A stretch of 64,000 nt of DNA from an uncultured Oscillospiraceae bacterium. GTDB lineage: Bacteria > Bacillota > Clostridia > Oscillospirales > Oscillospiraceae. The stretch covers positions 1-64,000 of the forward strand of contig CANQVL010000001.1 in assembly GCA_947627285.1 (NCBI GenBank), written 5' to 3'. Positions 1 through 64,000 of this stretch are shown one piece after another. The notes under the pieces were generated by a model. The model was not told where the DNA came from. It searched no databases and worked only from the letters and a program-made list of their open reading frames with translations. A program made the translations under genes and the position numbers. Each line of letters starts with the position of its first letter. The stretch's first letter is position 1.

Positions 1-20
1 TTTATATTCACTAAAGACAT
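1..20 (-). CDS. Start of next hydrogenase gene, probably hydA (5' end only)
   Basis: On the minus strand an ATG at 18-20 follows a strong AGGGGAGG at 30-37 and reads MSLVNI before the window ends. It begins 18 bp after the hydB stop, so it is the third gene of the operon. In clostridial operons of this type the gene after the NuoE- and NuoF-like subunits is usually the [FeFe]-hydrogenase catalytic subunit. That identity is inference from order; a bifurcating formate dehydrogenase subunit is possible. Confidence 0.55.
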
Positions 21-38
21 AGCTTTGGTCCTCCCCTA

Positions 39-1922
39 TTATTCCTTGATGATGGCCTTGAACTTGCAGGTGGACATACAGGCGCCGCACTTCACGCACT
101 TGGCGGGGTCGATCTCCATTGCCGCCAGCTTCTTGCCGGGGGCCACGTAGTCGGTGCGGGTGATGGCGGAGGCAGGGCACTGCTTTGCGCACATACCGCA
201 GCCGAAGCACTTGTCCTTCACTATCTTGTACTGCATCAGGTTCTTGCACACGTGGGCCGGGCACTTCTTGTCGTTGATGTGGGTGAGATACTCGTCCATG
301 AAGTGGGTCATGGTGGACTTGACGGGGTTTGCCGCCGTCTGTCCAAGGGCGCACAGGGAGCCGTTCTGGGTCACGTGTACCAGCTCCTCAAGGGCGGTGA
401 TGTCCTCGGGCTCGCCCTTGCCCTCGGTGATCTTGGTCAAAATCTCAAGCATACGCTTTGTACCTATGCGGCAGGGCGTACACTTTCCGCAGGACTCGTC
501 GCAGATAAACTCCATGTAGAACTTGGCGACATCCACCATGCAGTTGTCCTCGTCCATGACGATGGCGCCGCCGGAACCCATCATGGAGCCCTTGGCTACC
601 AGGTTGTCAAAGTCGATGGGCTCGTCAAGGTACTCCGTGGTGAGGCACCCGCCGGAGGGTCCGCCGGTCTGGATGGCCTTGAATTTCTTGCCGCCGGGGA
701 TACCGCCGCCGATGTCGAAGATGAGCTCCCGGAGGGTGGTGCCCATGGGGACCTCAACAAGTCCCACGTTGTTGACCTTGCCGCCCAGGGCGAAGACCTT
801 GGTGCCCTTGGAGCGCTCGGTGCCGAATTTGGCAAACTCCGCCGCGCCGTTCCTGAGAATGAAGGGCACGCAGGCGAGAGTCTCCACGTTGTTGACGATG
901 GTGGGGCACTGCCAGAGTCCCTTCACCGCCGGGAAGGGAGGACGGGGACGGGGCATACCGCGCTTGCCCTCGATGGAGTTCAAAAGCGCTGTCTCCTCGC
1001 CGCAGACGAAGGCGCCGGCGCCCAGCCTTATATGTACGTTGAAGCTGAAATCGGTGCCCAGGATGTGCTCGCCCAGGAGCCCCTCCTCCTGCGCCTGCTT
1101 GATGGCTATGCGCAGGCGGCGCACTGCCACGGGGTACTCGGCGCGGACGTAGAAGTAGCCGTTCTGGGCGCCGATGGCGTAGCCGGCGATGACCATGCCC
1201 TCGATGACGGCAAGGGGGTTGCCCTCAAGGATCGAGCGGTCCATGAACGCGCCGGGGTCGCCCTCGTCGCCGTTGCAGACAACGTATTTCTCGTCGCCCT
1301 TTTCGTTATAGGCAAACTGCCACTTGCGGCCCGTGGGGAAGCCGCCGCCGCCGCGTCCGCGAAGGCCGGCGGCAAGGACCTCGTCGATGACCTCCTGACG
1401 GGTCATGGAGAGGGCGCGGACAAGTCCCTGATAGGCACCGTAGCCCAACGCCTCGTTGATGTTCTCGGGGTCGATGGTGCCGCAGCCGTGGAGGGCTATG
1501 CGGTGCTGCTTCTTGTAGAAGTTGATGTCGTCCTGGCGCTGGACCTTCTCGCCGGTGGCGGGGTCCACATACAGAAGGCGCTCCACGATCTCGCCGCCGA
1601 TGAGGTCCTTTTCGACGATCTCGTCCACGTCCTCCAGCTTCACCATGCGGTAAAGCGTGTCCTCGGGGAAGATCTTGACGAAGGGCCCCTGGGAGCAGAA
1701 GCCGAAGCAGCCAACCTGGTTCACGCTGACCTTGTCGGAAAGCCCCTTCTCGGCGATGACCTTTTCAAATTTTTCACGTATCTCGGCGGAGTTGGAGGAA
1801 AGGCATCCGGTACCGCCGCAGAGGACCACGGCGCGCTTGCCCTCCTCGCCCTTGAACTTGCCGTCGAGACAGGCGGAGCAGGAGGCTATCCTCTCCTGAA
1901 GCTGTTCAGGTGTTTTTATCAT
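39..1922 (-). CDS. hydB: NuoF-like flavin/NAD(P) subunit of electron-bifurcating hydrogenase (HydB/HndC)
   Basis: 627-residue flavoprotein that passes electrons between NAD(P)H, FMN and iron-sulphur clusters in the cytoplasm. An N-terminal thioredoxin-like 2Fe-2S domain (about 1-110) carries paired Cys (CGGTGC, GCFGFC). The NuoF core has the glycine-rich RGRGGGGFPTGRKW near 190 and NGDEGDPGAF for FMN/NADH, then ESCGKCTPCRIG for a 4Fe-4S cluster. The C-terminal 55 residues form a two-cluster ferredoxin (CFGCGMCAKQCP and CVKCGACMSTC). This long architecture is that of HydB/HndC rather than plain complex I NuoF. The start follows GGGAGG, and hydC lies 15 bp upstream. Partner identity is inferred from neighbours. 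Confidence 0.93.
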   Translation of the reverse strand: MIKTPEQLQERIASCSACLDGKFKGEEGKRAVVLCGGTGCLSSNSAEIREKFEKVIAEKGLSDKVSVNQVGCFGFCSQGPFVKIFPEDTLYRMVKLEDVDEIVEKDLIGGEIVERLLYVDPATGEKVQRQDDINFYKKQHRIALHGCGTIDPENINEALGYGAYQGLVRALSMTRQEVIDEVLAAGLRGRGGGGFPTGRKWQFAYNEKGDEKYVVCNGDEGDPGAFMDRSILEGNPLAVIEGMVIAGYAIGAQNGYFYVRAEYPVAVRRLRIAIKQAQEEGLLGEHILGTDFSFNVHIRLGAGAFVCGEETALLNSIEGKRGMPRPRPPFPAVKGLWQCPTIVNNVETLACVPFILRNGAAEFAKFGTERSKGTKVFALGGKVNNVGLVEVPMGTTLRELIFDIGGGIPGGKKFKAIQTGGPSGGCLTTEYLDEPIDFDNLVAKGSMMGSGGAIVMDEDNCMVDVAKFYMEFICDESCGKCTPCRIGTKRMLEILTKITEGKGEPEDITALEELVHVTQNGSLCALGQTAANPVKSTMTHFMDEYLTHINDKKCPAHVCKNLMQYKIVKDKCFGCGMCAKQCPASAITRTDYVAPGKKLAAMEIDPAKCVKCGACMSTCKFKAIIKE

Positions 1923-1937
1923 GTTGTGACCTCCCTT

Positions 1938-2414
1938 TTACGCGTTGCGGTAGCTTGCCACGATGTCGGGGACATCGGAGACCTTGACCTTGGGGTAGAC
2001 CTTGCCGTTTATGGAGACGGCGGGGGCGATGCCGCAGGCGCCCAGGCACCTGAGCGCGTCCAAGGTGAAGAGTCCGTCGGGGGTCGTCTCGCCGCCCTTG
2101 ATGCCCAGAACCTCGGCAAACTTGTCAAAGACCTGTCCGCCGCCCTTGACGTAGCAGGCGGTGCCCAGGCAGCAGCCGACCACGTATTTTCCCTTGGGCT
2201 TCAGGGAGAAGTAGGAGTAGAACGTCACCACGCCGTAGATCTCGGCGACCGAGATCCCGGTCTTCTCGGAGACGAGCTCCTGTGCCTCCAGCGGTATGTA
2301 GCCGTACTCGTTCTGGATGTCGCTGAGGATCATCATCAGCGGCGTCGGCTCATTGGTGTACCGGGAGCAGATCTCTTCGATCTTCGCTACCGCCGATTCG
2401 CTTAAGCGAGCCAT
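1938..2414 (-). CDS. hydC: NuoE-like 2Fe-2S subunit of hydrogenase (HydC/HndA)
   Basis: About 158-residue thioredoxin-fold 2Fe-2S subunit that joins HydB in NAD(P)-linked hydrogenases. The NuoE pattern is visible: GCCLGTACYVKG in the middle and LRCLGACGIAPAV near the end supply the four cluster cysteines. I start at MARLSES (ATG 2412-2414) because GGAGG lies 8 nt upstream; an ATG 15 nt earlier overlaps that ribosome site. It is the first gene of the operon, 15 bp before hydB, behind a promoter with a Rex-like operator. Confidence 0.93.
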   Translation of the reverse strand: MARLSESAVAKIEEICSRYTNEPTPLMMILSDIQNEYGYIPLEAQELVSEKTGISVAEIYGVVTFYSYFSLKPKGKYVVGCCLGTACYVKGGGQVFDKFAEVLGIKGGETTPDGLFTLDALRCLGACGIAPAVSINGKVYPKVKVSDVPDIVASYRNA

Positions 2415-2500
2415 ATTGAAAACCTCCATTTTCTTTTTTCGGTCCGGTTCTCTCCTCCCGGGCCGTTTATTGTAACTTCAGTGCGCGCGGCACTCCAGTA

Positions 2501-2518
2501 TTGTTAATAGAATAACAT
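2501..2518. promoter_or_regulatory. Rex-like redox operator
   Basis: TTGTTAA-TAGA-ATAACAT matches the Rex consensus TTGTTAA-N4-TTAACAA at 12 of 14 arm positions, with a perfect left arm. It overlaps the -10 of the hydCB promoter. Rex senses NADH/NAD+ and represses hydrogenase and fermentation genes in Clostridia (family knowledge). Binding here is inference. Confidence 0.6.
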
Positions 2519-2537
2519 TCTTTCGTTGAAACTTCAA
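2509..2537 (-). promoter_or_regulatory. Promoter of hydC-hydB-hydA
   Basis: TTGAAG, 17 bp, TATTCT with an extended TG at the -10, about 90 nt before hydC. The -35 lies in a small palindrome, TTGAA-GT-TTCAA. Confidence 0.6.
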
Positions 2538-2600
2538 TAGTGTATTTAAGCTTTTTTATGCGCGTTTTGACAATTTTTTAGGGCAGTTTACCCATTCGCG

Positions 2601-3596
2601 TCACTCGCCGCCAAGTGTCTCATAAATCATGTCCGGGTAGTCGCTCATGATGGCGTCCGCGCCCTTGGAGGCGAGGTCAAGGCACAGGCTGGGATCGTTG
2701 ATCGTCCAGAACTGTACGGCGATGTTCCGGCGGTGGGCGTAGTTGACCATGCGGGTGGTGCCGAGCTTCACCACGTAATCCTCGTCGGGTATCTGAAGGG
2801 CGACGAAGCCGTAATATCCCTCAGGCCGGTCGATGCCCAGGAGGGAGTCAAAATAGAAGCCCACCACCTCGTTCACTCCGGCTGAGCGGAGCATATCCGG
2901 GTATTTCTCCGTCATGTATTCCGTTATCTCGTTGTGGAAGGTGCCGATGATCGCCCGGTCCAGCATATCCCTGTCCTTGAGTATACCGTAGATCCTGTCC
3001 GCCGCGAGCCTGCCCCGGTCGCCGGAGTCCTTGATCTCCATGATGAAGCGGTACTCTCCGTAGCCGTCAAGGAAGTCAAAAAGGTCCTCCGGACGCAGTA
3101 CGCGCAGCTCATCGGGTATGTCCCCGCCCCGCAGTCCCCGGTAGGGCGTCTCCCCCGCCGCGTTCACAAAGCTCTCGCCCATGTTGAGCTCTCTCAGCTC
3201 CTCATAGGTGTGCCCGGAGGGGTAGACGTCCGAATAGCCGAAGTGCTCGGCGGCGTCGGAGGTGCGGTCAAGCGTCTCGTCGTGGAGCAGTATGAGCTCC
3301 CCGTCCTCCGTGAGAGCCAGGTCAAATTCAAAGATGTCCACCTTGAAGTCCGATTCCACCACGTTCCTGAATGCCATCAGGGTGTTTTCGGGCGCTATCC
3401 CTCCCCCGCTGCGGTGGGCGGATACCATGGGTGTGCCGGTCTTGGATATGTACGGGTTCGTACACCCCGACACGTCCACAGGCGGCTCGCCGGACCAGTC
3501 ATGAGTGACCGTCAGGTACGCCGCCGCTGCAAGCGCCGCAAGCGCAATCAAGACCGCCAATATCGTCAAAAGCACCCTTTTCAGCGTCTTATTCAT
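2601..3596 (-). CDS. Membrane-anchored glycerophosphodiester phosphodiesterase
   Basis: 331-residue GDPD-family enzyme that splits glycerophosphodiesters into glycerol-3-phosphate and an alcohol. Residues 8-30 are one hydrophobic segment, so the TIM-barrel domain should face outside. Family marks are HRSGGG..PENT near 61-71, FEFDLALTEDGELILLHDETLDRT near 89-112 (metal-binding Glu/Asp and catalytic His), and the C-terminal TINDP and SDYPD motifs. The start follows AAGGAG. It stands alone between the hydrogenase promoter and the pckG terminator. The exact substrate cannot be told from sequence. Confidence 0.92.
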   Translation of the reverse strand: MNKTLKRVLLTILAVLIALAALAAAAYLTVTHDWSGEPPVDVSGCTNPYISKTGTPMVSAHRSGGGIAPENTLMAFRNVVESDFKVDIFEFDLALTEDGELILLHDETLDRTSDAAEHFGYSDVYPSGHTYEELRELNMGESFVNAAGETPYRGLRGGDIPDELRVLRPEDLFDFLDGYGEYRFIMEIKDSGDRGRLAADRIYGILKDRDMLDRAIIGTFHNEITEYMTEKYPDMLRSAGVNEVVGFYFDSLLGIDRPEGYYGFVALQIPDEDYVVKLGTTRMVNYAHRRNIAVQFWTINDPSLCLDLASKGADAIMSDYPDMIYETLGGE

Positions 3597-3662
3597 CTTA
3601 TTCTCTCCTTTACATTGACTTCACACAGCTATAATAACCGCCGTCAGCCTCTTTCTGATTTC

Positions 3663-3694
3663 AAAAAACCGGACCGTCGGAATGGCGGTCCGGT
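3663..3694 (-). terminator. Terminator after pckG
   Basis: Nine-bp stem ACCGGACCG/CGGTCCGGT followed on the minus strand by TTTTTT, directly downstream of the pckG stop. Confidence 0.85.
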
Positions 3695-3701
3695 ATATTT
3701 G

Positions 3702-5474
<1,773 letters not shown>

Positions 5475-5508
5475 GTGTTTAACCTCCTTGTAGAGATACA
5501 AATTTCTC

Positions 5509-5537
5509 TGTATAACATTCTACACTAAACGAATCAA
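5509..5537 (-). promoter_or_regulatory. pckG promoter
   Basis: TTGATT, 17 bp, TATACA with extended TG upstream of the -10; about 35 nt before the start codon. Confidence 0.7.
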
Positions 5538-5565
5538 AAATTGCAACGTCACAGATGACAAATAA

Positions 5566-5579
5566 AATAAGCGCTTACG
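5566..5579. promoter_or_regulatory. cre-like / LacI-family operator upstream of pckG
   Basis: AATAAGCGCTTACG has the palindromic core TAAGCGCTTA typical of CcpA cre boxes and other LacI-family operators. It lies 28 bp upstream of the pckG -35. PEP carboxykinase is a plausible target of carbon control. Binding is inference. Confidence 0.45.
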
Positions 5580-5611
5580 TAATTTTTTGATATAGTTTAC
5601 TTGCGGGAATG

Positions 5612-5649
5612 AAAACGCCCACACACAAAATGTTGTGTCAGGGGCGTTT
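5612..5649 (-). terminator. Terminator after mpg
   Basis: Stem AACGCCC/GGGCGTT with an inner ACACAA/TTGTGTG stem, ending in TTTTC on the minus strand. It overlaps the last codons of the glycosylase gene. Confidence 0.6.
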
Positions 5650-6225
5650 GGATACATATTTGCTGCCGGAGAGGGTGAAGCGCCAGGGCCAATCCTTTGC
5701 CTCGCCCGCGTAGTCGATGCCCACGCGCTTCGAGGTCTCCACGGGCACGTCGCCCTCCCCCGCCTCCACAAAAAGCTTAGAGTCGGCGTCATATACGCGC
5801 GCCCCGTAAAGCTCCCTTGTGACGCCCAGCGCCGCCGTGAGCTTGCCGGGACCGGAGCAAAGGTTTGCGAGCTTGTCAGTGTGCCGCCGCTTCGACATCG
5901 TCTCAATGCCGCCCGTGGGCTCCAGCGCCCTCAGAAGGACGCAGTCGGGGGAGTCCTCCGGGCCGCAGGAGATGTTGAGACACCAGTGCATTCCGTAGAT
6001 GAGGTAGATGTAGGCAAGCCCCTTGCCCTCGTAAAGCGCCCGCACCCGCTCCGTCCTGCCCTTATATGAGTGGGCGGCGGGGTCGATTGGTCCCCGGTAG
6101 GCCTCCGCCTCAACTATGACGCCCCGGGTCTCAGCGCCGCCAACGCGGGAGACGAGGGTACAGCCGATGAGCTCCCGTGCCACCGTCAGGGTGTCCCTTT
6201 TGTAAAACTCAACGGGAAGGATCAT
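5638..6225 (-). CDS. 3-methyladenine DNA glycosylase (AAG/MPG family)
   Basis: 195-residue base-excision repair enzyme that removes alkylated purines. The family signature is clear: VEAEAYRGPIDPAAHS near 37-52 (catalytic Glu), YLIYGMHWCLN near 75-85, and VLLRALEP, ending with the GSKYVSKRP tail. Length is normal. Its start overlaps the rsmA stop by 17 bp, so it is translated as the last gene of MATE-rsmA-mpg, followed by a terminator. Confidence 0.95.
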   Translation of the reverse strand: MILPVEFYKRDTLTVARELIGCTLVSRVGGAETRGVIVEAEAYRGPIDPAAHSYKGRTERVRALYEGKGLAYIYLIYGMHWCLNISCGPEDSPDCVLLRALEPTGGIETMSKRRHTDKLANLCSGPGKLTAALGVTRELYGARVYDADSKLFVEAGEGDVPVETSKRVGIDYAGEAKDWPWRFTLSGSKYVSKRP

Positions 6226-7078
6226 TCAAAGCCCTCCCCAGCTCGTCTGTAAGCGCGGCAAATTCCGGTATGCCCAGCTCCTCTCCCCTGACGGTTTCCG
6301 ACAGCCCGCAGCGGCGGATACAGCCGGCAATATCCGTCTTGTCAAGCTGAGGAAAGCCGGAGGAAAGGGCGTTCGCCAGGGTCTTCCTGCGCTGGTTGAA
6401 CGCCGCGCGCACCGTTTTGAAGAAGAGCCTCTCGTCGGTTCTCGCGGCTGGCTCTCCCCTCCTTGTGAGCTTTATGACGGAGCTTGTGACCTTTGGGCGC
6501 GGCTCAAAGCAGGAGGGCGGCACGTCGAAAAGGAGCTCCGGCTGATAGTAAAAGTCCACAAATATCCCGAACGCGCCGTAATCCGGCGTCCCCGGTCCGG
6601 CGCAGATCCTTCCGGCGACCTCCCGCTGGATCATAACGGTGACTGTCTCAAAGCGCCCGCACTCGATGAGCTTGGTGAGCACCGGCGAGGTTATGTTGTA
6701 GGGAAGGTTGGCGCACACCGCCGGCGTTAGCCCTTTAAGGTTATTTTCCAGTATATCCGGTATGTCCGCCTTCATGATGTCGGCGTTTATAATATCCACG
6801 TTGTCAACGCCGGCTAAGGTCTCGCCGAGCACGGGCATGAGGCGCGCGTCCACCTCCAGCGCCGCCACTTTGCCCGCGCGTTTGGCAAGCTCCGCTGTGA
6901 GACAGCCAACGCCGGGGCCGATCTCAAGCACGCCCGTTTCCTTATCAACGCCAGACTCCTGGGCGATGCGCTCCGGCACCCAGGCGGCGATCAGAAAATT
7001 CTGCCCCTTTGCCTTTGAAAAACGAAACCCATGCCGCTCCAAAAGCGCGGTCACGGCCTGAATATCTGTAAGCTCCAT
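6209..7078 (-). CDS. rsmA: 16S rRNA dimethyladenosine transferase RsmA (KsgA)
   Basis: About 289-residue SAM-dependent enzyme that dimethylates two adjacent adenines near the 3' end of 16S rRNA during 30S assembly. Visible marks are QNFLI near the start, the SAM-binding VLEIGPGVGCLTAEL, the acidic ALEVDARL, and catalytic NLPYNITSP. The ATG at 7076-7078 follows GGAGG by 4 nt; an upstream TTG at 7105 is less likely. It begins 23 bp after the MATE stop and overlaps mpg. Confidence 0.96.
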   Translation of the reverse strand: MELTDIQAVTALLERHGFRFSKAKGQNFLIAAWVPERIAQESGVDKETGVLEIGPGVGCLTAELAKRAGKVAALEVDARLMPVLGETLAGVDNVDIINADIMKADIPDILENNLKGLTPAVCANLPYNITSPVLTKLIECGRFETVTVMIQREVAGRICAGPGTPDYGAFGIFVDFYYQPELLFDVPPSCFEPRPKVTSSVIKLTRRGEPAARTDERLFFKTVRAAFNQRRKTLANALSSGFPQLDKTDIAGCIRRCGLSETVRGEELGIPEFAALTDELGRALNDPSR

Positions 7079-7101
7079 AATACCTCCGGGGAATAAACCG
7101 T

Positions 7102-8487
7102 TCAAATCTTATTATCCGGCGCAGCTTCAAAGGCGCGCTTTTCGTAAAGCCGGTAGACAAAAAGCGAGAGGGCGACGGTGAGGGTGTCCGCGCACAGCTG
7201 CGACCAGACGATACCGTATTTGCCGAACAGTCCGTTGAGGATATAGAGCATCGGGATATTGAATACGAGCCACCTGGTCACGCCCAAAAACAGTGCGTAG
7301 CCGCCCTTGCCGAAGCCGTTGAAAAGGTATACGTGGAAGAAGCTCAGGAACATAAGGGGTGTCGCCAGGACCCTCGCCCTCAGGAATTTTGTCCCTATCT
7401 CCACCGTGGCGGGGTCGGGAATGAAGATCCTGACGATCTGGCTTGTGAAAAGCTCGTAGATCAGTATGCTCACCGCCGCGCAGACAAGTCCCAGCATGAG
7501 GGCGTACCTCTTTGTACCCCTCAGGCGCTCCAGGTTGCGGGTGGAGTAGTTGTAGGCGATGATGGGCATCATGCCCTGGCATATGCCCACGCCCACGTTC
7601 AGCGGAAGGCGCTCCACCTTCAAAACTACGCCTATAGCCGCCAGGGATACGTCGTCATAACCGCTCATGAGCTTGTCTATCACCACGTAGTCCAGGTCAA
7701 AAAGGAGCGTGGCGATGGAGGACGGCACGCCCACGGCAAACACGCCAAGCACGCTTTTCCCCTCCGGCAGCTTCAGCGGGGATACGAGCCTCAAAACGCT
7801 GTCGGAGCCGCGAAGCCTTATGAGCACAGCGGCAAAATAGGCGCAGGCTATCAAATTTGAAAGGCACGTGGCGGCTCCCGCGCCGGCTATCTCCATGCCC
7901 TTCGGGAAAAGCACGAACATAAAAAGCGGGTCAAGCGCGATGTTGACCGCGCCGCCCATGGTAATTCCGAATCCGGCTTTTTTCGACTCCCCCACGCTTC
8001 TCAGGAGGTTTGCCAGCGTGTTGGAGAGCACGGTGGGAACGCCGCCGCAGACGATGACGAAAAATGCGTAGGTGGAGGCGTAGCCGTATGTTCCCGATGT
8101 GGCGCCAAGGGCGTTCATCAATGGGCGCATGAATATGAGCACGCCCGCGGAAAAAAGCGCCGCGGTCAGCGCGCCCAGGTACACGCAGAAGCTGTACACC
8201 CTCCGCGCCTCGTCCTCCCGCTTTTGACCCAGGAGCCTTGAGATAAGCGCGCCGCCACCGATACCCGCAAGCCCGGAGATGGAGAGGGATATGTTGAAGA
8301 CGGGAAGTATCAGCGACGCCCCCGCCACCATAAGCGAGTTGCCGGTCCTCCCAATGAAGAAGGTGTCCGCCATGTTGTAGATGAGGACGATGAGCTGACT
8401 TATGACGGTAGGCACCGCCATGGTCATAACCGCCCTGCCCACGGGCATTTTTTCAAATATCTCGGTTTTATCCCTTGCCGCAGTCAT
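7102..8487 (-). CDS. MATE family efflux transporter
   Basis: 461-residue inner-membrane antiporter with about 12 hydrophobic segments in two related halves. The N-terminal half has the MATE pattern IFEKMPVGRAVMTMAVPTVISQL and MADTFFIGRTGN. The family exports cationic drugs or metabolites using Na+ or H+ gradients; the substrate is unknown. First gene of the run with rsmA and mpg. The ribosome site (AAGAGA) is weak. Confidence 0.92.
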   Translation of the reverse strand: MTAARDKTEIFEKMPVGRAVMTMAVPTVISQLIVLIYNMADTFFIGRTGNSLMVAGASLILPVFNISLSISGLAGIGGGALISRLLGQKREDEARRVYSFCVYLGALTAALFSAGVLIFMRPLMNALGATSGTYGYASTYAFFVIVCGGVPTVLSNTLANLLRSVGESKKAGFGITMGGAVNIALDPLFMFVLFPKGMEIAGAGAATCLSNLIACAYFAAVLIRLRGSDSVLRLVSPLKLPEGKSVLGVFAVGVPSSIATLLFDLDYVVIDKLMSGYDDVSLAAIGVVLKVERLPLNVGVGICQGMMPIIAYNYSTRNLERLRGTKRYALMLGLVCAAVSILIYELFTSQIVRIFIPDPATVEIGTKFLRARVLATPLMFLSFFHVYLFNGFGKGGYALFLGVTRWLVFNIPMLYILNGLFGKYGIVWSQLCADTLTVALSLFVYRLYEKRAFEAAPDNKI

Positions 8488-8537
8488 AAATTATCTCTTT
8501 TCAACTAAATAAATTCAAGCGATGGTATAATACATTA

Positions 8538-8570
8538 CAAGAAAACGGCAGCCGAAAGCTGCCGTTTTCC
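8538..8570 (-). terminator. Terminator after tRNA-Pro
   Basis: Twelve-bp hairpin GAAAACGGCAGC/GCTGCCGTTTTC, immediately 3' of the tRNA on the minus strand, with TTTTCTT at the end. Confidence 0.85.
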
Positions 8571-8573
8571 GGA

Positions 8574-8647
8574 TCCGAGTGACTGGATTCGAACCAGCGG
8601 CCTCTTGAACCCCATTCAAGCGCGATACCAAACTTCGCCACACCCGG
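8574..8647 (-). tRNA. tRNA-Pro (anticodon GGG)
   Basis: Folds as a 74-nt cloverleaf on the minus strand: acceptor CCGGGTG/CACTCGG, D stem GCGA/TCGC, anticodon stem CTTGA/TCAAG around loop ATGGGGT (anticodon GGG), and T arm with TTCGAAT. Discriminator is A. No CCA is encoded, so it must be added after transcription. It fills most of the gap 8488-8795 with its promoter and terminator. Confidence 0.95.
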
Positions 8648-8667
8648 ATATTTTTTTGTGCTTGAGT

Positions 8668-8696
8668 ATAATAGCACATCTTCTCCGTCTTTGCAA
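8668..8696 (-). promoter_or_regulatory. tRNA-Pro promoter
   Basis: TTGCAA, 17 bp, TATTAT, about 20 bp upstream of the mature 5' end. Confidence 0.75.
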
Positions 8697-8747
8697 GTCC
8701 TAATTTAAGATTTTTTTGATTTTTTCTTCGACGGGCACAAAAAGTGT

Positions 8748-8784
8748 CAAAAACCGGAGACGAACACGCAGGCTCGCCTCCGGT
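8748..8784 (-). terminator. Terminator after LysM gene
   Basis: Stem ACCGGAG/CTCCGGT followed by TTTTT on the minus strand, 11 bp after the LysM stop. Confidence 0.75.
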
Positions 8785-8795
8785 GATCATAAAAA

Positions 8796-9056
8796 TCAGA
8801 AAATTATATTTGTCACGTCAGGGCGGGTGTAGATCGCGGCGTCCGGGACCTGGTAGAAGGCCGTCAGCATCCGGCGCGGGCGGGGAGGGATATTGATAAT
8901 ACCCACCGGCACTGTGACCTGCTGCCCCTCGTAAAAGGGGATTTGGTTCTCCCTCAGCACCGCCGCCTCCGTGACGCCGAATTTTTCGGAGACCGAACGG
9001 GCGCTCTCGCCCTTTTGTACGGTGTATATGTGCACGGTCATCCGCTCCAATTTCAT
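8796..9056 (-). CDS. Small LysM-domain protein
   Basis: 86 residues. One LysM motif (about 8-52): YTVQKGESARSVSEKFGV then QIPFYEGQQVTVPV. LysM binds N-acetylglucosamine-containing glycans such as peptidoglycan. No signal peptide or membrane segment is visible, so the site of action is unclear; small cytoplasmic-looking LysM proteins are common in spore formers. The start is uncertain: the Met at 9056 has no clear ribosome site, and the Met at 9041 has GGAG only 3 nt upstream. Confidence 0.75.
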   Translation of the reverse strand: MKLERMTVHIYTVQKGESARSVSEKFGVTEAAVLRENQIPFYEGQQVTVPVGIINIPPRPRRMLTAFYQVPDAAIYTRPDVTNIIF

Positions 9057-9135
9057 GGCACACAGGTGCCTATGACATTGTATGACCCGCCGTGGGCGTA
9101 TGCCACACCGTCAGAAGCGGTCCTCCGCCTTTGCC

Positions 9136-10584
9136 TCAGTGCGCCCTCTTGGTCTCCAAAAGGAGGCCGCGCAGCCAGGGGAGGCGGCGCTTGAAGGGCC
9201 TCCAGTCCGTGAGCCGCCACTCCCAGTTGGGGCTTCCCACGGTCCCCGGCTCGTTGAGCCTCGCCCTGTCGTCAAGCCCCAGGACGTCGGAGAGTGGCGC
9301 TATGGCGACCTCCGCCTTGCTTTGCATTATGTACATAAGCAGCTTCCGGCTCACCGGAGTGTGGGCGGAGCCGTAGGGCGCCAAGGTCCAGAGTATCTTC
9401 CGGCGCTCCTCCTTTGACCTGGACCTGTACCACCCCAGAGTGGTCTGGTTGTCGTGGGTGCCGGTGTAGACGATCTGGTTTTTGCGTATCGGCTGATTTT
9501 TGTCGAGGAGCGTAAACTCCGCCACGTTCATGCCCATGAGCCCGTAGTGGTCCCTGAGCTCCAGCACCTGGGGACGCAGGTCGCCCAGGTCCTCCGCCAC
9601 TATGTTTATCTTTGGCATCACCCGGTAGACCTCGTCAAAGAGCTCATAGCCCGGCGCCTCTATCCAGTCCCCCTCCCTCGCCGTGGGGCAGGAGGCGGGT
9701 ATCTTCCAGTAGGTGTCAAAGGCGCGGAAATGGTCGATTCGCAGTATGTCATAGAGCACCGAGGAATAGCGCAGGCGCTCGATCCAGAATTTGAAGCCGG
9801 TGCTCCTCATGTGCTCCCAGTTGTATATCGGGTTGCCCCAGCGCTGACCGTCCGCGTTGAAGTAATCGGGCGGAACGCCGGCGATGAAGGACGGCTCGCC
9901 GTCCCCGTTTATAAGGAACTCCTCCCTTGCCGACCACACGTCCAGGGAGTCAAGGCCCACGTAGAAGGGTATGTCGCCCATTATTTTTATGCCCTTCCCG
10001 TTGGCGTATTTTTTCAGCGCCATCCACTGCCTGTAAAACTCATACTGGGCGAACATACGGTAGCCGATCTCGTCCTCAAGGTGGGAGATGTCGTATTTTT
10101 TGTCAAGTATCCAGTTTTGCTGCTCCTTGGGCCACTCGGTCCATGACCTGAGCCCGTTCTGCGTTTTCAGCGCAACAAACACGGCATAGGGATAGACCCA
10201 GGAGTTTTTGAGGAATTTTTCATAATCCGCGCCGCCCTTGAAGCTCTTATAGGCGCGGCGCAGCCAAGGCTCCTTGTGAGCTCTGGAGCCGGAATAGTCT
10301 ATCCTGTCCGCCTCGGCGGGCTCGAAGCCCTCGGGCGTTTCGTCAAGAAGTCCGTCCCTTTTCAAAAGTTCAAGATCTATGTAGCTCTCGTCCCCCGCGA
10401 AGGAGCTGAGTGGCTGATAGGGGGAGTTGCCGTAGCCAAGGGGGTTCAAGGGCAGGAGCTGCCATATGGACACACCCGCCTTTGCCAAAAGGTCAACAAA
10501 GGTGTACGCCTCTTTTCCGAAGCTCCCGATGCCGTATTTGTTCGGCAGCGACGCCACGGGCATGAGTATTCCGCTCTTTCTCAC
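9136..10584 (-). CDS. malQ: 4-alpha-glucanotransferase (amylomaltase, GH77)
   Basis: 482-residue cytoplasmic enzyme that transfers maltosyl or longer glucan units between alpha-1,4-glucans. GH77 marks: SLPNKYGIGSFG, SIWQLLPLNPLGYGNSPYQ, the nucleophile region LRIDHFRAFDTYW, the acid/base region NIVAEDLGD, and VYTGTHDNQTT. GTG start with AAGGAGG upstream. It follows the LacI-type regulator by 64 bp on the same strand, so the two are probably cotranscribed and the regulator probably controls starch/glycogen or maltodextrin use. Confidence 0.96.
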   Translation of the reverse strand: MRKSGILMPVASLPNKYGIGSFGKEAYTFVDLLAKAGVSIWQLLPLNPLGYGNSPYQPLSSFAGDESYIDLELLKRDGLLDETPEGFEPAEADRIDYSGSRAHKEPWLRRAYKSFKGGADYEKFLKNSWVYPYAVFVALKTQNGLRSWTEWPKEQQNWILDKKYDISHLEDEIGYRMFAQYEFYRQWMALKKYANGKGIKIMGDIPFYVGLDSLDVWSAREEFLINGDGEPSFIAGVPPDYFNADGQRWGNPIYNWEHMRSTGFKFWIERLRYSSVLYDILRIDHFRAFDTYWKIPASCPTAREGDWIEAPGYELFDEVYRVMPKINIVAEDLGDLRPQVLELRDHYGLMGMNVAEFTLLDKNQPIRKNQIVYTGTHDNQTTLGWYRSRSKEERRKILWTLAPYGSAHTPVSRKLLMYIMQSKAEVAIAPLSDVLGLDDRARLNEPGTVGSPNWEWRLTDWRPFKRRLPWLRGLLLETKRAH

Positions 10585-10648
10585 TTGTTGTTTCCTCCTT
10601 GTAATGTATGCCGGTCAACACCGGCGCAGAGGGCGACGCCCCCGTTTT

Positions 10649-11656
10649 TCACGCCTCCAGGCGCATGGCGCTCTCGCCGTCAAAGAATATGAAGGGCACC
10701 ACCTCATGGGCGGCGCTGCCCTCTCCGCCTATGGCGTCAAGCAGCAGCCTGACGCTCCGCTCGGCTATCGCCTCCCCGTCCTGCCGGACGGTGGTGAGCT
10801 TCGGCGTGAGGTAGGAGCCCAGCTCTATGCCGTCAAAGCCGACGACGGAGATGTCCTCCGGCACCCTGAGCCCCCTGTCGCGTATGGCGCGTATGGCGCC
10901 GATCGCCGTCACATCCGACATGGCGAACACCGCCGTGATGTCGGGAAACTTATCAAGGAGCCTCTCCATGGCGGCATAGCCGTCGGTGAGGGAGAATTTC
11001 GACGCAACCACCCGGCTCCTGTCCGCGGGTATTGAGTATCTCTCAAATGCCCTGACACAGCCGACGTAGCGCCTCGCCGCCGGATAGGAGTTCTCCACAT
11101 AGCCGCCCAAAATGCCTATGTTCCTGTGTCCCAGCGCCACCAGATGGTCGATGGCGCACTCGGCGGCAAAGGCGTCGTCAGTTGTGACGCTCGAGAGGTT
11201 CCCAAAGCCCAGCTCCTTGGCGGAGCTTGTGAGGAGCACGCACGGAACGCCTATACCCTCAAAGCCGCGCTTGAAGTTCTCATGGTTCCCGCCCAGGAAC
11301 ATTATCCCCTTGGGGCGGAGCTCACCGCAGATCCTGTGGGCCTCCATCACCTCGTCGGCGCCCTCGTCCACATAGTTTATCATGAAAACGTATCCGGTCT
11401 CCGCCAGAAGGCTCTGGAGGCGCTCAAGTATGGCTGAAAAGAGCATATTTTTTGAGCCCTTCACCACCACGGCTATGCCCGTGCCGGCCTGCTGCTTCAG
11501 CCTCTTGGCGTTGGAGTTCAGGTGGAAATCCGTCCGCCTGACTACCTCCATTATCCTTTCCCTCGCCTCCCTGGAGACGTTGGGCTGTCCGTTGAGTACG
11601 CGGGAGACGGTGGTCACTCCGTAGCCCGATTCCCTGGCAATATCCCTTATGGTCAA
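10649..11656 (-). CDS. LacI-family transcriptional repressor
   Basis: 335 residues. N-terminal LacI helix-turn-helix TIRDIARESGYGVTTVSRVL with the hinge region at about 45-60, then a periplasmic-binding-protein-like sugar domain. The start is a TTG (11654-11656) placed 8 nt after GGAGGA; it gives the canonical LacI N-terminus. A perfect LacI-type operator lies just after its own promoter, so autoregulation is likely, and malQ directly downstream is the likely target. The effector is unknown, maltodextrin being a guess from context. Confidence 0.93.
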   Translation of the reverse strand: MTIRDIARESGYGVTTVSRVLNGQPNVSREARERIMEVVRRTDFHLNSNAKRLKQQAGTGIAVVVKGSKNMLFSAILERLQSLLAETGYVFMINYVDEGADEVMEAHRICGELRPKGIMFLGGNHENFKRGFEGIGVPCVLLTSSAKELGFGNLSSVTTDDAFAAECAIDHLVALGHRNIGILGGYVENSYPAARRYVGCVRAFERYSIPADRSRVVASKFSLTDGYAAMERLLDKFPDITAVFAMSDVTAIGAIRAIRDRGLRVPEDISVVGFDGIELGSYLTPKLTTVRQDGEAIAERSVRLLLDAIGGEGSAAHEVVPFIFFDGESAMRLEA

Positions 11657-11825
11657 AACGATCTCCTCCGACTGCGTTTTCTATTCCTTGCCGCCAAAGG
11701 CGGTCAGAGGATATTTTAACCTATTCTGACGCTTTTGTAAAGCTATAAATCGAACCTGTTAATTTATACCTGCGACAGGTGAAATATATTACTCCGCCGG
11801 TATGATTATAAGGGCATCAGCCCGA

Positions 11826-11839
11826 TGGAAACGTTTCCA
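11826..11839. promoter_or_regulatory. LacI-family operator
   Basis: TGGAAACGTTTCCA is a perfect 14-bp palindrome with the central CG of LacI-family sites. It lies 14-27 bp downstream of the -10 of the lacI-malQ promoter, where a bound repressor would block early elongation. Confidence 0.75.
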
Positions 11840-11853
11840 CCGCTGACAATGCC

Positions 11854-11882
11854 ATAATAAGTCATATTAGCCAATTTTGCAA
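11854..11882 (-). promoter_or_regulatory. lacI-malQ promoter
   Basis: TTGCAA, 17 bp, TATTAT. The resulting leader is about 190 nt and contains the operator and a short ACCTG/CAGGT inverted repeat at 11787-11799. Together with the terminator at 11958-11993 this accounts for the 366-bp gap 11657-12022. Confidence 0.75.
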
Positions 11883-11957
11883 GAATAATTTACTGTTTTT
11901 CTCACTTTTGTCACAATGCTTAAATCCTGTCGCGTAATTTGTGCAATTTTCACTGCA

Positions 11958-11993
11958 TAAAAATATCACAGGGTATCCGCCCTGTGATATTTC
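11958..11993 (-). terminator. Terminator of GntR/ABC operon
   Basis: Stem ATATCACAGGG/CCCTGTGATAT followed by TTTTT on the minus strand, 30 bp after the last gene. Confidence 0.88.
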
Positions 11994-12022
11994 AGCTTGT
12001 CGGCAAAGAGCGCAGCCCTTTT

Positions 12023-13570
12023 TTACGTCAAAAAACTCGCCTCGAATGGTATTTTCAAATATCTGTTTGTCTCAACATGGCTCCAGCGCGGGTAGGTCCT
12101 GTCCGACCAGTCAAGGTCGGATTCCGGCACGCCGTCCCATATGGGGCTGATGTTGTAGCAGGCAAGGTAAACTATCCCGGAGCTGTCCAGCACGGCGACC
12201 GCCCTGCTTGAGGCGGCGACAGCGAGGCGCTCCCCGTCCGACGCCGCGCCCAGGCCTTCCGTGTCCCTCATAAAGGCACTTTGGAAGCTCCCCAGCTCCC
12301 CGTATTCCTCATTCATGTCGATGCGGGTGGTGAACGCCCTCCTCCACTCCCCGTCTTTTTTGACCATGAGCGCCGCGTCTCCGGTATCCGACAGCACAAA
12401 GTAAAGGTCGTCACGGCTTATTGTATAGATGCTTCTGTTTTCCAGCGGCAAAACGTCCTGCCTGTCCAGCACCTCGCCGGTGAGGGAGTCGAGGACCGTG
12501 AGGCGCATCATGCCCTCCTCCAGGGTATACAGGAGCACCCGCTTCTCCCCCTCGTCAAGCCTCACATAGAGCGGGAGCCCGCCGGTGGGATAGAGAAGGG
12601 AGGCGTTTTTGACGTATATATCTCCCTTCCAGACACTTGACCGCTCCGCCTCCGGCACCTGCTCCTGATCCGTGACACGCGGTATGAAGTAGAGCCCCTG
12701 CCCGTCCCGGTACTCAAGTATGTTCTCCCCGTCCCTGTCAATGGCGGCGGGATATACCCAAACGCCAGCCTCGCCGGAGTCGCCGCAGGCATATACGTCA
12801 AGGATATATCTCTCCGGCACGGTTTCCGCCTCCTCGGTGCCGTAATTGCCGGATCCGGCATAGGGCTTGGTCACCGTCTCAAGGCAGTCAGATGTGAGGA
12901 AGGAGCTCACCCTGCTGAAATTCCCCTGTGGGTCCTTGGACACCGTGACAAGGGCATACATATCCGGGGGAGTCTCAACCGTGAACAGGTCCATAAGCTC
13001 ATTTCCCTGCCGCTCGGAGGGTTTTGTGGAGTTTAAGACCGTATTGTCCTCGCTCATGCTCCACGGTATGCGCTTATAGAAATCCGCCACGCGCACCGTC
13101 TCGCGCCTTGTCTCGCCGGAGGCTGTGCGCGACGCCACGCCTTTAATATACGCCGACATGGAGTTTGTGTTGTAATATTCTCCAAAATTTTCTACAATTG
13201 ATTCCATACTGAACCAGCCGGAGACGGTGTAGTCCCCGCTCCACGCGGACATATCCACCTGACCGTTGTACAGGCCGTAATACCCGTCATAGCCGTCGGA
13301 GGGGCTTCGCGTGAGGCTGAAGTCGAACTCGGTCCGCATGTCCCGCTCCTCCCCTCCGGCGACGGTGAAGGACGTCCTCCAGGCGAGCCATCTCTCGTCG
13401 TCAATGGCGTTCAATGTGAGCCTCAGCCCCTCAGCGGCGCTTTTGTCGCCCACGTATACCTTCGAGCGCAGCTCCACACGGTCCTCGGTCCCCCTTATTC
13501 TCGCGGCGGCGGAGATGGACAGCCCCAGCGCCAGCGCCGTGACCAGCGCGAATACGATAAAGCGCCTCAT
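12023..13570 (-). CDS. Secreted or membrane-anchored protein of unknown function in ABC operon
   Basis: 515 residues, not recognised. Residues 5-22 form a signal or anchor segment ending AAA, and the remainder is hydrophilic with no further membrane spans. Middle and C-terminal parts have short beta-rich repeats (YILDVYACGDSGEAGVWVYP, YTISRDDLYFVLSD, AVAVLDSSGIVYLACYN) that resemble a beta-propeller or dashboard-type extracellular fold. Its ATG overlaps the stop of the ABC ATPase (ATGA), so it is translationally coupled as the last gene of the operon. A sensor or partner of the ABC permease is a guess from context. Confidence 0.7.
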   Translation of the reverse strand: MRRFIVFALVTALALGLSISAAARIRGTEDRVELRSKVYVGDKSAAEGLRLTLNAIDDERWLAWRTSFTVAGGEERDMRTEFDFSLTRSPSDGYDGYYGLYNGQVDMSAWSGDYTVSGWFSMESIVENFGEYYNTNSMSAYIKGVASRTASGETRRETVRVADFYKRIPWSMSEDNTVLNSTKPSERQGNELMDLFTVETPPDMYALVTVSKDPQGNFSRVSSFLTSDCLETVTKPYAGSGNYGTEEAETVPERYILDVYACGDSGEAGVWVYPAAIDRDGENILEYRDGQGLYFIPRVTDQEQVPEAERSSVWKGDIYVKNASLLYPTGGLPLYVRLDEGEKRVLLYTLEEGMMRLTVLDSLTGEVLDRQDVLPLENRSIYTISRDDLYFVLSDTGDAALMVKKDGEWRRAFTTRIDMNEEYGELGSFQSAFMRDTEGLGAASDGERLAVAASSRAVAVLDSSGIVYLACYNISPIWDGVPESDLDWSDRTYPRWSHVETNRYLKIPFEASFLT

Positions 13571-14307
13571 TTTTCGTCCTCCTCCCCCGTGAGCTTACCC
13601 AGGGCGCGGCTCACCCTGTCGGGCTCGTAGCCGTAGGCGGACTTTACAAAGCCCATAAGGTCCGTCCCCCGGTCCTCCAGGTCGGAAATAAGCTCGTCGC
13701 CCACTATCTTCCCCTTTTTTATGAGCACCGCCCTGGAGACGAAGTTCTCCACCTCCTCCAGAAGGTGCGTGGAGAGTATCACCGTCTCCTCCGGCTCCAG
13801 TATGCCAAGGAGCACCTTGTAGAAGTCCTCCCTGTTGAATATGTCGTTCCCGGCAAAGGGCTCGTCCATGAGGATGTAGTCCGCCCCCTGGGAGAGGGCG
13901 AGGATCACCTCAAACTGGTTTTTCTGACCCGTGGAGAAGCTGCGCAGAGGCTTGCGCGGCGGCAGGCGGAAGAAGTCCATGAGCGCCGCGTAGCGCTTCT
14001 CGCGCCATTTCGGGAAGTGCTCCCGGTAAAAGTCCCTGTGCGCGTTGGGGGTGAGCCCGGGAAAGAAGGAGTGCTCGCAGGTGGCAAAGCTCAGCCGCTC
14101 TATGTTCCTCCTTGTCACCGGCTCGCCGTCCAGCGACACCGTCCCCTCATGGGCCGTGAGCCCCAGGGCGCACTTCAAAAGCGTGGTCTTCCCCGCTCCG
14201 TTCTCCCCGAAAAGCCCCACTATCTCCCCCGGTCCCACGCTGAGGGTGACGCAGTCAATGGCTGTGGTGAAGCCGTAGGATTTGTAGATTTTGTTGAGCT
14301 CAAGCAT
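13567..14307 (-). CDS. ABC transporter ATP-binding protein (YtrB-like)
   Basis: 246-residue ATPase. Walker A GENGAGKTT at 34-42, signature STGQK in place of LSGGQ, Walker B YILMDEP, and the H-loop STHLLEE. Divergent signature and operon form match the GntR-linked YtrB/EcsA-type exporters of Firmicutes, often involved in cell-envelope or antibiotic stress. It overlaps both neighbours and pairs with the two small permeases upstream. Confidence 0.92.
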   Translation of the reverse strand: MLELNKIYKSYGFTTAIDCVTLSVGPGEIVGLFGENGAGKTTLLKCALGLTAHEGTVSLDGEPVTRRNIERLSFATCEHSFFPGLTPNAHRDFYREHFPKWREKRYAALMDFFRLPPRKPLRSFSTGQKNQFEVILALSQGADYILMDEPFAGNDIFNREDFYKVLLGILEPEETVILSTHLLEEVENFVSRAVLIKKGKIVGDELISDLEDRGTDLMGFVKSAYGYEPDRVSRALGKLTGEEDEK

Positions 14308-14797
14308 ACATATCCTCCATTCCCGCGGGAAGCGTCACGCCTCTGAGGGCCCACCCCCGCATATAGGTATAAAGCGCGCGGCTGGCAAGGAGCACTATCG
14401 CCGCCAGAAGTGCAGATATCACTATTCCCGCAAGGGGTATCGCGAACGCCCTTACGTACCTCTCGGACCGCCGCGGCAGGCGCCTCAGGGTGTAGTCCGA
14501 GCGTGCCCCAAGGCGTGGATAGAGCCAGTGCCACACCGCCAGCGCGCAAAGCCCCGTTATCACCGCCGCGAAGCCGTAAAGGGCGCCGCCGAACAGCGTG
14601 GAAAAGCCCGGCATTTTATTGAACACTCCCACATTCAGGAGCTCTTTAAAATCCATGAACTCTCCCACGATGTGTAATGGGGCGACCGACCCCCAAAGGA
14701 GCGCCGCCGCCAGCGCCGCGCCCACGCATTTAAGCTCAAGGGCGGCGTTTATGCCCACCGGAGCAAGCCGGTCAAGCCGGATTTTGACTTTTTTCAC
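14300..14797 (-). CDS. Integral membrane protein, ABC permease subunit (putative)
   Basis: 165 residues with about three to four hydrophobic segments (near 22-42, 70-95, 110-135). No family motif recognised. Overlaps the ATPase by 8 bp and the second membrane protein by 4 bp, so it is very probably half of the transmembrane part of the exporter. Short for a permease, as in ytr-type operons. Confidence 0.7.
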   Translation of the reverse strand: MKKVKIRLDRLAPVGINAALELKCVGAALAAALLWGSVAPLHIVGEFMDFKELLNVGVFNKMPGFSTLFGGALYGFAAVITGLCALAVWHWLYPRLGARSDYTLRRLPRRSERYVRAFAIPLAGIVISALLAAIVLLASRALYTYMRGWALRGVTLPAGMEDMYA

Positions 14798-15507
14798 CGC
14801 TCACCCCCCCTCCCTGCCCCGCGGATAAGCATAACGGTATTCAACGCGGTCATCGCGGCACAGGCTATAAGCACGACCCAGGCGCAGGGCGCGGAGATTT
14901 GACCCGCGAAAATAAGAATCGCCGGCATGAGCACCGCCCGGAACGGGAACCTTCCCCCGCCCCTCAGCCTCATGCAGTCCATCGCCAGGGAGAGCGCGAC
15001 CGTCACGGCGTAAGCCGCCGCTGAGACGGCTGTCAGCGCGTCGGAAAGCGGCAGGAGCCAGTGGAAGGGACCGCATCGGTACAGCGCTATCATCAGGCTC
15101 TGCCCGCTCAATGACGTGGGGTCGGCCTCACTCCGGAAAAGCTCAAAGCCCGCGAATATGACCGCCAGCTGAGCCGCCCACCAAAGTATTATCCAGCCCA
15201 GATTTACCGCCGCGTTCCACGCAGTCGCCGCCTCCTCGCTGACCGAGAGCCTTCCAACGGTGCCGCGGCTCGCCCTTGAAGATATGAGCAGCCAAGCCCC
15301 CAAAATCGCCAGGGAGAGGCGGCTCGTTATTCCGAATCCCACCGCCTCCTCCAGCTCCGAAAAGGACGCTATGTCCCGCGATGTTACCGACGCAAGCTTC
15401 CAAAGGAACAGTCCGAGCTGCGCGGCGGCTGTCAGCAAAATTATCGCCAGCGCCCCCCAAAATGTCATCCGCAGCCAGAGTCCCGCCACGGAAAGATGTT
15501 TTCTCAT
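14794..15507 (-). CDS. Integral membrane protein, ABC permease subunit (putative)
   Basis: About 237 residues starting MRKHLSVAG. I use the ATG at 15505-15507 because it forms an ATGA overlap with the regulator stop. About six hydrophobic segments; no recognised motif beyond general permease character. The gene is locked between regulator and second permease by 4-bp overlaps, which fixes it as part of the same transporter. Confidence 0.75.
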   Translation of the reverse strand: MRKHLSVAGLWLRMTFWGALAIILLTAAAQLGLFLWKLASVTSRDIASFSELEEAVGFGITSRLSLAILGAWLLISSRASRGTVGRLSVSEEAATAWNAAVNLGWIILWWAAQLAVIFAGFELFRSEADPTSLSGQSLMIALYRCGPFHWLLPLSDALTAVSAAAYAVTVALSLAMDCMRLRGGGRFPFRAVLMPAILIFAGQISAPCAWVVLIACAAMTALNTVMLIRGAGRGGER

Positions 15508-15905
15508 TCTTCCTCTCCTCCTTCCTCGATGTCCTCGTCCCACAGCCTTGATAAAAGCTCCATTGCCGCGGACTTCTCCATGCCGCTTCGACGGAGCGAC
15601 GATATGACCCGCCCCAGCTCCTCGGCACGGAGCCTCTGCCGCGCCGCCTCCCTGCTTTCCGGCGTCACGCAGGCAAAGCTCTTTGCCCCGCTTCGGGAGA
15701 CTATCAGCCCCTCCTCCTCCAGCATCCTGTACGCCTTCTGGACGGTGTTGGGGTTTACGCCCAGCGTCGCCGAGACCACCCGTCTCGAGGGCATCTCGTC
15801 CCCGTCAACCACGCTCCCCGCCGCCACGCCCTCCCTTATGAAGCGCACGATTCGCAGGTAGATCGGTCCCTCGCCGCCCGTTGGGAAATCCGAAAACGAA
15901 ACCAC
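15504..15905 (-). CDS. GntR-family regulator, YtrA type
   Basis: About 133 residues: one winged helix (PIYLRIVRFIREGVAAG; MPSRRVVSATLGVNPNTVQKAYRMLEEEGLI) and a short tail, as in YtrA-subfamily repressors. I start at the GTG 15903-15905, 6 nt after AGAGGAGG. A longer frame beginning at 15950 would run through the operator and the ribosome site. It heads its own ABC operon behind a consensus promoter with two operators, so it is almost certainly autoregulated. Confidence 0.92.
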   Translation of the reverse strand: MVSFSDFPTGGEGPIYLRIVRFIREGVAAGSVVDGDEMPSRRVVSATLGVNPNTVQKAYRMLEEEGLIVSRSGAKSFACVTPESREAARQRLRAEELGRVISSLRRSGMEKSAAMELLSRLWDEDIEEGGEEE

Positions 15906-15921
15906 GCCGCGCCTCCTCTCC

Positions 15922-15947
15922 AACCGTATTACTTGACTAATACGGTT
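15922..15947. promoter_or_regulatory. GntR operator O1 (promoter-distal)
   Basis: Perfect inverted repeat AACCGTATTA-N6-TAATACGGTT. It lies just downstream of the predicted transcription start. Confidence 0.85.
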
Positions 15948-15952
15948 CATCT

Positions 15953-15978
15953 AACCGTATTATACGCATAATACAGTT
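15953..15978. promoter_or_regulatory. GntR operator O2 (over the promoter)
   Basis: AACCGTATTA-N6-TAATACAGTT, one mismatch from O1, covering the -10 and most of the spacer. Centre-to-centre distance to O1 is 31 bp, about three helix turns. Confidence 0.85.
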
Positions 15979-15987
15979 TTTTGTCAA
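15959..15987 (-). promoter_or_regulatory. Promoter of GntR/ABC operon
   Basis: Exact consensus TTGACA, 17 bp, TATAAT. A promoter this strong buried in two operators implies tight repression. Confidence 0.9.
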
Positions 15988-15997
15988 TACACTTTAC

Positions 15998-16038
15998 AAA
16001 AAAAATTTTACGGCGCGGTATAAAGCCGTGCCGTAAAA
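15998..16038 (-). terminator. Terminator after GH53 gene
   Basis: Stem TTTTACGGC-CGG/CCG-GCCGTAAAA followed by TTTTTTT on the minus strand. Confidence 0.85.
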
Positions 16039-16050
16039 CATTTCGCGTAT

Positions 16051-17190
16051 TTAATTATATTCCCTCAGGACCTTCAGCGCAGGGAGGGCGTTGCCGTCGT
16101 AGTCAAAGAGCGCCTGGTTCGCCCACTCGTTGCCGCCGGGTCCGCGCTCGTGTATGTAGCTCAGCGCCGCTTCGCTCGCCCAGTGACTGCCGGGTATGGG
16201 TATCCACGCCGGCTCCCACCATATGATCCCCCTGCCCATGCCGCCGGGAACGCCCCTGACGGTGGCGATGAGGTCGGAGAGGAAGGCGCTTTGGCCCTCC
16301 GGCGTCATGCTCCAGGGAATGTTGCGGGAAAGCTCCTCCTTCGCCGCCATTCCACGGCGCAGGTCATCGGGAAGCTTCTCCTTGTCCTTGTAGTCGTCCA
16401 GGGAGAAGCCCATGGAGGTCTCCGCGACGATAAGTGGCTTTTTGTATCGCTCCGCCACGTCCGCCATATTCGCGCCAAGCCCCTCCATTGTGCCGTGCCA
16501 GAAGGGGTAGTAGCTCAGCCCGATGAAGTCGAAATCGGCGCCGCCGTGGCCCAGGTAGCCGTCGAACCACTCCCTGTAAAGGGCGTTGTTGCCGCCGTTG
16601 TCCAGGTGGATCATCACCCCCGTTTTAGGCGATACCTCCCGCACGGCGCGGATACCGGCGCTTATGAGCCTGGCGATGGCGGCGTAGTCGGGGCGCCGTC
16701 CCAATGGCCAGAGGAGCCCGTTGGACACCTCGTTGCCCACCGACACCATAGAGGGCGCTATGCCCTCCGCCGTAAGCGTCTCCAAAACGTCGCGGGTGTA
16801 ATCATACACCGCCTTCTCAAGGCCGGCGGCGTCCAGGTCCGTCCACGCCTTTGGCAATATCTGCTTTCCGGGGTCAGCCCAGAAGTCGGAGTAGTGGAAA
16901 TCCAAAAGCCAGGGTATCCCCATGTCCACCGCGCGGCGGGCGAGGAACATCACGGTGTCAAGGTCGCAGTTTCCCGCCCCGTAGGGCTCGCCGCTTTCGG
17001 ACCTGGGGTCGTTCCACAGCCGGAGCCTGAGGAGGTTCATGCCGTAGCGCTTCAAAATCGCCATGGCGTCCTCCGCCGCGCCGCCGTCATAGAACCTGCC
17101 GCCGCACTTCTCCACCTCCCGGAGGGTGGAGAGGTCCATACCCCGCGCCGGAAATTCCAGGGGTAGAGGGAGCTTTGCGTTGTCAGTCAT
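16051..17190 (-). CDS. Arabinogalactan endo-beta-1,4-galactanase (GH53)
   Basis: About 379 residues; hydrolyses beta-1,4-galactan. GH53 features are clear: NLLRLRLWNDP, LLDFHYSDFWADPGKQ, acid/base Glu154 in SVGNEVSNGLLWP, SYYPFWHG, and nucleophile Glu257 in IVAETS. No signal peptide or anchor is seen, so the enzyme appears cytoplasmic, unusual for an endo-galactanase; imported oligosaccharides may be the substrate. It overlaps the zinc-ribbon gene by 8 bp and ends the transcript begun at about 19270. Confidence 0.93.
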   Translation of the reverse strand: MTDNAKLPLPLEFPARGMDLSTLREVEKCGGRFYDGGAAEDAMAILKRYGMNLLRLRLWNDPRSESGEPYGAGNCDLDTVMFLARRAVDMGIPWLLDFHYSDFWADPGKQILPKAWTDLDAAGLEKAVYDYTRDVLETLTAEGIAPSMVSVGNEVSNGLLWPLGRRPDYAAIARLISAGIRAVREVSPKTGVMIHLDNGGNNALYREWFDGYLGHGGADFDFIGLSYYPFWHGTMEGLGANMADVAERYKKPLIVAETSMGFSLDDYKDKEKLPDDLRRGMAAKEELSRNIPWSMTPEGQSAFLSDLIATVRGVPGGMGRGIIWWEPAWIPIPGSHWASEAALSYIHERGPGGNEWANQALFDYDGNALPALKVLREYN

Positions 17191-17398
17191 CAAATTCGGT
17201 TATCCTCTCTCTCATGCTGCCGTACTTCCAACGCAGCTGCTCGTTCAGCTCCAGGACCTTCTTCTCGTCCCCGTGGAACTGACAGCGGAGGCAGTAATAT
17301 TCGTCCTTCTCCTCGTCGTAGAACATGTCGATGTCCAGGTCCCGCATAAAGCAGGCGGGGCACCTGTAATTCAGTCTGCCCTTCTTAGCTTGAGCCAT
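17183..17398 (-). CDS. Small zinc-ribbon protein
   Basis: 71 residues starting MAQAKKG, 10 nt after AGGAGG. Two Cys pairs, CPAC (13-16) and CLRC (36-39), form a likely rubredoxin-like zinc ribbon, followed by a charged helix. It overlaps the 614-residue gene before it by 28 bp and GH53 after it by 8 bp, so it is coupled to both. No function can be assigned; a larger frame reading upstream from 17584 is antisense-like noise in composition. Confidence 0.8.
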   Translation of the reverse strand: MAQAKKGRLNYRCPACFMRDLDIDMFYDEEKDEYYCLRCQFHGDEKKVLELNEQLRWKYGSMRERITEFDD

Positions 17399-19215
17399 GT
17401 GGTGAATACCTCCTTTTCCTTTAATGTGCCTGTGTAGCCCAGGGTGAACATGGGGCTGAAGGCGTAGCCCTCGCGGACGAAGCCCGCCTTGTCGCGGCCC
17501 TCGGCCTCCATGGAGACAAGCGTCTTGATGGGCGGCAGGGTGCAGCTGACGGAGGCGGCGTTTTCCGCCGACGCCTCGCGGCATTTGTACTCATAGGGTA
17601 TGGTGGCGGAGCTCTCCCCCGCCTCAACACGGAGCGTGAGGCTCGTCATGTCCTCCGGGTACTCCGTGGTACCGTAACAGCCAACCATGTACTCCTGAAC
17701 GGTGACCTTCGCCTCGGGGTTGGATATAGAGAGTATTTTCCTGTCGATCCTTATGTCGCCCGTCCCCTCGGGGAAGGTGACGACGGTCTGGAGCTTCACC
17801 CTGGTGTCGTCAGCAAAGACTATCTCCACCGGGTCAAGAGTCAGGACGCGGTCGGAGCCGTTCTGTGAGAAATGCGCCTTTGTGCGGCACAGGCACAGGT
17901 CCACCTCCTCGCCGTTGTAGCACACCTTAGCCGAGCGTATGGTGCCCTCTCCGGCGTAGTGGGTGAAGTAGCCTGCGCGGTACTTCTCCTGAATGAGGAA
18001 GGGGTAGCTGGCGTCCTGGACGTGGGGCGTGCCGATGCCCACGGGCCACTCAAGCTTGGCGGCATAGGGCCGCAGGTCCACGATGGCGCCGCCCTGGTCC
18101 ATATTGACGCAGGCGCGGACAAAGGGGTCGCAGTACCAGAAAAGCTGCTTTTCGGAGCCGTAGAGTATGTCCCTCCAAAGGGCGCACTCGGGCTCGGTGT
18201 AGGTCTTTTTGGCGCGGTAGAAGTCGGCGAACTCGCTCATGGTCATGTCCGTGAGCTTGCCCTCCTTTTTGAGCTTCCCGTAGTAGGCGCAGCCGTCCTC
18301 ATAGGACTTCAAAAGCAGCTCATAGGGCGCCTCCCACCTGCCCATCTTGTTCATCCAGCCGGGTCCCACGAACATCATGTTGTAGGCGTAGCCGTTGTTG
18401 TACTTCGCAAGGTGCCTGTACTGGTCGATGAGGTTATATAGGTACGGATACTCCCAGGTCTTTGTGTCGTAGATCATTCCCCGGAGGACGTTCTGGGGGT
18501 GGGTGCCGAAGTTGGAGCCGTTGCCGTCGTAGCAGGCAAGGAGGTCGCGGCTCAGGTGGGGTATGGCGACGATGCCGGAGTCCTCCTCCTTATTGGCGGC
18601 GGGGGCGTGGGTGTTGACCTTGGAGGGTATCCAGGGCGCCCAGGGGCCGCCGTCCATAAGGGTGTACCAGGAGTTGTTGCAGGTGTGGTACGCCTTCGGT
18701 CCCTCCTCCCAGCAGGTGGCGACGGCGCACTTGACGGAGGGGTACTCCTCCTTTATGAAGTTGATGAGCTCCGCGTCCATGTAGTAGGAGCCCGTGGACT
18801 CGGGGTAGAAGCCGAAGCGCTCATGGAACTTTTCAAAAACGTCCCTGACAATGGCCTTCTTGTCCTCCATGGAGAACATCCATATACAGAAGTCCTTGGT
18901 CTTGTACTTGTCCCTGAACTCCTTGCAGGGCAGTCCCAGGAGCGTAAGGGCGATCTCGTCGCCGTACTTCTCGTGGTCGGCCTTGGCGAGCGCCACCGCC
19001 TCGTCGTTGAAAAGGCTGGCGTAGGTCATCTGAATGGTGGTCCTCAGCCCGTTTTCATGGGCGCACCTCTGCTGGGTCTTGAAGATGTCAAGGCTCTCGG
19101 TGAGAAGCGCCTTGCGGCCCAGGTCCTCCGCCTTGCCGTGCCCCGTCACCTTCTCGGCGTACTCAGGCACCATCTCCGGACGGTGAATGATGGTTACAGC
19201 AAACTGTTCTGTCAT
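17371..19215 (-). CDS. Unrecognised 614-residue protein of a carbohydrate locus
   Basis: I cannot name a family with certainty. The N-terminal half (about 1-330) reads like a deacetylase/GH57-type distorted barrel: ENGLRTTIQMTYASLF, HEKYGDEIALTL, RFGFYPESTGSYYMDAELINFI, VKCAVATCWEEGPK. The C-terminal third is beta-rich. No signal peptide. The start follows AAGGAG at 5 nt. It has its own promoter, sits directly after a DUF5107-TPR gene, and is followed by a zinc ribbon and GH53, so a cytoplasmic glycan-processing role is inferred. Conserved acidic and aromatic residues suggest an enzyme. Confidence 0.7.
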   Translation of the reverse strand: MTEQFAVTIIHRPEMVPEYAEKVTGHGKAEDLGRKALLTESLDIFKTQQRCAHENGLRTTIQMTYASLFNDEAVALAKADHEKYGDEIALTLLGLPCKEFRDKYKTKDFCIWMFSMEDKKAIVRDVFEKFHERFGFYPESTGSYYMDAELINFIKEEYPSVKCAVATCWEEGPKAYHTCNNSWYTLMDGGPWAPWIPSKVNTHAPAANKEEDSGIVAIPHLSRDLLACYDGNGSNFGTHPQNVLRGMIYDTKTWEYPYLYNLIDQYRHLAKYNNGYAYNMMFVGPGWMNKMGRWEAPYELLLKSYEDGCAYYGKLKKEGKLTDMTMSEFADFYRAKKTYTEPECALWRDILYGSEKQLFWYCDPFVRACVNMDQGGAIVDLRPYAAKLEWPVGIGTPHVQDASYPFLIQEKYRAGYFTHYAGEGTIRSAKVCYNGEEVDLCLCRTKAHFSQNGSDRVLTLDPVEIVFADDTRVKLQTVVTFPEGTGDIRIDRKILSISNPEAKVTVQEYMVGCYGTTEYPEDMTSLTLRVEAGESSATIPYEYKCREASAENAASVSCTLPPIKTLVSMEAEGRDKAGFVREGYAFSPMFTLGYTGTLKEKEVFTTWLKLRRAD

Positions 19216-19273
19216 ATGATCTCCTTTCCGTCCCGCGCAAGACCGCGGGGCCGTGTTTTTCGCGCTGTCAATG

Positions 19274-19302
19274 ATAGTAGCACATTTCGGGCGTATTCGC
19301 AA
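19274..19302 (-). promoter_or_regulatory. Promoter of 614-residue/zinc-ribbon/GH53 operon
   Basis: TTGCGA, 17 bp, TACTAT with an extended TG, about 60 nt before the start codon. Confidence 0.7.
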
Positions 19303-19327
19303 TCGGAAAAAGCAAAAATCGCCGAAA

Positions 19328-22300
19328 TTATTTTACGATCAGTCCCGCGTACACCGTGGCCATCTGGTGCGACGGCTCGATGGAAATCGCCTCATTCAGA
19401 AATCCCGCCGCTTTTTCCGTGTCACCAAGTCCAATATTGCCAAGCGCCATGAGATATAGGCAGTGGGCGCGGTTTTTGGCGGTGTAGTCCTCGTCGAATA
19501 TGAGGAAATCCGGCAGGGACACGGCGAAATACTCTACCTTCACCATGTCCTCCAAATGTCTCTCGCCGTAGTCGATGAGCCGGTAGAACCTGGACCTGGC
19601 GGCGCGGACGTCCCCCAGCTTCAGGTGGGAAAGGCCCTGGTAGAGTATCATGTCCGCCGGCTGGTCGTTGTAGTACATCGCCCCCGCCGGCTCGTCGGTG
19701 CCGACGGTGGCGCGCTCAAAGCACTCCCGCGCCTCGGCGTCTCTCCCCTGCCCCTCCAGGGCAAGGCCCAGGTGGTAGTAGATGTGGTTGTCCTTTGTCC
19801 CCTCCAGCTTGCCCTCGCCCAGGTTCTCAGGATAGACGAGCGCGTCGCGCAGGAGCCCTTCGGCGTCGGTATAGCGCCCTTCCCTCAAAGCCCTCCGCGC
19901 CATCTGCAAAAGCGCCAGGGTGTACTGGGCGGTGATCTTCCCCTCGCCGCCCTCCCAGGGGTGGAAGCGGCGGGACATCATAAGCTTATAGGCGCGCTCA
20001 TGCTCGCCGCACATATTCACAAGCGTCACGTACTCCACAAAGAGGTCGTCGCGCCCGCCGAGAAGCTCCTTATGCGCCTCAAAGTTACGGAGCCTGTCCT
20101 CAAAGCTCCGGCCCAGCTTTTTATAGAGCTGGTCCAACTCCAAAAACACCCGCGCGTCAGTCTCATCCAGGGCAAACGCCCGCTCCATCGCCGCTTTAGC
20201 GCGCTCTTTGTCATGGAGCTTGTTGTAGTACACAAGCCCCAGGTTGCGCCAAACCGTGGGGAATCCCGGCATATTCTCCGCCGAAAGCTCCCAGAGCCTC
20301 AGCGCCTCCTCCCACCGGAGCTTATCGTACCAAAGGCACCCCAGGTAGTAGGGGGCGCGGGAATTGCAGCCGTTTTCAACGGCGAAGCCCAGCACGGCGA
20401 TGTCCTCGAGCTTGTTGGGGAAGCAGTAGTCCGTGGGCGCGGCCTCGGCGGAGGCCAAAAGCTCCGTGGGGTCGCCTCCCGTTTTCCCGGTGTAGTACGC
20501 CCTGTAGTACCAAAGCATGGGGTAGTCCTCACCGCATCGCTCCAGCACCTCCAGCGCCTCGGCATACGCCCCGAACTCGGCGTAGTCCCGCGCCGTCATC
20601 AGGTAATTTTCCCGGAAGCCGCGCATTTTCGCGGCAAGCTCCGCCCCGTCCTCGGCTCCGATAAGTATACGCTCGTTGCCGGAGACAAAGTCGAAGGGGT
20701 CCAGCTCCAGGTTCTCGGAGATCCACGCCGCCGCCTTTTCTGTCTTGCCCAGCCTCCTGAGCAGATACGCCCTGAGGCCCCGCGCCTTTATGTTGTGGGA
20801 GTTTTTCACCAGCGACCGCTCCACGTGCTCCAGGGCCCTCTCAAGCCTGCCTTTCTTTGCGTCGATGGCGGCGAGGTAGTAAAAGCCCATCTCCTGCTGT
20901 TCGCTTGTCCAAGTGGACTTGTAGAAGGCGTCGTAGGCTTCCGCATCCCTGCCCTGATACAACAGATCAAGCCCCAGAAGGTAGTAAGTCTCGCTGTTAT
21001 ACGGGTTCGGGTTGCGCTCCGTCAGGCGCTCCAGCGCCTTGCGGAAATATCCCTCCGCCCCTTCAAACTGCCCACGGCGCAGTAAAAGGCCTCCGTAGGC
21101 GTTGTTTATACGTATGTCTCCGGGGTCGCGCTTCAGCCCCTCCAGATAGTATGGGTCCGGCAGGTACGTGGCGTGGCGGTACTGCTCGATGTGCTGTCCC
21201 GTGAGGTAAAGCTCCTCGTTTGTCTGATATGTCTCCGGCTCCCTCGCCGCCCTCGCGGGCTCCGGGAGCTTGGGGATACCCCGCTTTTCGGGCCGGTACT
21301 CCACCAGACAGCGGTCCTCCGCCAGGACGGAGATATGCAGCTCCTCCTCAGGTACGCTCCCAATGGGAACGGTTTTTTCAAAGATGTCCGTGGGCGAGAG
21401 CCTCACCGTCTCGTCCAGCACGGTCTTCCCCGCCGCCGTCAGCACGACCCTGGCGTTTTCAAATACCCGCGTGGCGTAGACTATTACCCGCGCCGCGCCC
21501 TTCTCCGCCGACAGGTGCACCGCCGCGTCGGTGGTGGCGTTCATCACCTGCCCCACCGCCTTGTAGGGCATGAAATACTGGCGGAACACCTTCTCCTCAA
21601 AGGGCTTGAGCCAGGTGAAGTCCGGCTGGTTGTCGGTAAATACGCCGGTCATCAGCTCCACATACGGCCCGTCGGAGTCGGTGAGGTTCCGGTCCCACGC
21701 CTTCCCGAAGTCCCCGCACCCCCAGGTCCACTGCTTCTTTCCGGGTGAAATGTGGTGGTCGGCGACGTGGAGTATCCCCGCCCCCGCGCCGTAGTCGTAG
21801 CCGCCAACGAAGTCGTATTTTGACCTCTCCGCCATGTATGAGGTGGGCACGGGTATGTTCTTATAGCGCGATATGTCCACGCCCTCGCTGTAATCCTTCT
21901 TGTAGTATACGCCCGTTGCGATGGGGAACCTGGACACGTCCCGCTTGCCGTGGTCCATCACCGCGTGTACGTCCGGCGGGAAGACGGACTGTGTGTCGTC
22001 GTTGACGGATACGGCGGGGTTTGCCCACCATAGGAAGGTCTGTGGAAGGCTTGTCCGGTTATAAAGCTGCCCGGTTATCTCGATATACGCCCTGCCGGGG
22101 TAGAGGGCTATTTTCGTAAGCCCCTTTGTGCCGTACATCTGATCCACATCGTGCAGCAGAACAGCCGCCGAGCCGTCCTCGCCGTTCACCACCGTGAAAT
22201 CCACCGGCAAAAACGTGGTGGGGCGGTGGTGCTGGGGCCAGTTGAACTCTATCCCGCCGGAGATCCAGGGCCCCGTCAGCCCCACAAGCGCCGGCTTTAT

Positions 22301-22594
22301 TACGCGGTTGTAGTATACGAAATCGTAGCTGTTCGTCTTGTCCAGCGCCCGCTGTACGCGCCCGCCCAACTCCGGCAGGACCATGATCTTCAGATATTCG
22401 TTCTCCAAAAATACTGCGGTGTACTCCTTGTCCCGCTTGGTGTCGCTTATGCTCTCCACCGTGGGATACGGGTATACCTTCCCGGAGCTGCCCTGATAGA
22501 CCCGCTTGTCCAGGAACATGGGGTTCTTCTCGGCCCTCCCTGTCTCATATGTGGGGATCGCGACCTTCTCCGTCCATACCCTCGCTTTTTCCAT
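19328..22594 (-). CDS. DUF5107 and TPR-repeat protein
   Basis: 1088 residues. The N-terminal about 430 residues match the DUF5107 pattern of mutarotase-like beta-sandwich proteins (LKIMVLPELGGRVQRALDK, GPWISGGIEFNWPQHHRPTTF, FLWWANPAVSVNDD). From about 500 to the end there are many TPR helices (NAYGGLLLRRGQFEGAEGYF, TYYLLGLDLLYQGRDAEAYDAF). No signal peptide, so probably cytoplasmic. Members are found in polysaccharide-utilisation settings and are thought to bind or act on glycans; the reaction is not established from sequence. Own promoter; GGAGGCGGAGAC precedes the ATG. Confidence 0.85.
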   Translation of the reverse strand: MEKARVWTEKVAIPTYETGRAEKNPMFLDKRVYQGSSGKVYPYPTVESISDTKRDKEYTAVFLENEYLKIMVLPELGGRVQRALDKTNSYDFVYYNRVIKPALVGLTGPWISGGIEFNWPQHHRPTTFLPVDFTVVNGEDGSAAVLLHDVDQMYGTKGLTKIALYPGRAYIEITGQLYNRTSLPQTFLWWANPAVSVNDDTQSVFPPDVHAVMDHGKRDVSRFPIATGVYYKKDYSEGVDISRYKNIPVPTSYMAERSKYDFVGGYDYGAGAGILHVADHHISPGKKQWTWGCGDFGKAWDRNLTDSDGPYVELMTGVFTDNQPDFTWLKPFEEKVFRQYFMPYKAVGQVMNATTDAAVHLSAEKGAARVIVYATRVFENARVVLTAAGKTVLDETVRLSPTDIFEKTVPIGSVPEEELHISVLAEDRCLVEYRPEKRGIPKLPEPARAAREPETYQTNEELYLTGQHIEQYRHATYLPDPYYLEGLKRDPGDIRINNAYGGLLLRRGQFEGAEGYFRKALERLTERNPNPYNSETYYLLGLDLLYQGRDAEAYDAFYKSTWTSEQQEMGFYYLAAIDAKKGRLERALEHVERSLVKNSHNIKARGLRAYLLRRLGKTEKAAAWISENLELDPFDFVSGNERILIGAEDGAELAAKMRGFRENYLMTARDYAEFGAYAEALEVLERCGEDYPMLWYYRAYYTGKTGGDPTELLASAEAAPTDYCFPNKLEDIAVLGFAVENGCNSRAPYYLGCLWYDKLRWEEALRLWELSAENMPGFPTVWRNLGLVYYNKLHDKERAKAAMERAFALDETDARVFLELDQLYKKLGRSFEDRLRNFEAHKELLGGRDDLFVEYVTLVNMCGEHERAYKLMMSRRFHPWEGGEGKITAQYTLALLQMARRALREGRYTDAEGLLRDALVYPENLGEGKLEGTKDNHIYYHLGLALEGQGRDAEARECFERATVGTDEPAGAMYYNDQPADMILYQGLSHLKLGDVRAARSRFYRLIDYGERHLEDMVKVEYFAVSLPDFLIFDEDYTAKNRAHCLYLMALGNIGLGDTEKAAGFLNEAISIEPSHQMATVYAGLIVK

Positions 22595-22623
22595 GTCTCC
22601 GCCTCCAGTATAAGTTTAGCTTA

Positions 22624-22652
22624 ATCATACAACCTTTTTCACCAAATGTCAT
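22624..22652 (-). promoter_or_regulatory. DUF5107 gene promoter
   Basis: ATGACA, 17 bp, TATGAT. Confidence 0.65.
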
Positions 22653-22728
22653 TAATTCCAATTGCGAAATTTTATATATTTTTTGCTGTTTGTGTCCCCG
22701 CCCGCGCATTTGGCAAAACGGGCAGATC

Positions 22729-22764
22729 AGAAAAACCGCGGATCCTCCTGAATCCACGGTTTTG
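22729..22764 (-). terminator. Terminator of MarR/lipid operon
   Basis: Stem AAAACCGTGGAT/ATCCGCGGTTTT (one T-G pair) with TTTTT on the minus strand, just after the AI-2E-family gene. Confidence 0.8.
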
Positions 22765-22773
22765 ATTATTTTC

Positions 22774-23985
22774 TTACGGCTCTTTGTCCTCCCGCTGTTC
22801 CTCCTCCGGCTCCGCCGGCGGGTCTGCCGAGATTTCCCCGTCCTGCCGCGGCGTGTCCGCCTCCGGCGCCTTGAAAGCGGGGGTATCCACTTTAAGGCGC
22901 GCGTCGGCGTGCTCCTTGACAAGCTCGATAAGCACCGCGGCGAGGGGGATAAAGAAGATGATGCCGACGATTCCAAAGAGCTTGCCCCCAATCATGGCGG
23001 CGATGAGGGTGTATATGGGCGGCAGGCCCACGGAGCTGCCCACGACTCTGGGGTAGATGAACTGGTTCTCTATGAACTGGACGGCGTTGTATACGATGAG
23101 GCACCGCAGGGCCAGGAGGGGGTCGATGAGCAGTACCAGGAAAACGCTGACGCAGCAGGATATGAACGCCCCGATATAGGGTATGAGGGCGCATATGGCG
23201 GTGACCACCCCCACAAGACTCCCGTATGGTATCCTGAAGAGGGTAAAGGCAAGGGTCATGAGGATACCCAGTATCACCGCCTCGGCGCACTGGCCCGTGA
23301 GGAAGCTGGCGAAGGACTGGCGGAACAGCCGACAGAAATTGAGAAAGCTGTCCGCCAGGGAGGGCTTCAGGTAGGCGCGGACAAGCTTATTGGAGTGCCT
23401 CCAGAGCATCTTCCTGTCAAGGGACATATATACGGAAATTATCAGGGCGAAGGCGACGGTGACCACCGTATTCACCGTGGCTGATACCGCTCCCACCGCG
23501 TTGGAGGCGAGGGTGTCGAGGCTGTCTGTAAACGTCTTTACCACGGCGTCCCAATCAAGGCCGGATATCCACCTTCTGAGCCACTCTATGTCCGCGTCCT
23601 TCAGGTACGCCAGCCACCTGGGGACAGCCGCCTCGATCTGGGTATAAAGGCTCTGTATGGAGCTCACAAGCTCGGGTATGAGCAGTGTGAGAGCCAAAAT
23701 CAGCACGAGCACCACACACGTCACCGTGACGGCGAAGCAGATTATTGTGATGAGCTTGTCCGAGGGGCGCTTCTTTTTCCTGTCGAAAAGCCTTCTGAGC
23801 CGCTTTTCCAGCCCGTTCATTGGCACGTTTATAAAAAGCGCCAGTATCCCGCCGATTATCACGGGCAAAAATATGCTCACTATCCCGCGCAGAAAGCCCA
23901 TCACATCGGCAAAATTCATCAGGGCGGCGAAAAGCGCCACCCCGACAACGGTCACCGTCAGATACTGTTTTGTTTTTGCTTCCAT
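22774..23985 (-). CDS. AI-2E family (PF01594) membrane transporter
   Basis: 403-residue membrane protein with about eight spans: early hydrophobic pairs at 11-55, a long soluble-like middle, and the family core FLTGQCAEAVILGILMTLAFTLFRIPY...IPYIGAFIS plus the late motif GSSVGLPPIYTLIAAMIGG. Members export autoinducer-2 or act as Na+/H+ antiporters; the substrate here is unknown. The C-terminal tail is Glu/Pro-rich and cytoplasmic. It overlaps the PAP2 gene by 28 bp and ends the operon. Confidence 0.92.
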   Translation of the reverse strand: MEAKTKQYLTVTVVGVALFAALMNFADVMGFLRGIVSIFLPVIIGGILALFINVPMNGLEKRLRRLFDRKKKRPSDKLITIICFAVTVTCVVLVLILALTLLIPELVSSIQSLYTQIEAAVPRWLAYLKDADIEWLRRWISGLDWDAVVKTFTDSLDTLASNAVGAVSATVNTVVTVAFALIISVYMSLDRKMLWRHSNKLVRAYLKPSLADSFLNFCRLFRQSFASFLTGQCAEAVILGILMTLAFTLFRIPYGSLVGVVTAICALIPYIGAFISCCVSVFLVLLIDPLLALRCLIVYNAVQFIENQFIYPRVVGSSVGLPPIYTLIAAMIGGKLFGIVGIIFFIPLAAVLIELVKEHADARLKVDTPAFKAPEADTPRQDGEISADPPAEPEEEQREDKEP

Positions 23986-24671
23986 TTTTGCTCCCCCTTC
24001 GCTCCGACTCCCTCTTTACCGTAAGCGAAAAAATACGCCGGCACGCATACGGGCACCGCCGCCGCGAGGTCAATGACGGAATGCTGCTTGATAAACACGG
24101 TGGAGACTGAGATGAGCAGCGCCGTTAGCCCAAAAACCACCCTCCAGGCGGGCGTGCCGAAGCGCTCGGTGTCCCAAAGCGCCAGCATGGACGCCACTGA
24201 GCCTATGACGTGGATGGAGGGGCAGACGTTGGTGTTGGTGTCGAACTGATAAAAGCCCGATATAAAGCGGGTGAGAACGTTGTCCCGCTCAAATTCCGCC
24301 GGTCTCAGCTCCTGGCAGTTGGGGAAAAGTATGTAGATAAGTATGGTCACCGAATAGGAAACGATGATGAATTTCATCATTCTCTTAAAGGCGGCGGGGT
24401 CAAAAAACAGCGTGTAGGCTATGGCGCCAGCCATAAATACGAACCAAAAGAGGTACGGGATAAGAAAAAGCTCGCAAAACGGTATGGCGTCATCCAGGGC
24501 GCAGTGTACCGGCGTGTAGCTGTCCCTGATCCACAGCCTCTCCACGGTCATGAACATAAGACCGTATATCGGCCAGAACGCCAGGTATTTCAGGTGCTCA
24601 AACTCCGGGGTATTCAATTTGTTCAGCCGGAATTTCCGGTAATCCACAATTTCGGTTTTTTTAACGGTCAT
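23958..24671 (-). CDS. PAP2-family membrane phosphatase or phosphotransferase
   Basis: 237 residues, about six spans. The three PAP2 motifs are present in shortened form: LRP near 115, CPSIHVIGS near 148-156, and KQHSVIDLAAA near 190-200 with catalytic His and Asp. This spacing resembles the inositol-phosphotransferase-like branch more than classic undecaprenyl pyrophosphatases. It lies between a lipid glycosyltransferase gene (2 bp gap) and the AI-2E-type transporter, which suggests work on a glycolipid or phospholipid headgroup. Confidence 0.88.
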   Translation of the reverse strand: MTVKKTEIVDYRKFRLNKLNTPEFEHLKYLAFWPIYGLMFMTVERLWIRDSYTPVHCALDDAIPFCELFLIPYLFWFVFMAGAIAYTLFFDPAAFKRMMKFIIVSYSVTILIYILFPNCQELRPAEFERDNVLTRFISGFYQFDTNTNVCPSIHVIGSVASMLALWDTERFGTPAWRVVFGLTALLISVSTVFIKQHSVIDLAAAVPVCVPAYFFAYGKEGVGAKGEQKWKQKQNSI

Positions 24672-24673
24672 GG

Positions 24674-25789
24674 TCAGGCTCCCTTGGAAAGCTCCTCATA
24701 GATGATCTCGGCGCCGCTCGGCTGATTGTACTCCTCCAGCGCCCGCCGCATACCCGAAAGCCGCTCCTCCGAGGCCAAAAGCTCCAGGCACTTGCGAGTC
24801 AAGCGGTCAACGGAGGCGTCAGTTACCGCCGCGCCGAGCCTTACGAAAAATTCCATGTTGTAATTTTCACAGCCGGATACCGGGTTTATAAACGCCATAG
24901 GCAGTCTCTTTGCCGCCGCCTCGGTGACGCTTATCCCGCCGGGCTTTGTAAGATACAGGTCGGCGGAGTCCATGTAAACGGACACGTCCTCGGAAAAGCC
25001 CAGGATATGTATCCTGTCGCTGCCGCCGTACCGGCGCTTCAGCTTTTCATAGAGTCGCCGGTTGGTGCCGCATATGACGGTTACCTCCAGGTCCTCCGGG
25101 AGCGCGGCGGCGACGTTCCCCAAAAGCTTCACCATCGGTCCGCAGCCCATGCTTCCGCACATCATGAGAAGGTGCTTGCGGCCCTCGCCGATGCCCACCC
25201 TCCTCTTTGCCTCCTTGGTGTCAAGGCGCGTCAGGAAACCGCTCCTGACGGGTATTCCGGAGGCGACGGTGCGGTGCGGCGCGCGCAGATACCTTTCAAA
25301 CTCCTCTGTCAGGGAGGCGTCGGGTATAAAATATACGTCCATCTCGCCGGTCTCGGTGCCGGGACTGCATGTGTAATCCGTGCCCACATACGCCGTTTTC
25401 ACGGGCAGATGGGAGATCTCAAGAGCCCTTGTGAGGGCGATGGTGGGGAACACGTGGGTGCATATCACGGTGTCGTAGCCCCCGTCGGCAAGGAATTTGT
25501 CAAGCCGCTTGACACCTATGGTCAGGAGCCTGTAAAACGGCCCGCCCCTTTTCAGAACGCCCCTGTGCTCCTCGTTGAAGCTGTAGCCCCACCTGAAAAG
25601 TCCGGGGATGTGCTTGTACATGAAGCTGTGCCCCCAGGACATGAACCGGGCGAACGCCGGCGAGATAAACCGGAGGGAATCACAGACGGTGCAGGTTATA
25701 TTCTTTTTTTCAAGGTATTCCCTGATTGCCTCAGCGCAGGAGTTATGACCCTGTCCCGTGCTGCAGCTCAAAATTATCACATTTTTCAT
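24674..25789 (-). CDS. Diacylglycerol glycosyltransferase-like protein (MGDG synthase/UgtP family)
   Basis: 371-residue GT28-type peripheral membrane enzyme. N-terminal SCSTGQGHNSCAEAI is the MGDG-synthase glycine-rich loop; the C-terminal half holds LLMMCGSMGCGPM and LTKPGGISVTEA for the nucleotide-sugar. Such enzymes put glucose or galactose on diacylglycerol to make membrane glycolipids. It overlaps the CrtO-like acyltransferase gene by 47 bp, which joins glycosylation and acylation in one operon. Sugar and acceptor are not determined by sequence. Confidence 0.9.
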   Translation of the reverse strand: MKNVIILSCSTGQGHNSCAEAIREYLEKKNITCTVCDSLRFISPAFARFMSWGHSFMYKHIPGLFRWGYSFNEEHRGVLKRGGPFYRLLTIGVKRLDKFLADGGYDTVICTHVFPTIALTRALEISHLPVKTAYVGTDYTCSPGTETGEMDVYFIPDASLTEEFERYLRAPHRTVASGIPVRSGFLTRLDTKEAKRRVGIGEGRKHLLMMCGSMGCGPMVKLLGNVAAALPEDLEVTVICGTNRRLYEKLKRRYGGSDRIHILGFSEDVSVYMDSADLYLTKPGGISVTEAAAKRLPMAFINPVSGCENYNMEFFVRLGAAVTDASVDRLTRKCLELLASEERLSGMRRALEEYNQPSGAEIIYEELSKGA

Positions 25790-26261
25790 TGGCGCTCTCT
25801 TTCGCCCTCCGCCTTTGAAGGATACGTATGAGCTTTGGGCGGTTATATCGTTGTATTATGATAAACGGTACGTTGCAGAGAAAATAGACGACCGATACGG
25901 CCCAGCCCCAGCATTTCCATATAAACACACAGCCGAAGCCCGCAAGGCACAAGAGTCCGTGTATCCATTCCGCCACGCAGGTCTCCCGGATCATGAGCTC
26001 AAGGTTCTCCGGCGTCATATCCCGGGGAAGTCTTTTTGACGGCATGAGCTTGGGGAGTATCCGGCTCATGTCGGGGAGCTTATCCTTCCACCGGCGCACG
26101 CTAAGGCAGTTGTACGCCGCCCCCTCCCTCTCCCAGGCAAATAGCCTGAAGGGGGGGCGCTCCCAATCAAAGAGTCTCTTCGGCAGGAGCCTTCCCAGGA
26201 CAAAGCTGAACGCCCCGATAAGGGCAAGGTATAAAATACAGCGTATAAAGAAACGCATCAC
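25743..26261 (-). CDS. CrtO-like glycosyl acyltransferase
   Basis: 172-residue membrane protein with two to three spans (6-24, 110-150). WEREGAAYNCLSVRRWKDKLP near 43-63 is the hallmark of the glycosyl-4,4'-diaponeurosporenoate acyltransferase (CrtO) family, which adds a fatty acid to a sugar of a glycolipid. No carotenoid genes are nearby, so I read it as an acyltransferase of another glycolipid, probably the product of the overlapping glycosyltransferase. It overlaps the MarR gene by 4 bp. Confidence 0.75.
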   Translation of the reverse strand: MMRFFIRCILYLALIGAFSFVLGRLLPKRLFDWERPPFRLFAWEREGAAYNCLSVRRWKDKLPDMSRILPKLMPSKRLPRDMTPENLELMIRETCVAEWIHGLLCLAGFGCVFIWKCWGWAVSVVYFLCNVPFIIIQRYNRPKLIRILQRRRAKESANEKCDNFELQHGTGS

Positions 26262-26731
26262 ACCGTCTCCTCTAACCCGCGCTTACAGCCGTACCCGCTC
26301 ATCTCTTCCTTCAAAAAGCCGATGTACTTGCTGAAGGAGGCGATGCATGCCGTCCTCTCGTCCTCCGAAAGCTTCTCGATGGCCCGCCGCTCCACCTCGA
26401 AAAGCGGCTTCACCACGATCTCGCCGTAGACCCTGCCCGCCCTTGTAAGGCGTATCTCCTTCCTGTTGCGCGTGCCGGGGATCACCTCCAGCGAGGCAAA
26501 GCCCTTGCGGACCATGTTGGATATTATGGTGTTCACCGTCTGCTTTGACATGGACCACATGCCGCATATGTCCTGCTGGGAGTAGTCGCCGTCCATGACG
26601 ATGAGGGTGTACCATATCCACAGCTCGTTCTCCGACATTCCCAGTCTGCCCACCGCGTTCCGGTATATGCCCACCAGGTCCTTTATCTGCTGGTTCATCG
26701 TCTCCAGCTGCTTTTTGCTGTCGTCCTTCAC
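26258..26731 (-). CDS. MarR-family regulator of the lipid operon
   Basis: About 157 residues. Winged-helix core YSQQDICGMWSMSKQTVNTIISNMVRKGF with the beta-wing RNRKEIRLTRAG. I take the GTG at 26729-26731, 8 nt after GGGGGAG; an earlier TTG at 26764 lacks a site. It is the first gene of the operon, with a consensus promoter and a palindrome abutting the -35, so autoregulation is likely. Ligand unknown. Confidence 0.9.
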   Translation of the reverse strand: MKDDSKKQLETMNQQIKDLVGIYRNAVGRLGMSENELWIWYTLIVMDGDYSQQDICGMWSMSKQTVNTIISNMVRKGFASLEVIPGTRNRKEIRLTRAGRVYGEIVVKPLFEVERRAIEKLSEDERTACIASFSKYIGFLKEEMSGYGCKRGLEETV

Positions 26732-26791
26732 CCAACGTTCTCCCCCTTTCAGCATATCGCGCAAAACATCATTCCTTTTCGCACTTACCGT

Positions 26792-26820
26792 ATTGTAGTC
26801 CGAAACGGGACACTTGTCAA
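26792..26820 (-). promoter_or_regulatory. Promoter of MarR/lipid operon
   Basis: TTGACA, 17 bp, TACAAT. Confidence 0.85.
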
Positions 26821-26837
26821 TGATTTAAATTATCATT
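26819..26837. promoter_or_regulatory. Candidate MarR operator
   Basis: AATGAT-N7-ATCATT palindrome touching the -35 of the MarR promoter and about 33 bp upstream of the ftsH -35. Confidence 0.5.
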
Positions 26838-26869
26838 TAAAGAAAAAATGTTCCTCCGGCAATAGCGTA

Positions 26870-26898
26870 TTGAAAAATTTGCTGATTGGCTGTATATT
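26870..26898 (+). promoter_or_regulatory. ftsH promoter
   Basis: TTGAAA, 17 bp, TATATT; about 40 nt before the start codon. Confidence 0.75.
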
Positions 26899-26939
26899 AT
26901 AGCCAGCGGCAAAAAAGAAAATATACGGGAGGCAAAAAA

Positions 26940-28754
26940 ATGAAGGAAGTCAAAAAACCAAAGAAACCGCTGCTTTATTACTACGGCATAGCGCTGCTGG
27001 TGCTGATGCTGTTCAACCTGTTTATCATGCCGCGCCTCATGCTTTCAAGGATCGTGGAGGTGGATTACGGCACCTTCATGAAGATGACCGACGAGGGAAA
27101 CATCGGGCGCGTACAGGTCCAGAGCGGGCAGATCATATTCACCGACAGGGACGAGACGGCAATTTACAAGACGGGGATCATGGAGGACCCGGGCCTCACC
27201 GAGAGGCTCTACGATTCCGGCGCCAGCTTCACCAAGGAGATAATCGAGCAGACGTCGCCGCTGATGAGCTTTATTCTCTCCTGGGTGCTGCCCATCGGCG
27301 TGTTCTTCATCATGGGACAGCTCATATCCAGGTTCATGATGAAGCGCGCCGGCGGCTCCAACTCCATGATGTTCGGAATGAACAACAATAACGTCAGGGT
27401 CTACGTCCCCTCCTCCGACGGCATAAGGTTCTCCGACGTCGCCGGTGAGGACGAGGCGAAGGACAACCTGAAGGAGATCGTGGAATACCTCCACGACCCC
27501 TCAAAGTACAAGGAGATCGGCGCCAGTATGCCCAAGGGCGTGCTCCTTGTGGGACCTCCGGGCACCGGCAAGACCATGCTCGCCAAGGCTGTCGCCGGCG
27601 AGGCGGGCGTCCCCTTCTTCTCCATGTCCGGCTCGGAATTTGTGGAGATGTTCGTCGGCATGGGCGCCTCCAAGGTCCGCGACCTCTTCAAGCAGGCCAA
27701 GGAGAAGGCGCCGTGCATCGTGTTCATCGACGAGATAGACGCCATCGGCAAAAAGCGCGACGGTCAGCTGGGCGGCGGCAACGACGAGCGGGAGCAGACG
27801 CTCAATCAGCTGCTCACGGAGATGGACGGCTTTGAGGGCAACACAGGAGTGATAATCCTCGCCGCCACCAACCGCCCGGAGTCGCTTGACCCCGCTCTCA
27901 CCCGCCCCGGGCGCTTTGACAGGCGCGTCCCCGTGGAGCTTCCCGACCTTGCCGGACGCGAGGCGATACTCAGGGTCCACGCCCAGAAGGTCAAGGTGTC
28001 CGACGACGTGGACTACACCCAGATTGCCCGCATGGCGTCTGGCGCCTCGGGAGCCGAGCTTGCCAACATAGTCAACGAGGCGGCGCTCCGCGCGGTCCGC
28101 GGCGGCAGACAGGCGGTCACGCAGGACGACCTCTCCGAGAGCATAGAGGTGGTCATCGCCGGTTACCAGAAGAAAAACGCCATACTTACGGACCGGGAGA
28201 AGTGGACAGTCGCCTACCACGAGATAGGTCACGCCCTTGTCGCCGCGAAGCAGACAAACTCCGCGCCGGTACAGAAGATAACCATAATCCCCCGCACCTC
28301 CGGCGCTCTGGGCTACACCATGCAGGTGGACGAGGGCAACCACTACCTCCAGACGCGGGAGGAGATAGAGAACAAGATAGCCACACTCACCGGCGGGCGC
28401 GCCGCCGAGGAGGTGCAGTTCGGCGTCATCTCCACCGGAGCCTCCAACGACATCGAGCAGGCGACGAAGCTGGCAAGGGCGATGATCTGCCGCTACGGTA
28501 TGAGCGATGAGTTCGACATGGTCGCGCTGGAGACCGTCACCAACCAATACTTGGGCGGCGACGCCTCCCTCGCCTGCTCCGCCGAGACCCAGACGAAGAT
28601 CGACGCCAGGGTGGTGGAGCTGGTGAAGCGCCAGCACGAAAAGGCGCTGGGTATCCTCCGCGAAAACCGCTCAAAGCTGGACGAGCTGGCAAAGTACCTC
28701 TACGAAAAGGAGACCATCACCGGCGAGGAGTTCATGTCAATCCTCAATACCTAA
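26940..28754 (+). CDS. ftsH: ATP-dependent zinc metalloprotease FtsH
   Basis: 604-residue membrane AAA+ protease that extracts and degrades membrane and regulatory proteins. Two N-terminal spans (about 12-32 and 105-130) flank an extracytoplasmic loop. Walker A GPPGTGKT at 205-212, Walker B FIDEID, SRH region [20 protein letters not shown], and zinc site HEIGH at 427-431. I start at MKEVKK (ATG 26940) because GGGAGG lies 7 nt upstream. Single gene with its own promoter; a structured element begins 6 nt after its stop. Confidence 0.97.
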
Positions 28755-28760
28755 TCAGAC

Positions 28761-28974
28761 TGTCAAAAAGGGCTGAGCCCTTTTTGACAAAGGGAAACGT
28801 GCGGGGAAAAATTCTGAATTTTGCGAAATTCAGAATTTTTCCCCTGCTGTCGCACTGCGCGCGCCGCCGGAGGCGGCACACTTGCGCGACATAAGGTGAT
28901 TTTTCCGACGTACATGCCGCCGGAAAAATATTTGATTTGGGGTCTTACTATTTTCTTGGGTTTGAATTTACCTA
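28761..28974 (+). repeat. Four-hairpin intergenic element, copy A
   Basis: Reading + from 6 nt after the ftsH stop: H1 28761-28789 (12-bp arms TGTCAAAAAGGG/CCCTTTTTGACA), linker AAGGGAAACGTGC, H2 28803-28844 (perfect 19-bp stem, loop TGCG), linker TGC, H3 28848-28891 (TGTCGC/GCGACA outer stem, GCCGCC/GGCGGC inner), linker TAAGGTG, H4 28899-28929 (ATTTTTCCG/CGGAAAAAT). An AT-rich tail then runs to the end of the tfoX-like gene. The same plan recurs at 32651-32863. H1 may also terminate ftsH. Confidence 0.85.
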
Positions 28975-29292
28975 TTTCCTCTTTTTCGGTTTTGGTGTTG
29001 GCAGCTCCTCATACATGGCGTTGAATAAACCTGTCAAAAACTCTCTGTCATCAACCTCGTCCACCAGCAGCATCTCTTTTGCTCCCTCATAGGGTAATTC
29101 ATAGGCCGCCGTTGGCATATAGCTGATCGCTGCTTTTATCGGTTTTACAAGCAGCCTGTCATCATAGATCCCGCCTATGATTTTGCCCCGGTAATAGATG
29201 ATAAATTCACCCATCATAGCCCGATATGTAATTTCATCCAGTTCGGATAGCTGCTCTGAAATAAACTCAAAATATTCTTTACTCGACGCCAT
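28972..29292 (-). CDS. TfoX N-terminal domain protein
   Basis: 106 residues matching the TfoX/Sxy N-terminal fold: MASSKEYFEFISEQL, YRAMMGEFIIYYRGKIIGGI, LLVKPI. The domain occurs alone in many Firmicutes; its role there is not settled and need not be competence. GAGGTGG precedes the ATG. Base composition is clearly more AT-rich than neighbouring genes, and the region upstream holds gene remnants, so acquisition by transfer is likely. Confidence 0.88.
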   Translation of the reverse strand: MASSKEYFEFISEQLSELDEITYRAMMGEFIIYYRGKIIGGIYDDRLLVKPIKAAISYMPTAAYELPYEGAKEMLLVDEVDDREFLTGLFNAMYEELPTPKPKKRK

Positions 29293-29545
29293 TATTCCAC
29301 CTCAAATCTACGATTTGTCTTAGTCGTCCTCTGAAAGCCCTGTTATTTCAAGGCGTTTCGCCTGTTAAAAGCTCAAATCCCATGTGTTTTCCCTTGCTTT
29401 TGCCCTTACTAAACGAAACAAGGGAATTCATTGATTCAAATGCCAAGCTGCTTTTTTCGGAAAGTAATCAGCTCTCGACATTTGAGAGCAAAACACACCC
29501 CTCGCACAAACCTATAGTTTGTACTCAGAACATCCGCTATTTGAA

Positions 29546-29662
29546 TCAAAGATCAAATTGATTTTTTATCATCTGTGCAACAACACCAGGCGCAAGGTTT
29601 GTGTTGTCAATCCTCATGTAATTTTCAAATGGAATCTCCCCGTCCATTTTGAGTACGATCAT
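29546..29662 (-). pseudogene. C-terminal remnant of a protein (38 codons)
   Basis: An open stretch with protein-like composition, containing ENYMRIDNTNLAPGVVAQMI and ending in TGA. It resembles the C-terminus of a small nucleoside/shikimate-kinase-like P-loop protein, but the N-terminal part with the P-loop is absent. No ribosome site is seen. Family guess is weak. Confidence 0.4.
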
Positions 29663-29663
29663 C

Positions 29664-29795
29664 AATTTTTATGACAAACGATTTGGATATGATGAATTTG
29701 AAAGGATCAAAGGGTTAATGCCGTGGATCGTGAAATTTACCTTTGAGAACGATATTTGTACGGAAATCCGATCGTACAACTTATTTGAAGGATAA
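29664..29795 (+). pseudogene. C-terminal remnant of a second protein (43 codons)
   Basis: Plus-strand frame with protein-like composition (FYDKRFGYDEFERIKGLMPW, then FTFENDICTEIRS) ending in TAA, with no start or ribosome site. It begins 2 bp after the oppositely oriented remnant, so the two fragments look joined by deletion or recombination. Family not recognised. Confidence 0.4.
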
Positions 29796-29843
29796 TTTCC
29801 CGCCCGTCAGTGAAAATTTAATTTCTCATTCGGGACAATCTAT

Positions 29844-30710
29844 TTACGCCCATATTGCCATTATAAGCGTCCCCGCGACCATCAGGCACAGGCCGGCGAA
29901 GGATTTTTTCGTGAGCTTCTCCTTGAAAACGAAATACGAAAAGGCGACGGACGCCACAATGCTCAGCTTGTCTATCGGGACCACGACGCTGACCACACCG
30001 TTGGCAAGGGCATAGTAATAGCACAGCCAGCTGGCGCCCGTGGCGACGCCTGACAGGATTATGAATACAAGCTCCCGCCTGTCTATGCTCCGGGCCTCCC
30101 CCTGCTTGCCCTTCATAAAAACTACCGCCCACGCCATTATCAGCACAACGCCAGTCCTTATGGCTGTCCCCAGGTTCGACTCCACACCGGATATGCCCAC
30201 CTTCGCCAATATGGACGTGAGCGCCGCGAACACCGCCGACATCACGGCGTATATGAACCACCCGCCGCTCTTTTCTCCGCCGCGTATATCCCTGCGCTCG
30301 ATCATCAGAAATATGCCGGCGGCTAAAATGGCGGTCCCTGTGAGCTTTGCCGCCAGGTTGTTGGTCTCACGGAAAAATATTATCGCCAGCACCACCGTCA
30401 AAACCGTGCTGGACTTGTCGATGGGGACGACCTTGTTCACATCGCCCACGGACAGCGCCTTGAAATAGCATATCCAGCTGGCGCCTGTGGCGAGCCCGGA
30501 GAGAACCAGGAAAACAAGGGATCTCGCACCAATCTCACCGATTGTCCCCACAGACCCCGCCACAAACGCCATGAGCCAGGATAATATGAGCACCACGCCG
30601 GTCCTTACGGCTGTCGCCACGTCGGAATCAGTCCTCTTTATGCCGCACTTTGCCAAAATCGAGGTCGCGCCGGCAAAGAGCGCTGAGCCGACTGCCGCTG
30701 TGAGCCACAT
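29844..30710 (-). CDS. EamA/DMT-superfamily transporter
   Basis: 288 residues with ten hydrophobic segments in two homologous halves; the repeats share SILAKxGI, ATAVRTGVVLI/GTAIRTGVVLI, LSGLATGASWICYFKAL/LSGVATGASWLCYYYAL and KVVPIDKSS/VVVPIDKLS. That strong internal duplication is typical of EamA exporters of metabolites or amino acids; substrate unknown. I start at MWLTAA (ATG 30708-30710), 7 nt after AAGGGGG. It is divergent from the esterase gene. Confidence 0.9.
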   Translation of the reverse strand: MWLTAAVGSALFAGATSILAKCGIKRTDSDVATAVRTGVVLILSWLMAFVAGSVGTIGEIGARSLVFLVLSGLATGASWICYFKALSVGDVNKVVPIDKSSTVLTVVLAIIFFRETNNLAAKLTGTAILAAGIFLMIERRDIRGGEKSGGWFIYAVMSAVFAALTSILAKVGISGVESNLGTAIRTGVVLIMAWAVVFMKGKQGEARSIDRRELVFIILSGVATGASWLCYYYALANGVVSVVVPIDKLSIVASVAFSYFVFKEKLTKKSFAGLCLMVAGTLIMAIWA

Positions 30711-30732
30711 ACACATTCCCCCTTTTTCGCCC

Positions 30733-30761
30733 ATTGTAGCGCGTTCGAGCCGGTTTTTCAA
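30733..30761 (-). promoter_or_regulatory. EamA gene promoter
   Basis: TTGAAA, 17 bp, TACAAT. Confidence 0.8.
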
Positions 30762-30767
30762 TAGTAA

Positions 30768-30796
30768 TTGACACTTCGCGCCAAAAGAGGTAAAAT
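30768..30796 (+). promoter_or_regulatory. Esterase-AEC operon promoter
   Basis: TTGACA, 17 bp, TAAAAT; back to back with the EamA promoter, 6 bp between the -35 boxes. Confidence 0.8.
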
Positions 30797-30822
30797 CAAA
30801 AGAAAAAACAGGAGGCGGCAAT

Positions 30823-31695
30823 ATGGATGAGATATTAAAGGCGCGCAGGGACATGAAGGAAAGCGACGACAGGAGAGACGCGGGATTGAAGGTCCCGGAG
30901 GACGTGGAGTGCTTTTACAGCATACCCTACGGCGAGGACGGAATATGGCAGATACTTGACGTTTACCGCCCCAAAAACGCCGCCGGAGCTCTCCCCGTCA
31001 TCGTCAACGTGCACGGCGGCGGCTGGATATACGGCACAAAGGAGACATACCGGTTCTACTGCATGAGCCTTGCCCAACGCGGCTTCGCGGTGGTGAACTT
31101 CACCTACCGCCTGGCGCCGGAGCATATGTTCCCGGCAAGTCTGGAGGACACCTGCTCGGTTTTCGGCTGGGTCCTTGAAAACGCGGAACGCTTCGGCTTT
31201 GACGCAAAGCGCGTCTTCGCCGTGGGCGACTCCGCCGGAGGGCATATACTCGCCCTTTTCTGCGCCATGTGTACGGACCCTGAGTACGCAAGGGTCTGGG
31301 ATTTCTCCGCCCCTCACGGCTTCGTGCCCACCGCCGTCGCATTGAACTGCGGGTCGTACCACCACGAGCTCCCCGCGGAGGGGCCCGCCCATGACCTCAT
31401 GCTGGCGGTGCTCTCCGGCGGTGTGAGCGAGGAGACTGTCGCCGCGGTGGACGCTCCGCGCCACGTAAATTCAGGCTTCCCGCCCGTGTTCCTCATGACG
31501 TGCAGCGAGGACTTTTTAAGGCACGACGCCCTCAACATGGCGCGCGCCCTCATCGACGCCTCGGCGCCCTTTGAGCTCCACTTTTACGGCGATAAGGAGA
31601 ACGGGCTGGGCCACGTCTTCCATGTGGACATGAAAAAGCCCGAGGCCGCCGTCTGCAACGACGAGGAGTGCGCTTTTTTCCGAAAATTCTGCTGA
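30823..31695 (+). CDS. Alpha/beta hydrolase (HSL-type esterase)
   Basis: 290 residues, cytoplasmic. Oxyanion motif HGGGWIYG near 65-72, nucleophile elbow GDSAGG near 132-137, acidic residue in MTCSEDFLRHD and His in GLGHVFH complete the triad. Family members hydrolyse short acyl esters. AGGAGG lies 7 nt before the ATG. A membrane carrier gene follows after 12 bp, so hydrolase and export or import of the product may be linked. Confidence 0.93.
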   Translation: MDEILKARRDMKESDDRRDAGLKVPEDVECFYSIPYGEDGIWQILDVYRPKNAAGALPVIVNVHGGGWIYGTKETYRFYCMSLAQRGFAVVNFTYRLAPEHMFPASLEDTCSVFGWVLENAERFGFDAKRVFAVGDSAGGHILALFCAMCTDPEYARVWDFSAPHGFVPTAVALNCGSYHHELPAEGPAHDLMLAVLSGGVSEETVAAVDAPRHVNSGFPPVFLMTCSEDFLRHDALNMARALIDASAPFELHFYGDKENGLGHVFHVDMKKPEAAVCNDEECAFFRKFC

Positions 31696-31707
31696 GGAGG
31701 CATACAT

Positions 31708-32646
31708 ATGCAGGGCTTTTCCCTGGCGTTCAATGTGGTGGTGCCGCTGGTGATATACATGGCGGTGGGTGTGCTCATAAGGGCGCTGAAGCTCTTTTCC
31801 GAGGACACGCTCAGGGAGCTGAACGACGTCATTTTCAAGGTTCTCATACCCCTGTCCCTGTTTTTTGACATCTACAGCGCCGACCTTGGCGATGTGGTCA
31901 GCGCGCCGCTCTTTTTGTGGACCTCGGGACTCATCACAGCCACCTTTGTGGTCGCGCTGCTTGTCTCGGTAAAGCTCATTCCCGACAGGGCGGACGTCCC
32001 CACCGTCGCCCAGGGCATTTACCGCTCCAACACCGTCCTCTTCGGCACGGTCATCAGCCGATCCATAGCCGGCGAGACGGGCGCCGCAATAATGGCTGCC
32101 CTGTTCGTGGTGGTGGTGCCGCTTCTCAATATCCTGGCGGTCATTGACTTTGAGGTCATGCGCGGCGGCAAGGTCAACATAAAAAAGACTCTCTGGCAGA
32201 TCGCGAAAAATCCCCTGGTGGTCGCCGGTATACTCGGCGGTCTTGTGAATCTCTCGGGAATACGCCTGCCGGAGCTTGTATGCGCCCCGCTCATGACCCT
32301 GGGCGAGCTTGCCTCTCCCCTGGCGCTGGTGGTGCTGGGCGCCATGCTCTCCTTCAAAAGCATGGTCATCCACCGGGGAAGGCTCCTGGCGGCGGTGTTC
32401 TGCAAGCTTGTGGCTGTGCCCGCCGTTTGCCTTTCCGTCATGGCTCTGCTTGGCTACCGAGGCGCGTCGATGGCGGCGCTCCTGGCAGTCTTCGCCTCCC
32501 CCACAGCCGTCGCCTCCACCCCCATGGCGCAGACACTTGGCGGCAACGTGAAGCTCGCCGGCGAGATCGTCGCCCTCACCACCGCCCTGAGCGTCGTGAC
32601 CGTCTTCCTGTTCATAGCAGCACTATCAAACCTGGGCCTGCTGTAA
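31708..32646 (+). CDS. Auxin efflux carrier family transporter (AEC)
   Basis: 312 residues with about ten spans in two halves. N-terminal VVVPLVIYMAVGVLIRAL and C-terminal ASMAALLAVFASPTAVASTPMAQ are typical of AEC proteins, which move organic acids such as malate or lactate in bacteria. GAGGAGG precedes the ATG. Second gene of the esterase operon. The structured element copy B lies just after it on the opposite strand. Confidence 0.92.
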   Translation: MQGFSLAFNVVVPLVIYMAVGVLIRALKLFSEDTLRELNDVIFKVLIPLSLFFDIYSADLGDVVSAPLFLWTSGLITATFVVALLVSVKLIPDRADVPTVAQGIYRSNTVLFGTVISRSIAGETGAAIMAALFVVVVPLLNILAVIDFEVMRGGKVNIKKTLWQIAKNPLVVAGILGGLVNLSGIRLPELVCAPLMTLGELASPLALVVLGAMLSFKSMVIHRGRLLAAVFCKLVAVPAVCLSVMALLGYRGASMAALLAVFASPTAVASTPMAQTLGGNVKLAGEIVALTTALSVVTVFLFIAALSNLGLL

Positions 32647-32650
32647 GCTC

Positions 32651-32863
32651 TCCAAAAAGGTAAATAATATGTAAATCCCAATTTTAATATTTTTCCGACG
32701 ACATGCGCGTCGGAAAAATCACCTTTTGTTTTGCAAGCGTGCGCCCCTACGGGGCGTGCGCGCAGCAAAACAGCAGGAAAGCCCCCGCGAAAGGTCCGCA
32801 GACCTTTCGCGAGGGCTTTCCGCACGTTCCCCTTTGCCAAAAAAAGGCAAAGCCTTTTTTGGC
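32651..32863 (-). repeat. Four-hairpin intergenic element, copy B
   Basis: Read on the minus strand it starts 4 nt after the DUF378 stop and repeats the plan of copy A: H1 32836-32863 (GCCAAAAAAGGC/GCCTTTTTTTGGC), linker AAAGGGGAACGTGC, H2 32776-32821 (21-bp stem with one G-T pair, loop TGCG), linker TGC, H3 32727-32772 (outer TGTTTTGC/GCAAAACA), linker AAAGGTG, H4 32689-32719 (12-bp stem), AT-rich tail. Stems of H1, H2 and outer H3 differ from copy A but stay paired. It explains the 221-bp gap 32647-32867. Confidence 0.85.
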
Positions 32864-32867
32864 AATT

Positions 32868-33080
32868 TTAGCCGTTGTCCCTTGCTTCCACCCTGTCCCT
32901 GAAAAGCAGTGAAATGCACCACAGAGCCGCGAGAGCGACCAGGGTGTACACCACCCGGCTGATGGAAGCGGTCTGACCGCCGAAAAGATACGCCACCAGG
33001 TCAAACTTGAATATACCGACAAGGCCCCAGTTGACCCCGCCGATTATCAAGAGGATGAGCGCGATCCTGTCCATGATCAT
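32868..33080 (-). CDS. DUF378 small membrane protein
   Basis: 70 residues, two spans (about 5-25 and 40-60). IALILLIIGGVNWGLVGIFKFDLVAYLFG is the DUF378 hallmark; function unknown across the family. GGAGG is 9 nt before the first of two nearby ATGs. Single gene, followed directly by element copy B. It is divergent from the dipeptidase gene. Confidence 0.9.
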   Translation of the reverse strand: MIMDRIALILLIIGGVNWGLVGIFKFDLVAYLFGGQTASISRVVYTLVALAALWCISLLFRDRVEARDNG

Positions 33081-33182
33081 AGCATGATCCCTCCTTTGTC
33101 GTTGCGAGCTTATTTTGCTCAGCCAAAGGCAATTTATACGGCGGAGAATTAATTCATATTCTGCATTAATTTCTTTTTAAAA

Positions 33183-33211
33183 TTGCATTACCCTCTCCCA
33201 TATCATATAAT
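33183..33211 (+). promoter_or_regulatory. Dipeptidase promoter
   Basis: TTGCAT, 17 bp, TATAAT. Confidence 0.8.
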
Positions 33212-33242
33212 GGTGAGAACTGAGCGCTTGGAGGCATTTTTT

Positions 33243-34220
33243 ATGAAAATCGTGGATCTTCACTGCGACACGGTGATGAATTTTTATGAGGGCAAGCACC
33301 TTGACGGGCTTGAAGGCTCCCACATCAGCATGGACAAGCTGCGCGCCGGCGGGACGCTTGCCCAGTGCTTTGCCATTTTCGTCCCCACCCACGGCTCCGC
33401 CGAGAGGATGGGTTACCCGTCCGACCCGAAGGAATATTTTGACAGGGCCTACGCCGCGTATCAGCGCGAGCTGGAGCTTTGCCGTGACCGCCTCGCCCCG
33501 GCGTATACCGTCGCCGACATAGAGCGAAACGAAAAAGTCGGCAAGGTCAGCGCCATACTCACTGTGGAGGACGGCGTGACGCTGGACGGGAAAATCGAGA
33601 ACGTAGATGAGTATTTCAACAAGGGCGTCCGCATGGTTGCCCTCACCTGGAACTACGAAAATTCCCTGGGCTATCCGCAAGATCCCGACCCGGAAAAGCA
33701 TTCCCTGGGCCTCAAGCCCTTCGGGATCGACTGCGTGAGGCGGATGAACGAGCTGGGCATAGCCGTGGACGTGTCGCACCTGTCAGAGGGCGGATTTTGG
33801 GACGTGGCGAAACATTCCAAAAAGCCCTTCATCGCCTCCCACTCCTGCTGCCGGGCGCTGTGCGACATATCCCGCAACCTCACCGACGGGCAGATACGCG
33901 CCGTCGCCGATTCCGGCGGCGTGGTCGGGCTCAACTACTGCAACGTCTTTCTCCACCCCGTCTCTGACAAATTCGACGACGACTACACCGCCGTCTCCGA
34001 GCTCATCCGCCACCTGCGCCACCTTGTGAGCGTCGCGGGCGCCGAGGGCGTCGCCCTGGGCTCAGATTACGACGGGATAGGCTCCCGCCTTGAGTGGGGC
34101 GACTGCGGCGGTCAGCAGATGTTTGCTCAGTCCATCGCCGACGCCTTCGGCTGGGAAACAGCCGAGAAGATAACCCACAAAAACGCCCTCCGCGCCCTGC
34201 GGGACATCATAGGCGGTTAA
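33243..34220 (+). CDS. Membrane dipeptidase-like metallopeptidase (M19)
   Basis: 325 residues in a TIM barrel with a binuclear zinc site: VDLHCDT near the start (HxD), ILTVEDG for the bridging acid, DVSHLSE and IASHSCCRAL for histidines, and LGSDYDGIGS near the end. Bacterial members split dipeptides, often D-amino-acid-containing. No signal peptide, so cytoplasmic despite the family name. TTGGAGG precedes the ATG. Its stop overlaps the convergent SLH gene stop by 4 bp. Confidence 0.94.
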   Translation: MKIVDLHCDTVMNFYEGKHLDGLEGSHISMDKLRAGGTLAQCFAIFVPTHGSAERMGYPSDPKEYFDRAYAAYQRELELCRDRLAPAYTVADIERNEKVGKVSAILTVEDGVTLDGKIENVDEYFNKGVRMVALTWNYENSLGYPQDPDPEKHSLGLKPFGIDCVRRMNELGIAVDVSHLSEGGFWDVAKHSKKPFIASHSCCRALCDISRNLTDGQIRAVADSGGVVGLNYCNVFLHPVSDKFDDDYTAVSELIRHLRHLVSVAGAEGVALGSDYDGIGSRLEWGDCGGQQMFAQSIADAFGWETAEKITHKNALRALRDIIGG

Positions 34221-35491
34221 TCCGCCCTCAGGCTCCTGTCCGCCATCATCGCGGTCATCACCGCAAGCTCCGAGCGCTTCAGCGGCGCGTCCGGTCTGAA
34301 AAGTCCCCCGTCCCCACGGATTATTCCCGAGGCGGAGAGAATTTCGACAGCCTTAGCGTATGGCGCGCCGGAGGGCACGTCGCGGAAGCTCAAAGCGGCG
34401 CCGGAGGTCCTCGCCTCGGCGGGCAGAGCCTTCACCATGACGGCGGCAAGCTCCGCCCTTGTCATCAGTGCGTTGGGCGGCTTGAAGCCCGTGTCTATCC
34501 CCCACTTCCCGCAGTATTCATAGCACGGCGCGTACCACGCGCCCGTTCCGGCAAAGCTGTACCCGTCGTCATAGTAGGCGGAGAGGAACCTGGCGGCAAG
34601 CGCAAGCCCCTCAGCGGCGGTGACATACTCCTCCGGCGCGAACTCAGAGGCGCTTCTCCCGCCGATTATCCCCAGCTCATAGGCCGTCTCCACGCCCACG
34701 GCGTACCACGACGACGCGGGCACGTCCCTGAAGCGTCCGTCATAGTCAAGCCGCCGCGTCAGGTATCCCACAAAGTCGTTTTCCCTCTCGCGTTCGCCCG
34801 AAAGGGAGCTTAAATATTCCCGCGTCGGGCGGACAATAAAGCTTATCCTGTATCCCCTGCCGGATACCGAGACGGAGTTGAAGGTGTCCCAGCTCCTTGC
34901 GGTGAGGCGGACAAGCCCCTTCCCGTCGCCGTTGCCCTCAAGATATGTAAGTCCGGAGCTGTCGTATTTCAGTATAATTATGGAGTGTCCGGCGTTGCCG
35001 TTGTAGCTTCCGTCGGAGTTGGGCGTGGTGCGCAGAAGCGATCCGAAGCACACGCCGGCGCTTGAGAAGGCGGAGTAGGACGCGGAGCTCAAATTTTTGA
35101 CCGCGCACTCGGAATTCTCCCACGTCCCCGGCTCCCCGTGGTACGGCACGTCCCCGAAAAGCGTGGCGTAGACGGCGTTGGCGTATATGTAGCAGGAGGT
35201 CCCGGAGTAGACCGAACCGTTCTGTGACTTTACATAATACGTCTTCCCCAACGGCACTCCCCTGGAGCCCAGCTCCGCCGGAGCGAGGCTTTGGCACCGT
35301 GCGTCCAGGTACATATCCGGCGCGCCGGCAAACACCCTGTCAAGCCTTTCGGCAAGCACGGGTATATCCGTAAAATCCCTGCCCCGCAAGGATTTTCCAT
35401 CGGTTATGTAGGAGCTTCCCGCGTATGCCTTGGCGGCTGAGGCAAGAGCCAGCGCCAGAATAAGCGTAAAAATCATTATCCGTTTTTTCAT
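34217..35491 (-). CDS. Secreted SLH-domain protein with a putative cysteine-peptidase domain
   Basis: 424 residues. Signal peptide 1-24 (KKRIMIFTLILALALASA then AKAYA). The N-terminal domain (about 60-220) has SGTSCYIYANAVYATLFGD and NAGHSIIILKYDSSG with TYLEGNGDG, a Cys-His-acid order like NlpC/CHAP or papain-like amidases; activity is inference. Three SLH repeats follow (FRDVPASSWYAVGV, WGIDTGFKPPNALMTRAEL, FRDVPSGAPYAKAVEIL), which bind secondary cell-wall polymer. I start at MKKRI (35491) with GGAGG 4 nt upstream. Confidence 0.85.
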   Translation of the reverse strand: MKKRIMIFTLILALALASAAKAYAGSSYITDGKSLRGRDFTDIPVLAERLDRVFAGAPDMYLDARCQSLAPAELGSRGVPLGKTYYVKSQNGSVYSGTSCYIYANAVYATLFGDVPYHGEPGTWENSECAVKNLSSASYSAFSSAGVCFGSLLRTTPNSDGSYNGNAGHSIIILKYDSSGLTYLEGNGDGKGLVRLTARSWDTFNSVSVSGRGYRISFIVRPTREYLSSLSGERERENDFVGYLTRRLDYDGRFRDVPASSWYAVGVETAYELGIIGGRSASEFAPEEYVTAAEGLALAARFLSAYYDDGYSFAGTGAWYAPCYEYCGKWGIDTGFKPPNALMTRAELAAVMVKALPAEARTSGAALSFRDVPSGAPYAKAVEILSASGIIRGDGGLFRPDAPLKRSELAVMTAMMADRSLRAD

Positions 35492-35522
35492 ATGCCCTCC
35501 AAAGGATATTTTGGTTGACATA

Positions 35523-35551
35523 ATTGTAACGTTTTTTTCGGTACGAATCAA
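35523..35551 (-). promoter_or_regulatory. SLH gene promoter
   Basis: TTGATT, 17 bp, TACAAT. Confidence 0.75.
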
Positions 35552-35604
35552 CCCCCAAAAGCCAATTGGCGTAATTTACATTGTTTTGTCTCAAGGAGGT
35601 AAAA

Positions 35605-36201
35605 ATGGAGCTTTTAAAGATGTTTCTCACCTTCGCCAAGGTGGGAGTGATGACCTTTGGCGGCGGGTACGCCATGCTGCCCATATTGCAGCGGGAGATC
35701 GTGGAAAAGCACCGCTGGGCGACTGACGCGGAGCTCACCGACTATTTTGCCATCGGTCAGTGTACCCCCGGCATCATCGCCGTGAACACCGCCACCTTCA
35801 TAGGCCACAAGCACAAGGGCGTCCTGGGCGGGATCGTCGCCACTCTGGGGGTCGTCTTCCCCTCGCTTGTCATCATCACACTTATCGCCGCGTTCCTCAC
35901 CAATTTCGCGGACATACCCGCCGTGAAAAACGCCCTGGCGGGCGTCAACGCCTGCGTCGTGGCGCTTATCGCCTCCAGCGTGATAAAGCTGGGAAAATCC
36001 ACCCTGAAGGGCAGTCCCGCCGTGTGTATCTTTTTGAGCGTGCTCATCCTCGCCTGCGCCGGGAATTTTGTCTCCTTCCCCGCCACATGGTGGGGCAAGG
36101 CGCTGGACACGCTCCTCTCCCCCGCCCTTCTCATTGTCTGCGCCGGCGTCACGGGCCTCATACTCTGGGCGCCCGCGGGTAAGGAGGGCAAGGGCAAATG
36201 A
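35605..36201 (+). CDS. Chromate transporter family half-subunit 1
   Basis: 198 residues, about five to six spans. GVMTFGGGYAMLPILQREIVE and CTPGIIAVNTATFIGHK are CHR-domain motifs. In Firmicutes the transporter is split into two short proteins that act together; natural substrate is often unclear (chromate or another oxyanion). Start at ATG 35605, 5 nt after AAGGAGG. Overlaps the partner gene by 4 bp (ATGA). Confidence 0.92.
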   Translation: MELLKMFLTFAKVGVMTFGGGYAMLPILQREIVEKHRWATDAELTDYFAIGQCTPGIIAVNTATFIGHKHKGVLGGIVATLGVVFPSLVIITLIAAFLTNFADIPAVKNALAGVNACVVALIASSVIKLGKSTLKGSPAVCIFLSVLILACAGNFVSFPATWWGKALDTLLSPALLIVCAGVTGLILWAPAGKEGKGK

Positions 36202-36773
36202 CTCTTCTGCGTCTAATCTACGAATTTTTCAAAACAGGTCTGCTTGCGGTTGGCGGCGGTCTTGCCACGATTCCCTTTCTCCAGCGTATGGGCGCCTCCA
36301 CCGGCTGGTTCACCGACACGGACCTCACCACAATGATAGCCGTCAGCGAGTCCACTCCCGGTCCCATGGGCGTGAATATGGCGACCTACGTGGGATTCCA
36401 CATTGCCGGCATACCCGGCGCCGTGCTCGCCACGCTGGGGCTCATAACCCCCTCGATCGTGGTCATACTCATCATCGCCGGCTTCCTGGAGCGTTTTCGT
36501 GACTCCCGCCTGGTGGATTCGGCATTTCGCGGGCTTCGCCCCGCCTCCACAGCCCTCATCGCCGCGGCTGGGCTGAGCGTTGCCAAAAACGTCCTCCTCC
36601 GGCTCGACCTTGCGGGCGAGAGCTTCTCCCGCATCGTCAATTGGCCCGGCCTGGTCCTTGCCGCGGCGGTATTCCTGTGTATGCAGAGCAAAAAGCTGAA
36701 AAAGCTCCACCCGATAATCTTCATAGCCGCCTCCGCCGTGCTCGGGATAGTCTTTAAATTTGCCGGCGCCTGA
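36198..36773 (+). CDS. Chromate transporter family half-subunit 2
   Basis: 191 residues. CHR motifs FFKTGLLAVGGGLATIPFLQ and SESTPGPMGVNMATYVG; about five spans. Homologous to subunit 1 and translationally coupled to it, forming a typical short-chain CHR pair. Confidence 0.92.
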   Translation: MTLLRLIYEFFKTGLLAVGGGLATIPFLQRMGASTGWFTDTDLTTMIAVSESTPGPMGVNMATYVGFHIAGIPGAVLATLGLITPSIVVILIIAGFLERFRDSRLVDSAFRGLRPASTALIAAAGLSVAKNVLLRLDLAGESFSRIVNWPGLVLAAAVFLCMQSKKLKKLHPIIFIAASAVLGIVFKFAGA

Positions 36774-36800
36774 AAAATGTCAGCTTTCTGAGCCTCCTGT

Positions 36801-36821
36801 ACGCGCCGGCGCGTTATTTTT
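36801..36821 (+). terminator. Possible terminator after chromate transporter pair
   Basis: Palindrome ACGCGCCGGCGCGT followed by TATTTTT. The hairpin loop is minimal, so strength is doubtful. Confidence 0.35.
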
Positions 36822-36875
36822 CCACGTTTTAATAAAAATTCCTCCGTTATATTTTAAACTTCTTGCGTTGACGTC

Positions 36876-36904
36876 TTGCAATTGGCGGAAGTATGGAGTA
36901 TAAT
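36876..36904 (+). promoter_or_regulatory. ohrR-like gene promoter
   Basis: TTGCAA, 17 bp, TATAAT. Confidence 0.85.
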
Positions 36905-36910
36905 GGAGGA

Positions 36911-37081
36911 AAATCTGAAACAGGGCTGAAAATTTACGGTCGTCGGCGCATGACGCGCGGCGCCGTCAAAGCGGCTTTTTTCGGCGTAAAGGCTCCTCCG
37001 TCGCGGCGGAGCTTTAATGGAAGCGGCTCCGAGGTGAACGCGCGCTTCCAAATATATAGAAAGTACGCATTGGAGGAGAAT
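36911..37081 (+). other. Long leader of the OhrR-like gene
   Basis: About 170 nt between promoter and start codon, with GC-rich inverted repeats, notably GCTCC-CCG/CGG-GGAGC around 36992-37012 and a GCG-rich stretch at 36946-36970. No known riboswitch is recognised. A long frame through it lacks a ribosome site and is probably not translated. With the promoter and terminator it accounts for the 308-bp gap 36774-37081. Confidence 0.5.
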
Positions 37082-37519
37082 ATGGAAGAAAAGAACTATG
37101 AAGCGCTGAAGCTGGAAAAACAGCTGTGCTTCCCGCTGTACGCCTGCTCAAGGGAGGTCATAAAGTGCTACAAGCCGTATCTTGACAGGCTGGACCTGAC
37201 GTACACCCAGTACATCGCGATGATGGTCCTCTGGGAGCGCAGGCAGGTCAACGTCAAGGAGCTGGGCGAGTGCCTTTATCTCGACTCCGGCACCCTGACT
37301 CCGCTCCTCAAGAAGATGGAGCAGAAGGGCTACGTTACCCGCGCCCGTTCCGACAAGGACGAGCGCAACCTTATCGTCACCGTCACCGACGAGGGTATGT
37401 CCCTTCGGGACCAGGCCCTCTCCATTCCCGAAGCCATTGATTCCTGCGTAAATCTCTCCCCCGAGGAATCCTCAACCCTCTACGGACTTCTCTACAAAAT
37501 ACTCCACGCAAAAGAATAA
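37082..37519 (+). CDS. OhrR-like MarR-family peroxide-sensing regulator
   Basis: 145 residues. LEKQLCFPLYACSREVIKCY at about 10-29 and LDLTYTQYIAMMVLWE match OhrR, including the reactive Cys in QLCF that senses organic hydroperoxides. Winged helix VKELGECLYLDSGTLTPLLKKMEQKGYV. Start with GGAGGAG upstream. OhrR usually represses an adjacent ohr peroxidase gene, but none is in the window. Ends at a bidirectional terminator shared with the anti-sigma gene. Confidence 0.9.
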   Translation: MEEKNYEALKLEKQLCFPLYACSREVIKCYKPYLDRLDLTYTQYIAMMVLWERRQVNVKELGECLYLDSGTLTPLLKKMEQKGYVTRARSDKDERNLIVTVTDEGMSLRDQALSIPEAIDSCVNLSPEESSTLYGLLYKILHAKE

Positions 37520-37539
37520 ACGAACACGAACAATATTTT

Positions 37540-37570
37540 AAGCGGCAGGGTGTTGCCCTGCCGCTTTTGC
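37540..37570 (+). terminator. Terminator between ohrR-like and anti-sigma genes
   Basis: Eleven-bp stem AAGCGGCAGGG/CCCTGCCGCTT, loop TGTTG, with T-rich sequence on the + side. It may serve both convergent genes. Confidence 0.75.
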
Positions 37571-37581
37571 TGTTTTGGCGA

Positions 37582-38367
37582 TTAGTTGAAAACAAACCCG
37601 TCCAATATCTCCTGGACCGCTTCGTCGGTTATGTTTGACGGCGTTTCGTCCTCCTCCGGCCAATCGTAGAGCATGACGATGTAGCAAATGCCGTCCACCA
37701 CCATGGGGAAGCCCAGAGCGGGGGTACCGGGCTCGGCATAGGGCACCTGGATCTCGGTGCCGTCCGTCAGGGTGTAGGGGTAGTATTCGCCGTCGCCCTT
37801 GGCGACCTCCTGCATCTTCGCCTCCTGATCCCCCAGGTAGATGTCGGCAATGACCTCCACCTCCATCTCCCCCACCCGATGGCGGCGGGAGACGACCAAC
37901 AGGTCTGAGTCAAAGCAGGCGTCGTAGCCCCCGACCACGCCATGATCCACAGCGGGATAGCCGTCCAAGCAGGTGTTGTCCAACAGGTCCACGCCGACGT
38001 AGTCCTGGAGCTCCTGCCAGCTGTCAAAGTGCTGGTGGTCCACGTTGCCGTGGGGATCCGCGCTGTCCACCCGGTCCTGTGCATCCGGGGACAGCTCGTT
38101 CTCCCCCAGGACCTTCTGGGTGATGTCCAGCCGCCGCTCGCCGTCCTCCCGGGTCCACTCCACGATGCCGAAACGCACCGCCGCCACGGCGGACACCGCC
38201 AGCGCCGCCGCCAGGCCCGCCACGACAGCCACAGTCAGCAGGGGTCTTCTGACCCGGCGGGGTCTGGGCTCCTCTGCGGCGCGGATGTTGTGGACGATGT
38301 CCGCCCGCCGCTCATTACTTATCATTTCACGTTTCATAGCTTCCCTGTACGTCTCCTTAAAATTCAT
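37582..38367 (-). CDS. Membrane protein encoded with ECF sigma, putative anti-sigma factor
   Basis: 261 residues. A cytoplasmic N-terminus (1-42, Arg-rich), one membrane span (about 43-66), then a large extracytoplasmic acidic domain with no recognised motif. Topology and an 11-bp overlap with the sigma gene indicate an anti-sigma factor. The outer domain (for example HFDSWQELQDYVGVDLLDNT) resembles the DUF4367-like domains of such proteins. Start MNFKET with AAGGAG 7 nt upstream. Confidence 0.75.
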   Translation of the reverse strand: MNFKETYREAMKREMISNERRADIVHNIRAAEEPRPRRVRRPLLTVAVVAGLAAALAVSAVAAVRFGIVEWTREDGERRLDITQKVLGENELSPDAQDRVDSADPHGNVDHQHFDSWQELQDYVGVDLLDNTCLDGYPAVDHGVVGGYDACFDSDLLVVSRRHRVGEMEVEVIADIYLGDQEAKMQEVAKGDGEYYPYTLTDGTEIQVPYAEPGTPALGFPMVVDGICYIVMLYDWPEEDETPSNITDEAVQEILDGFVFN

Positions 38368-38818
38368 AGTCAAGCTCCTTCCTCAGCATCGCCCTGGCGC
38401 GTTGAAGCCTGGTCTGTACGGCTGTCCTGGTGATTTTCAGTATCCTCGCCGTCTCCGCCTGGTCAAGGCCCTCGAAGCAGTAGAGATGTACCACCGCCCG
38501 GTACTTCTCCGGCAGGCGCCACACCGCCTCGATGACCTCACCGCCGTCCCCGCCGGACCGCGCGGGTATCTCCTCGCTTAGCTCCTGCCCCTGTCGGGCC
38601 GGGGAGCGCAGCAGGCTCCGGCACTGGTTGGCGGCGCATGTCAGCAGCCAGGATTTTTCACGGCCCTCACGCCGCCTCATGCGGCCCTCGCAGAGCTTCA
38701 AAAACACGCCCTGGCACACGTCCTCCGCGTCCTGCCGGGAGCCCAGCATACTGAGCGCCAGCCGGTACACGTCGTCCCCGTAGAGGTTGAAGAGCCGCAA
38801 TATCTCCTCTTGGTCCAT
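38357..38818 (-). CDS. ECF-type RNA polymerase sigma factor
   Basis: 153 residues: region 2 with YGDDVYRLALSMLGSRQDAEDVCQGVFLKL, region 4 with LPEKYRAVVHLYCFEGLDQAETARILKITRTAVQTRLQRAR. Two-domain ECF layout. I start at MDQEEI (ATG 38816-38818) after AAGGAGA; an in-frame hydrophobic extension to 38899 is noise. Cotranscribed with the putative anti-sigma gene. Stimulus unknown. Confidence 0.93.
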   Translation of the reverse strand: MDQEEILRLFNLYGDDVYRLALSMLGSRQDAEDVCQGVFLKLCEGRMRRREGREKSWLLTCAANQCRSLLRSPARQGQELSEEIPARSGGDGGEVIEAVWRLPEKYRAVVHLYCFEGLDQAETARILKITRTAVQTRLQRARAMLRKELDYEF

Positions 38819-38910
38819 CACATCATCTCTCCTTCTGTCGCGACACCCATATAACAAATATACCCCCGCGCATATCACAAGGGAAAGGAAAAATTTCATG
38901 TAAAAGCCAA

Positions 38911-38951
38911 TAAAAAACGAGATGAGCAGCCCATTTTACTGCCCATCCCGC
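38911..38951 (-). terminator. Terminator of the housekeeping operon
   Basis: Stem CGGGATGGGCAG/CTGCTCATCTCG (mostly paired) followed by TTTTTT on the minus strand, after the radical SAM gene. Confidence 0.85.
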
Positions 38952-38985
38952 TTATTTTTTTTGCGTTTTTTCAGAATAAAGCTTA

Positions 38986-39993
38986 TTATTTTATTCTTTT
39001 TACCGTCACGTCGGGCATATCGCGCTCAACAAAGCGGACGCTCCTTACGCCGAACTCGCGCCTAAGCGCCTCGGCGTTCCCGCGCTTCTGACCGACGGCG
39101 GCGGAGACTCTGCCCTTTTTCACGGCGAAGACCACCTCCGCCCCCCTGTCGGAATCCGTGAGCTCCGCCCGCTCCCTGGTGAGGAACCTCCTTGCCAGCA
39201 CCAGCTCGCCCAGCGCCGGGTGGTACGCCCCCGCCACGGCGTCCCCCTCCGAGAGGTCGTCCGTTGGGTTGAGCCCAAGACGGATTATGGGTATGCCCGC
39301 CTCGGCAAAAATGTCGGAGATAATTGCGCACAGCTCCACCGCGTCATCCGTGGTGTGCTCCCGGTAAAGCCCCGCCCGCCACATATCGTAAAGCGGCGTG
39401 TCCCTTATTATCACCGTGGGGTACACCCGCACCCCGTCGGGTCTGAGCCTCACAAGCTCCCGCGCCGTATATACGCTCCGCTCCGGCGTGTCCCCGGGAA
39501 GGCCCGTCATCATCTGGAGTATGAGCTCAAAGCCGGCGTCCCGCACCATTCCCGCGGCTTTCCGCGCGTCCTCCGCCGTGTGCCCGCGCTCCGACGCGCG
39601 CAGAACAGCGTCGTCCATGGACTGCACACCCAGCTCCACAGTGCGCACGCCGTACCCTTTGAGCCTTTCCAGCGTCACGCCGTCAATGGCGTCGGGGCGT
39701 GTGGAGAGGCGAATGTCCGAAATGCTCCCGTCCCGCAAAAATGGCTGGGCCGCGCCAAGAAGCGCCTCCTGCTCCTCCGGCGGTATGGCTGTAAAGGATC
39801 CGCCGTAAAACGCGAGGGTCGCCGCCGCCCCGTTCCCAAGGCGGCTTCGGCCCTCGATTATGGCTTTTCTCACGTCCTCCGCCGTCGCCGGCCTGCTCTC
39901 GCCGGAGATGCGCCGCTGGTTGCAGAAGACGCACATGTGCGGACAGCCAAGGTGAGGCACAAAGACGGGTATTATACTGCGCCGGGGGGTCAT
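38986..39993 (-). CDS. Radical SAM protein, Elp3/HemN-like
   Basis: 335 residues. CPHMCVFC gives Cys17, Cys21 and Cys24 for the 4Fe-4S/SAM cluster; FYGGSFT, STRPDAI, VELGVQSMDD and MTGLPGD follow the Elp3-like radical SAM order. No acetyltransferase domain. This short type is widespread next to rnc in Clostridia; its substrate is not established. Start at ATG 39991-39993, forming an ATGA overlap with rnc. Last gene of an eight-gene operon. Confidence 0.9.
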   Translation of the reverse strand: MTPRRSIIPVFVPHLGCPHMCVFCNQRRISGESRPATAEDVRKAIIEGRSRLGNGAAATLAFYGGSFTAIPPEEQEALLGAAQPFLRDGSISDIRLSTRPDAIDGVTLERLKGYGVRTVELGVQSMDDAVLRASERGHTAEDARKAAGMVRDAGFELILQMMTGLPGDTPERSVYTARELVRLRPDGVRVYPTVIIRDTPLYDMWRAGLYREHTTDDAVELCAIISDIFAEAGIPIIRLGLNPTDDLSEGDAVAGAYHPALGELVLARRFLTRERAELTDSDRGAEVVFAVKKGRVSAAVGQKRGNAEALRREFGVRSVRFVERDMPDVTVKRIK

Positions 39994-40664
39994 TGAAGCG
40001 CCTCCAGCGCCGCCAGCGCCGCGTGCTGCTCCGCGTCCTTCTTGCTCCTGCCCTCGCCGGAGGCCAAGAGCTCGCCGTTCAGCCAAACCTCCACATTGAA
40101 CCGCTTCAAGTGGTCTGGTCCCGACTCACCCACATGGCGGTACTCCAGCACCTGCCCGCTCTTGCGCTGTACAAGCTCCTGGAGGTCGGATTTTGCGTCC
40201 CGCTCCGGGTGCGCCTTCCCCGCCTCAAACTCGTCGAGAATGAACCTGTGAATGAACTCCCTGGCGGGTCCTATCCCGCCGTCAAGATACATGGCGGCTA
40301 TCACCGCCTCCACCGCGTCGGCGTTTATGGACGGCCTTACGCGTCCGCCGCTGGACTCCTCGCCCCTGCCGAGAAGCAGGTAACTGCCAAGACCTATGGC
40401 GGACGCCACCCGGTCAAGGCTCCTTTCGCACACCAGCTCCGACCTGAGGCGCGTCATACGTCCCTCCGGCAGATCCGGAAATTTTTTGTACAGATACTCC
40501 GCCGTGACGAACCCCAGCACCGCGTCTCCCAAGAACTCCAGCCGCTCATTACAGCCTCCCGCCGAGCCCTTGTTCTCGTTGGACCAAGAGCTGTGGGTCA
40601 GCGCGTTTTTTAAAAGGTCCTCATTGGCGAAGGCATAGCCTATGCTCCTTTGAAGCTCAAGCAT
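39990..40664 (-). CDS. rnc: Ribonuclease III
   Basis: 224 residues. Catalytic NERLEFLGDAVLG near 39-51, second acidic site DAVEAVIAAMYLDGG, and a C-terminal double-stranded RNA-binding domain (about 150-224, GEGRSKKDAEQHAALAALEAL). Cleaves double-stranded RNA in rRNA processing and decay. Overlaps plsX by 8 bp. Confidence 0.97.
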   Translation of the reverse strand: MLELQRSIGYAFANEDLLKNALTHSSWSNENKGSAGGCNERLEFLGDAVLGFVTAEYLYKKFPDLPEGRMTRLRSELVCERSLDRVASAIGLGSYLLLGRGEESSGGRVRPSINADAVEAVIAAMYLDGGIGPAREFIHRFILDEFEAGKAHPERDAKSDLQELVQRKSGQVLEYRHVGESGPDHLKRFNVEVWLNGELLASGEGRSKKDAEQHAALAALEALQ

Positions 40665-41703
40665 TGTTTTCTCCTTTTTCCGGCTCCTTTACCTTCATGT
40701 ACTCTATGTTATCCGTTATCATCTGCGCGACGCCGCTCTCCGCCGTCTTGATCGCCTGCTTTACCGCCGAGCGAATGGCGTAGGCGTTGCTGGAGCCGTG
40801 GGCCTTGATGACCGGCTTTGTTATACCCAGAAGCGCCGTGCCGCCCACCTCCTCGGAGCTCACAAGCCTCTTGAGCCGCATAAGGTCCCCCTTGAGTATC
40901 AGCGCCGCGAGCTTAGAGAGGAAGCCCTTTTTGAACATCCCCTTCAGCTCGCGCATGAAGAATATACCCATGCCCTCAATGGACTTGAGGAGCACGTTCC
41001 CGGCAAAGCCGTCGGACACCAGAACGTCGCAGATGCCGTCCATCACGTCCCGCGCCTCCACATTCCCGATGAAGCTTATCCGCCCCTCGTCGCCGGCCTT
41101 TTTAAGGAGCGCGTGCGCCTCCTTGTAGAGCGTACTGCCCTTTGTCTCCTCGGCGCCTATGTTGAGAAGTCCCACCTTCGGGCTCTCCACGCCCTTGAAG
41201 GACTTGATGAAATACGAGCCCATGAAGGCAAACTGGAGAAGGTACTCCGGCGTACACTCGGCGTTGGCGCCCACGTCCACCATGAGCGTGCCGCCGTTTG
41301 ACGGCGTCGGAAGCACCGGCGCGAGGCACGCGCGGCGTATGCCCTTTATCCTCTTGACCACCAGCGTGGCGCCGGAGAGCAACGCCCCCGTGGAGCCGGC
41401 GGACACCATGGCGTCAGCCTTCCCGTCGTGCAGGAGCTTCAGCCCAACTGTCATGGAGGAATCCGGCTTCAGCTTCGTCACCGTCGCCGGGTCGTCCTCC
41501 ATATCCACCACCTCGGTGGCGTTGGCGATCTCCACGTTGGAAGGCAGGTCCTTCTCCCCCAGCTCCTCCAGGGCGCGCAGTATCTCCTCCCCGCGCCCCA
41601 CAAGGACAATATCCGCCTTAAACTCCCGCGCCGCCATAAGCGCGCCCTTGACAGTCTCAAGCGGCGCGTTGTCGCCGCCCATGGCGTCTACTACGATCTT
41701 CAT
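40657..41703 (-). CDS. plsX: Phosphate acyltransferase PlsX
   Basis: 348 residues. Opens with KIVVDAMGGDNAP, the PlsX hallmark, and holds VSAGSTGALLSGA and ALLNIG-type motifs (VGLLNIGAEETKGS). Makes acyl-phosphate from acyl-ACP for phospholipid synthesis. AAGGAG precedes the ATG. No fapR, fabD or acpP adjoin; it is embedded between trmFO and rnc instead. Confidence 0.97.
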   Translation of the reverse strand: MKIVVDAMGGDNAPLETVKGALMAAREFKADIVLVGRGEEILRALEELGEKDLPSNVEIANATEVVDMEDDPATVTKLKPDSSMTVGLKLLHDGKADAMVSAGSTGALLSGATLVVKRIKGIRRACLAPVLPTPSNGGTLMVDVGANAECTPEYLLQFAFMGSYFIKSFKGVESPKVGLLNIGAEETKGSTLYKEAHALLKKAGDEGRISFIGNVEARDVMDGICDVLVSDGFAGNVLLKSIEGMGIFFMRELKGMFKKGFLSKLAALILKGDLMRLKRLVSSEEVGGTALLGITKPVIKAHGSSNAYAIRSAVKQAIKTAESGVAQMITDNIEYMKVKEPEKGENNA

Positions 41704-41731
41704 GTATACTCCTTCTTTCTCCCCAAAGCTC

Positions 41732-43036
41732 TCAGAAAGCTCCCTCCGCCTTCATTTTTTCCAAAATCTCCAGGCTCCGGCGGGAGATCTCCGCGTTCTT
41801 ATTGCGCTTTCCCCGGACCTTATATCCCAGCGGGGCGATTATCCCGAAATTTATGTTCATCGGCTGAAAATCCCCCACGCTCCCGCCGGAGACGTAAAGC
41901 CCCAGCGCGCCAATGGCAGTCTCAAGGGGAAAATCCGCCGGCGGCAGGCCCATCAGCTCCCGCGCCGTCTCGATCCCCGCCAGCATCCCGGAGGCGGCGG
42001 ACTCTATGTACCCCTCCACGCCGGTCATCTGCCCGGCAAAGGTTATCCTCGGCTCTCTCCTCAGGCGGTAGTACCTGTCCAGCACCTTGGGGGAATCGAG
42101 GTACGTGTTCCTGTGCATCACTCCGTAGCGGACGAACTCGGCGTCCCTCAGCGCGGGGATCATGGAAAATACCCGCTTCTGCTCGCCGAATCTCAGGTGG
42201 GTCTGGAATCCCACCATGTTGTAAAGCGTCCCATCCGCGTTGTCCATGCGCAGCTGCACCACGGCGTACGGCTCCCTGCCCGTTTTTGGGTCCTTAAGTC
42301 CCACCGGCTTCAAGGGACCGTAGCGCAGAGTGTCGATCCCCCGCCGCGCCATCACCTCCACCGGCATACATCCCTCAAACACCCCGGAGTCCTCAAACCC
42401 GTGGAGCTGAGCCTCCTCGGCGCTTTGGAGCTGTGTGACGAACTCGATATATTCGTCCTTCTCCAGCGGGCAGTTTACATAATCCGCCGTCCCCTTGTCG
42501 TACCTGGAGGCGAACCAGGCGGAATCCATGTCCACGCTCTCCAGCGTGACGATGGGCGCCACGGCGTCAAAGAAGTGAAGGTCCGTCTCCGGGCACAGCT
42601 TTTTTATTTCCTCCGCCATAGCCCCGTCGGTGAGGGGACCCGTGGCGATGATGACCCGCCCGTCGGGGATTTTTGTGACCTCCCCGTTGACTACGGTTAT
42701 CCCCGGGTGTCCCTTTATCCTTTCGGTCACCGCCCTGGAAAAGCCCTCCCTGTCCACGGCAAGGGCTCCCCCCGCGGGGACCTTGTGGGCGTCGGCGCAC
42801 TCCATAATTACGGAGCCCAGCCGCCGCATCTCCTCCTTCAAAAGCCCCACGGCGTTGGAAAGCTCATCCGACCGCAGGGAATTTGAGCAGACAAGCTCGG
42901 CAAAGCTGTCGGAAACGTGGGCTGGCGAGCGGCGGACGGGCTTCATCTCGCAAAGCGTCACGTCCACGCCCCGACGCGCCAGCTGCCATGCCGCCTCACA
43001 GCCGGCGAGCCCCGCGCCCACCACAGTCGCCCTCAT
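41732..43036 (-). CDS. trmFO: Folate-dependent tRNA (uracil-54-C5) methyltransferase TrmFO
   Basis: 434-residue FAD enzyme that forms ribothymidine in tRNA with methylene-tetrahydrofolate. FAD motif VVGAGLAGCEAAWQLA at 4-19, then ELVCSNSLRSDELSNAVGLLKEEMR with a conserved Cys, and CPLEKDEY and GQMTGVEGYIESAASG later. Its ATG overlaps the topA stop by 4 bp; the pair topA-trmFO is a common Firmicutes arrangement. Confidence 0.97.
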   Translation of the reverse strand: MRATVVGAGLAGCEAAWQLARRGVDVTLCEMKPVRRSPAHVSDSFAELVCSNSLRSDELSNAVGLLKEEMRRLGSVIMECADAHKVPAGGALAVDREGFSRAVTERIKGHPGITVVNGEVTKIPDGRVIIATGPLTDGAMAEEIKKLCPETDLHFFDAVAPIVTLESVDMDSAWFASRYDKGTADYVNCPLEKDEYIEFVTQLQSAEEAQLHGFEDSGVFEGCMPVEVMARRGIDTLRYGPLKPVGLKDPKTGREPYAVVQLRMDNADGTLYNMVGFQTHLRFGEQKRVFSMIPALRDAEFVRYGVMHRNTYLDSPKVLDRYYRLRREPRITFAGQMTGVEGYIESAASGMLAGIETARELMGLPPADFPLETAIGALGLYVSGGSVGDFQPMNINFGIIAPLGYKVRGKRNKNAEISRRSLEILEKMKAEGAF

Positions 43037-45303
43037 TCCTCGCCCTCCGCCTTCTTGCCGGCGGTCTTTTTGGCGGCGGCGGGCTTTTTGGCGGCGGCTT
43101 TACCGGCGGCGGGCTTTTTCGTCTTTTTCGCGGCGGGCTTTTTTTCCGCGCCCTCCTTGCCGGAGGCCGGATCCTCCGTCTCCCCGGCGCTCTCACCTGC
43201 GGATTTGCGCCGGTAGCCGCGCTTGTCCTCGGGCACGAAACGCGAGCACTTCTCATTTACGCAGAAGGGCTTCTGGAACCCCCTGCCGGACTTTTTGAAC
43301 ATGGTGTGCCCGCACTCCGGGCAGTTGTCCTTGGTGGGCACGTCCCAGGTCATGAACCCGCACTCCCTGCGCTCGCAGGCGTAGTAGGTGTAGCCGTTTT
43401 TGCTGGTGCGCTTCAATATCCTGGACCCGCACTTGGGGCACTTCCCCGGCATCTCGATAACTATCGGCTTTGTAAACGTGCACTCCGGATAGCCCGGGCA
43501 GGCGAGGAACCTTCCGAACCTCCCGCTCTTGACCACCAGCTTCCGCCCGCACTCCGGGCATATCTCGTCGGACTCCTCGTCCGGGACCTTTATCCTCTCG
43601 CCTTTAAGCGCGGTCTCCGCGTCGGAGAGGGACTTTGAGAAGCCGCCGTAAAACTCGCCCAACACCTGCTGCCAGGCGCGCTCGCCCTTCTCCACGCTGT
43701 CCAGCGTCTCCTCCATTCCGGCGGTGAAGCCTGGGGAGACGATGTCGGAAAAGCGCTCCTTCATGAGCTTCGTTACCACCTCGCCCAGGGGTGTAGGCTT
43801 CAAATTCTTCCCGTCCTTCACCACGTACTCCCTGTCGAGTATGGTGGACACCGTTGGCGCGTAGGTGGAGGGGCGGCCTATGCCCGTCTCCTCCATCTCC
43901 TTTATAAGCGTTGCCTCGGTGTACCTCGCCGGGGGCTGGGTGAACTTCTGCTCACGAATGAGCTCAAGGAGCTTTACCTCGGTCCCCTCCTCCAGTATGG
44001 GGAGCGGAACCTCCCGCACGTCGGACTCCTCGTCCCGTCCCTCCTCGTATACGGCAGTGAAGCCGGCAAATTTCAGGGACTGGTACGCGGAACGGAAGGT
44101 GTGTCCCGCGGAGACGATGTCCATGGTCACGCTGTCATATACCGCCGACGCCATCTGGCTTGCTATGAACCTGTTCCATATGAGCCTATATAGCCTGTAC
44201 TGGTCCGGCTGGAGGCTCCCGCGCACCCTCTCCGGGGTGAGCTCCGGCGAGGACGGCCTAATTGCCTCGTGGGCGTCCTGGGCGGAGTTTTTGTTTTTAA
44301 AGCGCCTTGGGGAGCCGGCGTAGTATTCCGCGCCGTAGCGCGCCTTTATCAGCCCTCCCGCGGCGGCGAGGGCGTCCTCCGAAAGGCGCAGGGAGTCGGT
44401 ACGCATATAGGTTATGAGGCCCACGGTGCCCTCGCCCTCGATATCCACGCCCTCATAGAGCTGCTGCGCCACCGCCATTGTGCGCCTTGGCGCCATGGAC
44501 AGCTTGCGGCTCGCCTCCTGCTGGAGGGTGGAGGTTATGAACGGCGGCGCCGGCGAGCGCTTCGCGTCCTTGCGCTTCACGGACTCCACGATAAACGGCG
44601 CGCCCTTCACGTCCCGCTCCACGGCGTCCACGTCCTCGGCGGAGTGAAGCTCCGTCTTTTTCCCGTTCTTTCCGTGGTACTTGGCGTTGAAGGCGGGACC
44701 CTTCCCGTGGGTCAGCCGCGCCTCCAGGTTCCAGTATTCCTCCGGCACAAAGGCGCGTATCTCCTCCTCCCGGTCCACCACCAGCCTTGTGGCGACGGAC
44801 TGGACGCGCCCCGCGGAGAGCCCCCGGCGGATCTTTGTCCAAAGAAGGGGCGAGAGCTTGTAGCCCACTATCCTGTCAAGTATCCTCCTGGCCTGCTGAG
44901 CGTCCACCAGGTCCTGATCGATGGGTCTGGGGTGCTTTATCCCCTCGCTCACTACCTTCTTTGTTATCTCGTTGAAGGTCACCCGGTACACCTCGTCGTC
45001 GGGTATGCCCAAAAGCTCCTTCAGGTGCCAGCTTATGGCCTCCCCCTCCCGGTCCGGGTCGGTCGCCAGGTACACCCTGTCGGCGGACTTCGCCGCCTTC
45101 TGGAGCTCCCTGATGGTATCCTCCCTGCCCTTCACGGGCTGGTAATCGGGTATGAAGCCCCCCTCGATGTCCACGCCCATGGTGGACTTGGGAAGGTCCC
45201 TCAAATGCCCCATGGATGCCGTCACCTTGTAGCCGGGACCCAGATATTTTCCGATGGTCTTCGCCTTGGCGGGAGACTCAACTATTACAAGATTGCTTGC
45301 CAT
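43033..45303 (-). CDS. topA: DNA topoisomerase I
   Basis: 756 residues. TOPRIM at 4-130 (VIVESPAKAKTIGKYLG, ATDPDREGEAISWHL), active-site Tyr in GLITYMRTDS, and three C-terminal zinc ribbons starting CPECGRKL, CPKCGSRI and CPECGHTM. The final about 50 residues are a Lys/Ala-rich tail (KKPAAKKTKKPAAGKAAAKK) likely to bind DNA nonspecifically. Relaxes negative supercoils. Between dprA and trmFO. Confidence 0.97.
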   Translation of the reverse strand: MASNLVIVESPAKAKTIGKYLGPGYKVTASMGHLRDLPKSTMGVDIEGGFIPDYQPVKGREDTIRELQKAAKSADRVYLATDPDREGEAISWHLKELLGIPDDEVYRVTFNEITKKVVSEGIKHPRPIDQDLVDAQQARRILDRIVGYKLSPLLWTKIRRGLSAGRVQSVATRLVVDREEEIRAFVPEEYWNLEARLTHGKGPAFNAKYHGKNGKKTELHSAEDVDAVERDVKGAPFIVESVKRKDAKRSPAPPFITSTLQQEASRKLSMAPRRTMAVAQQLYEGVDIEGEGTVGLITYMRTDSLRLSEDALAAAGGLIKARYGAEYYAGSPRRFKNKNSAQDAHEAIRPSSPELTPERVRGSLQPDQYRLYRLIWNRFIASQMASAVYDSVTMDIVSAGHTFRSAYQSLKFAGFTAVYEEGRDEESDVREVPLPILEEGTEVKLLELIREQKFTQPPARYTEATLIKEMEETGIGRPSTYAPTVSTILDREYVVKDGKNLKPTPLGEVVTKLMKERFSDIVSPGFTAGMEETLDSVEKGERAWQQVLGEFYGGFSKSLSDAETALKGERIKVPDEESDEICPECGRKLVVKSGRFGRFLACPGYPECTFTKPIVIEMPGKCPKCGSRILKRTSKNGYTYYACERRECGFMTWDVPTKDNCPECGHTMFKKSGRGFQKPFCVNEKCSRFVPEDKRGYRRKSAGESAGETEDPASGKEGAEKKPAAKKTKKPAAGKAAAKKPAAAKKTAGKKAEGEE

Positions 45304-45321
45304 TCAACTTACCTTGCCTTT

Positions 45322-46599
45322 TTATTGATCGCTTATTTTACAGTGCGCCGTGAAAAGCTTCCCCGGCTCCTGCGTCACCGCCCCCTGGATCTCCAGCATG
45401 GTCAGCGCCGACATCACCGCCTGGGGCGGAAGCCCCGTATCGGCGATTATCTCGTCCACGTGCCGTCTGCCCTTCAATGCCTCCAGCACGGCCCGCTCGT
45501 CCAGGGACAGGGACTTAGCGTCCACTATTATGTCAATATAATCCGCCTCACCGGCGTTGTCAATTGCTTTTTTTGTCGTTTCCTGTCCTGTATCCGCCCT
45601 TTTGACTACCCTTTGGATGATTTTTTTGAGCCGCTTCTTCTTTCCCGCCTCCGGCAGCTCCTTCTCCGCGAGCTCCTCAGCAGCGCCGCCGTCCAGGGGC
45701 TTCAGCTCCACCTCGTCCGGGTTCTTCACCCTGTCCGGGAAAAGGCTCTCGTACTGGCTGACGATGTCCCAGCCGGACATCACCGGTATCGCCCCCTCCT
45801 TCATGAGGGAGTTGGAGCCCAGGCACGAGGGCGCGTCGATATTCCCCGGCATCACGAAAACGTCCCTGCCCTGCTCCAGCGCCAGCGCCGCCGTGATAAG
45901 CGCGCCGGACCTCTCCGGAGCCTCTATGACCACGACCCCCACCGAAACGCCGGACATTATCCTGTTTCGCACCGGGAAGTTGTGCGCCGACGGCGGCGTT
46001 CCCGGCGGAAACTCGGTGATTATCGCCCCTGACGCCGCCACGTCGTCAAAAAGCGGCTCGTTGGACTTGGGGTACACGACGTCAGGACCGCACCCCAGCA
46101 CGCCCACGACCCTGCCTCCCGCCCTGAGCGCGCCCCTGGCGGCGGCTGAGTCTATCCCGCGGGCAAGACCGGTGACTATCACCGCCCCGCATCTTGCCGC
46201 CTCGTAGCTGAGCTTTTCGGCGTTCACAAGTCCGTAGGGCGTACAGCTCCTCGTCCCCACCACCGCCACAGCCGGCAGCTCGTCAAGATTCGGGAGCTTC
46301 CCACGGACGTACAGCACCGCCGGCGGGTCAAATATGTTCTTCAGCCTTTGGGGATACCCGGCGTCGTGGAGGGTGAGTATGTCGTACCCCCGCTCCTCGC
46401 AGACCTTCATTATCCTCCTGGGCTCCGCCATGCTCTTGTTTAGGAATGGCTCCCAGCCCGACTCCAGCACGTTTTTGTAGTCCGCCTCACCCGCAAAATA
46501 TATCTCGTCCGGCGGTCCGAAGTGCTCCAGCAGAGCCATGATGTCCCGCCTCTGCGCGCCCAGCGACGCAAGCCACACCCAATATTTAAGCTCCGCCAT
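45322..46599 (-). CDS. dprA: DNA processing protein DprA
   Basis: 425 residues. Helical N-terminal domain, Rossmann-like core with VAVVGTRSCTPYG, GLARGIDSAAARGAL and FVMPGNIDAPSCLGSNSLMKEGA, then an Arg/Lys-rich linker (about 310-345) and a C-terminal winged helix (LDERAVLEALKGRRHVDEI). Loads RecA on incoming single-stranded DNA in transformation. GGAGG precedes the ATG; upstream of topA as in many Firmicutes. Confidence 0.96.
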   Translation of the reverse strand: MAELKYWVWLASLGAQRRDIMALLEHFGPPDEIYFAGEADYKNVLESGWEPFLNKSMAEPRRIMKVCEERGYDILTLHDAGYPQRLKNIFDPPAVLYVRGKLPNLDELPAVAVVGTRSCTPYGLVNAEKLSYEAARCGAVIVTGLARGIDSAAARGALRAGGRVVGVLGCGPDVVYPKSNEPLFDDVAASGAIITEFPPGTPPSAHNFPVRNRIMSGVSVGVVVIEAPERSGALITAALALEQGRDVFVMPGNIDAPSCLGSNSLMKEGAIPVMSGWDIVSQYESLFPDRVKNPDEVELKPLDGGAAEELAEKELPEAGKKKRLKKIIQRVVKRADTGQETTKKAIDNAGEADYIDIIVDAKSLSLDERAVLEALKGRRHVDEIIADTGLPPQAVMSALTMLEIQGAVTQEPGKLFTAHCKISDQ

Positions 46600-46636
46600 C
46601 AGCCCGCCTCCTTCCGCAAGCTCACAAGAGCCCGCC

Positions 46637-47404
46637 TCAAAGCCTGTCCCTGCTCATCTCCCACATCGCCACCGACGCCGCTACAGCGGCGTTCAGGGAT
46701 TCGCACCTTGGCGACATGGGTATTATCACCGTTCCGGCGCAAAGCTCCAAAAGCTCCTCCGAAAGCCCTGAGCCCTCATTCCCTATGGCGACTGCCGCGC
46801 CGGAAAGGTCCAGCCTTCTTATGTCCACGGCGTCCTTCCGCAGAGCCGCGCCGTATACCGGCGTCGCCCTTGAAAGCTCCCGAAGCTCCTCAAGCGTGAG
46901 CTCCGCCACACTCTGCCTGAATATCGCCCCCATGGTCGCCCTGACGGTCTTGGGGTTATAAAGGTCCGCGCACTCCCCCACCAGGTACACCGCCGGTATC
47001 CCGAAGGCGTTGGCAGTCCTGAGCACCGTCCCCACGTTGCCGGGGTCCTGTATGTTCTCAAGTATCACCGCCCCGCGAAGCTCCCTGTCCCCCCGGTCCC
47101 TGGGCATTCCCACCGAGAAAATCACGCCCTGGGGCGTCTTCATGGGGGAAGCCGCGTCAACTATCTCCCTTGGCGCCGAGTATACCCTGGCAAATTTGGG
47201 AAGCTCAAAGGGAATTTTGACGTCCGTGAGCACCTCCCTCACGTCGGCGCCCCACTTGACCGCCTCCTCCAAAAGCTTCAGCCCGTCGCAAAGGTACTCC
47301 CCCGACTGCCTCCTGTAAGCCGCCGACTCCCCCAGCGTTTTCAGGTGCCGCACCCTGGGGTTTTTCCGGCTCGTGATGTCATATTCAGCACCCAAGCGCA
47401 ACAC
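46637..47404 (-). CDS. TrmH/SpoU-family RNA 2'-O-methyltransferase
   Basis: About 255 residues. SpoU core motifs ILENIQDPGNVGTVLRTA, NPKTVRATMGAIFR and VAIGNEGSGLS...IIPMSPRCESLNAAVA form the SAM-binding trefoil knot. The N-terminal substrate domain starts ITSRKNPRVRHLKTL. No ATG fits; a GTG at 47402-47404 or TTG at 47399-47401 after AAAGG is likely, overlapping the HAD stop by about 20 bp. Target (rRNA or tRNA) not determined. Confidence 0.9.
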   Translation of the reverse strand: MLRLGAEYDITSRKNPRVRHLKTLGESAAYRRQSGEYLCDGLKLLEEAVKWGADVREVLTDVKIPFELPKFARVYSAPREIVDAASPMKTPQGVIFSVGMPRDRGDRELRGAVILENIQDPGNVGTVLRTANAFGIPAVYLVGECADLYNPKTVRATMGAIFRQSVAELTLEELRELSRATPVYGAALRKDAVDIRRLDLSGAAVAIGNEGSGLSEELLELCAGTVIIPMSPRCESLNAAVAASVAMWEMSRDRL

Positions 47405-48005
47405 CGCGCCTTTCCAGCTCCCGCTCCGCGTCAACGGCGGACGTGAAAAGTATCCCCTCTATTCCCACCTGTCCGGCGCCCCGGACATTGGGCTCCATGT
47501 CGTCCAAAAAAACTGTCTCGCCGGGCTCCAGCCCGTACCGCTCCAGAAGTATCTCGTATATCCTCCTGTCGGGCTTTGTCACGTGGACCCCAAAGGACGC
47601 CACGCCCCCGTCAAAAAGCTGCGGCAGCCCTCTCTTTTCAAACTCCCCCCACAGGTCCCCCGGCATATTCGTAAGGCAGTATACCCGGTAACCCGAGTCC
47701 TTCAGCCTGCGGATAAGCGCCACGGTGTCCTCCTTTGTGCCCATCATGTCCTCAAACCAGTGCTCCTGGACATACTCCATCTCCCCGCCGAACCCGTCCG
47801 CCCGGGCATTATCCAGAACTATGGCGTTGCACTCGCCCCTGTCGGCGACGCCCAGATCGAATCTCTTCCAGTATTCGCTTTTAAAAAGCTTCTCCATCAC
47901 GTATCCCGCCGCCGGCGAGGTCCCGAAAAGCCCCTCAAGGTAGGCAGCCGGGTCGTACCCCACCACAACGCCGCCGAAATCAAACACCACATTTTTTACC
48001 GCCAT
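47385..48005 (-). CDS. HAD-superfamily hydrolase
   Basis: 206 residues. Motif I reads FDFGGVVVGYDP, so the usual second Asp is Gly, as in YihX-like members; motif II is CLTNMPG, motif III KPDRRIYEILLERY, and motif IV VFLDDMEPNV. Probably a phosphatase of sugar phosphates or nucleotides. First gene of the long operon running to 38986; GGGAG precedes the ATG. Confidence 0.88.
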   Translation of the reverse strand: MAVKNVVFDFGGVVVGYDPAAYLEGLFGTSPAAGYVMEKLFKSEYWKRFDLGVADRGECNAIVLDNARADGFGGEMEYVQEHWFEDMMGTKEDTVALIRRLKDSGYRVYCLTNMPGDLWGEFEKRGLPQLFDGGVASFGVHVTKPDRRIYEILLERYGLEPGETVFLDDMEPNVRGAGQVGIEGILFTSAVDAERELERRGVALGC

Positions 48006-48040
48006 TGTAAAGCTCTCCCAAAATTCCTTTTTTCCTCTCG

Positions 48041-48069
48041 ATTATACAATATCAATGCGATTTATGCAA
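48041..48069 (-). promoter_or_regulatory. Promoter of the HAD-trmH-dprA-topA-trmFO-plsX-rnc-radical SAM operon
   Basis: TTGCAT, 17 bp, TATAAT, about 35 nt before the HAD start. No further strong terminator appears until 38911-38951. Confidence 0.8.
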
Positions 48070-48072
48070 GCA

Positions 48073-48102
48073 AAGAAATTCACCCGGACAATCCGGGTGA
48101 AT
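48073..48102 (-). terminator. Terminator after recR
   Basis: Eleven-bp stem ATTCACCCGGA/TCCGGGTGAAT then TTCTTT on the minus strand. Confidence 0.85.
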
Positions 48103-48107
48103 AAAAG

Positions 48108-48707
48108 TCATATCTCCTGCCGTCCCTCAAGGGCGCGCATGAGTGTGGCGTCGTCGGCAAACTCCAGGCTCGCGCCCACGGGTATGCCGTAGGCAAGGCG
48201 CGTCACCTTCACCCCGAAGGGCCTGATGAGGCGGGAGATATACTTTGCGGTCGTCTCGCCCTCGGTGTCCGGGTTCATTGCCATTATGACCTCGCGCACC
48301 TCTCCCCCCGCGACCCGGTCCACCAGCTCCTTTATGCGTATGTCATCGGGGCCTATCCGGTTGAGCGGCGATATGACCCCGTGGAGCACGTGATATTTTC
48401 CCTTGTACTCCCCCGCCCGCTCAATGGCGGCGACGTCCTTGGGGCTTGCCACAACGCATATTACTCCCCCGTCCCGAAGCGGCGAGCGGCAGACGGCGCA
48501 CTCCTCGGCGTCGGTGAGGTTCTGGCAGACCCTGCAGGTGTGTACCTTCTCCCTGGCGTTCACTATCGCCGCGGCAAAGGCCTTCGCCTCCTCCTCCGGC
48601 AGCGCCAGGATGTGGAATGCCAGCCTTTGCGCGGATTTGAGCCCCACCCCCGGAAGGGAGGCGAAGCGTTCCACAAGCTCGTCTAAAGCGGAAGGAAAAA
48701 AGCTCAT
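48108..48707 (-). CDS. recR: Recombination protein RecR
   Basis: 199 residues. Helix-hairpin-helix FASLPGVGLKSAQRLAFHIL, four-Cys zinc finger CRVCQNLTDAEECAVC, and TOPRIM ICVVASPKDVAAIERAGEYKGKYHVLHGVISP. Acts with RecF/RecO in gap repair. Overlaps rpe by 4 bp. The usual partner dnaX is not adjacent here; rpe is. Confidence 0.97.
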   Translation of the reverse strand: MSFFPSALDELVERFASLPGVGLKSAQRLAFHILALPEEEAKAFAAAIVNAREKVHTCRVCQNLTDAEECAVCRSPLRDGGVICVVASPKDVAAIERAGEYKGKYHVLHGVISPLNRIGPDDIRIKELVDRVAGGEVREVIMAMNPDTEGETTAKYISRLIRPFGVKVTRLAYGIPVGASLEFADDATLMRALEGRQEI

Positions 48708-49354
48708 TTCAAACCCCTCAAATATTCTATCTCCCCGCGCCTGTCAGCGGACCTGAAAATAAAGCTCCCCGCCACAAGTACGTTCGCCCCGGCGTCCACG
48801 CATATCCTCCCCGTCTCCCGGTTCACGCCGCCGTCCACCTCCACGTCACAGCTTATGCCCAGCCTCTCGGCAAGGGCGCGCGCCTCGGTCATCTTGGGCA
48901 CCGCGTCGTAAATGAAGCTCTGTCCGCCAAAGCCCGGCTCCACCGCCATGATGAGTATGTTGTCCAAAAGCTCCGCGAAGGGCTCCAGCGCCGAAACGGG
49001 CGTTGCGGGCTTCACCGACAGCCCGACCCTCTTTCCCTTTGCCTTCACCGCCATTATTGCGCGCCGTATCTCCTCCGGCTCGTCGGCCTCCACGTGGAAG
49101 GTCACCGTGTCCGCGCCCATGTCGCAAAAGCGCTCAACAAAGCGGACGGGCTTTATTATCATAAGATGCACGTCCATCTCCAGCCGCGTCGCCTCCCTCA
49201 CCGCCTTCAAAACAGGCAGTCCAAAGGAGATGTTGGGCACAAAAACTCCGTCCATCACGTCAAAGTGGAGCATATCGGCTGATTCCACCGACTTTATCTC
49301 CGCCCCGAGCTTAGTAAAATCTGCCGCCAAAAGCGACGGCGATACCTTTGCCAT
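48704..49354 (-). CDS. rpe: Ribulose-phosphate 3-epimerase
   Basis: 216-residue TIM-barrel enzyme of the pentose phosphate pathway. Motifs VSPSLLAADFTKLGAEI, LHFDVMDGVFVPNISFG (metal-binding His/Asp) and LIMAVEPGFGGQSFI. Start at ATG 49352-49354 with GGAGG upstream; a longer frame through the leader is unlikely to be translated. First gene of rpe-recR. Confidence 0.96.
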   Translation of the reverse strand: MAKVSPSLLAADFTKLGAEIKSVESADMLHFDVMDGVFVPNISFGLPVLKAVREATRLEMDVHLMIIKPVRFVERFCDMGADTVTFHVEADEPEEIRRAIMAVKAKGKRVGLSVKPATPVSALEPFAELLDNILIMAVEPGFGGQSFIYDAVPKMTEARALAERLGISCDVEVDGGVNRETGRICVDAGANVLVAGSFIFRSADRRGEIEYLRGLK

Positions 49355-49490
49355 GCTTGACCTCCAGGGTAACCGGGGACCTCCCCCCGGCATAAAATTA
49401 AATAGCCGGCCGGCGCCGACCGGCTTTGACATAGGGGACCCGGGAGATAAGGCGGTATACCGCCCCTCCCGCCCCCATCGGGCTTTTTTC
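49355..49490 (-). other. Structured rpe-recR leader, possible attenuator
   Basis: Untranslated leader of about 135 nt. Hairpin 1 (49442-49470) has arms GGGAG/CTCCC around the palindrome GGCGGTATACCGCC, extendable by flanking GGGG/CCCC. Hairpin 2 (49404-49425) has arms AGCCGG/CCGGCT with a GC-rich centre and is followed on the minus strand by ATTTAATTTTA, like a weak intrinsic terminator before the ribosome site. No known riboswitch recognised. Confidence 0.5.
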
Positions 49491-49496
49491 TACATT

Positions 49497-49524
49497 ATTA
49501 TACACCTAAAACCCCCGCTGTCAA
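49497..49524 (-). promoter_or_regulatory. rpe-recR promoter
   Basis: TTGACA, 16 bp, TATAAT. Confidence 0.8.
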
Positions 49525-49541
49525 GTGACCTGATCCATACC

Positions 49542-49595
49542 AAAAGCAGAAGCGAGTTACCGGCGTTCTGTCCCGGCGGCTCTCTTCTGCTTTAT
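49542..49595 (-). terminator. Terminator of the glycyl radical enzyme operon
   Basis: Outer stem AAAGCAGAAG/CTTCTGCTTT with an inner CGGC/GCCG stem, ending TTTTGG on the minus strand, about 65 bp after the YesL-like gene. With the rpe leader and promoter it explains the gap 49355-49658. Confidence 0.6.
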
Positions 49596-49658
49596 ATTCA
49601 CATCCGCCGGGTTTAAGAGCCTTTTCTAATCCTCGGCTGCCGGTCAGCGCATAACGCT

Positions 49659-50297
49659 TCACTGATTGTCCTCCGGCGTCTCGCTGTTTTGCGTCTTTTT
49701 GAACGCGCCCTTCACTATCATTGAGTTCAGCTTCGCGGACATGGAGAAGCCCAGCAGGAGCCAAAAGGCAAGGACGCGTATAAACACCTCCACGCTCAGG
49801 AAAAAGACGATCACGGGAAAGAGCGCGACGGCGCTCATGAGAAGCCCCCGGATAAACATGATAGCTCCGAGGGTGACGGAATTGCGAAGCGTGGTACGCA
49901 CCGGATTTTCATAATGCCCCTGCAAAGGAAAGGCGAATGACGCCGCCGAAAGGCTGAGCAGGAGGACGATCACTATCCCAACCCAGACCAGAGTCTCGCC
50001 GGCAAAATCATATCGCAGGAGGAAATAGAGGTCCGCGCCCAGCACGGCCCAAACCGCCAAAAAAACCGCCCCGACGGCTGTCCCCTGCCCCAGGTTTCGC
50101 TTCAGCTCCCGGAAAAAGCGAAAAATCAGCCGCTCGTCCTGGGTGTCGTTGAGAAAGACCGCGCAGAGCGCCGATGTGGCGGCTCCAAAGCCCACCACCG
50201 TCAGACAGCACAGCATATAGCACAGATTCAGCACAAACATCCGCCAAACGAACCGGATCGCCTGCGCAAGGAAACCGTCATAGCTGAAAAACTTCAT
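49659..50297 (-). CDS. YesL-like (DUF624) membrane protein
   Basis: 212 residues, about five spans. FVWRMFVLNLCYMLCCLTVVGFGAATSALCAVF at 16-48 is the YesL/DUF624 start. Members occur with sugar uptake and degradation genes but have no proven function. Begins 7 bp after the kinase stop; last gene of the operon that starts with the glycyl radical activase. Confidence 0.88.
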   Translation of the reverse strand: MKFFSYDGFLAQAIRFVWRMFVLNLCYMLCCLTVVGFGAATSALCAVFLNDTQDERLIFRFFRELKRNLGQGTAVGAVFLAVWAVLGADLYFLLRYDFAGETLVWVGIVIVLLLSLSAASFAFPLQGHYENPVRTTLRNSVTLGAIMFIRGLLMSAVALFPVIVFFLSVEVFIRVLAFWLLLGFSMSAKLNSMIVKGAFKKTQNSETPEDNQ

Positions 50298-50304
50298 AGG
50301 GGTA

Positions 50305-51603
50305 TCAGTTCTCCTTCTCCAGCCCCGCGAAGATCGCGGCTCCCGCCGCCGCCTCCTCCCGACAGCGGCTCATGGTCAGCTCCTGACCGAAGGCGGAGGA
50401 GAAGCACCGGCGCAAAAACGGGTTTTTCCGCAGGCCGTTCCCGGAGCCCAAAAGCCGCCCCGGTGCTCCGCCGGAGGCGAGGTATTGCCCGTACATCCCG
50501 CGCAGCTCCGCCGCCATGCCCTCCATCACGCCCCATATGAGGTGGAGCGGGGTGAAGTTGTCGGTGCTCAGTCCCTCGATCTTCCCCCGGAGCGCGGGGT
50601 CCTCCCGCGTACCCTGGAAAAGCGGCGTCACCGCCGGAATGTCCGACGGCCTCCCCTCACGCTCAAGCAGGGCCGCCATCGCGTCATAGGCGCTCTCGGG
50701 CTCGTGACCCAGCATCTGTCCCACGGAGCGGAAAAACCGCTCCAGCAGGGCGTATGCCCGCCCTCCGCAGATGGACGCGCCGACAAGCAGATACCCCCCG
50801 CCGGGGAAGGGACGTGTCTCCAGCCCGTCACAGCGAAGGTATTGCCGGCTGTAAACGGAGAATTGACTGCCCGTGCCCACGTTGACCAGCATGGTCCCGG
50901 GCCCGCCTCCGGCGCCCAGGAAGCTCGCCTGGTTGTCGCCGATGGCTGTGTAAACCTCCCTGCCATTCCACTGGCCCATCGCAGAACCTGTGGAGAGCGC
51001 CGGGAGAATGGCGGGGTCGATACCGGCGCGCTCCATCGCCCCGGTGTCAAACCGTCCCCGCTCCACGTCGAATATGCCGAAGCTCGCGGCGTCGCTGGTG
51101 TCCGTCACGGGCCGGGTGAGACCGCTCAGGACCATGGCGGCGTAGTCGTGTATGGTGCACAGCGCCGCCGCGTCATACGGAACAAGACCGTTTTTCAGGT
51201 TGTAATAATGCGTCGCCATACCGTAGCCGGGCGCCACAGGCCGCCCGGTGATACGGCTCAGCTCGGCGGCATACGTATATCCGTCAGGGGCTGTCTGCTC
51301 CGCCCTGGCGTCCTGCCAGGTATAGAGCGGGCTCACCGGTTTTCCCGCGCTGTTGAGGTAGACTATGCCGTGCATCTGCCCCGTGAGGCCGATCCTCCGC
51401 ACCTCCGGGAAACGTCCCAACAGCTCCTGGGCTGTCTCGATCACAATAGACAGAATGCGGTTCGGGTCCTGGAGCCGTTCCCAGGGCTTATCTCCCGGCA
51501 AACGCGCGTCGTTGTCCCGCGTCAGGCTCTCCAAAACCTGCCCGTCCTCCGCCACCACCGCGCTGACGGTGGTGGTCCCAATATCCAGGCCGAGTATCTT
51601 CAT
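50305..51603 (-). CDS. FGGY-family carbohydrate kinase (sedoheptulokinase/xylulokinase-like)
   Basis: 432-residue sugar or polyol kinase. N-terminal phosphate loop GLDIGTTTVSAVV, LTGQMHGIVY, TWQDARAEQ, and catalytic Asp in AIGDNQASFLGAGG; NVGTGSQ is the second ATP loop. Slightly shorter than xylulokinases (about 500) and closest in feel to sedoheptulokinase-type members; substrate not certain. 9 bp after the glycyl radical enzyme gene, so its substrate or product is likely tied to that enzyme. Confidence 0.9.
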   Translation of the reverse strand: MKILGLDIGTTTVSAVVAEDGQVLESLTRDNDARLPGDKPWERLQDPNRILSIVIETAQELLGRFPEVRRIGLTGQMHGIVYLNSAGKPVSPLYTWQDARAEQTAPDGYTYAAELSRITGRPVAPGYGMATHYYNLKNGLVPYDAAALCTIHDYAAMVLSGLTRPVTDTSDAASFGIFDVERGRFDTGAMERAGIDPAILPALSTGSAMGQWNGREVYTAIGDNQASFLGAGGGPGTMLVNVGTGSQFSVYSRQYLRCDGLETRPFPGGGYLLVGASICGGRAYALLERFFRSVGQMLGHEPESAYDAMAALLEREGRPSDIPAVTPLFQGTREDPALRGKIEGLSTDNFTPLHLIWGVMEGMAAELRGMYGQYLASGGAPGRLLGSGNGLRKNPFLRRCFSSAFGQELTMSRCREEAAAGAAIFAGLEKEN

Positions 51604-51612
51604 ACCGTCTCC

Positions 51613-53988
51613 TCAGCAGCAGGTGGAGCAGGGGTCCAGGCGGGTGATGATGTCCTCCTGAATCGCGGGGCTCAGGTCCAGGAAATTGACGAAGGTGCCG
51701 TGGATGCGCATGATATACACCCCGTTGGGGGCGTATTTTTTCGGCTCCGCCAATACCTTGCGCAGTGTGTCCGCGGTGGTGACGTTGACATACAGATAGA
51801 AGGGCGCGCGCTTTTGGTTGTTGGGATTGAAGAACAGCGGCCTCACCACCCGCTCGTAGAACTGCACTCCCTTCTCCTCCGGGTCCTCTGCCGTAAAGAA
51901 TTTCGGATCTATGCCGAAGTGCGAGGCACAGCCGCCGCTCATCTTCTCAAAGGGCAGGCGCATGGTGGACAGCGTGCGGAAGCCCAGGCCCGAATCTGCC
52001 GTGCCGAAGAGCGGGTCGATGCCGTAGTTCATCATCTCCCGCGCGCTCCTGCCGTCGGGAGTGGCTCCCACCCAGTAGCCGTAGGTCAGGTGGGTGGAGG
52101 GTGTGCTCCAGTCAGGCCTGAACGGGTTGCCCAGATAGTTTTTGAGCCCCGCCACCATGTCGGAGACCCGCGACGCCACCTCCGCCGCCTCCCTGTCCGC
52201 CTCGGGGATATTGTTGCCGTATTTCGGGCAGGACTTCAAATACTCCCGCAGCTCCTCATAGCCCCGGAAGTCGCACCGGCAGGCGTCGATGAGCGCCTGG
52301 GCGTCCTCCGGGCGCTCCCGGAGAAGATGGTCCACGGCGACAAAGGAGTCCGCCACCACGGAAAGGCCGTGGATAAGGCACCCGCTGCCGTTGTATTTTG
52401 TCCCCTGCTCCTCCACGTCGCGCGTGTCCACGCCTGTCTCCAGGCCGCCGGAGAAGCTGCTGAGGAAGGGCACGGGAAGAAGGGAAAGCGCTTTGGAGGC
52501 GCCGTTTGCGGCGTCGCGCATCTGCTCGCAGAACCACTTAAGTCTCTCATAGAACAGAGGTCTCAGGTTCTCCAGGATATATTTTGCGTCCAGATCGCTT
52601 TGAGGTCCGATGGGCGCGCCGGTTATGGCGGATTTTCCGCCGGAGAGCGTCAGCTCCAGTATCTTTGCCATATTGAGCCAGCTGTTGGTGGTGTTTCCGT
52701 TGTCCTTGCCCATTATGAGGGGCTCCTGACAGCCCGCCACCGAATAGTCCGGCAGGTCCTCCGGGTCCACTCCGCGCTCCCGCAGTGTGGGGAAAAGGGA
52801 GTCGTCGTTGAAAAGCGACGGCGTAAGCGCCCCAGGCGTGAAGAAGAAGCGGCCCATTTCCCGATAGAGCCTTACCGGGGTGTTCTTATGGAGCTTCACC
52901 GACAGTATGGGCTGCGGAAGGTTCATGTCGTAGTAGGCGTCCAAAATGGCGTAGGTCATCTCGTTGGTCAGGTCCTGACCCTCCACGTCCCTGCCGCCCA
53001 GCAGAATGTTCTGGGATATGGCCCAGCTGCGCTCGCCCACGTTGTAGAACACCAGGAAGTGCTTGAACAGAGCCGCCGCCTCCTCGCGGGAAAGGCCGTC
53101 CATGGCGCGGTAGGGCTCAAAGATCCTGTCCGCGTTGCCCACGGAGAAGGCGAAGGGGTTGGGCGCCTGCTCCAGGCACATCACCTGCCACAGCAGTACA
53201 TAGGACTGAAGCGCCTCCAAAAGCGACCGGGCACCATACTCCGGCACGCGCCTCAGTGTCACCTCCATCAGCTCCAGCTCCCGGCGGCGCCGTTCACCGG
53301 CGGTTTTTTGCTGTTCCGCCGCCAGGTCCGCGTACCGCCCCGCCAGTGTCACGGCGCAGGCCAGTGCGCGGCGCATGGCTGTCAGGTTCTTCGCCTTTTT
53401 CTCGGTGAGGTCCCCGGCGGCGAGCCTCTTGTCAACGCCCTCCATAAGGGCACGGACGCCGTATTTCAGCGCCGGACGGAAGTCCGGGATCATGTGCCCC
53501 GTGACCTGCTCGATGAAAAACGCCACCTCGTCGGTGCAGGAGGCATAGGCGCTGTATACGCTGTTAAGCGACTTGACATATTCCCCCTCCGACGCCTTGG
53601 CGCGCATCGCCGCGATCCGCTCCAGCGATATGTCCCCGGCGGGCGTGGCATAGTCATAGACCTCCAGCGGGTCGCAGTAGCCGCGGAAGGTCTCCACCCT
53701 GAAGGCGGGATTTATCAGCGCGTAGCTGGCGGCAAAGGCGTCCCGCTGTGTCCCCGCCAGTATGGCGCTGTCGCTCAGCTCGATGGGGAGCTCACGGATG
53801 ATCGCCTCCAGCTCTCCCGCCGCCCTGAGCTCCGGGAAGGTCTCGCCCATGGTCCGGTCCGCCTCAGTCGCGATCTCGCGGGAGCGGAACCAGCCGTTGA
53901 GTATCTTGTGGTCCTCCCGCTCCTCCCTGTAAAGCCGCTTGGCTTTTTCGGTCAGAGCCTCCGGGGAGCAGATAGAAAACAGTTTCAT
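51613..53988 (-). CDS. Glycyl radical enzyme of unknown substrate (PFL/dehydratase family)
   Basis: 791 residues, cytoplasmic, oxygen-sensitive. Thiyl site SVAGCQEPLIMG with Cys420 and Glu422; the GCxEP form is that of eliminating members such as glycerol, diol or hydroxyproline dehydratases, not pyruvate formate-lyase. Glycyl radical motif RIHGTFVNFLDL with Gly764, 28 residues before the end; the residue after Gly is Thr where Tyr is usual. The chain ends CSTCC, an odd Cys cluster. Activase gene is 37 bp upstream, sugar kinase 9 bp downstream. I infer dehydration or cleavage of a polyol or sugar derivative. Confidence 0.9.
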   Translation of the reverse strand: MKLFSICSPEALTEKAKRLYREEREDHKILNGWFRSREIATEADRTMGETFPELRAAGELEAIIRELPIELSDSAILAGTQRDAFAASYALINPAFRVETFRGYCDPLEVYDYATPAGDISLERIAAMRAKASEGEYVKSLNSVYSAYASCTDEVAFFIEQVTGHMIPDFRPALKYGVRALMEGVDKRLAAGDLTEKKAKNLTAMRRALACAVTLAGRYADLAAEQQKTAGERRRRELELMEVTLRRVPEYGARSLLEALQSYVLLWQVMCLEQAPNPFAFSVGNADRIFEPYRAMDGLSREEAAALFKHFLVFYNVGERSWAISQNILLGGRDVEGQDLTNEMTYAILDAYYDMNLPQPILSVKLHKNTPVRLYREMGRFFFTPGALTPSLFNDDSLFPTLRERGVDPEDLPDYSVAGCQEPLIMGKDNGNTTNSWLNMAKILELTLSGGKSAITGAPIGPQSDLDAKYILENLRPLFYERLKWFCEQMRDAANGASKALSLLPVPFLSSFSGGLETGVDTRDVEEQGTKYNGSGCLIHGLSVVADSFVAVDHLLRERPEDAQALIDACRCDFRGYEELREYLKSCPKYGNNIPEADREAAEVASRVSDMVAGLKNYLGNPFRPDWSTPSTHLTYGYWVGATPDGRSAREMMNYGIDPLFGTADSGLGFRTLSTMRLPFEKMSGGCASHFGIDPKFFTAEDPEEKGVQFYERVVRPLFFNPNNQKRAPFYLYVNVTTADTLRKVLAEPKKYAPNGVYIMRIHGTFVNFLDLSPAIQEDIITRLDPCSTCC

Positions 53989-54025
53989 TCCCTATACATC
54001 CTTTCTTTTTCGTTCCATATTCTAC

Positions 54026-54751
54026 TTATGTGCGGACGACCTCGATGCCGGAGGCCCGCAGGATCTCCTCATAGCGCTCAAGGACGCTCAGCGGCACCTT
54101 AGCTGTTTCGTCCATGGTATAGGCAAGGCCCAGCTTTTTATATTTGTCCCTTCCGTACTCGTGGTAGCGCAGAAGCTCCACCCTCGCCCTTCCCGGTACT
54201 CCGATCTGCCGGAACAGGTCGGCAAATCGCGCCGCGTCCTCAAGGGAGGCGTTGAAGCCGCCGATAAGCGGGATGCGAAGGAGAAGCGGCTGTCCCGCCT
54301 CCAGAGCGGCTGAGGCGTTTTTCCATGTCGCTTCGTTCCCGCTCCCTGTCACCGCCCGGTGCTTCTCCCGGTCGTAGTGCTTTACGTCCATTATCAGCAG
54401 ATCCAGCGCCGGGAAAAGCTCCGGAAGCGCGGGACTTATCCCGTTTGTCTCAACGCAGGTGTTGATGCCGTCCTCATGGAGCCTTGTGAGAAGCTCCTTC
54501 ACCCGGGAAAGCTGCAAGGTGACCTCTCCGCCGGTGAGCGTGACGCCTCCGCCGTCAAAAAACATGAGACTGCTGTCCCTCGCCTCCGCCGCCAGCTCCT
54601 CCACGGTGTATTCCCTGCCCCCCGACAGCTCCAGCCCCTCAGGGTTGGAGCACCAGGGACAGCGCAGATTACAGCCCTGAAGGTGCCAGACCAGCCTGTT
54701 TCCCGGTCCGTCCTGGGAATAATTGAAGCCCTTTTGAAAAACCCGTATCAA
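54026..54751 (-). CDS. Glycyl radical enzyme activating enzyme (radical SAM)
   Basis: About 241 residues, the size of PFL-activase. GCNLRCPWCSNPEG gives Cys27, Cys31 and Cys34 for the 4Fe-4S cluster, followed by LTGGEVTLQ. The extra ferredoxin-like double-cluster domain of most dehydratase activases is absent, leaving a minimal form. I start at a TTG (54749-54751), 8 nt after GGGGAG, because the ATG at 54793 lies inside the -10 region of the promoter. First gene of the operon; it installs the radical on Gly764 of the next gene product. Confidence 0.93.
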   Translation of the reverse strand: MIRVFQKGFNYSQDGPGNRLVWHLQGCNLRCPWCSNPEGLELSGGREYTVEELAAEARDSSLMFFDGGGVTLTGGEVTLQLSRVKELLTRLHEDGINTCVETNGISPALPELFPALDLLIMDVKHYDREKHRAVTGSGNEATWKNASAALEAGQPLLLRIPLIGGFNASLEDAARFADLFRQIGVPGRARVELLRYHEYGRDKYKKLGLAYTMDETAKVPLSVLERYEEILRASGIEVVRT

Positions 54752-54783
54752 CTCGCGCGCTCCCCACTCTTCCTTTTTTAAGC

Positions 54784-54812
54784 AGTATACCATACCCGCC
54801 CCTATTTGTCAA
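54784..54812 (-). promoter_or_regulatory. Promoter of activase-GRE-kinase-YesL operon
   Basis: TTGACA, 17 bp, TATACT. The -35 is inside the left arm of the inverted repeat at 54804-54826. Confidence 0.88.
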
Positions 54813-54826
54813 TTCACTTGACAAAT
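54804..54826. promoter_or_regulatory. Regulon operator 1 (9-5-9 inverted repeat)
   Basis: Perfect arms ATTTGTCAA and TTGACAAAT separated by TTCAC, on the -35 of the glycyl radical operon. Nearly the same as the site at 56295-56317; likely bound by the ROK repressor encoded at 57529-58668. Confidence 0.8.
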
Positions 54827-54844
54827 TATTTTTGCAAAAGCCTG

Positions 54845-56212
54845 TCAGCGCAGTCCCGCCGGCGTCCCGCGGACGCCAAGTGCGGTCACCTCCCGGTCGT
54901 CGATCCCCGTTTTCACTCCGACCCACCGGATAAGCGGGACAAGGAGTATAAAAAGCATCGACTGCGACAGGAAAAGCACCGGCACACTGCCGAAGGAGAA
55001 GCCCGCCAGGTCCAGCGTACCGCCGCCCATGGCGCTCACGACCCAGGTCCCGATACCCATGCCCGTCAGCGCGCACAGGTGGCTCAGGAGCTGATAGAAG
55101 GAGAGATAGCTTGTTTTGTTCTCATCCGGCAGGGCCAAATAGATGAGGTTGCTCACGGTTATCACAACGCCCAGGTTCACGGTATTTTGTATGAGCTTAA
55201 CCCCCGCCATCACCCAGAAGTAGTTTGCGGGGGTCATAAAGGCGTGTATCGCGTAGCTGGGGACCATCAGAAGCTCCACCAGCGCCAGCGCCCTGAAGGT
55301 CCCGAGCCGCCGCTTTACCCCCGCCCAAAGTGCGCTTGTCGGCAGGATAAACAGCACATAGCTCAAATTTACCGTGTTTATGTAGGTGTAGCTCACCTTC
55401 ACCGACTCTAAAAGCCACGTGACTATCACCGAGCTTTGCAGGTTGGAGATCACCGTATACAGGCTGTACACAAGCATGACCAGGAGGAACCGGCTGTTGG
55501 AGAATGGGATACGCAGAACGCTCAGCAGCGACGGGCGCTCCGAGAGCCTGTATTCCGGCTCCGGCGGCTTTTGCATAAAATATACGTCCAGAACCGCCAC
55601 CGCGAAGGAGGCGCAGCGCAGAGCGAGCAGCAGATTTTGACGGCTTTGCCCCTGCATACCGTCCGTAACAAGCCCCGCGACCACCAAAAACACCCCGGAA
55701 GCGGCGTTGGAGATGAGATTTGACGCCGTAAAATAGCCGCTTCGCACCTCCGGGTCCACGTATATCATGTGCCAGGCGGAATAGCCCGGCGAAAACAAAG
55801 CGTCGATCACGTTGGCGATGAAGACGATGACCACAAGCCCGACCATCCGTCCGACCCTCCCCTGGACGACCATCGGAAGGAAGGTCATACCCAGAATGTT
55901 CACCGTATAGTAGGCGATCCTCGCCCCGGTGAGAAGCCCCCGCCGCCTTGGGAAGCGCTCGAGTATCATGGGCGAAAGCAGGGAAAAGAGGCTTGCGATG
56001 TGGGGGATCAGCGTAAGCACCGAGATCCCCACGATGTCGATGCCGTAGCCCGCCAGATACCCCGAGTAAAAGAACCCTGTGGTAAAGCCGTTCACCACCG
56101 CCTGGGCTATAGAGGCAAAGAGCAGACAGCTTCTTGACCTGCCGTGCCCGTCTTTGAAATTAAACACCGCGTACCATGACGACGCCCTGTAACGGTCCCT
56201 TATCCACTTCAT
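54845..56212 (-). CDS. MFS transporter
   Basis: 455-residue membrane protein with about twelve spans. The loop SPMILERFPRRRGLLTGARIAYY after span 2 is the MFS-type basic motif; no family-specific sugar signature is clear. I start at MKWIRD (ATG 56210-56212), 9 nt after GGAGG. It has its own promoter, divergent from the isomerase gene with which it shares an operator. Its stop is directly followed by operator 1. Likely importer for the cluster substrate, by context. Confidence 0.85.
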   Translation of the reverse strand: MKWIRDRYRASSWYAVFNFKDGHGRSRSCLLFASIAQAVVNGFTTGFFYSGYLAGYGIDIVGISVLTLIPHIASLFSLLSPMILERFPRRRGLLTGARIAYYTVNILGMTFLPMVVQGRVGRMVGLVVIVFIANVIDALFSPGYSAWHMIYVDPEVRSGYFTASNLISNAASGVFLVVAGLVTDGMQGQSRQNLLLALRCASFAVAVLDVYFMQKPPEPEYRLSERPSLLSVLRIPFSNSRFLLVMLVYSLYTVISNLQSSVIVTWLLESVKVSYTYINTVNLSYVLFILPTSALWAGVKRRLGTFRALALVELLMVPSYAIHAFMTPANYFWVMAGVKLIQNTVNLGVVITVSNLIYLALPDENKTSYLSFYQLLSHLCALTGMGIGTWVVSAMGGGTLDLAGFSFGSVPVLFLSQSMLFILLVPLIRWVGVKTGIDDREVTALGVRGTPAGLR

Positions 56213-56275
56213 TGTGACCCGCCTCCGACGCTGGAGGGAACGTGAAAAACCTGTCCCCGCCCCCAAATTTAGCAC

Positions 56276-56303
56276 AGTATAGCACGTTCTTTTCATATGT
56301 CAA
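56276..56303 (-). promoter_or_regulatory. MFS transporter promoter
   Basis: TTGACA, 16 bp, TATACT; the -35 is inside operator 2. Confidence 0.82.
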
Positions 56304-56317
56304 GCGGATTGACAAAT
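56295..56317. promoter_or_regulatory. Regulon operator 2 (9-5-9 inverted repeat)
   Basis: Arms ATATGTCAA and TTGACAAAT separated by GCGGA; 17 of 18 arm bases match operator 1. The single site carries the -35 boxes of both divergent promoters, one in each arm. Confidence 0.82.
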
Positions 56318-56337
56318 TATTTTTTGTATTGTATAAT
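56309..56337 (+). promoter_or_regulatory. Promoter of isomerase-ROK-epimerase operon
   Basis: Exact consensus TTGACA, 17 bp, TATAAT. Confidence 0.9.
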
Positions 56338-56395
56338 AATTCAAAAGAACGTATACCCGCCTTCAAAATTGGCGGGAAATCGAGGAGGACAAATT

Positions 56396-57454
56396 ATGGA
56401 AAATCTACAGGAGCCCTGGCTGCGTCCGGTGTTTTTCCGCCGCAACCGGGTATACCGCGTTTACACCGGCGGGAAGCTGTTCCATGAGCTGTTGGGGGAC
56501 CCGCCGGAGGACGGGTACATGCCGGAGGAATGGATATGCTCCTCCGTTCACGCCGTGAACCCAGGTCACACGGACCCCCTGGAGGGTATCTCTCTGCGCC
56601 GCGAGGACGGCAAGCCGTTTCCCGAGCTTTTAAACGAGCACCCCAAGGAATATCTGGGCGAGCGCCGCGACCTGGGCGTGCTGGTAAAATACCTTGACAG
56701 CGCCATACGCCTGCCAATGCAGGCGCACCCGACCCGGGCCTTCTCCAGGGAGCACTTCCACAGTCCCTACGGCAAGGCCGAGGCGTGGCTGGTGCTCGCC
56801 GCACGTCCGGGGGCGTGCGTCTATTACGGCTTCAGCCGCCAGGTGACGCCGGAGGAATTTGCCGCCGCCGTAGCCGAGAGTGAGACGGACCCTGACGCTA
56901 TGACGAGGTTTGTAAACCGGGTGCCGGTGGAGCCGGGGGACGTATTTTTTGTCAGTGCCGGAATGATCCACGCCATCGGAGCCGGGTGCCTTATACTCGA
57001 GGCCCAGGAGCCCACGGATTTCACCATACAGCCGGAATACTGGTGCGGAAGCTACCATTTGAACAGCCAGGAGATGTACATGGGCCTCTCCCCCGAGACG
57101 GCGCTGGGGTGCTTCGACTTCACCCGTTTCGGTCCCCAAACCGTCGAGAACGGTCGGAAGGAGCCGGTAACGCTTTGGGAACGTGACGGCGTTTCCGCCC
57201 AGGTCCTCATCGGGCCTCGGGACACCGAGTGCTTCTCCATGACACGCTATACCGTTTACGGCGGTTCACTGACTATGGAGACGCCCGCCTCCATCTGGAT
57301 CTGCGCCGAGGGCGAGGGGAGAGTTTGCTCCGACGGATACGAGGAGCGGGTCGCGAAGGGCGACTATTTCTTCCTCCCTGCCGCCGCCGCTGGCAGGTGC
57401 AGGGTAGTAAGCGAAAAAAAGCTTACGCTCGTGTGCTGCGCCGGTGGGAATTGA
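56396..57454 (+). CDS. Class I mannose-6-phosphate isomerase-like protein
   Basis: 352-residue cupin-fold zinc enzyme family interconverting mannose-6-P and fructose-6-P. Zinc-ligand motifs MQAHPTRAFSREHF and GKAEAWLVL, then VSAGMIHAIGAGCLILEAQE. AGGAGG is 7 nt before ATG 56396. First gene of the + operon with ROK and epimerase. The C-terminal cupin half has changed somewhat (for example ending TLVCCAGGN), so another aldose phosphate is possible. Confidence 0.88.
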   Translation: MENLQEPWLRPVFFRRNRVYRVYTGGKLFHELLGDPPEDGYMPEEWICSSVHAVNPGHTDPLEGISLRREDGKPFPELLNEHPKEYLGERRDLGVLVKYLDSAIRLPMQAHPTRAFSREHFHSPYGKAEAWLVLAARPGACVYYGFSRQVTPEEFAAAVAESETDPDAMTRFVNRVPVEPGDVFFVSAGMIHAIGAGCLILEAQEPTDFTIQPEYWCGSYHLNSQEMYMGLSPETALGCFDFTRFGPQTVENGRKEPVTLWERDGVSAQVLIGPRDTECFSMTRYTVYGGSLTMETPASIWICAEGEGRVCSDGYEERVAKGDYFFLPAAAAGRCRVVSEKKLTLVCCAGGN

Positions 57455-57528
57455 GATAATAACAAGCTGATTTACCCTGTTTATTTGACCGCCGGCAGCG
57501 GCGAAAAGCCCGAAGGGAGCTGAAACGC

Positions 57529-58668
57529 ATGGCAATGACCCCGCGAAACGCAGAATACACAAAGGAGTACAACCGAAAGGCGTTTTTGCGCCTGCTCCGC
57601 TCCGGTCCCCTCTCCCGCGCGGAGGCGGCAAGGCGGACCGGGTTGACCAGATCCGCCGCCTCTCTCATCGCGGAGGAGCTGTTGGCTGAGGGGCTCATCG
57701 TTGAGACCTCCGCCACCGAAACAAAGCTGGGCCGCACGCCGGTCCCCCTGGCGCTTCGCCCCGACGCGGGGTACGCCGTGGGCATCTACCTGAACCGAGA
57801 CGGCTGTACGGCAGGGATCGTGGATATTTGCGGCAATACGGTCTCCCAGCAGCGGCTGAGGATGGGCGATTGGGACGTGACAAACAAGATCGAGCGATTG
57901 GTGGAATGTATCCGCGGAATGCTTGCGGACTGCCAACTCCCTCGGGAGCGTCTGGCGGGGGTGGGGATCTCCGCGCCCGGACCGCTGGACGGCGAGAGCG
58001 GACATATTTTGAACCCGCCCAAATTCCCGCTGTGGAACAACACGAAAATCGGCCCCATACTGGAGGCGGAGCTGGATATGCCTGTATATCTGGAGAACAA
58101 CGCCTCCTGCCTCGCCCGGTACAATCTGGGCAAGCCGGAGGCGAGGGGGAGCGAAAGCTTCCTCCTGCTCCTGGTGGACAGCGGCGTGGGCTCGGGGGTC
58201 GTCATAAACGGCAAGTTGCTCAAGGGCGCCGGATATTTCACCAGCGAATTGGGCCACACCTCCATCAATTACCGGGGCAAGCGCTGTGCCTGCGGCAACA
58301 TCGGGTGTTTGGAGGCGTACGCCGCCATTCCCAATCTGCTCCAGGGCACCGGCTTCTCGAGCTGGCGGGAGGTCATGGACACCGTGTCCTTCGACAAGCT
58401 CGCCGGGAAGCTCATGAAGCTTGAGGCGGAGTATCTTTCCGCCGGGATCGTCACCATGTGCAATCTGGTGAGCATTGACACGGTGCTTCTCGCCGGGGAC
58501 CTGCTGTACGGCGCGGATACCTTCGCGCCGCTTTTGGAGAAGCACGTCAACGCCCGCAGTCTCCGCCGGGAGATGCTTCCCGTGCGTGTCCTACCCTCCA
58601 AGGCCGGCGCCGACGCGCTCATAGGAGCGGCTGCCGACATCGCCTTTGACAGATACCTCATGGTTTGA
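57529..58668 (+). CDS. ROK-family transcriptional repressor (NagC/XylR type)
   Basis: 379 residues. N-terminal winged helix RLLRSGPLSRAEAARRTGLTRSAASLIAEELL, then an ROK sugar-kinase fold with LLLVDSGVGSGVVINGKLL, GHTSI and the zinc site CACGNIGCLEAYA. Such proteins repress sugar genes and release DNA on binding a sugar or sugar phosphate. It lies in the operon controlled by operator 2, so it probably regulates itself and both divergent arms. AGGGAG precedes the ATG; 74 bp after the isomerase. Confidence 0.93.
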   Translation: MAMTPRNAEYTKEYNRKAFLRLLRSGPLSRAEAARRTGLTRSAASLIAEELLAEGLIVETSATETKLGRTPVPLALRPDAGYAVGIYLNRDGCTAGIVDICGNTVSQQRLRMGDWDVTNKIERLVECIRGMLADCQLPRERLAGVGISAPGPLDGESGHILNPPKFPLWNNTKIGPILEAELDMPVYLENNASCLARYNLGKPEARGSESFLLLLVDSGVGSGVVINGKLLKGAGYFTSELGHTSINYRGKRCACGNIGCLEAYAAIPNLLQGTGFSSWREVMDTVSFDKLAGKLMKLEAEYLSAGIVTMCNLVSIDTVLLAGDLLYGADTFAPLLEKHVNARSLRREMLPVRVLPSKAGADALIGAAADIAFDRYLMV

Positions 58669-58693
58669 GCGCCATACGGCGGAAGGAGAAAAT

Positions 58694-59572
58694 ATGGACC
58701 ACACCATTCAAAACGAATTCCTCACCGTCTCCGCCGCGACGCACGGGGCGGAGCTTCAGTCCATCCGCGGCGCTGACGGCATCGAGTACCTTTGGCAGGG
58801 CGACCCGGCATATTGGGCGGACCGGGCAATCAACATCTTCCCCTTCGTGGCGCGTCTGGAGGGTGGAAGGTTCACCTGGGGCGGGGAGACATACGAAATG
58901 CGTATCCACGGCATCGCCTGCTACAGCGATTTTCAGGTCATCGAGAACACCGGCACGCGCCTGGCGATGGAGCTTGTATCGGGCCCGGAGACGTTGAAAA
59001 GCTACCCCTGCCGGTTCGCCTTTCGGGTGATCTACGAGCTTGAGGGACGGACCCTTATGATAACCTACGAGGCGGAAAACCGGGACGAGAAGACCATGTA
59101 CTTCGGTCTTGGCGGACACCCCGGCTTCAACGTGCCCATAAGACGGGACCTTCGGTTCGAGGACTACCGCCTGCGGTTCACCAGTCCGCGGCCTGCCCGC
59201 CGTGTGGGCTTCAATGACGACTGCTTCGTGACCGGTCAGCTCCTGCCCTACGCGCTGGAGGGCGGCGCCGTTTTGGACCTCCGCCACGACCTCTTTGACA
59301 ACGACGCCATAGTGCTGGAGGGCACGTGCCGGGAGGTCACTGTAGAGACGCCCCTGGACAGCAGGTCTGTCACCGTCTCCTTCCCCCAGATCCCCTATCT
59401 GGGCCTCTGGCACAAGCCGAAAAGCGACGCCCCCTACGTCTGTATAGAGCCCTGGTGTACCCTCCCCGGAAACGCCGGCGAGCTGACAGCCCTGGACAAG
59501 AGGCCGGACCTTCTCCATATAGAGCCCGAAAAAATCTATCGAACCACTTGGAAAATAACAGTTAATACGTAA
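58694..59572 (+). CDS. Aldose 1-epimerase-like protein (GalM/LacX family)
   Basis: 292 residues. Mutarotase-fold marks: TVSAATHGAELQSIRG, YLWQGDPAYWADRAINIFPFVARL, MRIHGIACYSDF (catalytic His) and FGLGGHPGFNVP, with Glu in LGLWHKP...CIEPW. Interconverts alpha and beta anomers of sugars or sugar phosphates. GGAGAAAAT precedes the ATG; 25 bp after the ROK gene, last gene of the operon. Confidence 0.9.
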   Translation: MDHTIQNEFLTVSAATHGAELQSIRGADGIEYLWQGDPAYWADRAINIFPFVARLEGGRFTWGGETYEMRIHGIACYSDFQVIENTGTRLAMELVSGPETLKSYPCRFAFRVIYELEGRTLMITYEAENRDEKTMYFGLGGHPGFNVPIRRDLRFEDYRLRFTSPRPARRVGFNDDCFVTGQLLPYALEGGAVLDLRHDLFDNDAIVLEGTCREVTVETPLDSRSVTVSFPQIPYLGLWHKPKSDAPYVCIEPWCTLPGNAGELTALDKRPDLLHIEPEKIYRTTWKITVNT

Positions 59573-59585
59573 ATACAAGCAAACA

Positions 59586-59630
59586 AAAAACGATCGGAGG
59601 TCAGGTACAGCCTGACCTCCGGTCGTTTTT
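59586..59630 (+). terminator. Terminator after epimerase
   Basis: Long hairpin AAACGATCGGAGGTCAGG/CCTGACCTCCGGTCGTTT, loop TACAG, then TTTTT. It may also stop convergent transcription from the GH gene. Confidence 0.9.
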
Positions 59631-59687
59631 ATCTGTCTTTGTCGCCCGTAAACCCTGCGCTCAGAAGTGGCGTGGGACGGTGGCTCT

Positions 59688-61589
59688 TTATCTCACGTAG
59701 TCGTCCACGCCTGCCTCTAGGAGGGCGGCGGCGGTGACTATCATCACGGCAGTGCCGGTGGTGTTGCACTGCTGAGGCGTGCTCCCGCCCGCCGTCCAGA
59801 TGGACCCCGCCGCGTCGGGGGGACCGCTCCAGGTGCCGCCGTAATACCCGTCCTCCGTCCTGTCGTTGGTGACAATGGAGCGGGCGGTGGCGTAAAGAAG
59901 CTCCCGCATCTCCTCCGTCCCCGGCAGGGACAGCACATCGGAGACGTAAAACGCCGTGAAGGTCCCGTTCGTCCAGGCGTCCCTGTCGTCCAGGAGAACG
60001 CCGTTGTCATTGTAATTTGCCAGTATCCCCCGGGTGGTGCGGTACGCCCGGTCCAGGTACTCCTTTTCGCCGGTCGCCCGGTAAAATTTAACCGACAGCG
60101 ACGCCATGCCCATGTTTGCCGTCAAAAATGAGTTGCTTGCCGCCTCATGTATGCTCAGCGCCGGGGGATTGTCGGAGAATATCTCGTCCAGGCTCTCGAC
60201 GTAGTATATCCCGTCCTCGCGTCCCAGCCTTTTCTGCATCCTCTCATAGGACGCCAGCGCCTGGTCATAGAATCTCTGCTGACCGGTGATCTCCCAGATT
60301 CGCATCCAGCTCAGGGCGATGCCCACCTCGTAGAGGGACATGGACGTGGAGTTGTCGCCGTAGTACATCATGTCCTTGTCGGGGTCGTACCACCTGGAGT
60401 AGGTGTTGTCAAGCAGATTTATCGCCCGCTTTAGGAACCACTCGTCCTGGGTCACCGTGTAGAAGGTGAGAAGCATCATGGCGTTCCAGGAGCAGTCGTC
60501 CGAGGCCCAGTTGAAGTTGCCGCCCGCGTTTTCCAGCTCCCAGGGCTGGAAGTCCTCCCGGAAAAAGCGCGCCTCGGCCCTGAGCATATCCTCGTATACG
60601 CTGTCGCCCGTCAAAAACCACATATCGTAAATGCCGAACACGAGCATTGAGGTCTCCCAGATGGACCCGCGTGGGTCCGGCAGGTCGTCTCCGGGTAGGC
60701 CGTTCCAGGTGGGAACGAGCTTGCCGGTTTTCAGATCGCCTGTCCAGAAATTTTTCCTCACGTCCTTTTGCGCCTGCTCGGCGATGCGCAGGTAATAGCC
60801 CCGGTCCTCGGGGGATATTTCGCTCAAAAGCTGCTCCATTTCGTTCAAGGGCTTTTCCAGCTCCTCCTTTTTGAGGTCGGAGAAGGCGATCTCCGGACAT
60901 TCCGTCCAAAAGCCCACGCGCACGGCCTTGCTGAAGTCCCTGTTTGAGATCTCCTCCGTCACCGCCTCGGCGAGCACCGAATCCGACTGGGAAAGGCTCA
61001 AACGCATGACCGTCTCGTCGCCCGAACGGCTCACGGACAGAAGCAAAGGCTTGCCCGTATCGACCGTCACGGGCTTTGCGTCCTTCAGAACGGATTCCCT
61101 GTCCTCCGTTCCCTTGAAGCGGCAAGCCGCAAGACGTATGGCGCCGTCCTCCCCCGCCTCTATGCCGGCGGAGAGCGCTGGCCTGCCGTCAGCCGTTCCA
61201 AACAGGATATATCCGAAGCCTCCGGCGGGCACGTCCCCGGAAAGCTCCAGCCGGACGCTGACCGTCCAGCCCCAGGAGTCCCCCGGAGCGCAGGCGTCGT
61301 CCCAGACAACGGGGCCGTCGTCGGTCTTATCCTCGCCGTCGTCCTTCGGCGTCTCGCCGCCGGGTACATCCCCGCCGCCGGGTGCGTCCGTATCGGAACC
61401 GGTGTCCCCCTCGGGCGGGGACGCCTCTCCGCCCCCTTCGGGCGGGGACGTGCCGGCGTCTCCGTTGGGAGGAGAGGCGGTATTGTCCCCGTCAGGGGTC
61501 CCGGACGGCTCCGCCGGACCGCCGGAACAGCCTCCGAGAAGGCTCAGAACCATGGCGGTCATCAGGAGCAGCGCCCAAATTCGTTTCAT
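59688..61589 (-). CDS. Lipoprotein glycoside hydrolase, six-hairpin fold (GH76-like)
   Basis: 633 residues. Lipobox LSLLGGC with Cys21, then a Pro/Gly/Ser/Asp-rich linker (about 22-95), a beta-rich domain (about 95-245), and an (alpha/alpha)6-type domain (about 255-633). NFNWASDDCSWNAMMLLTFY carries an Asp pair like the catalytic pair of GH76 alpha-1,6-mannanases; other helical-barrel families are possible. AAGGAGG lies 7 nt before ATG 61589. 30 bp after the surface-protein stop, so cotranscribed with it. Acts outside the membrane. Confidence 0.72.
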   Translation of the reverse strand: MKRIWALLLMTAMVLSLLGGCSGGPAEPSGTPDGDNTASPPNGDAGTSPPEGGGEASPPEGDTGSDTDAPGGGDVPGGETPKDDGEDKTDDGPVVWDDACAPGDSWGWTVSVRLELSGDVPAGGFGYILFGTADGRPALSAGIEAGEDGAIRLAACRFKGTEDRESVLKDAKPVTVDTGKPLLLSVSRSGDETVMRLSLSQSDSVLAEAVTEEISNRDFSKAVRVGFWTECPEIAFSDLKKEELEKPLNEMEQLLSEISPEDRGYYLRIAEQAQKDVRKNFWTGDLKTGKLVPTWNGLPGDDLPDPRGSIWETSMLVFGIYDMWFLTGDSVYEDMLRAEARFFREDFQPWELENAGGNFNWASDDCSWNAMMLLTFYTVTQDEWFLKRAINLLDNTYSRWYDPDKDMMYYGDNSTSMSLYEVGIALSWMRIWEITGQQRFYDQALASYERMQKRLGREDGIYYVESLDEIFSDNPPALSIHEAASNSFLTANMGMASLSVKFYRATGEKEYLDRAYRTTRGILANYNDNGVLLDDRDAWTNGTFTAFYVSDVLSLPGTEEMRELLYATARSIVTNDRTEDGYYGGTWSGPPDAAGSIWTAGGSTPQQCNTTGTAVMIVTAAALLEAGVDDYVR

Positions 61590-61619
61590 CAAATGGCCTC
61601 CTTTTCTGAGGGGTCCGGC

Positions 61620-64000
61620 TCAGCCGCGTTTCCCGGAACGGACGCCGAAACGCTCCCTCTTCCAAATCAGCACAGCCATTCCGCCGGCGGAGAGGAGAAG
61701 CGCCGTCAACCAGAACGCCAGGGCGCCGCTGTCTCCCGTGATGGGCGTGGCGTCAAGTCCGCCGAAGCCGGAGAACTGGACGGTGCCGGCGTAAACGCCG
61801 ATCTCAAAGTTTTCGTTGTCGGGCTCAGTGGGCGTCATATCGAAGCTGCGCTTTGTCTTGTTCGTGTCCAGCGTGACGTGTATGTCCCCGCCGCCGGAAC
61901 GCTCCACCAGCACCTTCACAAGGCTGCCCTCGGTGTCCAGCCAGCCAAGCTCGGAGCCGTTGATCTTCACATACACCTGGTCCCCGTTGGCGTGGCGGCT
62001 GTCGATCTCAAATATCGCCCCCATGATCTTGCAATATGCGCTGGAGTCCTTGCTCACCTTCACGTCCATGGATACGGTGAAATCCTGCCTGTTGGGGTAC
62101 AGGGGCTTCCAAATCCTGTTGTTCCCCTTGGGGGTGTAGGTCGCCTTGAAGCGCTGACCGCTGTACAGTGTCCAGCCGGTAAAGTTTCCGTTGTCGTTGT
62201 CCCAGCCGTAATCGGCGAATGTCTTGGGTCTTGCCGGCTCCTCCACCTTGTCCCACACGGGGGCGGTGAGGTAGTAGGGCGCAGTGTTCTCGTCGGGCAC
62301 ATTGACCGACAGCACCGCCTGGGTCCCCTGGGTCAAAAGCTGTGTGAATTTATCTCCCATGCCGTCTTCCTTGAACTTCGCGGCGGTGAGGAGCTCGTCG
62401 ATGAGCTTTGTCTTGCCGTCCAGCACCTGGAACCTCAGGCCGTTCTCCCCGGAGAGGCGGACTATGCGCAGCTGGATGTCGTTCAGCTGGCCCGAGCCCT
62501 CCTTGGTGCCCCAGACGGACACGGTGTCGGCGCTCCAGGTATCGGTTCCCGCGTCATAGAGCTGGACGCCCAGGTAGACCTGGTTGACGCCGTTGTCGTT
62601 TATGTACCGCTTCAGCCGGGCAAACAGATAGTTTTCGCTGTCGGGGAGACGGAGCTTCAAGGCCGTCTGCTCTCCCCAAACGCCGCTGCCGGTGAGCCGG
62701 CTTTCCGTCACCCAATTCATGGAAACGGCGAATTCCTTGGTAAGGTCGATGGTCTGCTTCAGTATGGCGTCGTCGCCGGTCTTATCCGTCAGTATGAGCC
62801 GCCCGTCGGCCTCGTCCACTGTCCAGCCGCCGCCCAGTCTCCAAAGCTCGGTATCTATGAGGCCGTCATCAGCCGTCTCGCCGTCCTTAATGCCGTTTTC
62901 CAGATCCCGGGCGGGGCTGTCAGCGTCCAGCTGTCCCTGAGCGATGCCGGAGAAGGAGACGGTTCCCGCGTAGCTCCCCAGCTCCAGGTTTATATGGTCC
63001 CTCTCGGGCGCCGTCACGGTGTCCACGAGCTCCGTCTCGTTGTTATTTCCCCGGAGCCTTACAAGTATCTTGCCCTGACCGATGGCGTAGGACAGCTCAA
63101 CGGCTACCTCACAGCCCTCGGCGTCCAGCCACTGCTCGCCGATTTTGTCAAGTCCCTTGACATATATCTGGTTGCCGTTCCCGTTGCGGCTGTCAAGCTC
63201 CACGGTGCCGCCCATCAGCTTGACATACGCGCTCGATTCCGTGCCGGGCGTCACATTCAAGGTCACGGTGAAGCCGTCGCCGTCGGTGTCCAGCTCCTTC
63301 CATACCCTGTTGTTGACCGCGGCGGAACGGTCCACGCTGAAGTCCGTCTCGCTGTCGAACACCCAGCCGGTGAGGTCGTCGCTGTCCGAGCTCCAGCCGG
63401 AGGTATTTCCGGCGCTCTGATTGGACGGGGCCGGGGGTGTGTAGGGCGTGATGGGAGGACTCTCCGGTTCGCTCTCGGCGGTCGGGGGAGTATCCGGCTT
63501 TGCGGGACCGTCGCCGCCCTGAATTTCACTAAATGTTGCCGTGCCTGCGTACAAACCCAGCTCAAGGCTTGCTTTGTCTTTTTCTCCTTCATTTATGGTC
63601 AGATAGCCGCCCGTAGAGGCAGCGGCAACGCGGGCTTTCCCGCCGACGCTTTCGACTACGGCTGTGATGGTGTCCTGCACGGCAGCCTTGGTCAGCGTAA
63701 CCGTGACCTCAAACCCCGGGGCGTCGATCCATGTTCCAGAATCGGAACCGTTCAGCTTCACGCAAACCTGATCGCCGTTGGCTCCGCGGTTGTCGATCTC
63801 TACCGTACCGCCCTTCAGTTTAACATATGCGCTGGAGTTTGCCTCAGGCTTGACGGTTACGGTCACTTTAAAGTTGTCTTTTTCACCACCAATCACGTCT
63901 TTCCAGACGCGGGTGTCTTCTCCCTGATATGTCCCCGTCAGAACCTCTCCGTCGGTGATTTCCCAGCCGGTAAAGTCAGGATTTCCACTGTCCGTGTCCC
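61620..64000 (-). CDS. Repeat-containing sortase-anchored surface protein (5' end beyond window)
   Basis: At least 793 residues; the frame is still open at 64000. Three related beta-sandwich modules of about 150 residues share a TGW, an (N)R(I/V)WK, SSAYxKxxGxxxEIDSR, xGxQVYVK and YAGTVxFSG order (one partly cut at the window edge). Between the second and third is a distinct LamG-like module (about 190 residues, GLIDTELWRLGGGWTVDEADG). The C-terminus has TPITGDSG, a hydrophobic span and a basic tail, a variant sorting signal. Likely glycan-binding and wall-anchored; cotranscribed with the GH lipoprotein. Confidence 0.8.
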   Translation of the reverse strand, partial: DTDSGNPDFTGWEITDGEVLTGTYQGEDTRVWKDVIGGEKDNFKVTVTVKPEANSSAYVKLKGGTVEIDNRGANGDQVCVKLNGSDSGTWIDAPGFEVTVTLTKAAVQDTITAVVESVGGKARVAAASTGGYLTINEGEKDKASLELGLYAGTATFSEIQGGDGPAKPDTPPTAESEPESPPITPYTPPAPSNQSAGNTSGWSSDSDDLTGWVFDSETDFSVDRSAAVNNRVWKELDTDGDGFTVTLNVTPGTESSAYVKLMGGTVELDSRNGNGNQIYVKGLDKIGEQWLDAEGCEVAVELSYAIGQGKILVRLRGNNNETELVDTVTAPERDHINLELGSYAGTVSFSGIAQGQLDADSPARDLENGIKDGETADDGLIDTELWRLGGGWTVDEADGRLILTDKTGDDAILKQTIDLTKEFAVSMNWVTESRLTGSGVWGEQTALKLRLPDSENYLFARLKRYINDNGVNQVYLGVQLYDAGTDTWSADTVSVWGTKEGSGQLNDIQLRIVRLSGENGLRFQVLDGKTKLIDELLTAAKFKEDGMGDKFTQLLTQGTQAVLSVNVPDENTAPYYLTAPVWDKVEEPARPKTFADYGWDNDNGNFTGWTLYSGQRFKATYTPKGNNRIWKPLYPNRQDFTVSMDVKVSKDSSAYCKIMGAIFEIDSRHANGDQVYVKINGSELGWLDTEGSLVKVLVERSGGGDIHVTLDTNKTKRSFDMTPTEPDNENFEIGVYAGTVQFSGFGGLDATPITGDSGALAFWLTALLLSAGGMAVLIWKRERFGVRSGKRG

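Follow-up and report, generated by a model that had tools for sequence, protein, structure and literature searches.

Many anaerobic reactions of the gut begin with a glycyl radical enzyme (GRE), and more than once the discovery of a further GRE has brought an unsuspected nutrient to light. In inositol catabolism, a route with no radical enzyme, IolE, IolB and IolC act as dehydratase, isomerase and kinase. Anhydroglycolysis includes an FSA-type aldolase step and was reportedly published in JACS in 2024. Its enzymes YbiW and PflD are described as gut bacterial GREs that catalyse eliminations on sugar phosphates (PMC12441222). A 2024 paper presents RVXG[FWY] as a highly conserved GRE fingerprint and the aminoacyl radical enzymes (AAREs) as a set of GRE homologues that break it (PMC11528403).

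The window, the whole stretch of 64,000 nucleotides from an uncultured Oscillospiraceae bacterium that was analysed, encodes another GRE without this fingerprint, its glycyl loop reading RIHGT. In the AAREs the glycine is replaced by Ala, Ser or Thr, whereas in the window family it was kept in 80 of 80 relatives and the surrounding residues were changed. Since Gly764 is kept, the window GRE is not an Ala/Ser/Thr aminoacyl radical enzyme. The B12-independent glycerol and 1,2-propanediol dehydratases (1r8w, 5i2g, 9rco) were about 25% identical to it. They differ from the window family in the glycyl loop, which is altered in the latter, and in that microcompartment (BMC) shell genes were absent from seven of the ten GRE-positive genomes, its own included; those of the other three lay on contigs other than that of the GRE. 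The position of Asp447 in glycerol dehydratase corresponds in the alignment to Thr434 of the window GRE. YbiW and PflD were 25-29% identical to the window GRE, and differ from its family in that the latter is accompanied by an FGGY kinase and a mannose-6-phosphate-isomerase-like (PMI-like) protein; at E 1e-10, none of 80 loci had an FSA aldolase neighbour. Judged by title or abstract start, none of the papers among the matches listed dealt with this gene set, most subscription journals lying outside the coverage.

A separate family of glycyl radical enzymes

By sequence, the window GRE is a member of an uncharacterised family of oxygen-sensitive GREs, and it could be assigned to no characterised family among those tested. 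The family assignment, the catalytic residues and the GRE fold were computed directly: the protein has a PFL-like domain (PF02901) and the fold of the superfamily, its Gly764 and Cys420 align with the catalytic Gly and Cys of GREs, and a radical SAM activase is adjacent in the window and in 77 of 80 loci. A profile search of its own genome found no second PF02901 protein. The best NCBIfam match was the broad model TIGR01774 (244 bits, cut-off 678), and none of the equivalogs for HypD, CutC, HpfG, HpsG, IAD, HPAD and PFL was reached (33-178 bits, cut-offs 994-1150). On the HypD model NF043068 (cut-off 1100) the score was 162.7 bits, compared to 1414.8 bits for a HypD of the same order. That protein and an HpfG (1048.5 bits) were the two of ten same-order GREs recognised outright, indicating that the equivalog test works. 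On TIGR01774 the ten same-order GREs (10 of 21 fetched) scored 467-931 bits and the second GRE of locus L049 scored 358 bits, so that the window GRE lies unusually far out.

The top sequence match in the PDB was the propanediol dehydratase 9rco. There was no close clustering with propanediol dehydratase (5i2a and 9rco, 171.6-197.5 bits over 791 residues, the upper value being that of 9rco) or with isethionate sulfite-lyase (7kq3, 132.7 bits over 791 residues), and Foldseek identity to the structures of these two enzymes, neither of which is among the sequences of the GRE tree, was 21-23%. In a maximum-likelihood tree of 37 GREs (37 of 40 rows, three false frames having been dropped beforehand), the eight family members used formed one branch with support of 100/100 and a length of 2.29, and the sister placements of the family were supported at 91/79 or less. 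The PDB search, the NCBIfam models and the tree thus bear out the preliminary description, which had left the enzyme unassigned.

A scan of 84,980 species genomes gave 278 stretches encoding a relative at E 1e-3, of which the best 80 were kept as loci L041-L120. These 80 were 61-81% identical to the window GRE; the counts below therefore apply to its nearer kin, and GREs of other kinds may be present among the remaining 198 stretches. The source titles of the 80 were mostly Oscillospiraceae, Clostridia, Clostridiales and other Bacillota, two naming only 'bacterium', and many came from ruminant or other animal guts. Matches at E 1e-100 or better occurred in ten of 394 genomes of an order-level set (its own and nine at 61-79% identity) and, among 398 genomes of a phylum-level set, in its own genome only. 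The next best GREs in 60 related genomes were at most 31% identical, and no close match was found in 33 genomes of the same genus.

The motifs GCQEP and RIHGTFVNF were identical in 80 of 80 relatives. GCQEP places the catalytic pair at Cys420 and Glu422, as the preliminary description had it, and the Cys420 region aligned with the GCxE of YbiW, PflD, HypD and HpfG. The [YFW] residue after the glycine was kept in all 29 non-family GREs of the alignment. Among three members scanned with the Pfam Gly_radical profile (PF01228, cut-off 22.2), the window protein and that of L054 were not listed and that of L097 scored 12.9 bits; the controls YbiW, PflD, HypD and a divergent GRE scored 113.5, 108.2, 126.8 and 74.4 bits, respectively. 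This departure from a motif regarded as marking GREs raises the question of the role of the residues around the radical glycine. The altered loop could signal a different reaction, such as carbon-carbon cleavage, epimerisation or another sugar rearrangement with no elimination. Such a reaction is quite improbable, as the closest solved folds to the AlphaFold2 model (pLDDT 83.3, pTM 0.88) were GRE eliminases and the His, Cys and Glu set is also that of eliminases. We infer that the window GRE carries out eliminase chemistry and that its substrate is a sugar or polyol.

The conserved gene module

All genes named in the preliminary description were recovered by profile search of the window, with their types correct (Table 1). 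The ROK gene and then the epimerase gene follow the PMI-like gene on the same strand. The activase has no ferredoxin-type insert, and its true start may lie further in than the annotated open reading frame. Of the 80 relatives, 72 had an activase that was assessed for the extra Cys motif, and in 61 of these the motif was absent. The FGGY kinase has both FGGY_N and FGGY_C domains (78.4 and 49.7 bits) and scored below every NCBIfam cut-off listed. Its motifs TGQ(M/Q)HG and GDNQAS, known from ketose kinases such as XylB, were kept in 11 aligned members. The PMI-like protein missed the ManA model TIGR00218 (55.4 bits, cut-off 116.2), and its Q110, H112, E130 and H193, presumably the metal-ligand set, were invariant in eight aligned members.

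Table 1. Genes, catalytic motifs and inverted repeats of the cluster (positions in the window)
Feature	Position	Strand	Remarks
DUF624 (YesL-like) membrane protein	49659-50297	-	PF04854; lineage-specific, 3/80 loci
FGGY carbohydrate kinase	50305-51603	-	PF00370 and PF02782
PFL-like glycyl radical enzyme (GRE), 791 aa	51613-53988	-	PF02901, 364 bits
GRE glycyl loop RIHGTFVNF, Gly764	51682-51708	-	Same in 80/80 relatives
GRE Cys-loop GCQEP, Cys420 and Glu422	52720-52734	-	80/80 relatives; GCxE alignment
Radical SAM GRE activase	54026-54793	-	PF04055; TIGR02494, 178.7 bits (above cut-off 174.35)
Inverted repeat TTTGTCAA-N5-TTGACAAA, activase -35	54805-54825	.	0 mismatches; same place in relatives
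MFS transporter	about 54845-56212	-	PF07690, 31.8 bits (just below cut-off 33.4)
Second inverted repeat, between divergent MFS and PMI promoters	56296-56316	.	1 mismatch
Class I mannose-6-phosphate-isomerase-like (PMI-like) protein	56396-57454	+	PF21621
ROK-family repressor (putative binder of the repeat)	57529-58668	+	PF00480, 126.4 bits; operator co-variation
Aldose 1-epimerase family protein	58694-59572	+	PF01263; lineage-specific, 3/80 loci

Partners in the 80 loci were counted by tblastn at E 1e-10, because open reading frame calling picks long false frames in G+C-rich loci. Besides the activase (77 loci), the FGGY kinase was found in 71, the PMI-like protein in 30, ROK in 16 and the epimerase and YesL-like protein in 3 each; no counterpart of the window MFS protein was found in any of the 80. 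When only the 58 loci flanked on each side by more than 3 kb were counted, the numbers within 6 kb were 57 for the activase, 54 for FGGY, 29 for PMI, 12 for ROK, 2 for the epimerase, 1 for YesL and 0 for MFS. The conserved module is the GRE with its activase, the FGGY kinase and the PMI-like protein, and is smaller than the cluster first described. Kinase and isomerase held up as recurrent partners, the latter less often, while the proposal that the full gene set forms one pathway did not survive the MFS, epimerase, YesL-like and ROK counts. Homologues whose neighbours lacked kinase, isomerase and ROK genes had been named beforehand as evidence against the cluster; the outcome was mixed, since kinase genes and, to a smaller extent, isomerase genes are conserved nearby and ROK genes mostly are not.

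The remaining neighbours of the GRE varied from locus to locus. In the 22-kb locus L084 (Bacterium 1XD8-76), GRE and activase are present and a search for an FGGY gene gave none. Further sugar genes near close relatives encoded PfkB kinases (L046, L047, L049), aldo/keto reductases (L047, L050), a class II aldolase (L048) and a D-lyxose isomerase (L066).

The co-occurrence of the three enzymes was computed in 30 genomes, 10 GRE-positive and 20 GRE-negative. FGGY homologues (42-100% identity) were present in 10 of 10 GRE-positive genomes compared to 1 of 20 GRE-negative ones (at 41%). PMI-like homologues of at least 49% identity were carried by 8 of the 10 GRE-positive genomes and by none of the 20 GRE-negative ones. 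The co-occurrence pattern is confounded by kinship, in that the window's taxonomic family makes up 13 of the 20 GRE-negative but only 2 of the 10 GRE-positive genomes. The two other GRE-positive genomes, G243 and G414, had PMI-like homologues only 37-38% identical. In G056 the PMI-like gene was on a contig other than that of the GRE, indicating that linkage alone does not explain the co-occurrence. The substrate of the GRE family is open to direct attack, as 80 relatives are confirmed (and as many as 278 may exist), the catalytic motifs are strictly conserved and a pair of partner enzymes recurs.

A candidate radical route for a sugar or polyol

The reading favoured here, with a likelihood that comes close to even, is that the GRE acts as a radical eliminase opening a dehydratase-isomerase-kinase route for a sugar or polyol. 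The activase would place a glycyl radical on Gly764, from which a thiyl radical would form on Cys420. The Cys420 thiyl would abstract hydrogen at a carbinol carbon in the sugar or sugar-alcohol substrate, and Glu422 would take up the proton of the hydroxyl on that carbon. Loss of the group on the adjacent carbon, either water or an oxygen belonging to a ring or ether, would give a deoxy-sugar carbonyl compound. Aldose and ketose forms of a pathway sugar would be interconverted by the PMI-like metalloenzyme, and the FGGY kinase would phosphorylate the ketose to a compound cleavable by ordinary aldolases. The likeness to the inositol route would lie in this logic of dehydratase, isomerase and kinase, but with a radical enzyme in front; the window cluster has none of the iol genes.

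The settings of PMI-like paralogues bear on the order of the steps. In G414 a paralogue lies behind iolG-iolD-iolE (each above its NCBIfam cut-off) with one open reading frame between, which is presumably where the isomerase IolB would be expected, and by sequence likeness G243 has the same gene order. In G348 a paralogue lies two open reading frames after another GRE. The second PMI-like gene of the window's own genome (C10) has a different setting, near what is likely a lyxose isomerase by sequence likeness. Because paralogues follow dehydratases (G414, G243) or another GRE (G348), the order dehydratase, isomerase, kinase is favoured, and the order GRE, isomerase, kinase is put forward tentatively for the window module.

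The preliminary description had the kinase and isomerase act before the GRE. This is no more than one of the possibilities, and the comparative data are in slightly better agreement with the reverse order. In the kinase-and-isomerase-first case the PMI-like protein would convert an aldose to a ketose, the FGGY kinase would give the ketose phosphate, and the GRE would then remove water or another group from it. The kept kinase motifs, known from ketose kinases, and the co-occurrence of both partners with the GRE agree with this scheme, but the paralogue settings place the PMI-like gene after a dehydratase and no aldolase was a recurrent neighbour in the 80 loci, so that it appears unlikely. An FSA-type aldolase was found in only four of the ten GRE-positive genomes, its own included (three over the model's cut-off), and DeoC (TIGR00126) in five, two of the genomes without it being 68% and 84% complete; both were absent from four. 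An FSA-dependent route was therefore rejected as universal, as was 2-deoxyribose-5-phosphate as a universal product, DeoC being missing in five of ten. A BMC-dependent route was rejected likewise, with shell proteins in three of ten. These numbers indicate that no one of the three handles the product everywhere.

Alternatively, the GRE could join YbiW and PflD as a third anhydrohexitol-phosphate lyase; the FGGY kinase would then replace the PTS in forming an anhydrohexitol 6-phosphate and the GRE would open the ring to 1-deoxyfructose 6-phosphate. This pathway needs an FSA-type aldolase, and the counts of FSA, zero among the 80 loci at E 1e-10, speak against it; in G058, in contrast, a YbiW-like GRE has an FSA-like gene approximately 35 bases downstream. 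It would also leave the PMI-like partner without a role, and is improbable.

Returning to the radical dehydratase, PMI-like isomerase and FGGY kinase, it is proposed with some reserve that the RIHGTFVNF family may convert a sugar or polyol by a new reaction and feed with these enzymes a radical counterpart of the inositol route. It would occur widely among Clostridia from digesters and animal guts and would easily escape notice, the Gly_radical profile being blind to it.

The inverted repeat and the ROK repressor

Two copies of the repeat cover the -35 boxes of three promoters, those of the activase (TTGACA-17-TATACT), PMI (TTGACA-17-TATAAT) and MFS (TTGACA-16-TATACT) genes, in agreement with the preliminary description. 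At up to 3 mismatches the window held six matches to TTTGTCAA-N5-TTGACAAA compared to 0.16 expected from shuffles, and four of the six were outside the gene cluster.

Conservation of the palindrome was computed in 76 loci whose activase was usable, L030 and a further 75 from the set of 80, grouped by ROK identity with the gap between classes taken from the data and not set beforehand. A window of 300 bases upstream of the activase contained the palindrome in 7 of 7 loci whose ROK was 43-61% identical to that of the window cluster, in 0 of 10 with a distant ROK (29-39% identity) and in 2 of 59 without a ROK match, one of which had only 301 bases upstream. The contrast between close and distant ROK supports this protein as the binder and rules out a chance pair of back-to-back -35 boxes. 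On the strength of this co-variation, the repeat is probably the operator of the cluster's ROK repressor, which, in the lineage of the window, would regulate the module by way of the palindrome at the -35. The operators of near relatives offer a ready reporter for finding the inducer.

The module could instead serve an internal metabolite, in salvage or repair, rather than an imported nutrient. No transporter was recurrent and the flanks vary, as such a role would allow, but in the window the module shares its operator with the ROK operon and the MFS gene, which suggests sugar import and makes this role hardly probable.

The idea of a single regulon stood as far as the shared repeat looks like a ROK operator. 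In the window's own genome the core palindrome had 61 sites at up to 1 mismatch, 17 of them exact (control 0), and only three genes of the ROK family. A repeat private to the cluster is thereby ruled out, and its presence is not enough by itself to delimit a regulon of the cluster's own. Ten genomes of the same genus had 8-33 sites, and G146, also a carrier of the cluster, had 4. Of 24 sites read elsewhere in the window's own genome, across 20 stretches, five had a -10-like hexamer (up to 1 mismatch, either strand).

Further GRE-like genes

A separate second clade of glycyl radical enzymes (GREs), likewise without an assigned function, was found in the tree with support of 100/100, comprising L048:5090-7117, L049:662-2725 and L131, loci of other genomes. 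The loop of its members is rich in Trp (R[IV]WGW), and AACWE stands at the place where the family of the window GRE has AGCQE. At both L048 and L049, the second-clade enzyme was located near a GRE of the window family and was accompanied by its own activase. In another relative (L064:14882-17497), an 871-aa ORF matched GREs throughout except at its start, which is a putative AraC-type helix-turn-helix.

PMI-like paralogues in other settings

At L166:345-3957 (G348:C50), another GRE-like ORF is followed by one ORF and then by a paralogue of the mannose-6-phosphate-isomerase-like (PMI-like) protein, with approximately 35% identity to that of the window. GRE and PMI-like genes are thus associated here in an independent case. 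PMI-like paralogues were also observed downstream of the inositol genes iolG-iolD-iolE at L164:1829-7455 and L167 (genomes G414 and G243), where they possibly substitute for IolB.

Cluster borders and palindrome distribution

A strong hairpin, probably a terminator, was found 3' of the epimerase gene (see table). Beside the cluster of one relative, a stretch (L042:3428-4159) was 28% identical to the probable lipoprotein adjoining the window cluster. In three relatives (L096, L102 and L115), the genes immediately 3' of the FGGY kinase gene have similar beginnings; the only one scanned, that of L096, is an arabinofuranosidase (NF051901, above cut-off), which may hint at a context of plant sugars.

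The palindrome TGTCAA-N5-TTGACA was present in 61 copies in the genome to which the window belongs (at most one mismatch; control, 0), approximately two to eight times the number in ten same-genus genomes. A -10-like hexamer was found at 5 of the 24 sites read in this genome.

Features of the window outside the two operator sites
Feature	Position	Strand	Remarks
Hairpin, 3' of epimerase gene	59586-59630		20-base arms, 95% complementary
Probable lipoprotein, adjoins cluster	59691-61592	-	matches GH76 weakly, at 26.8 bits against a cut-off of 25.9
Further palindrome sites	15982, 25498, 53562, 63146		TGTCAA-N5-TTGACA
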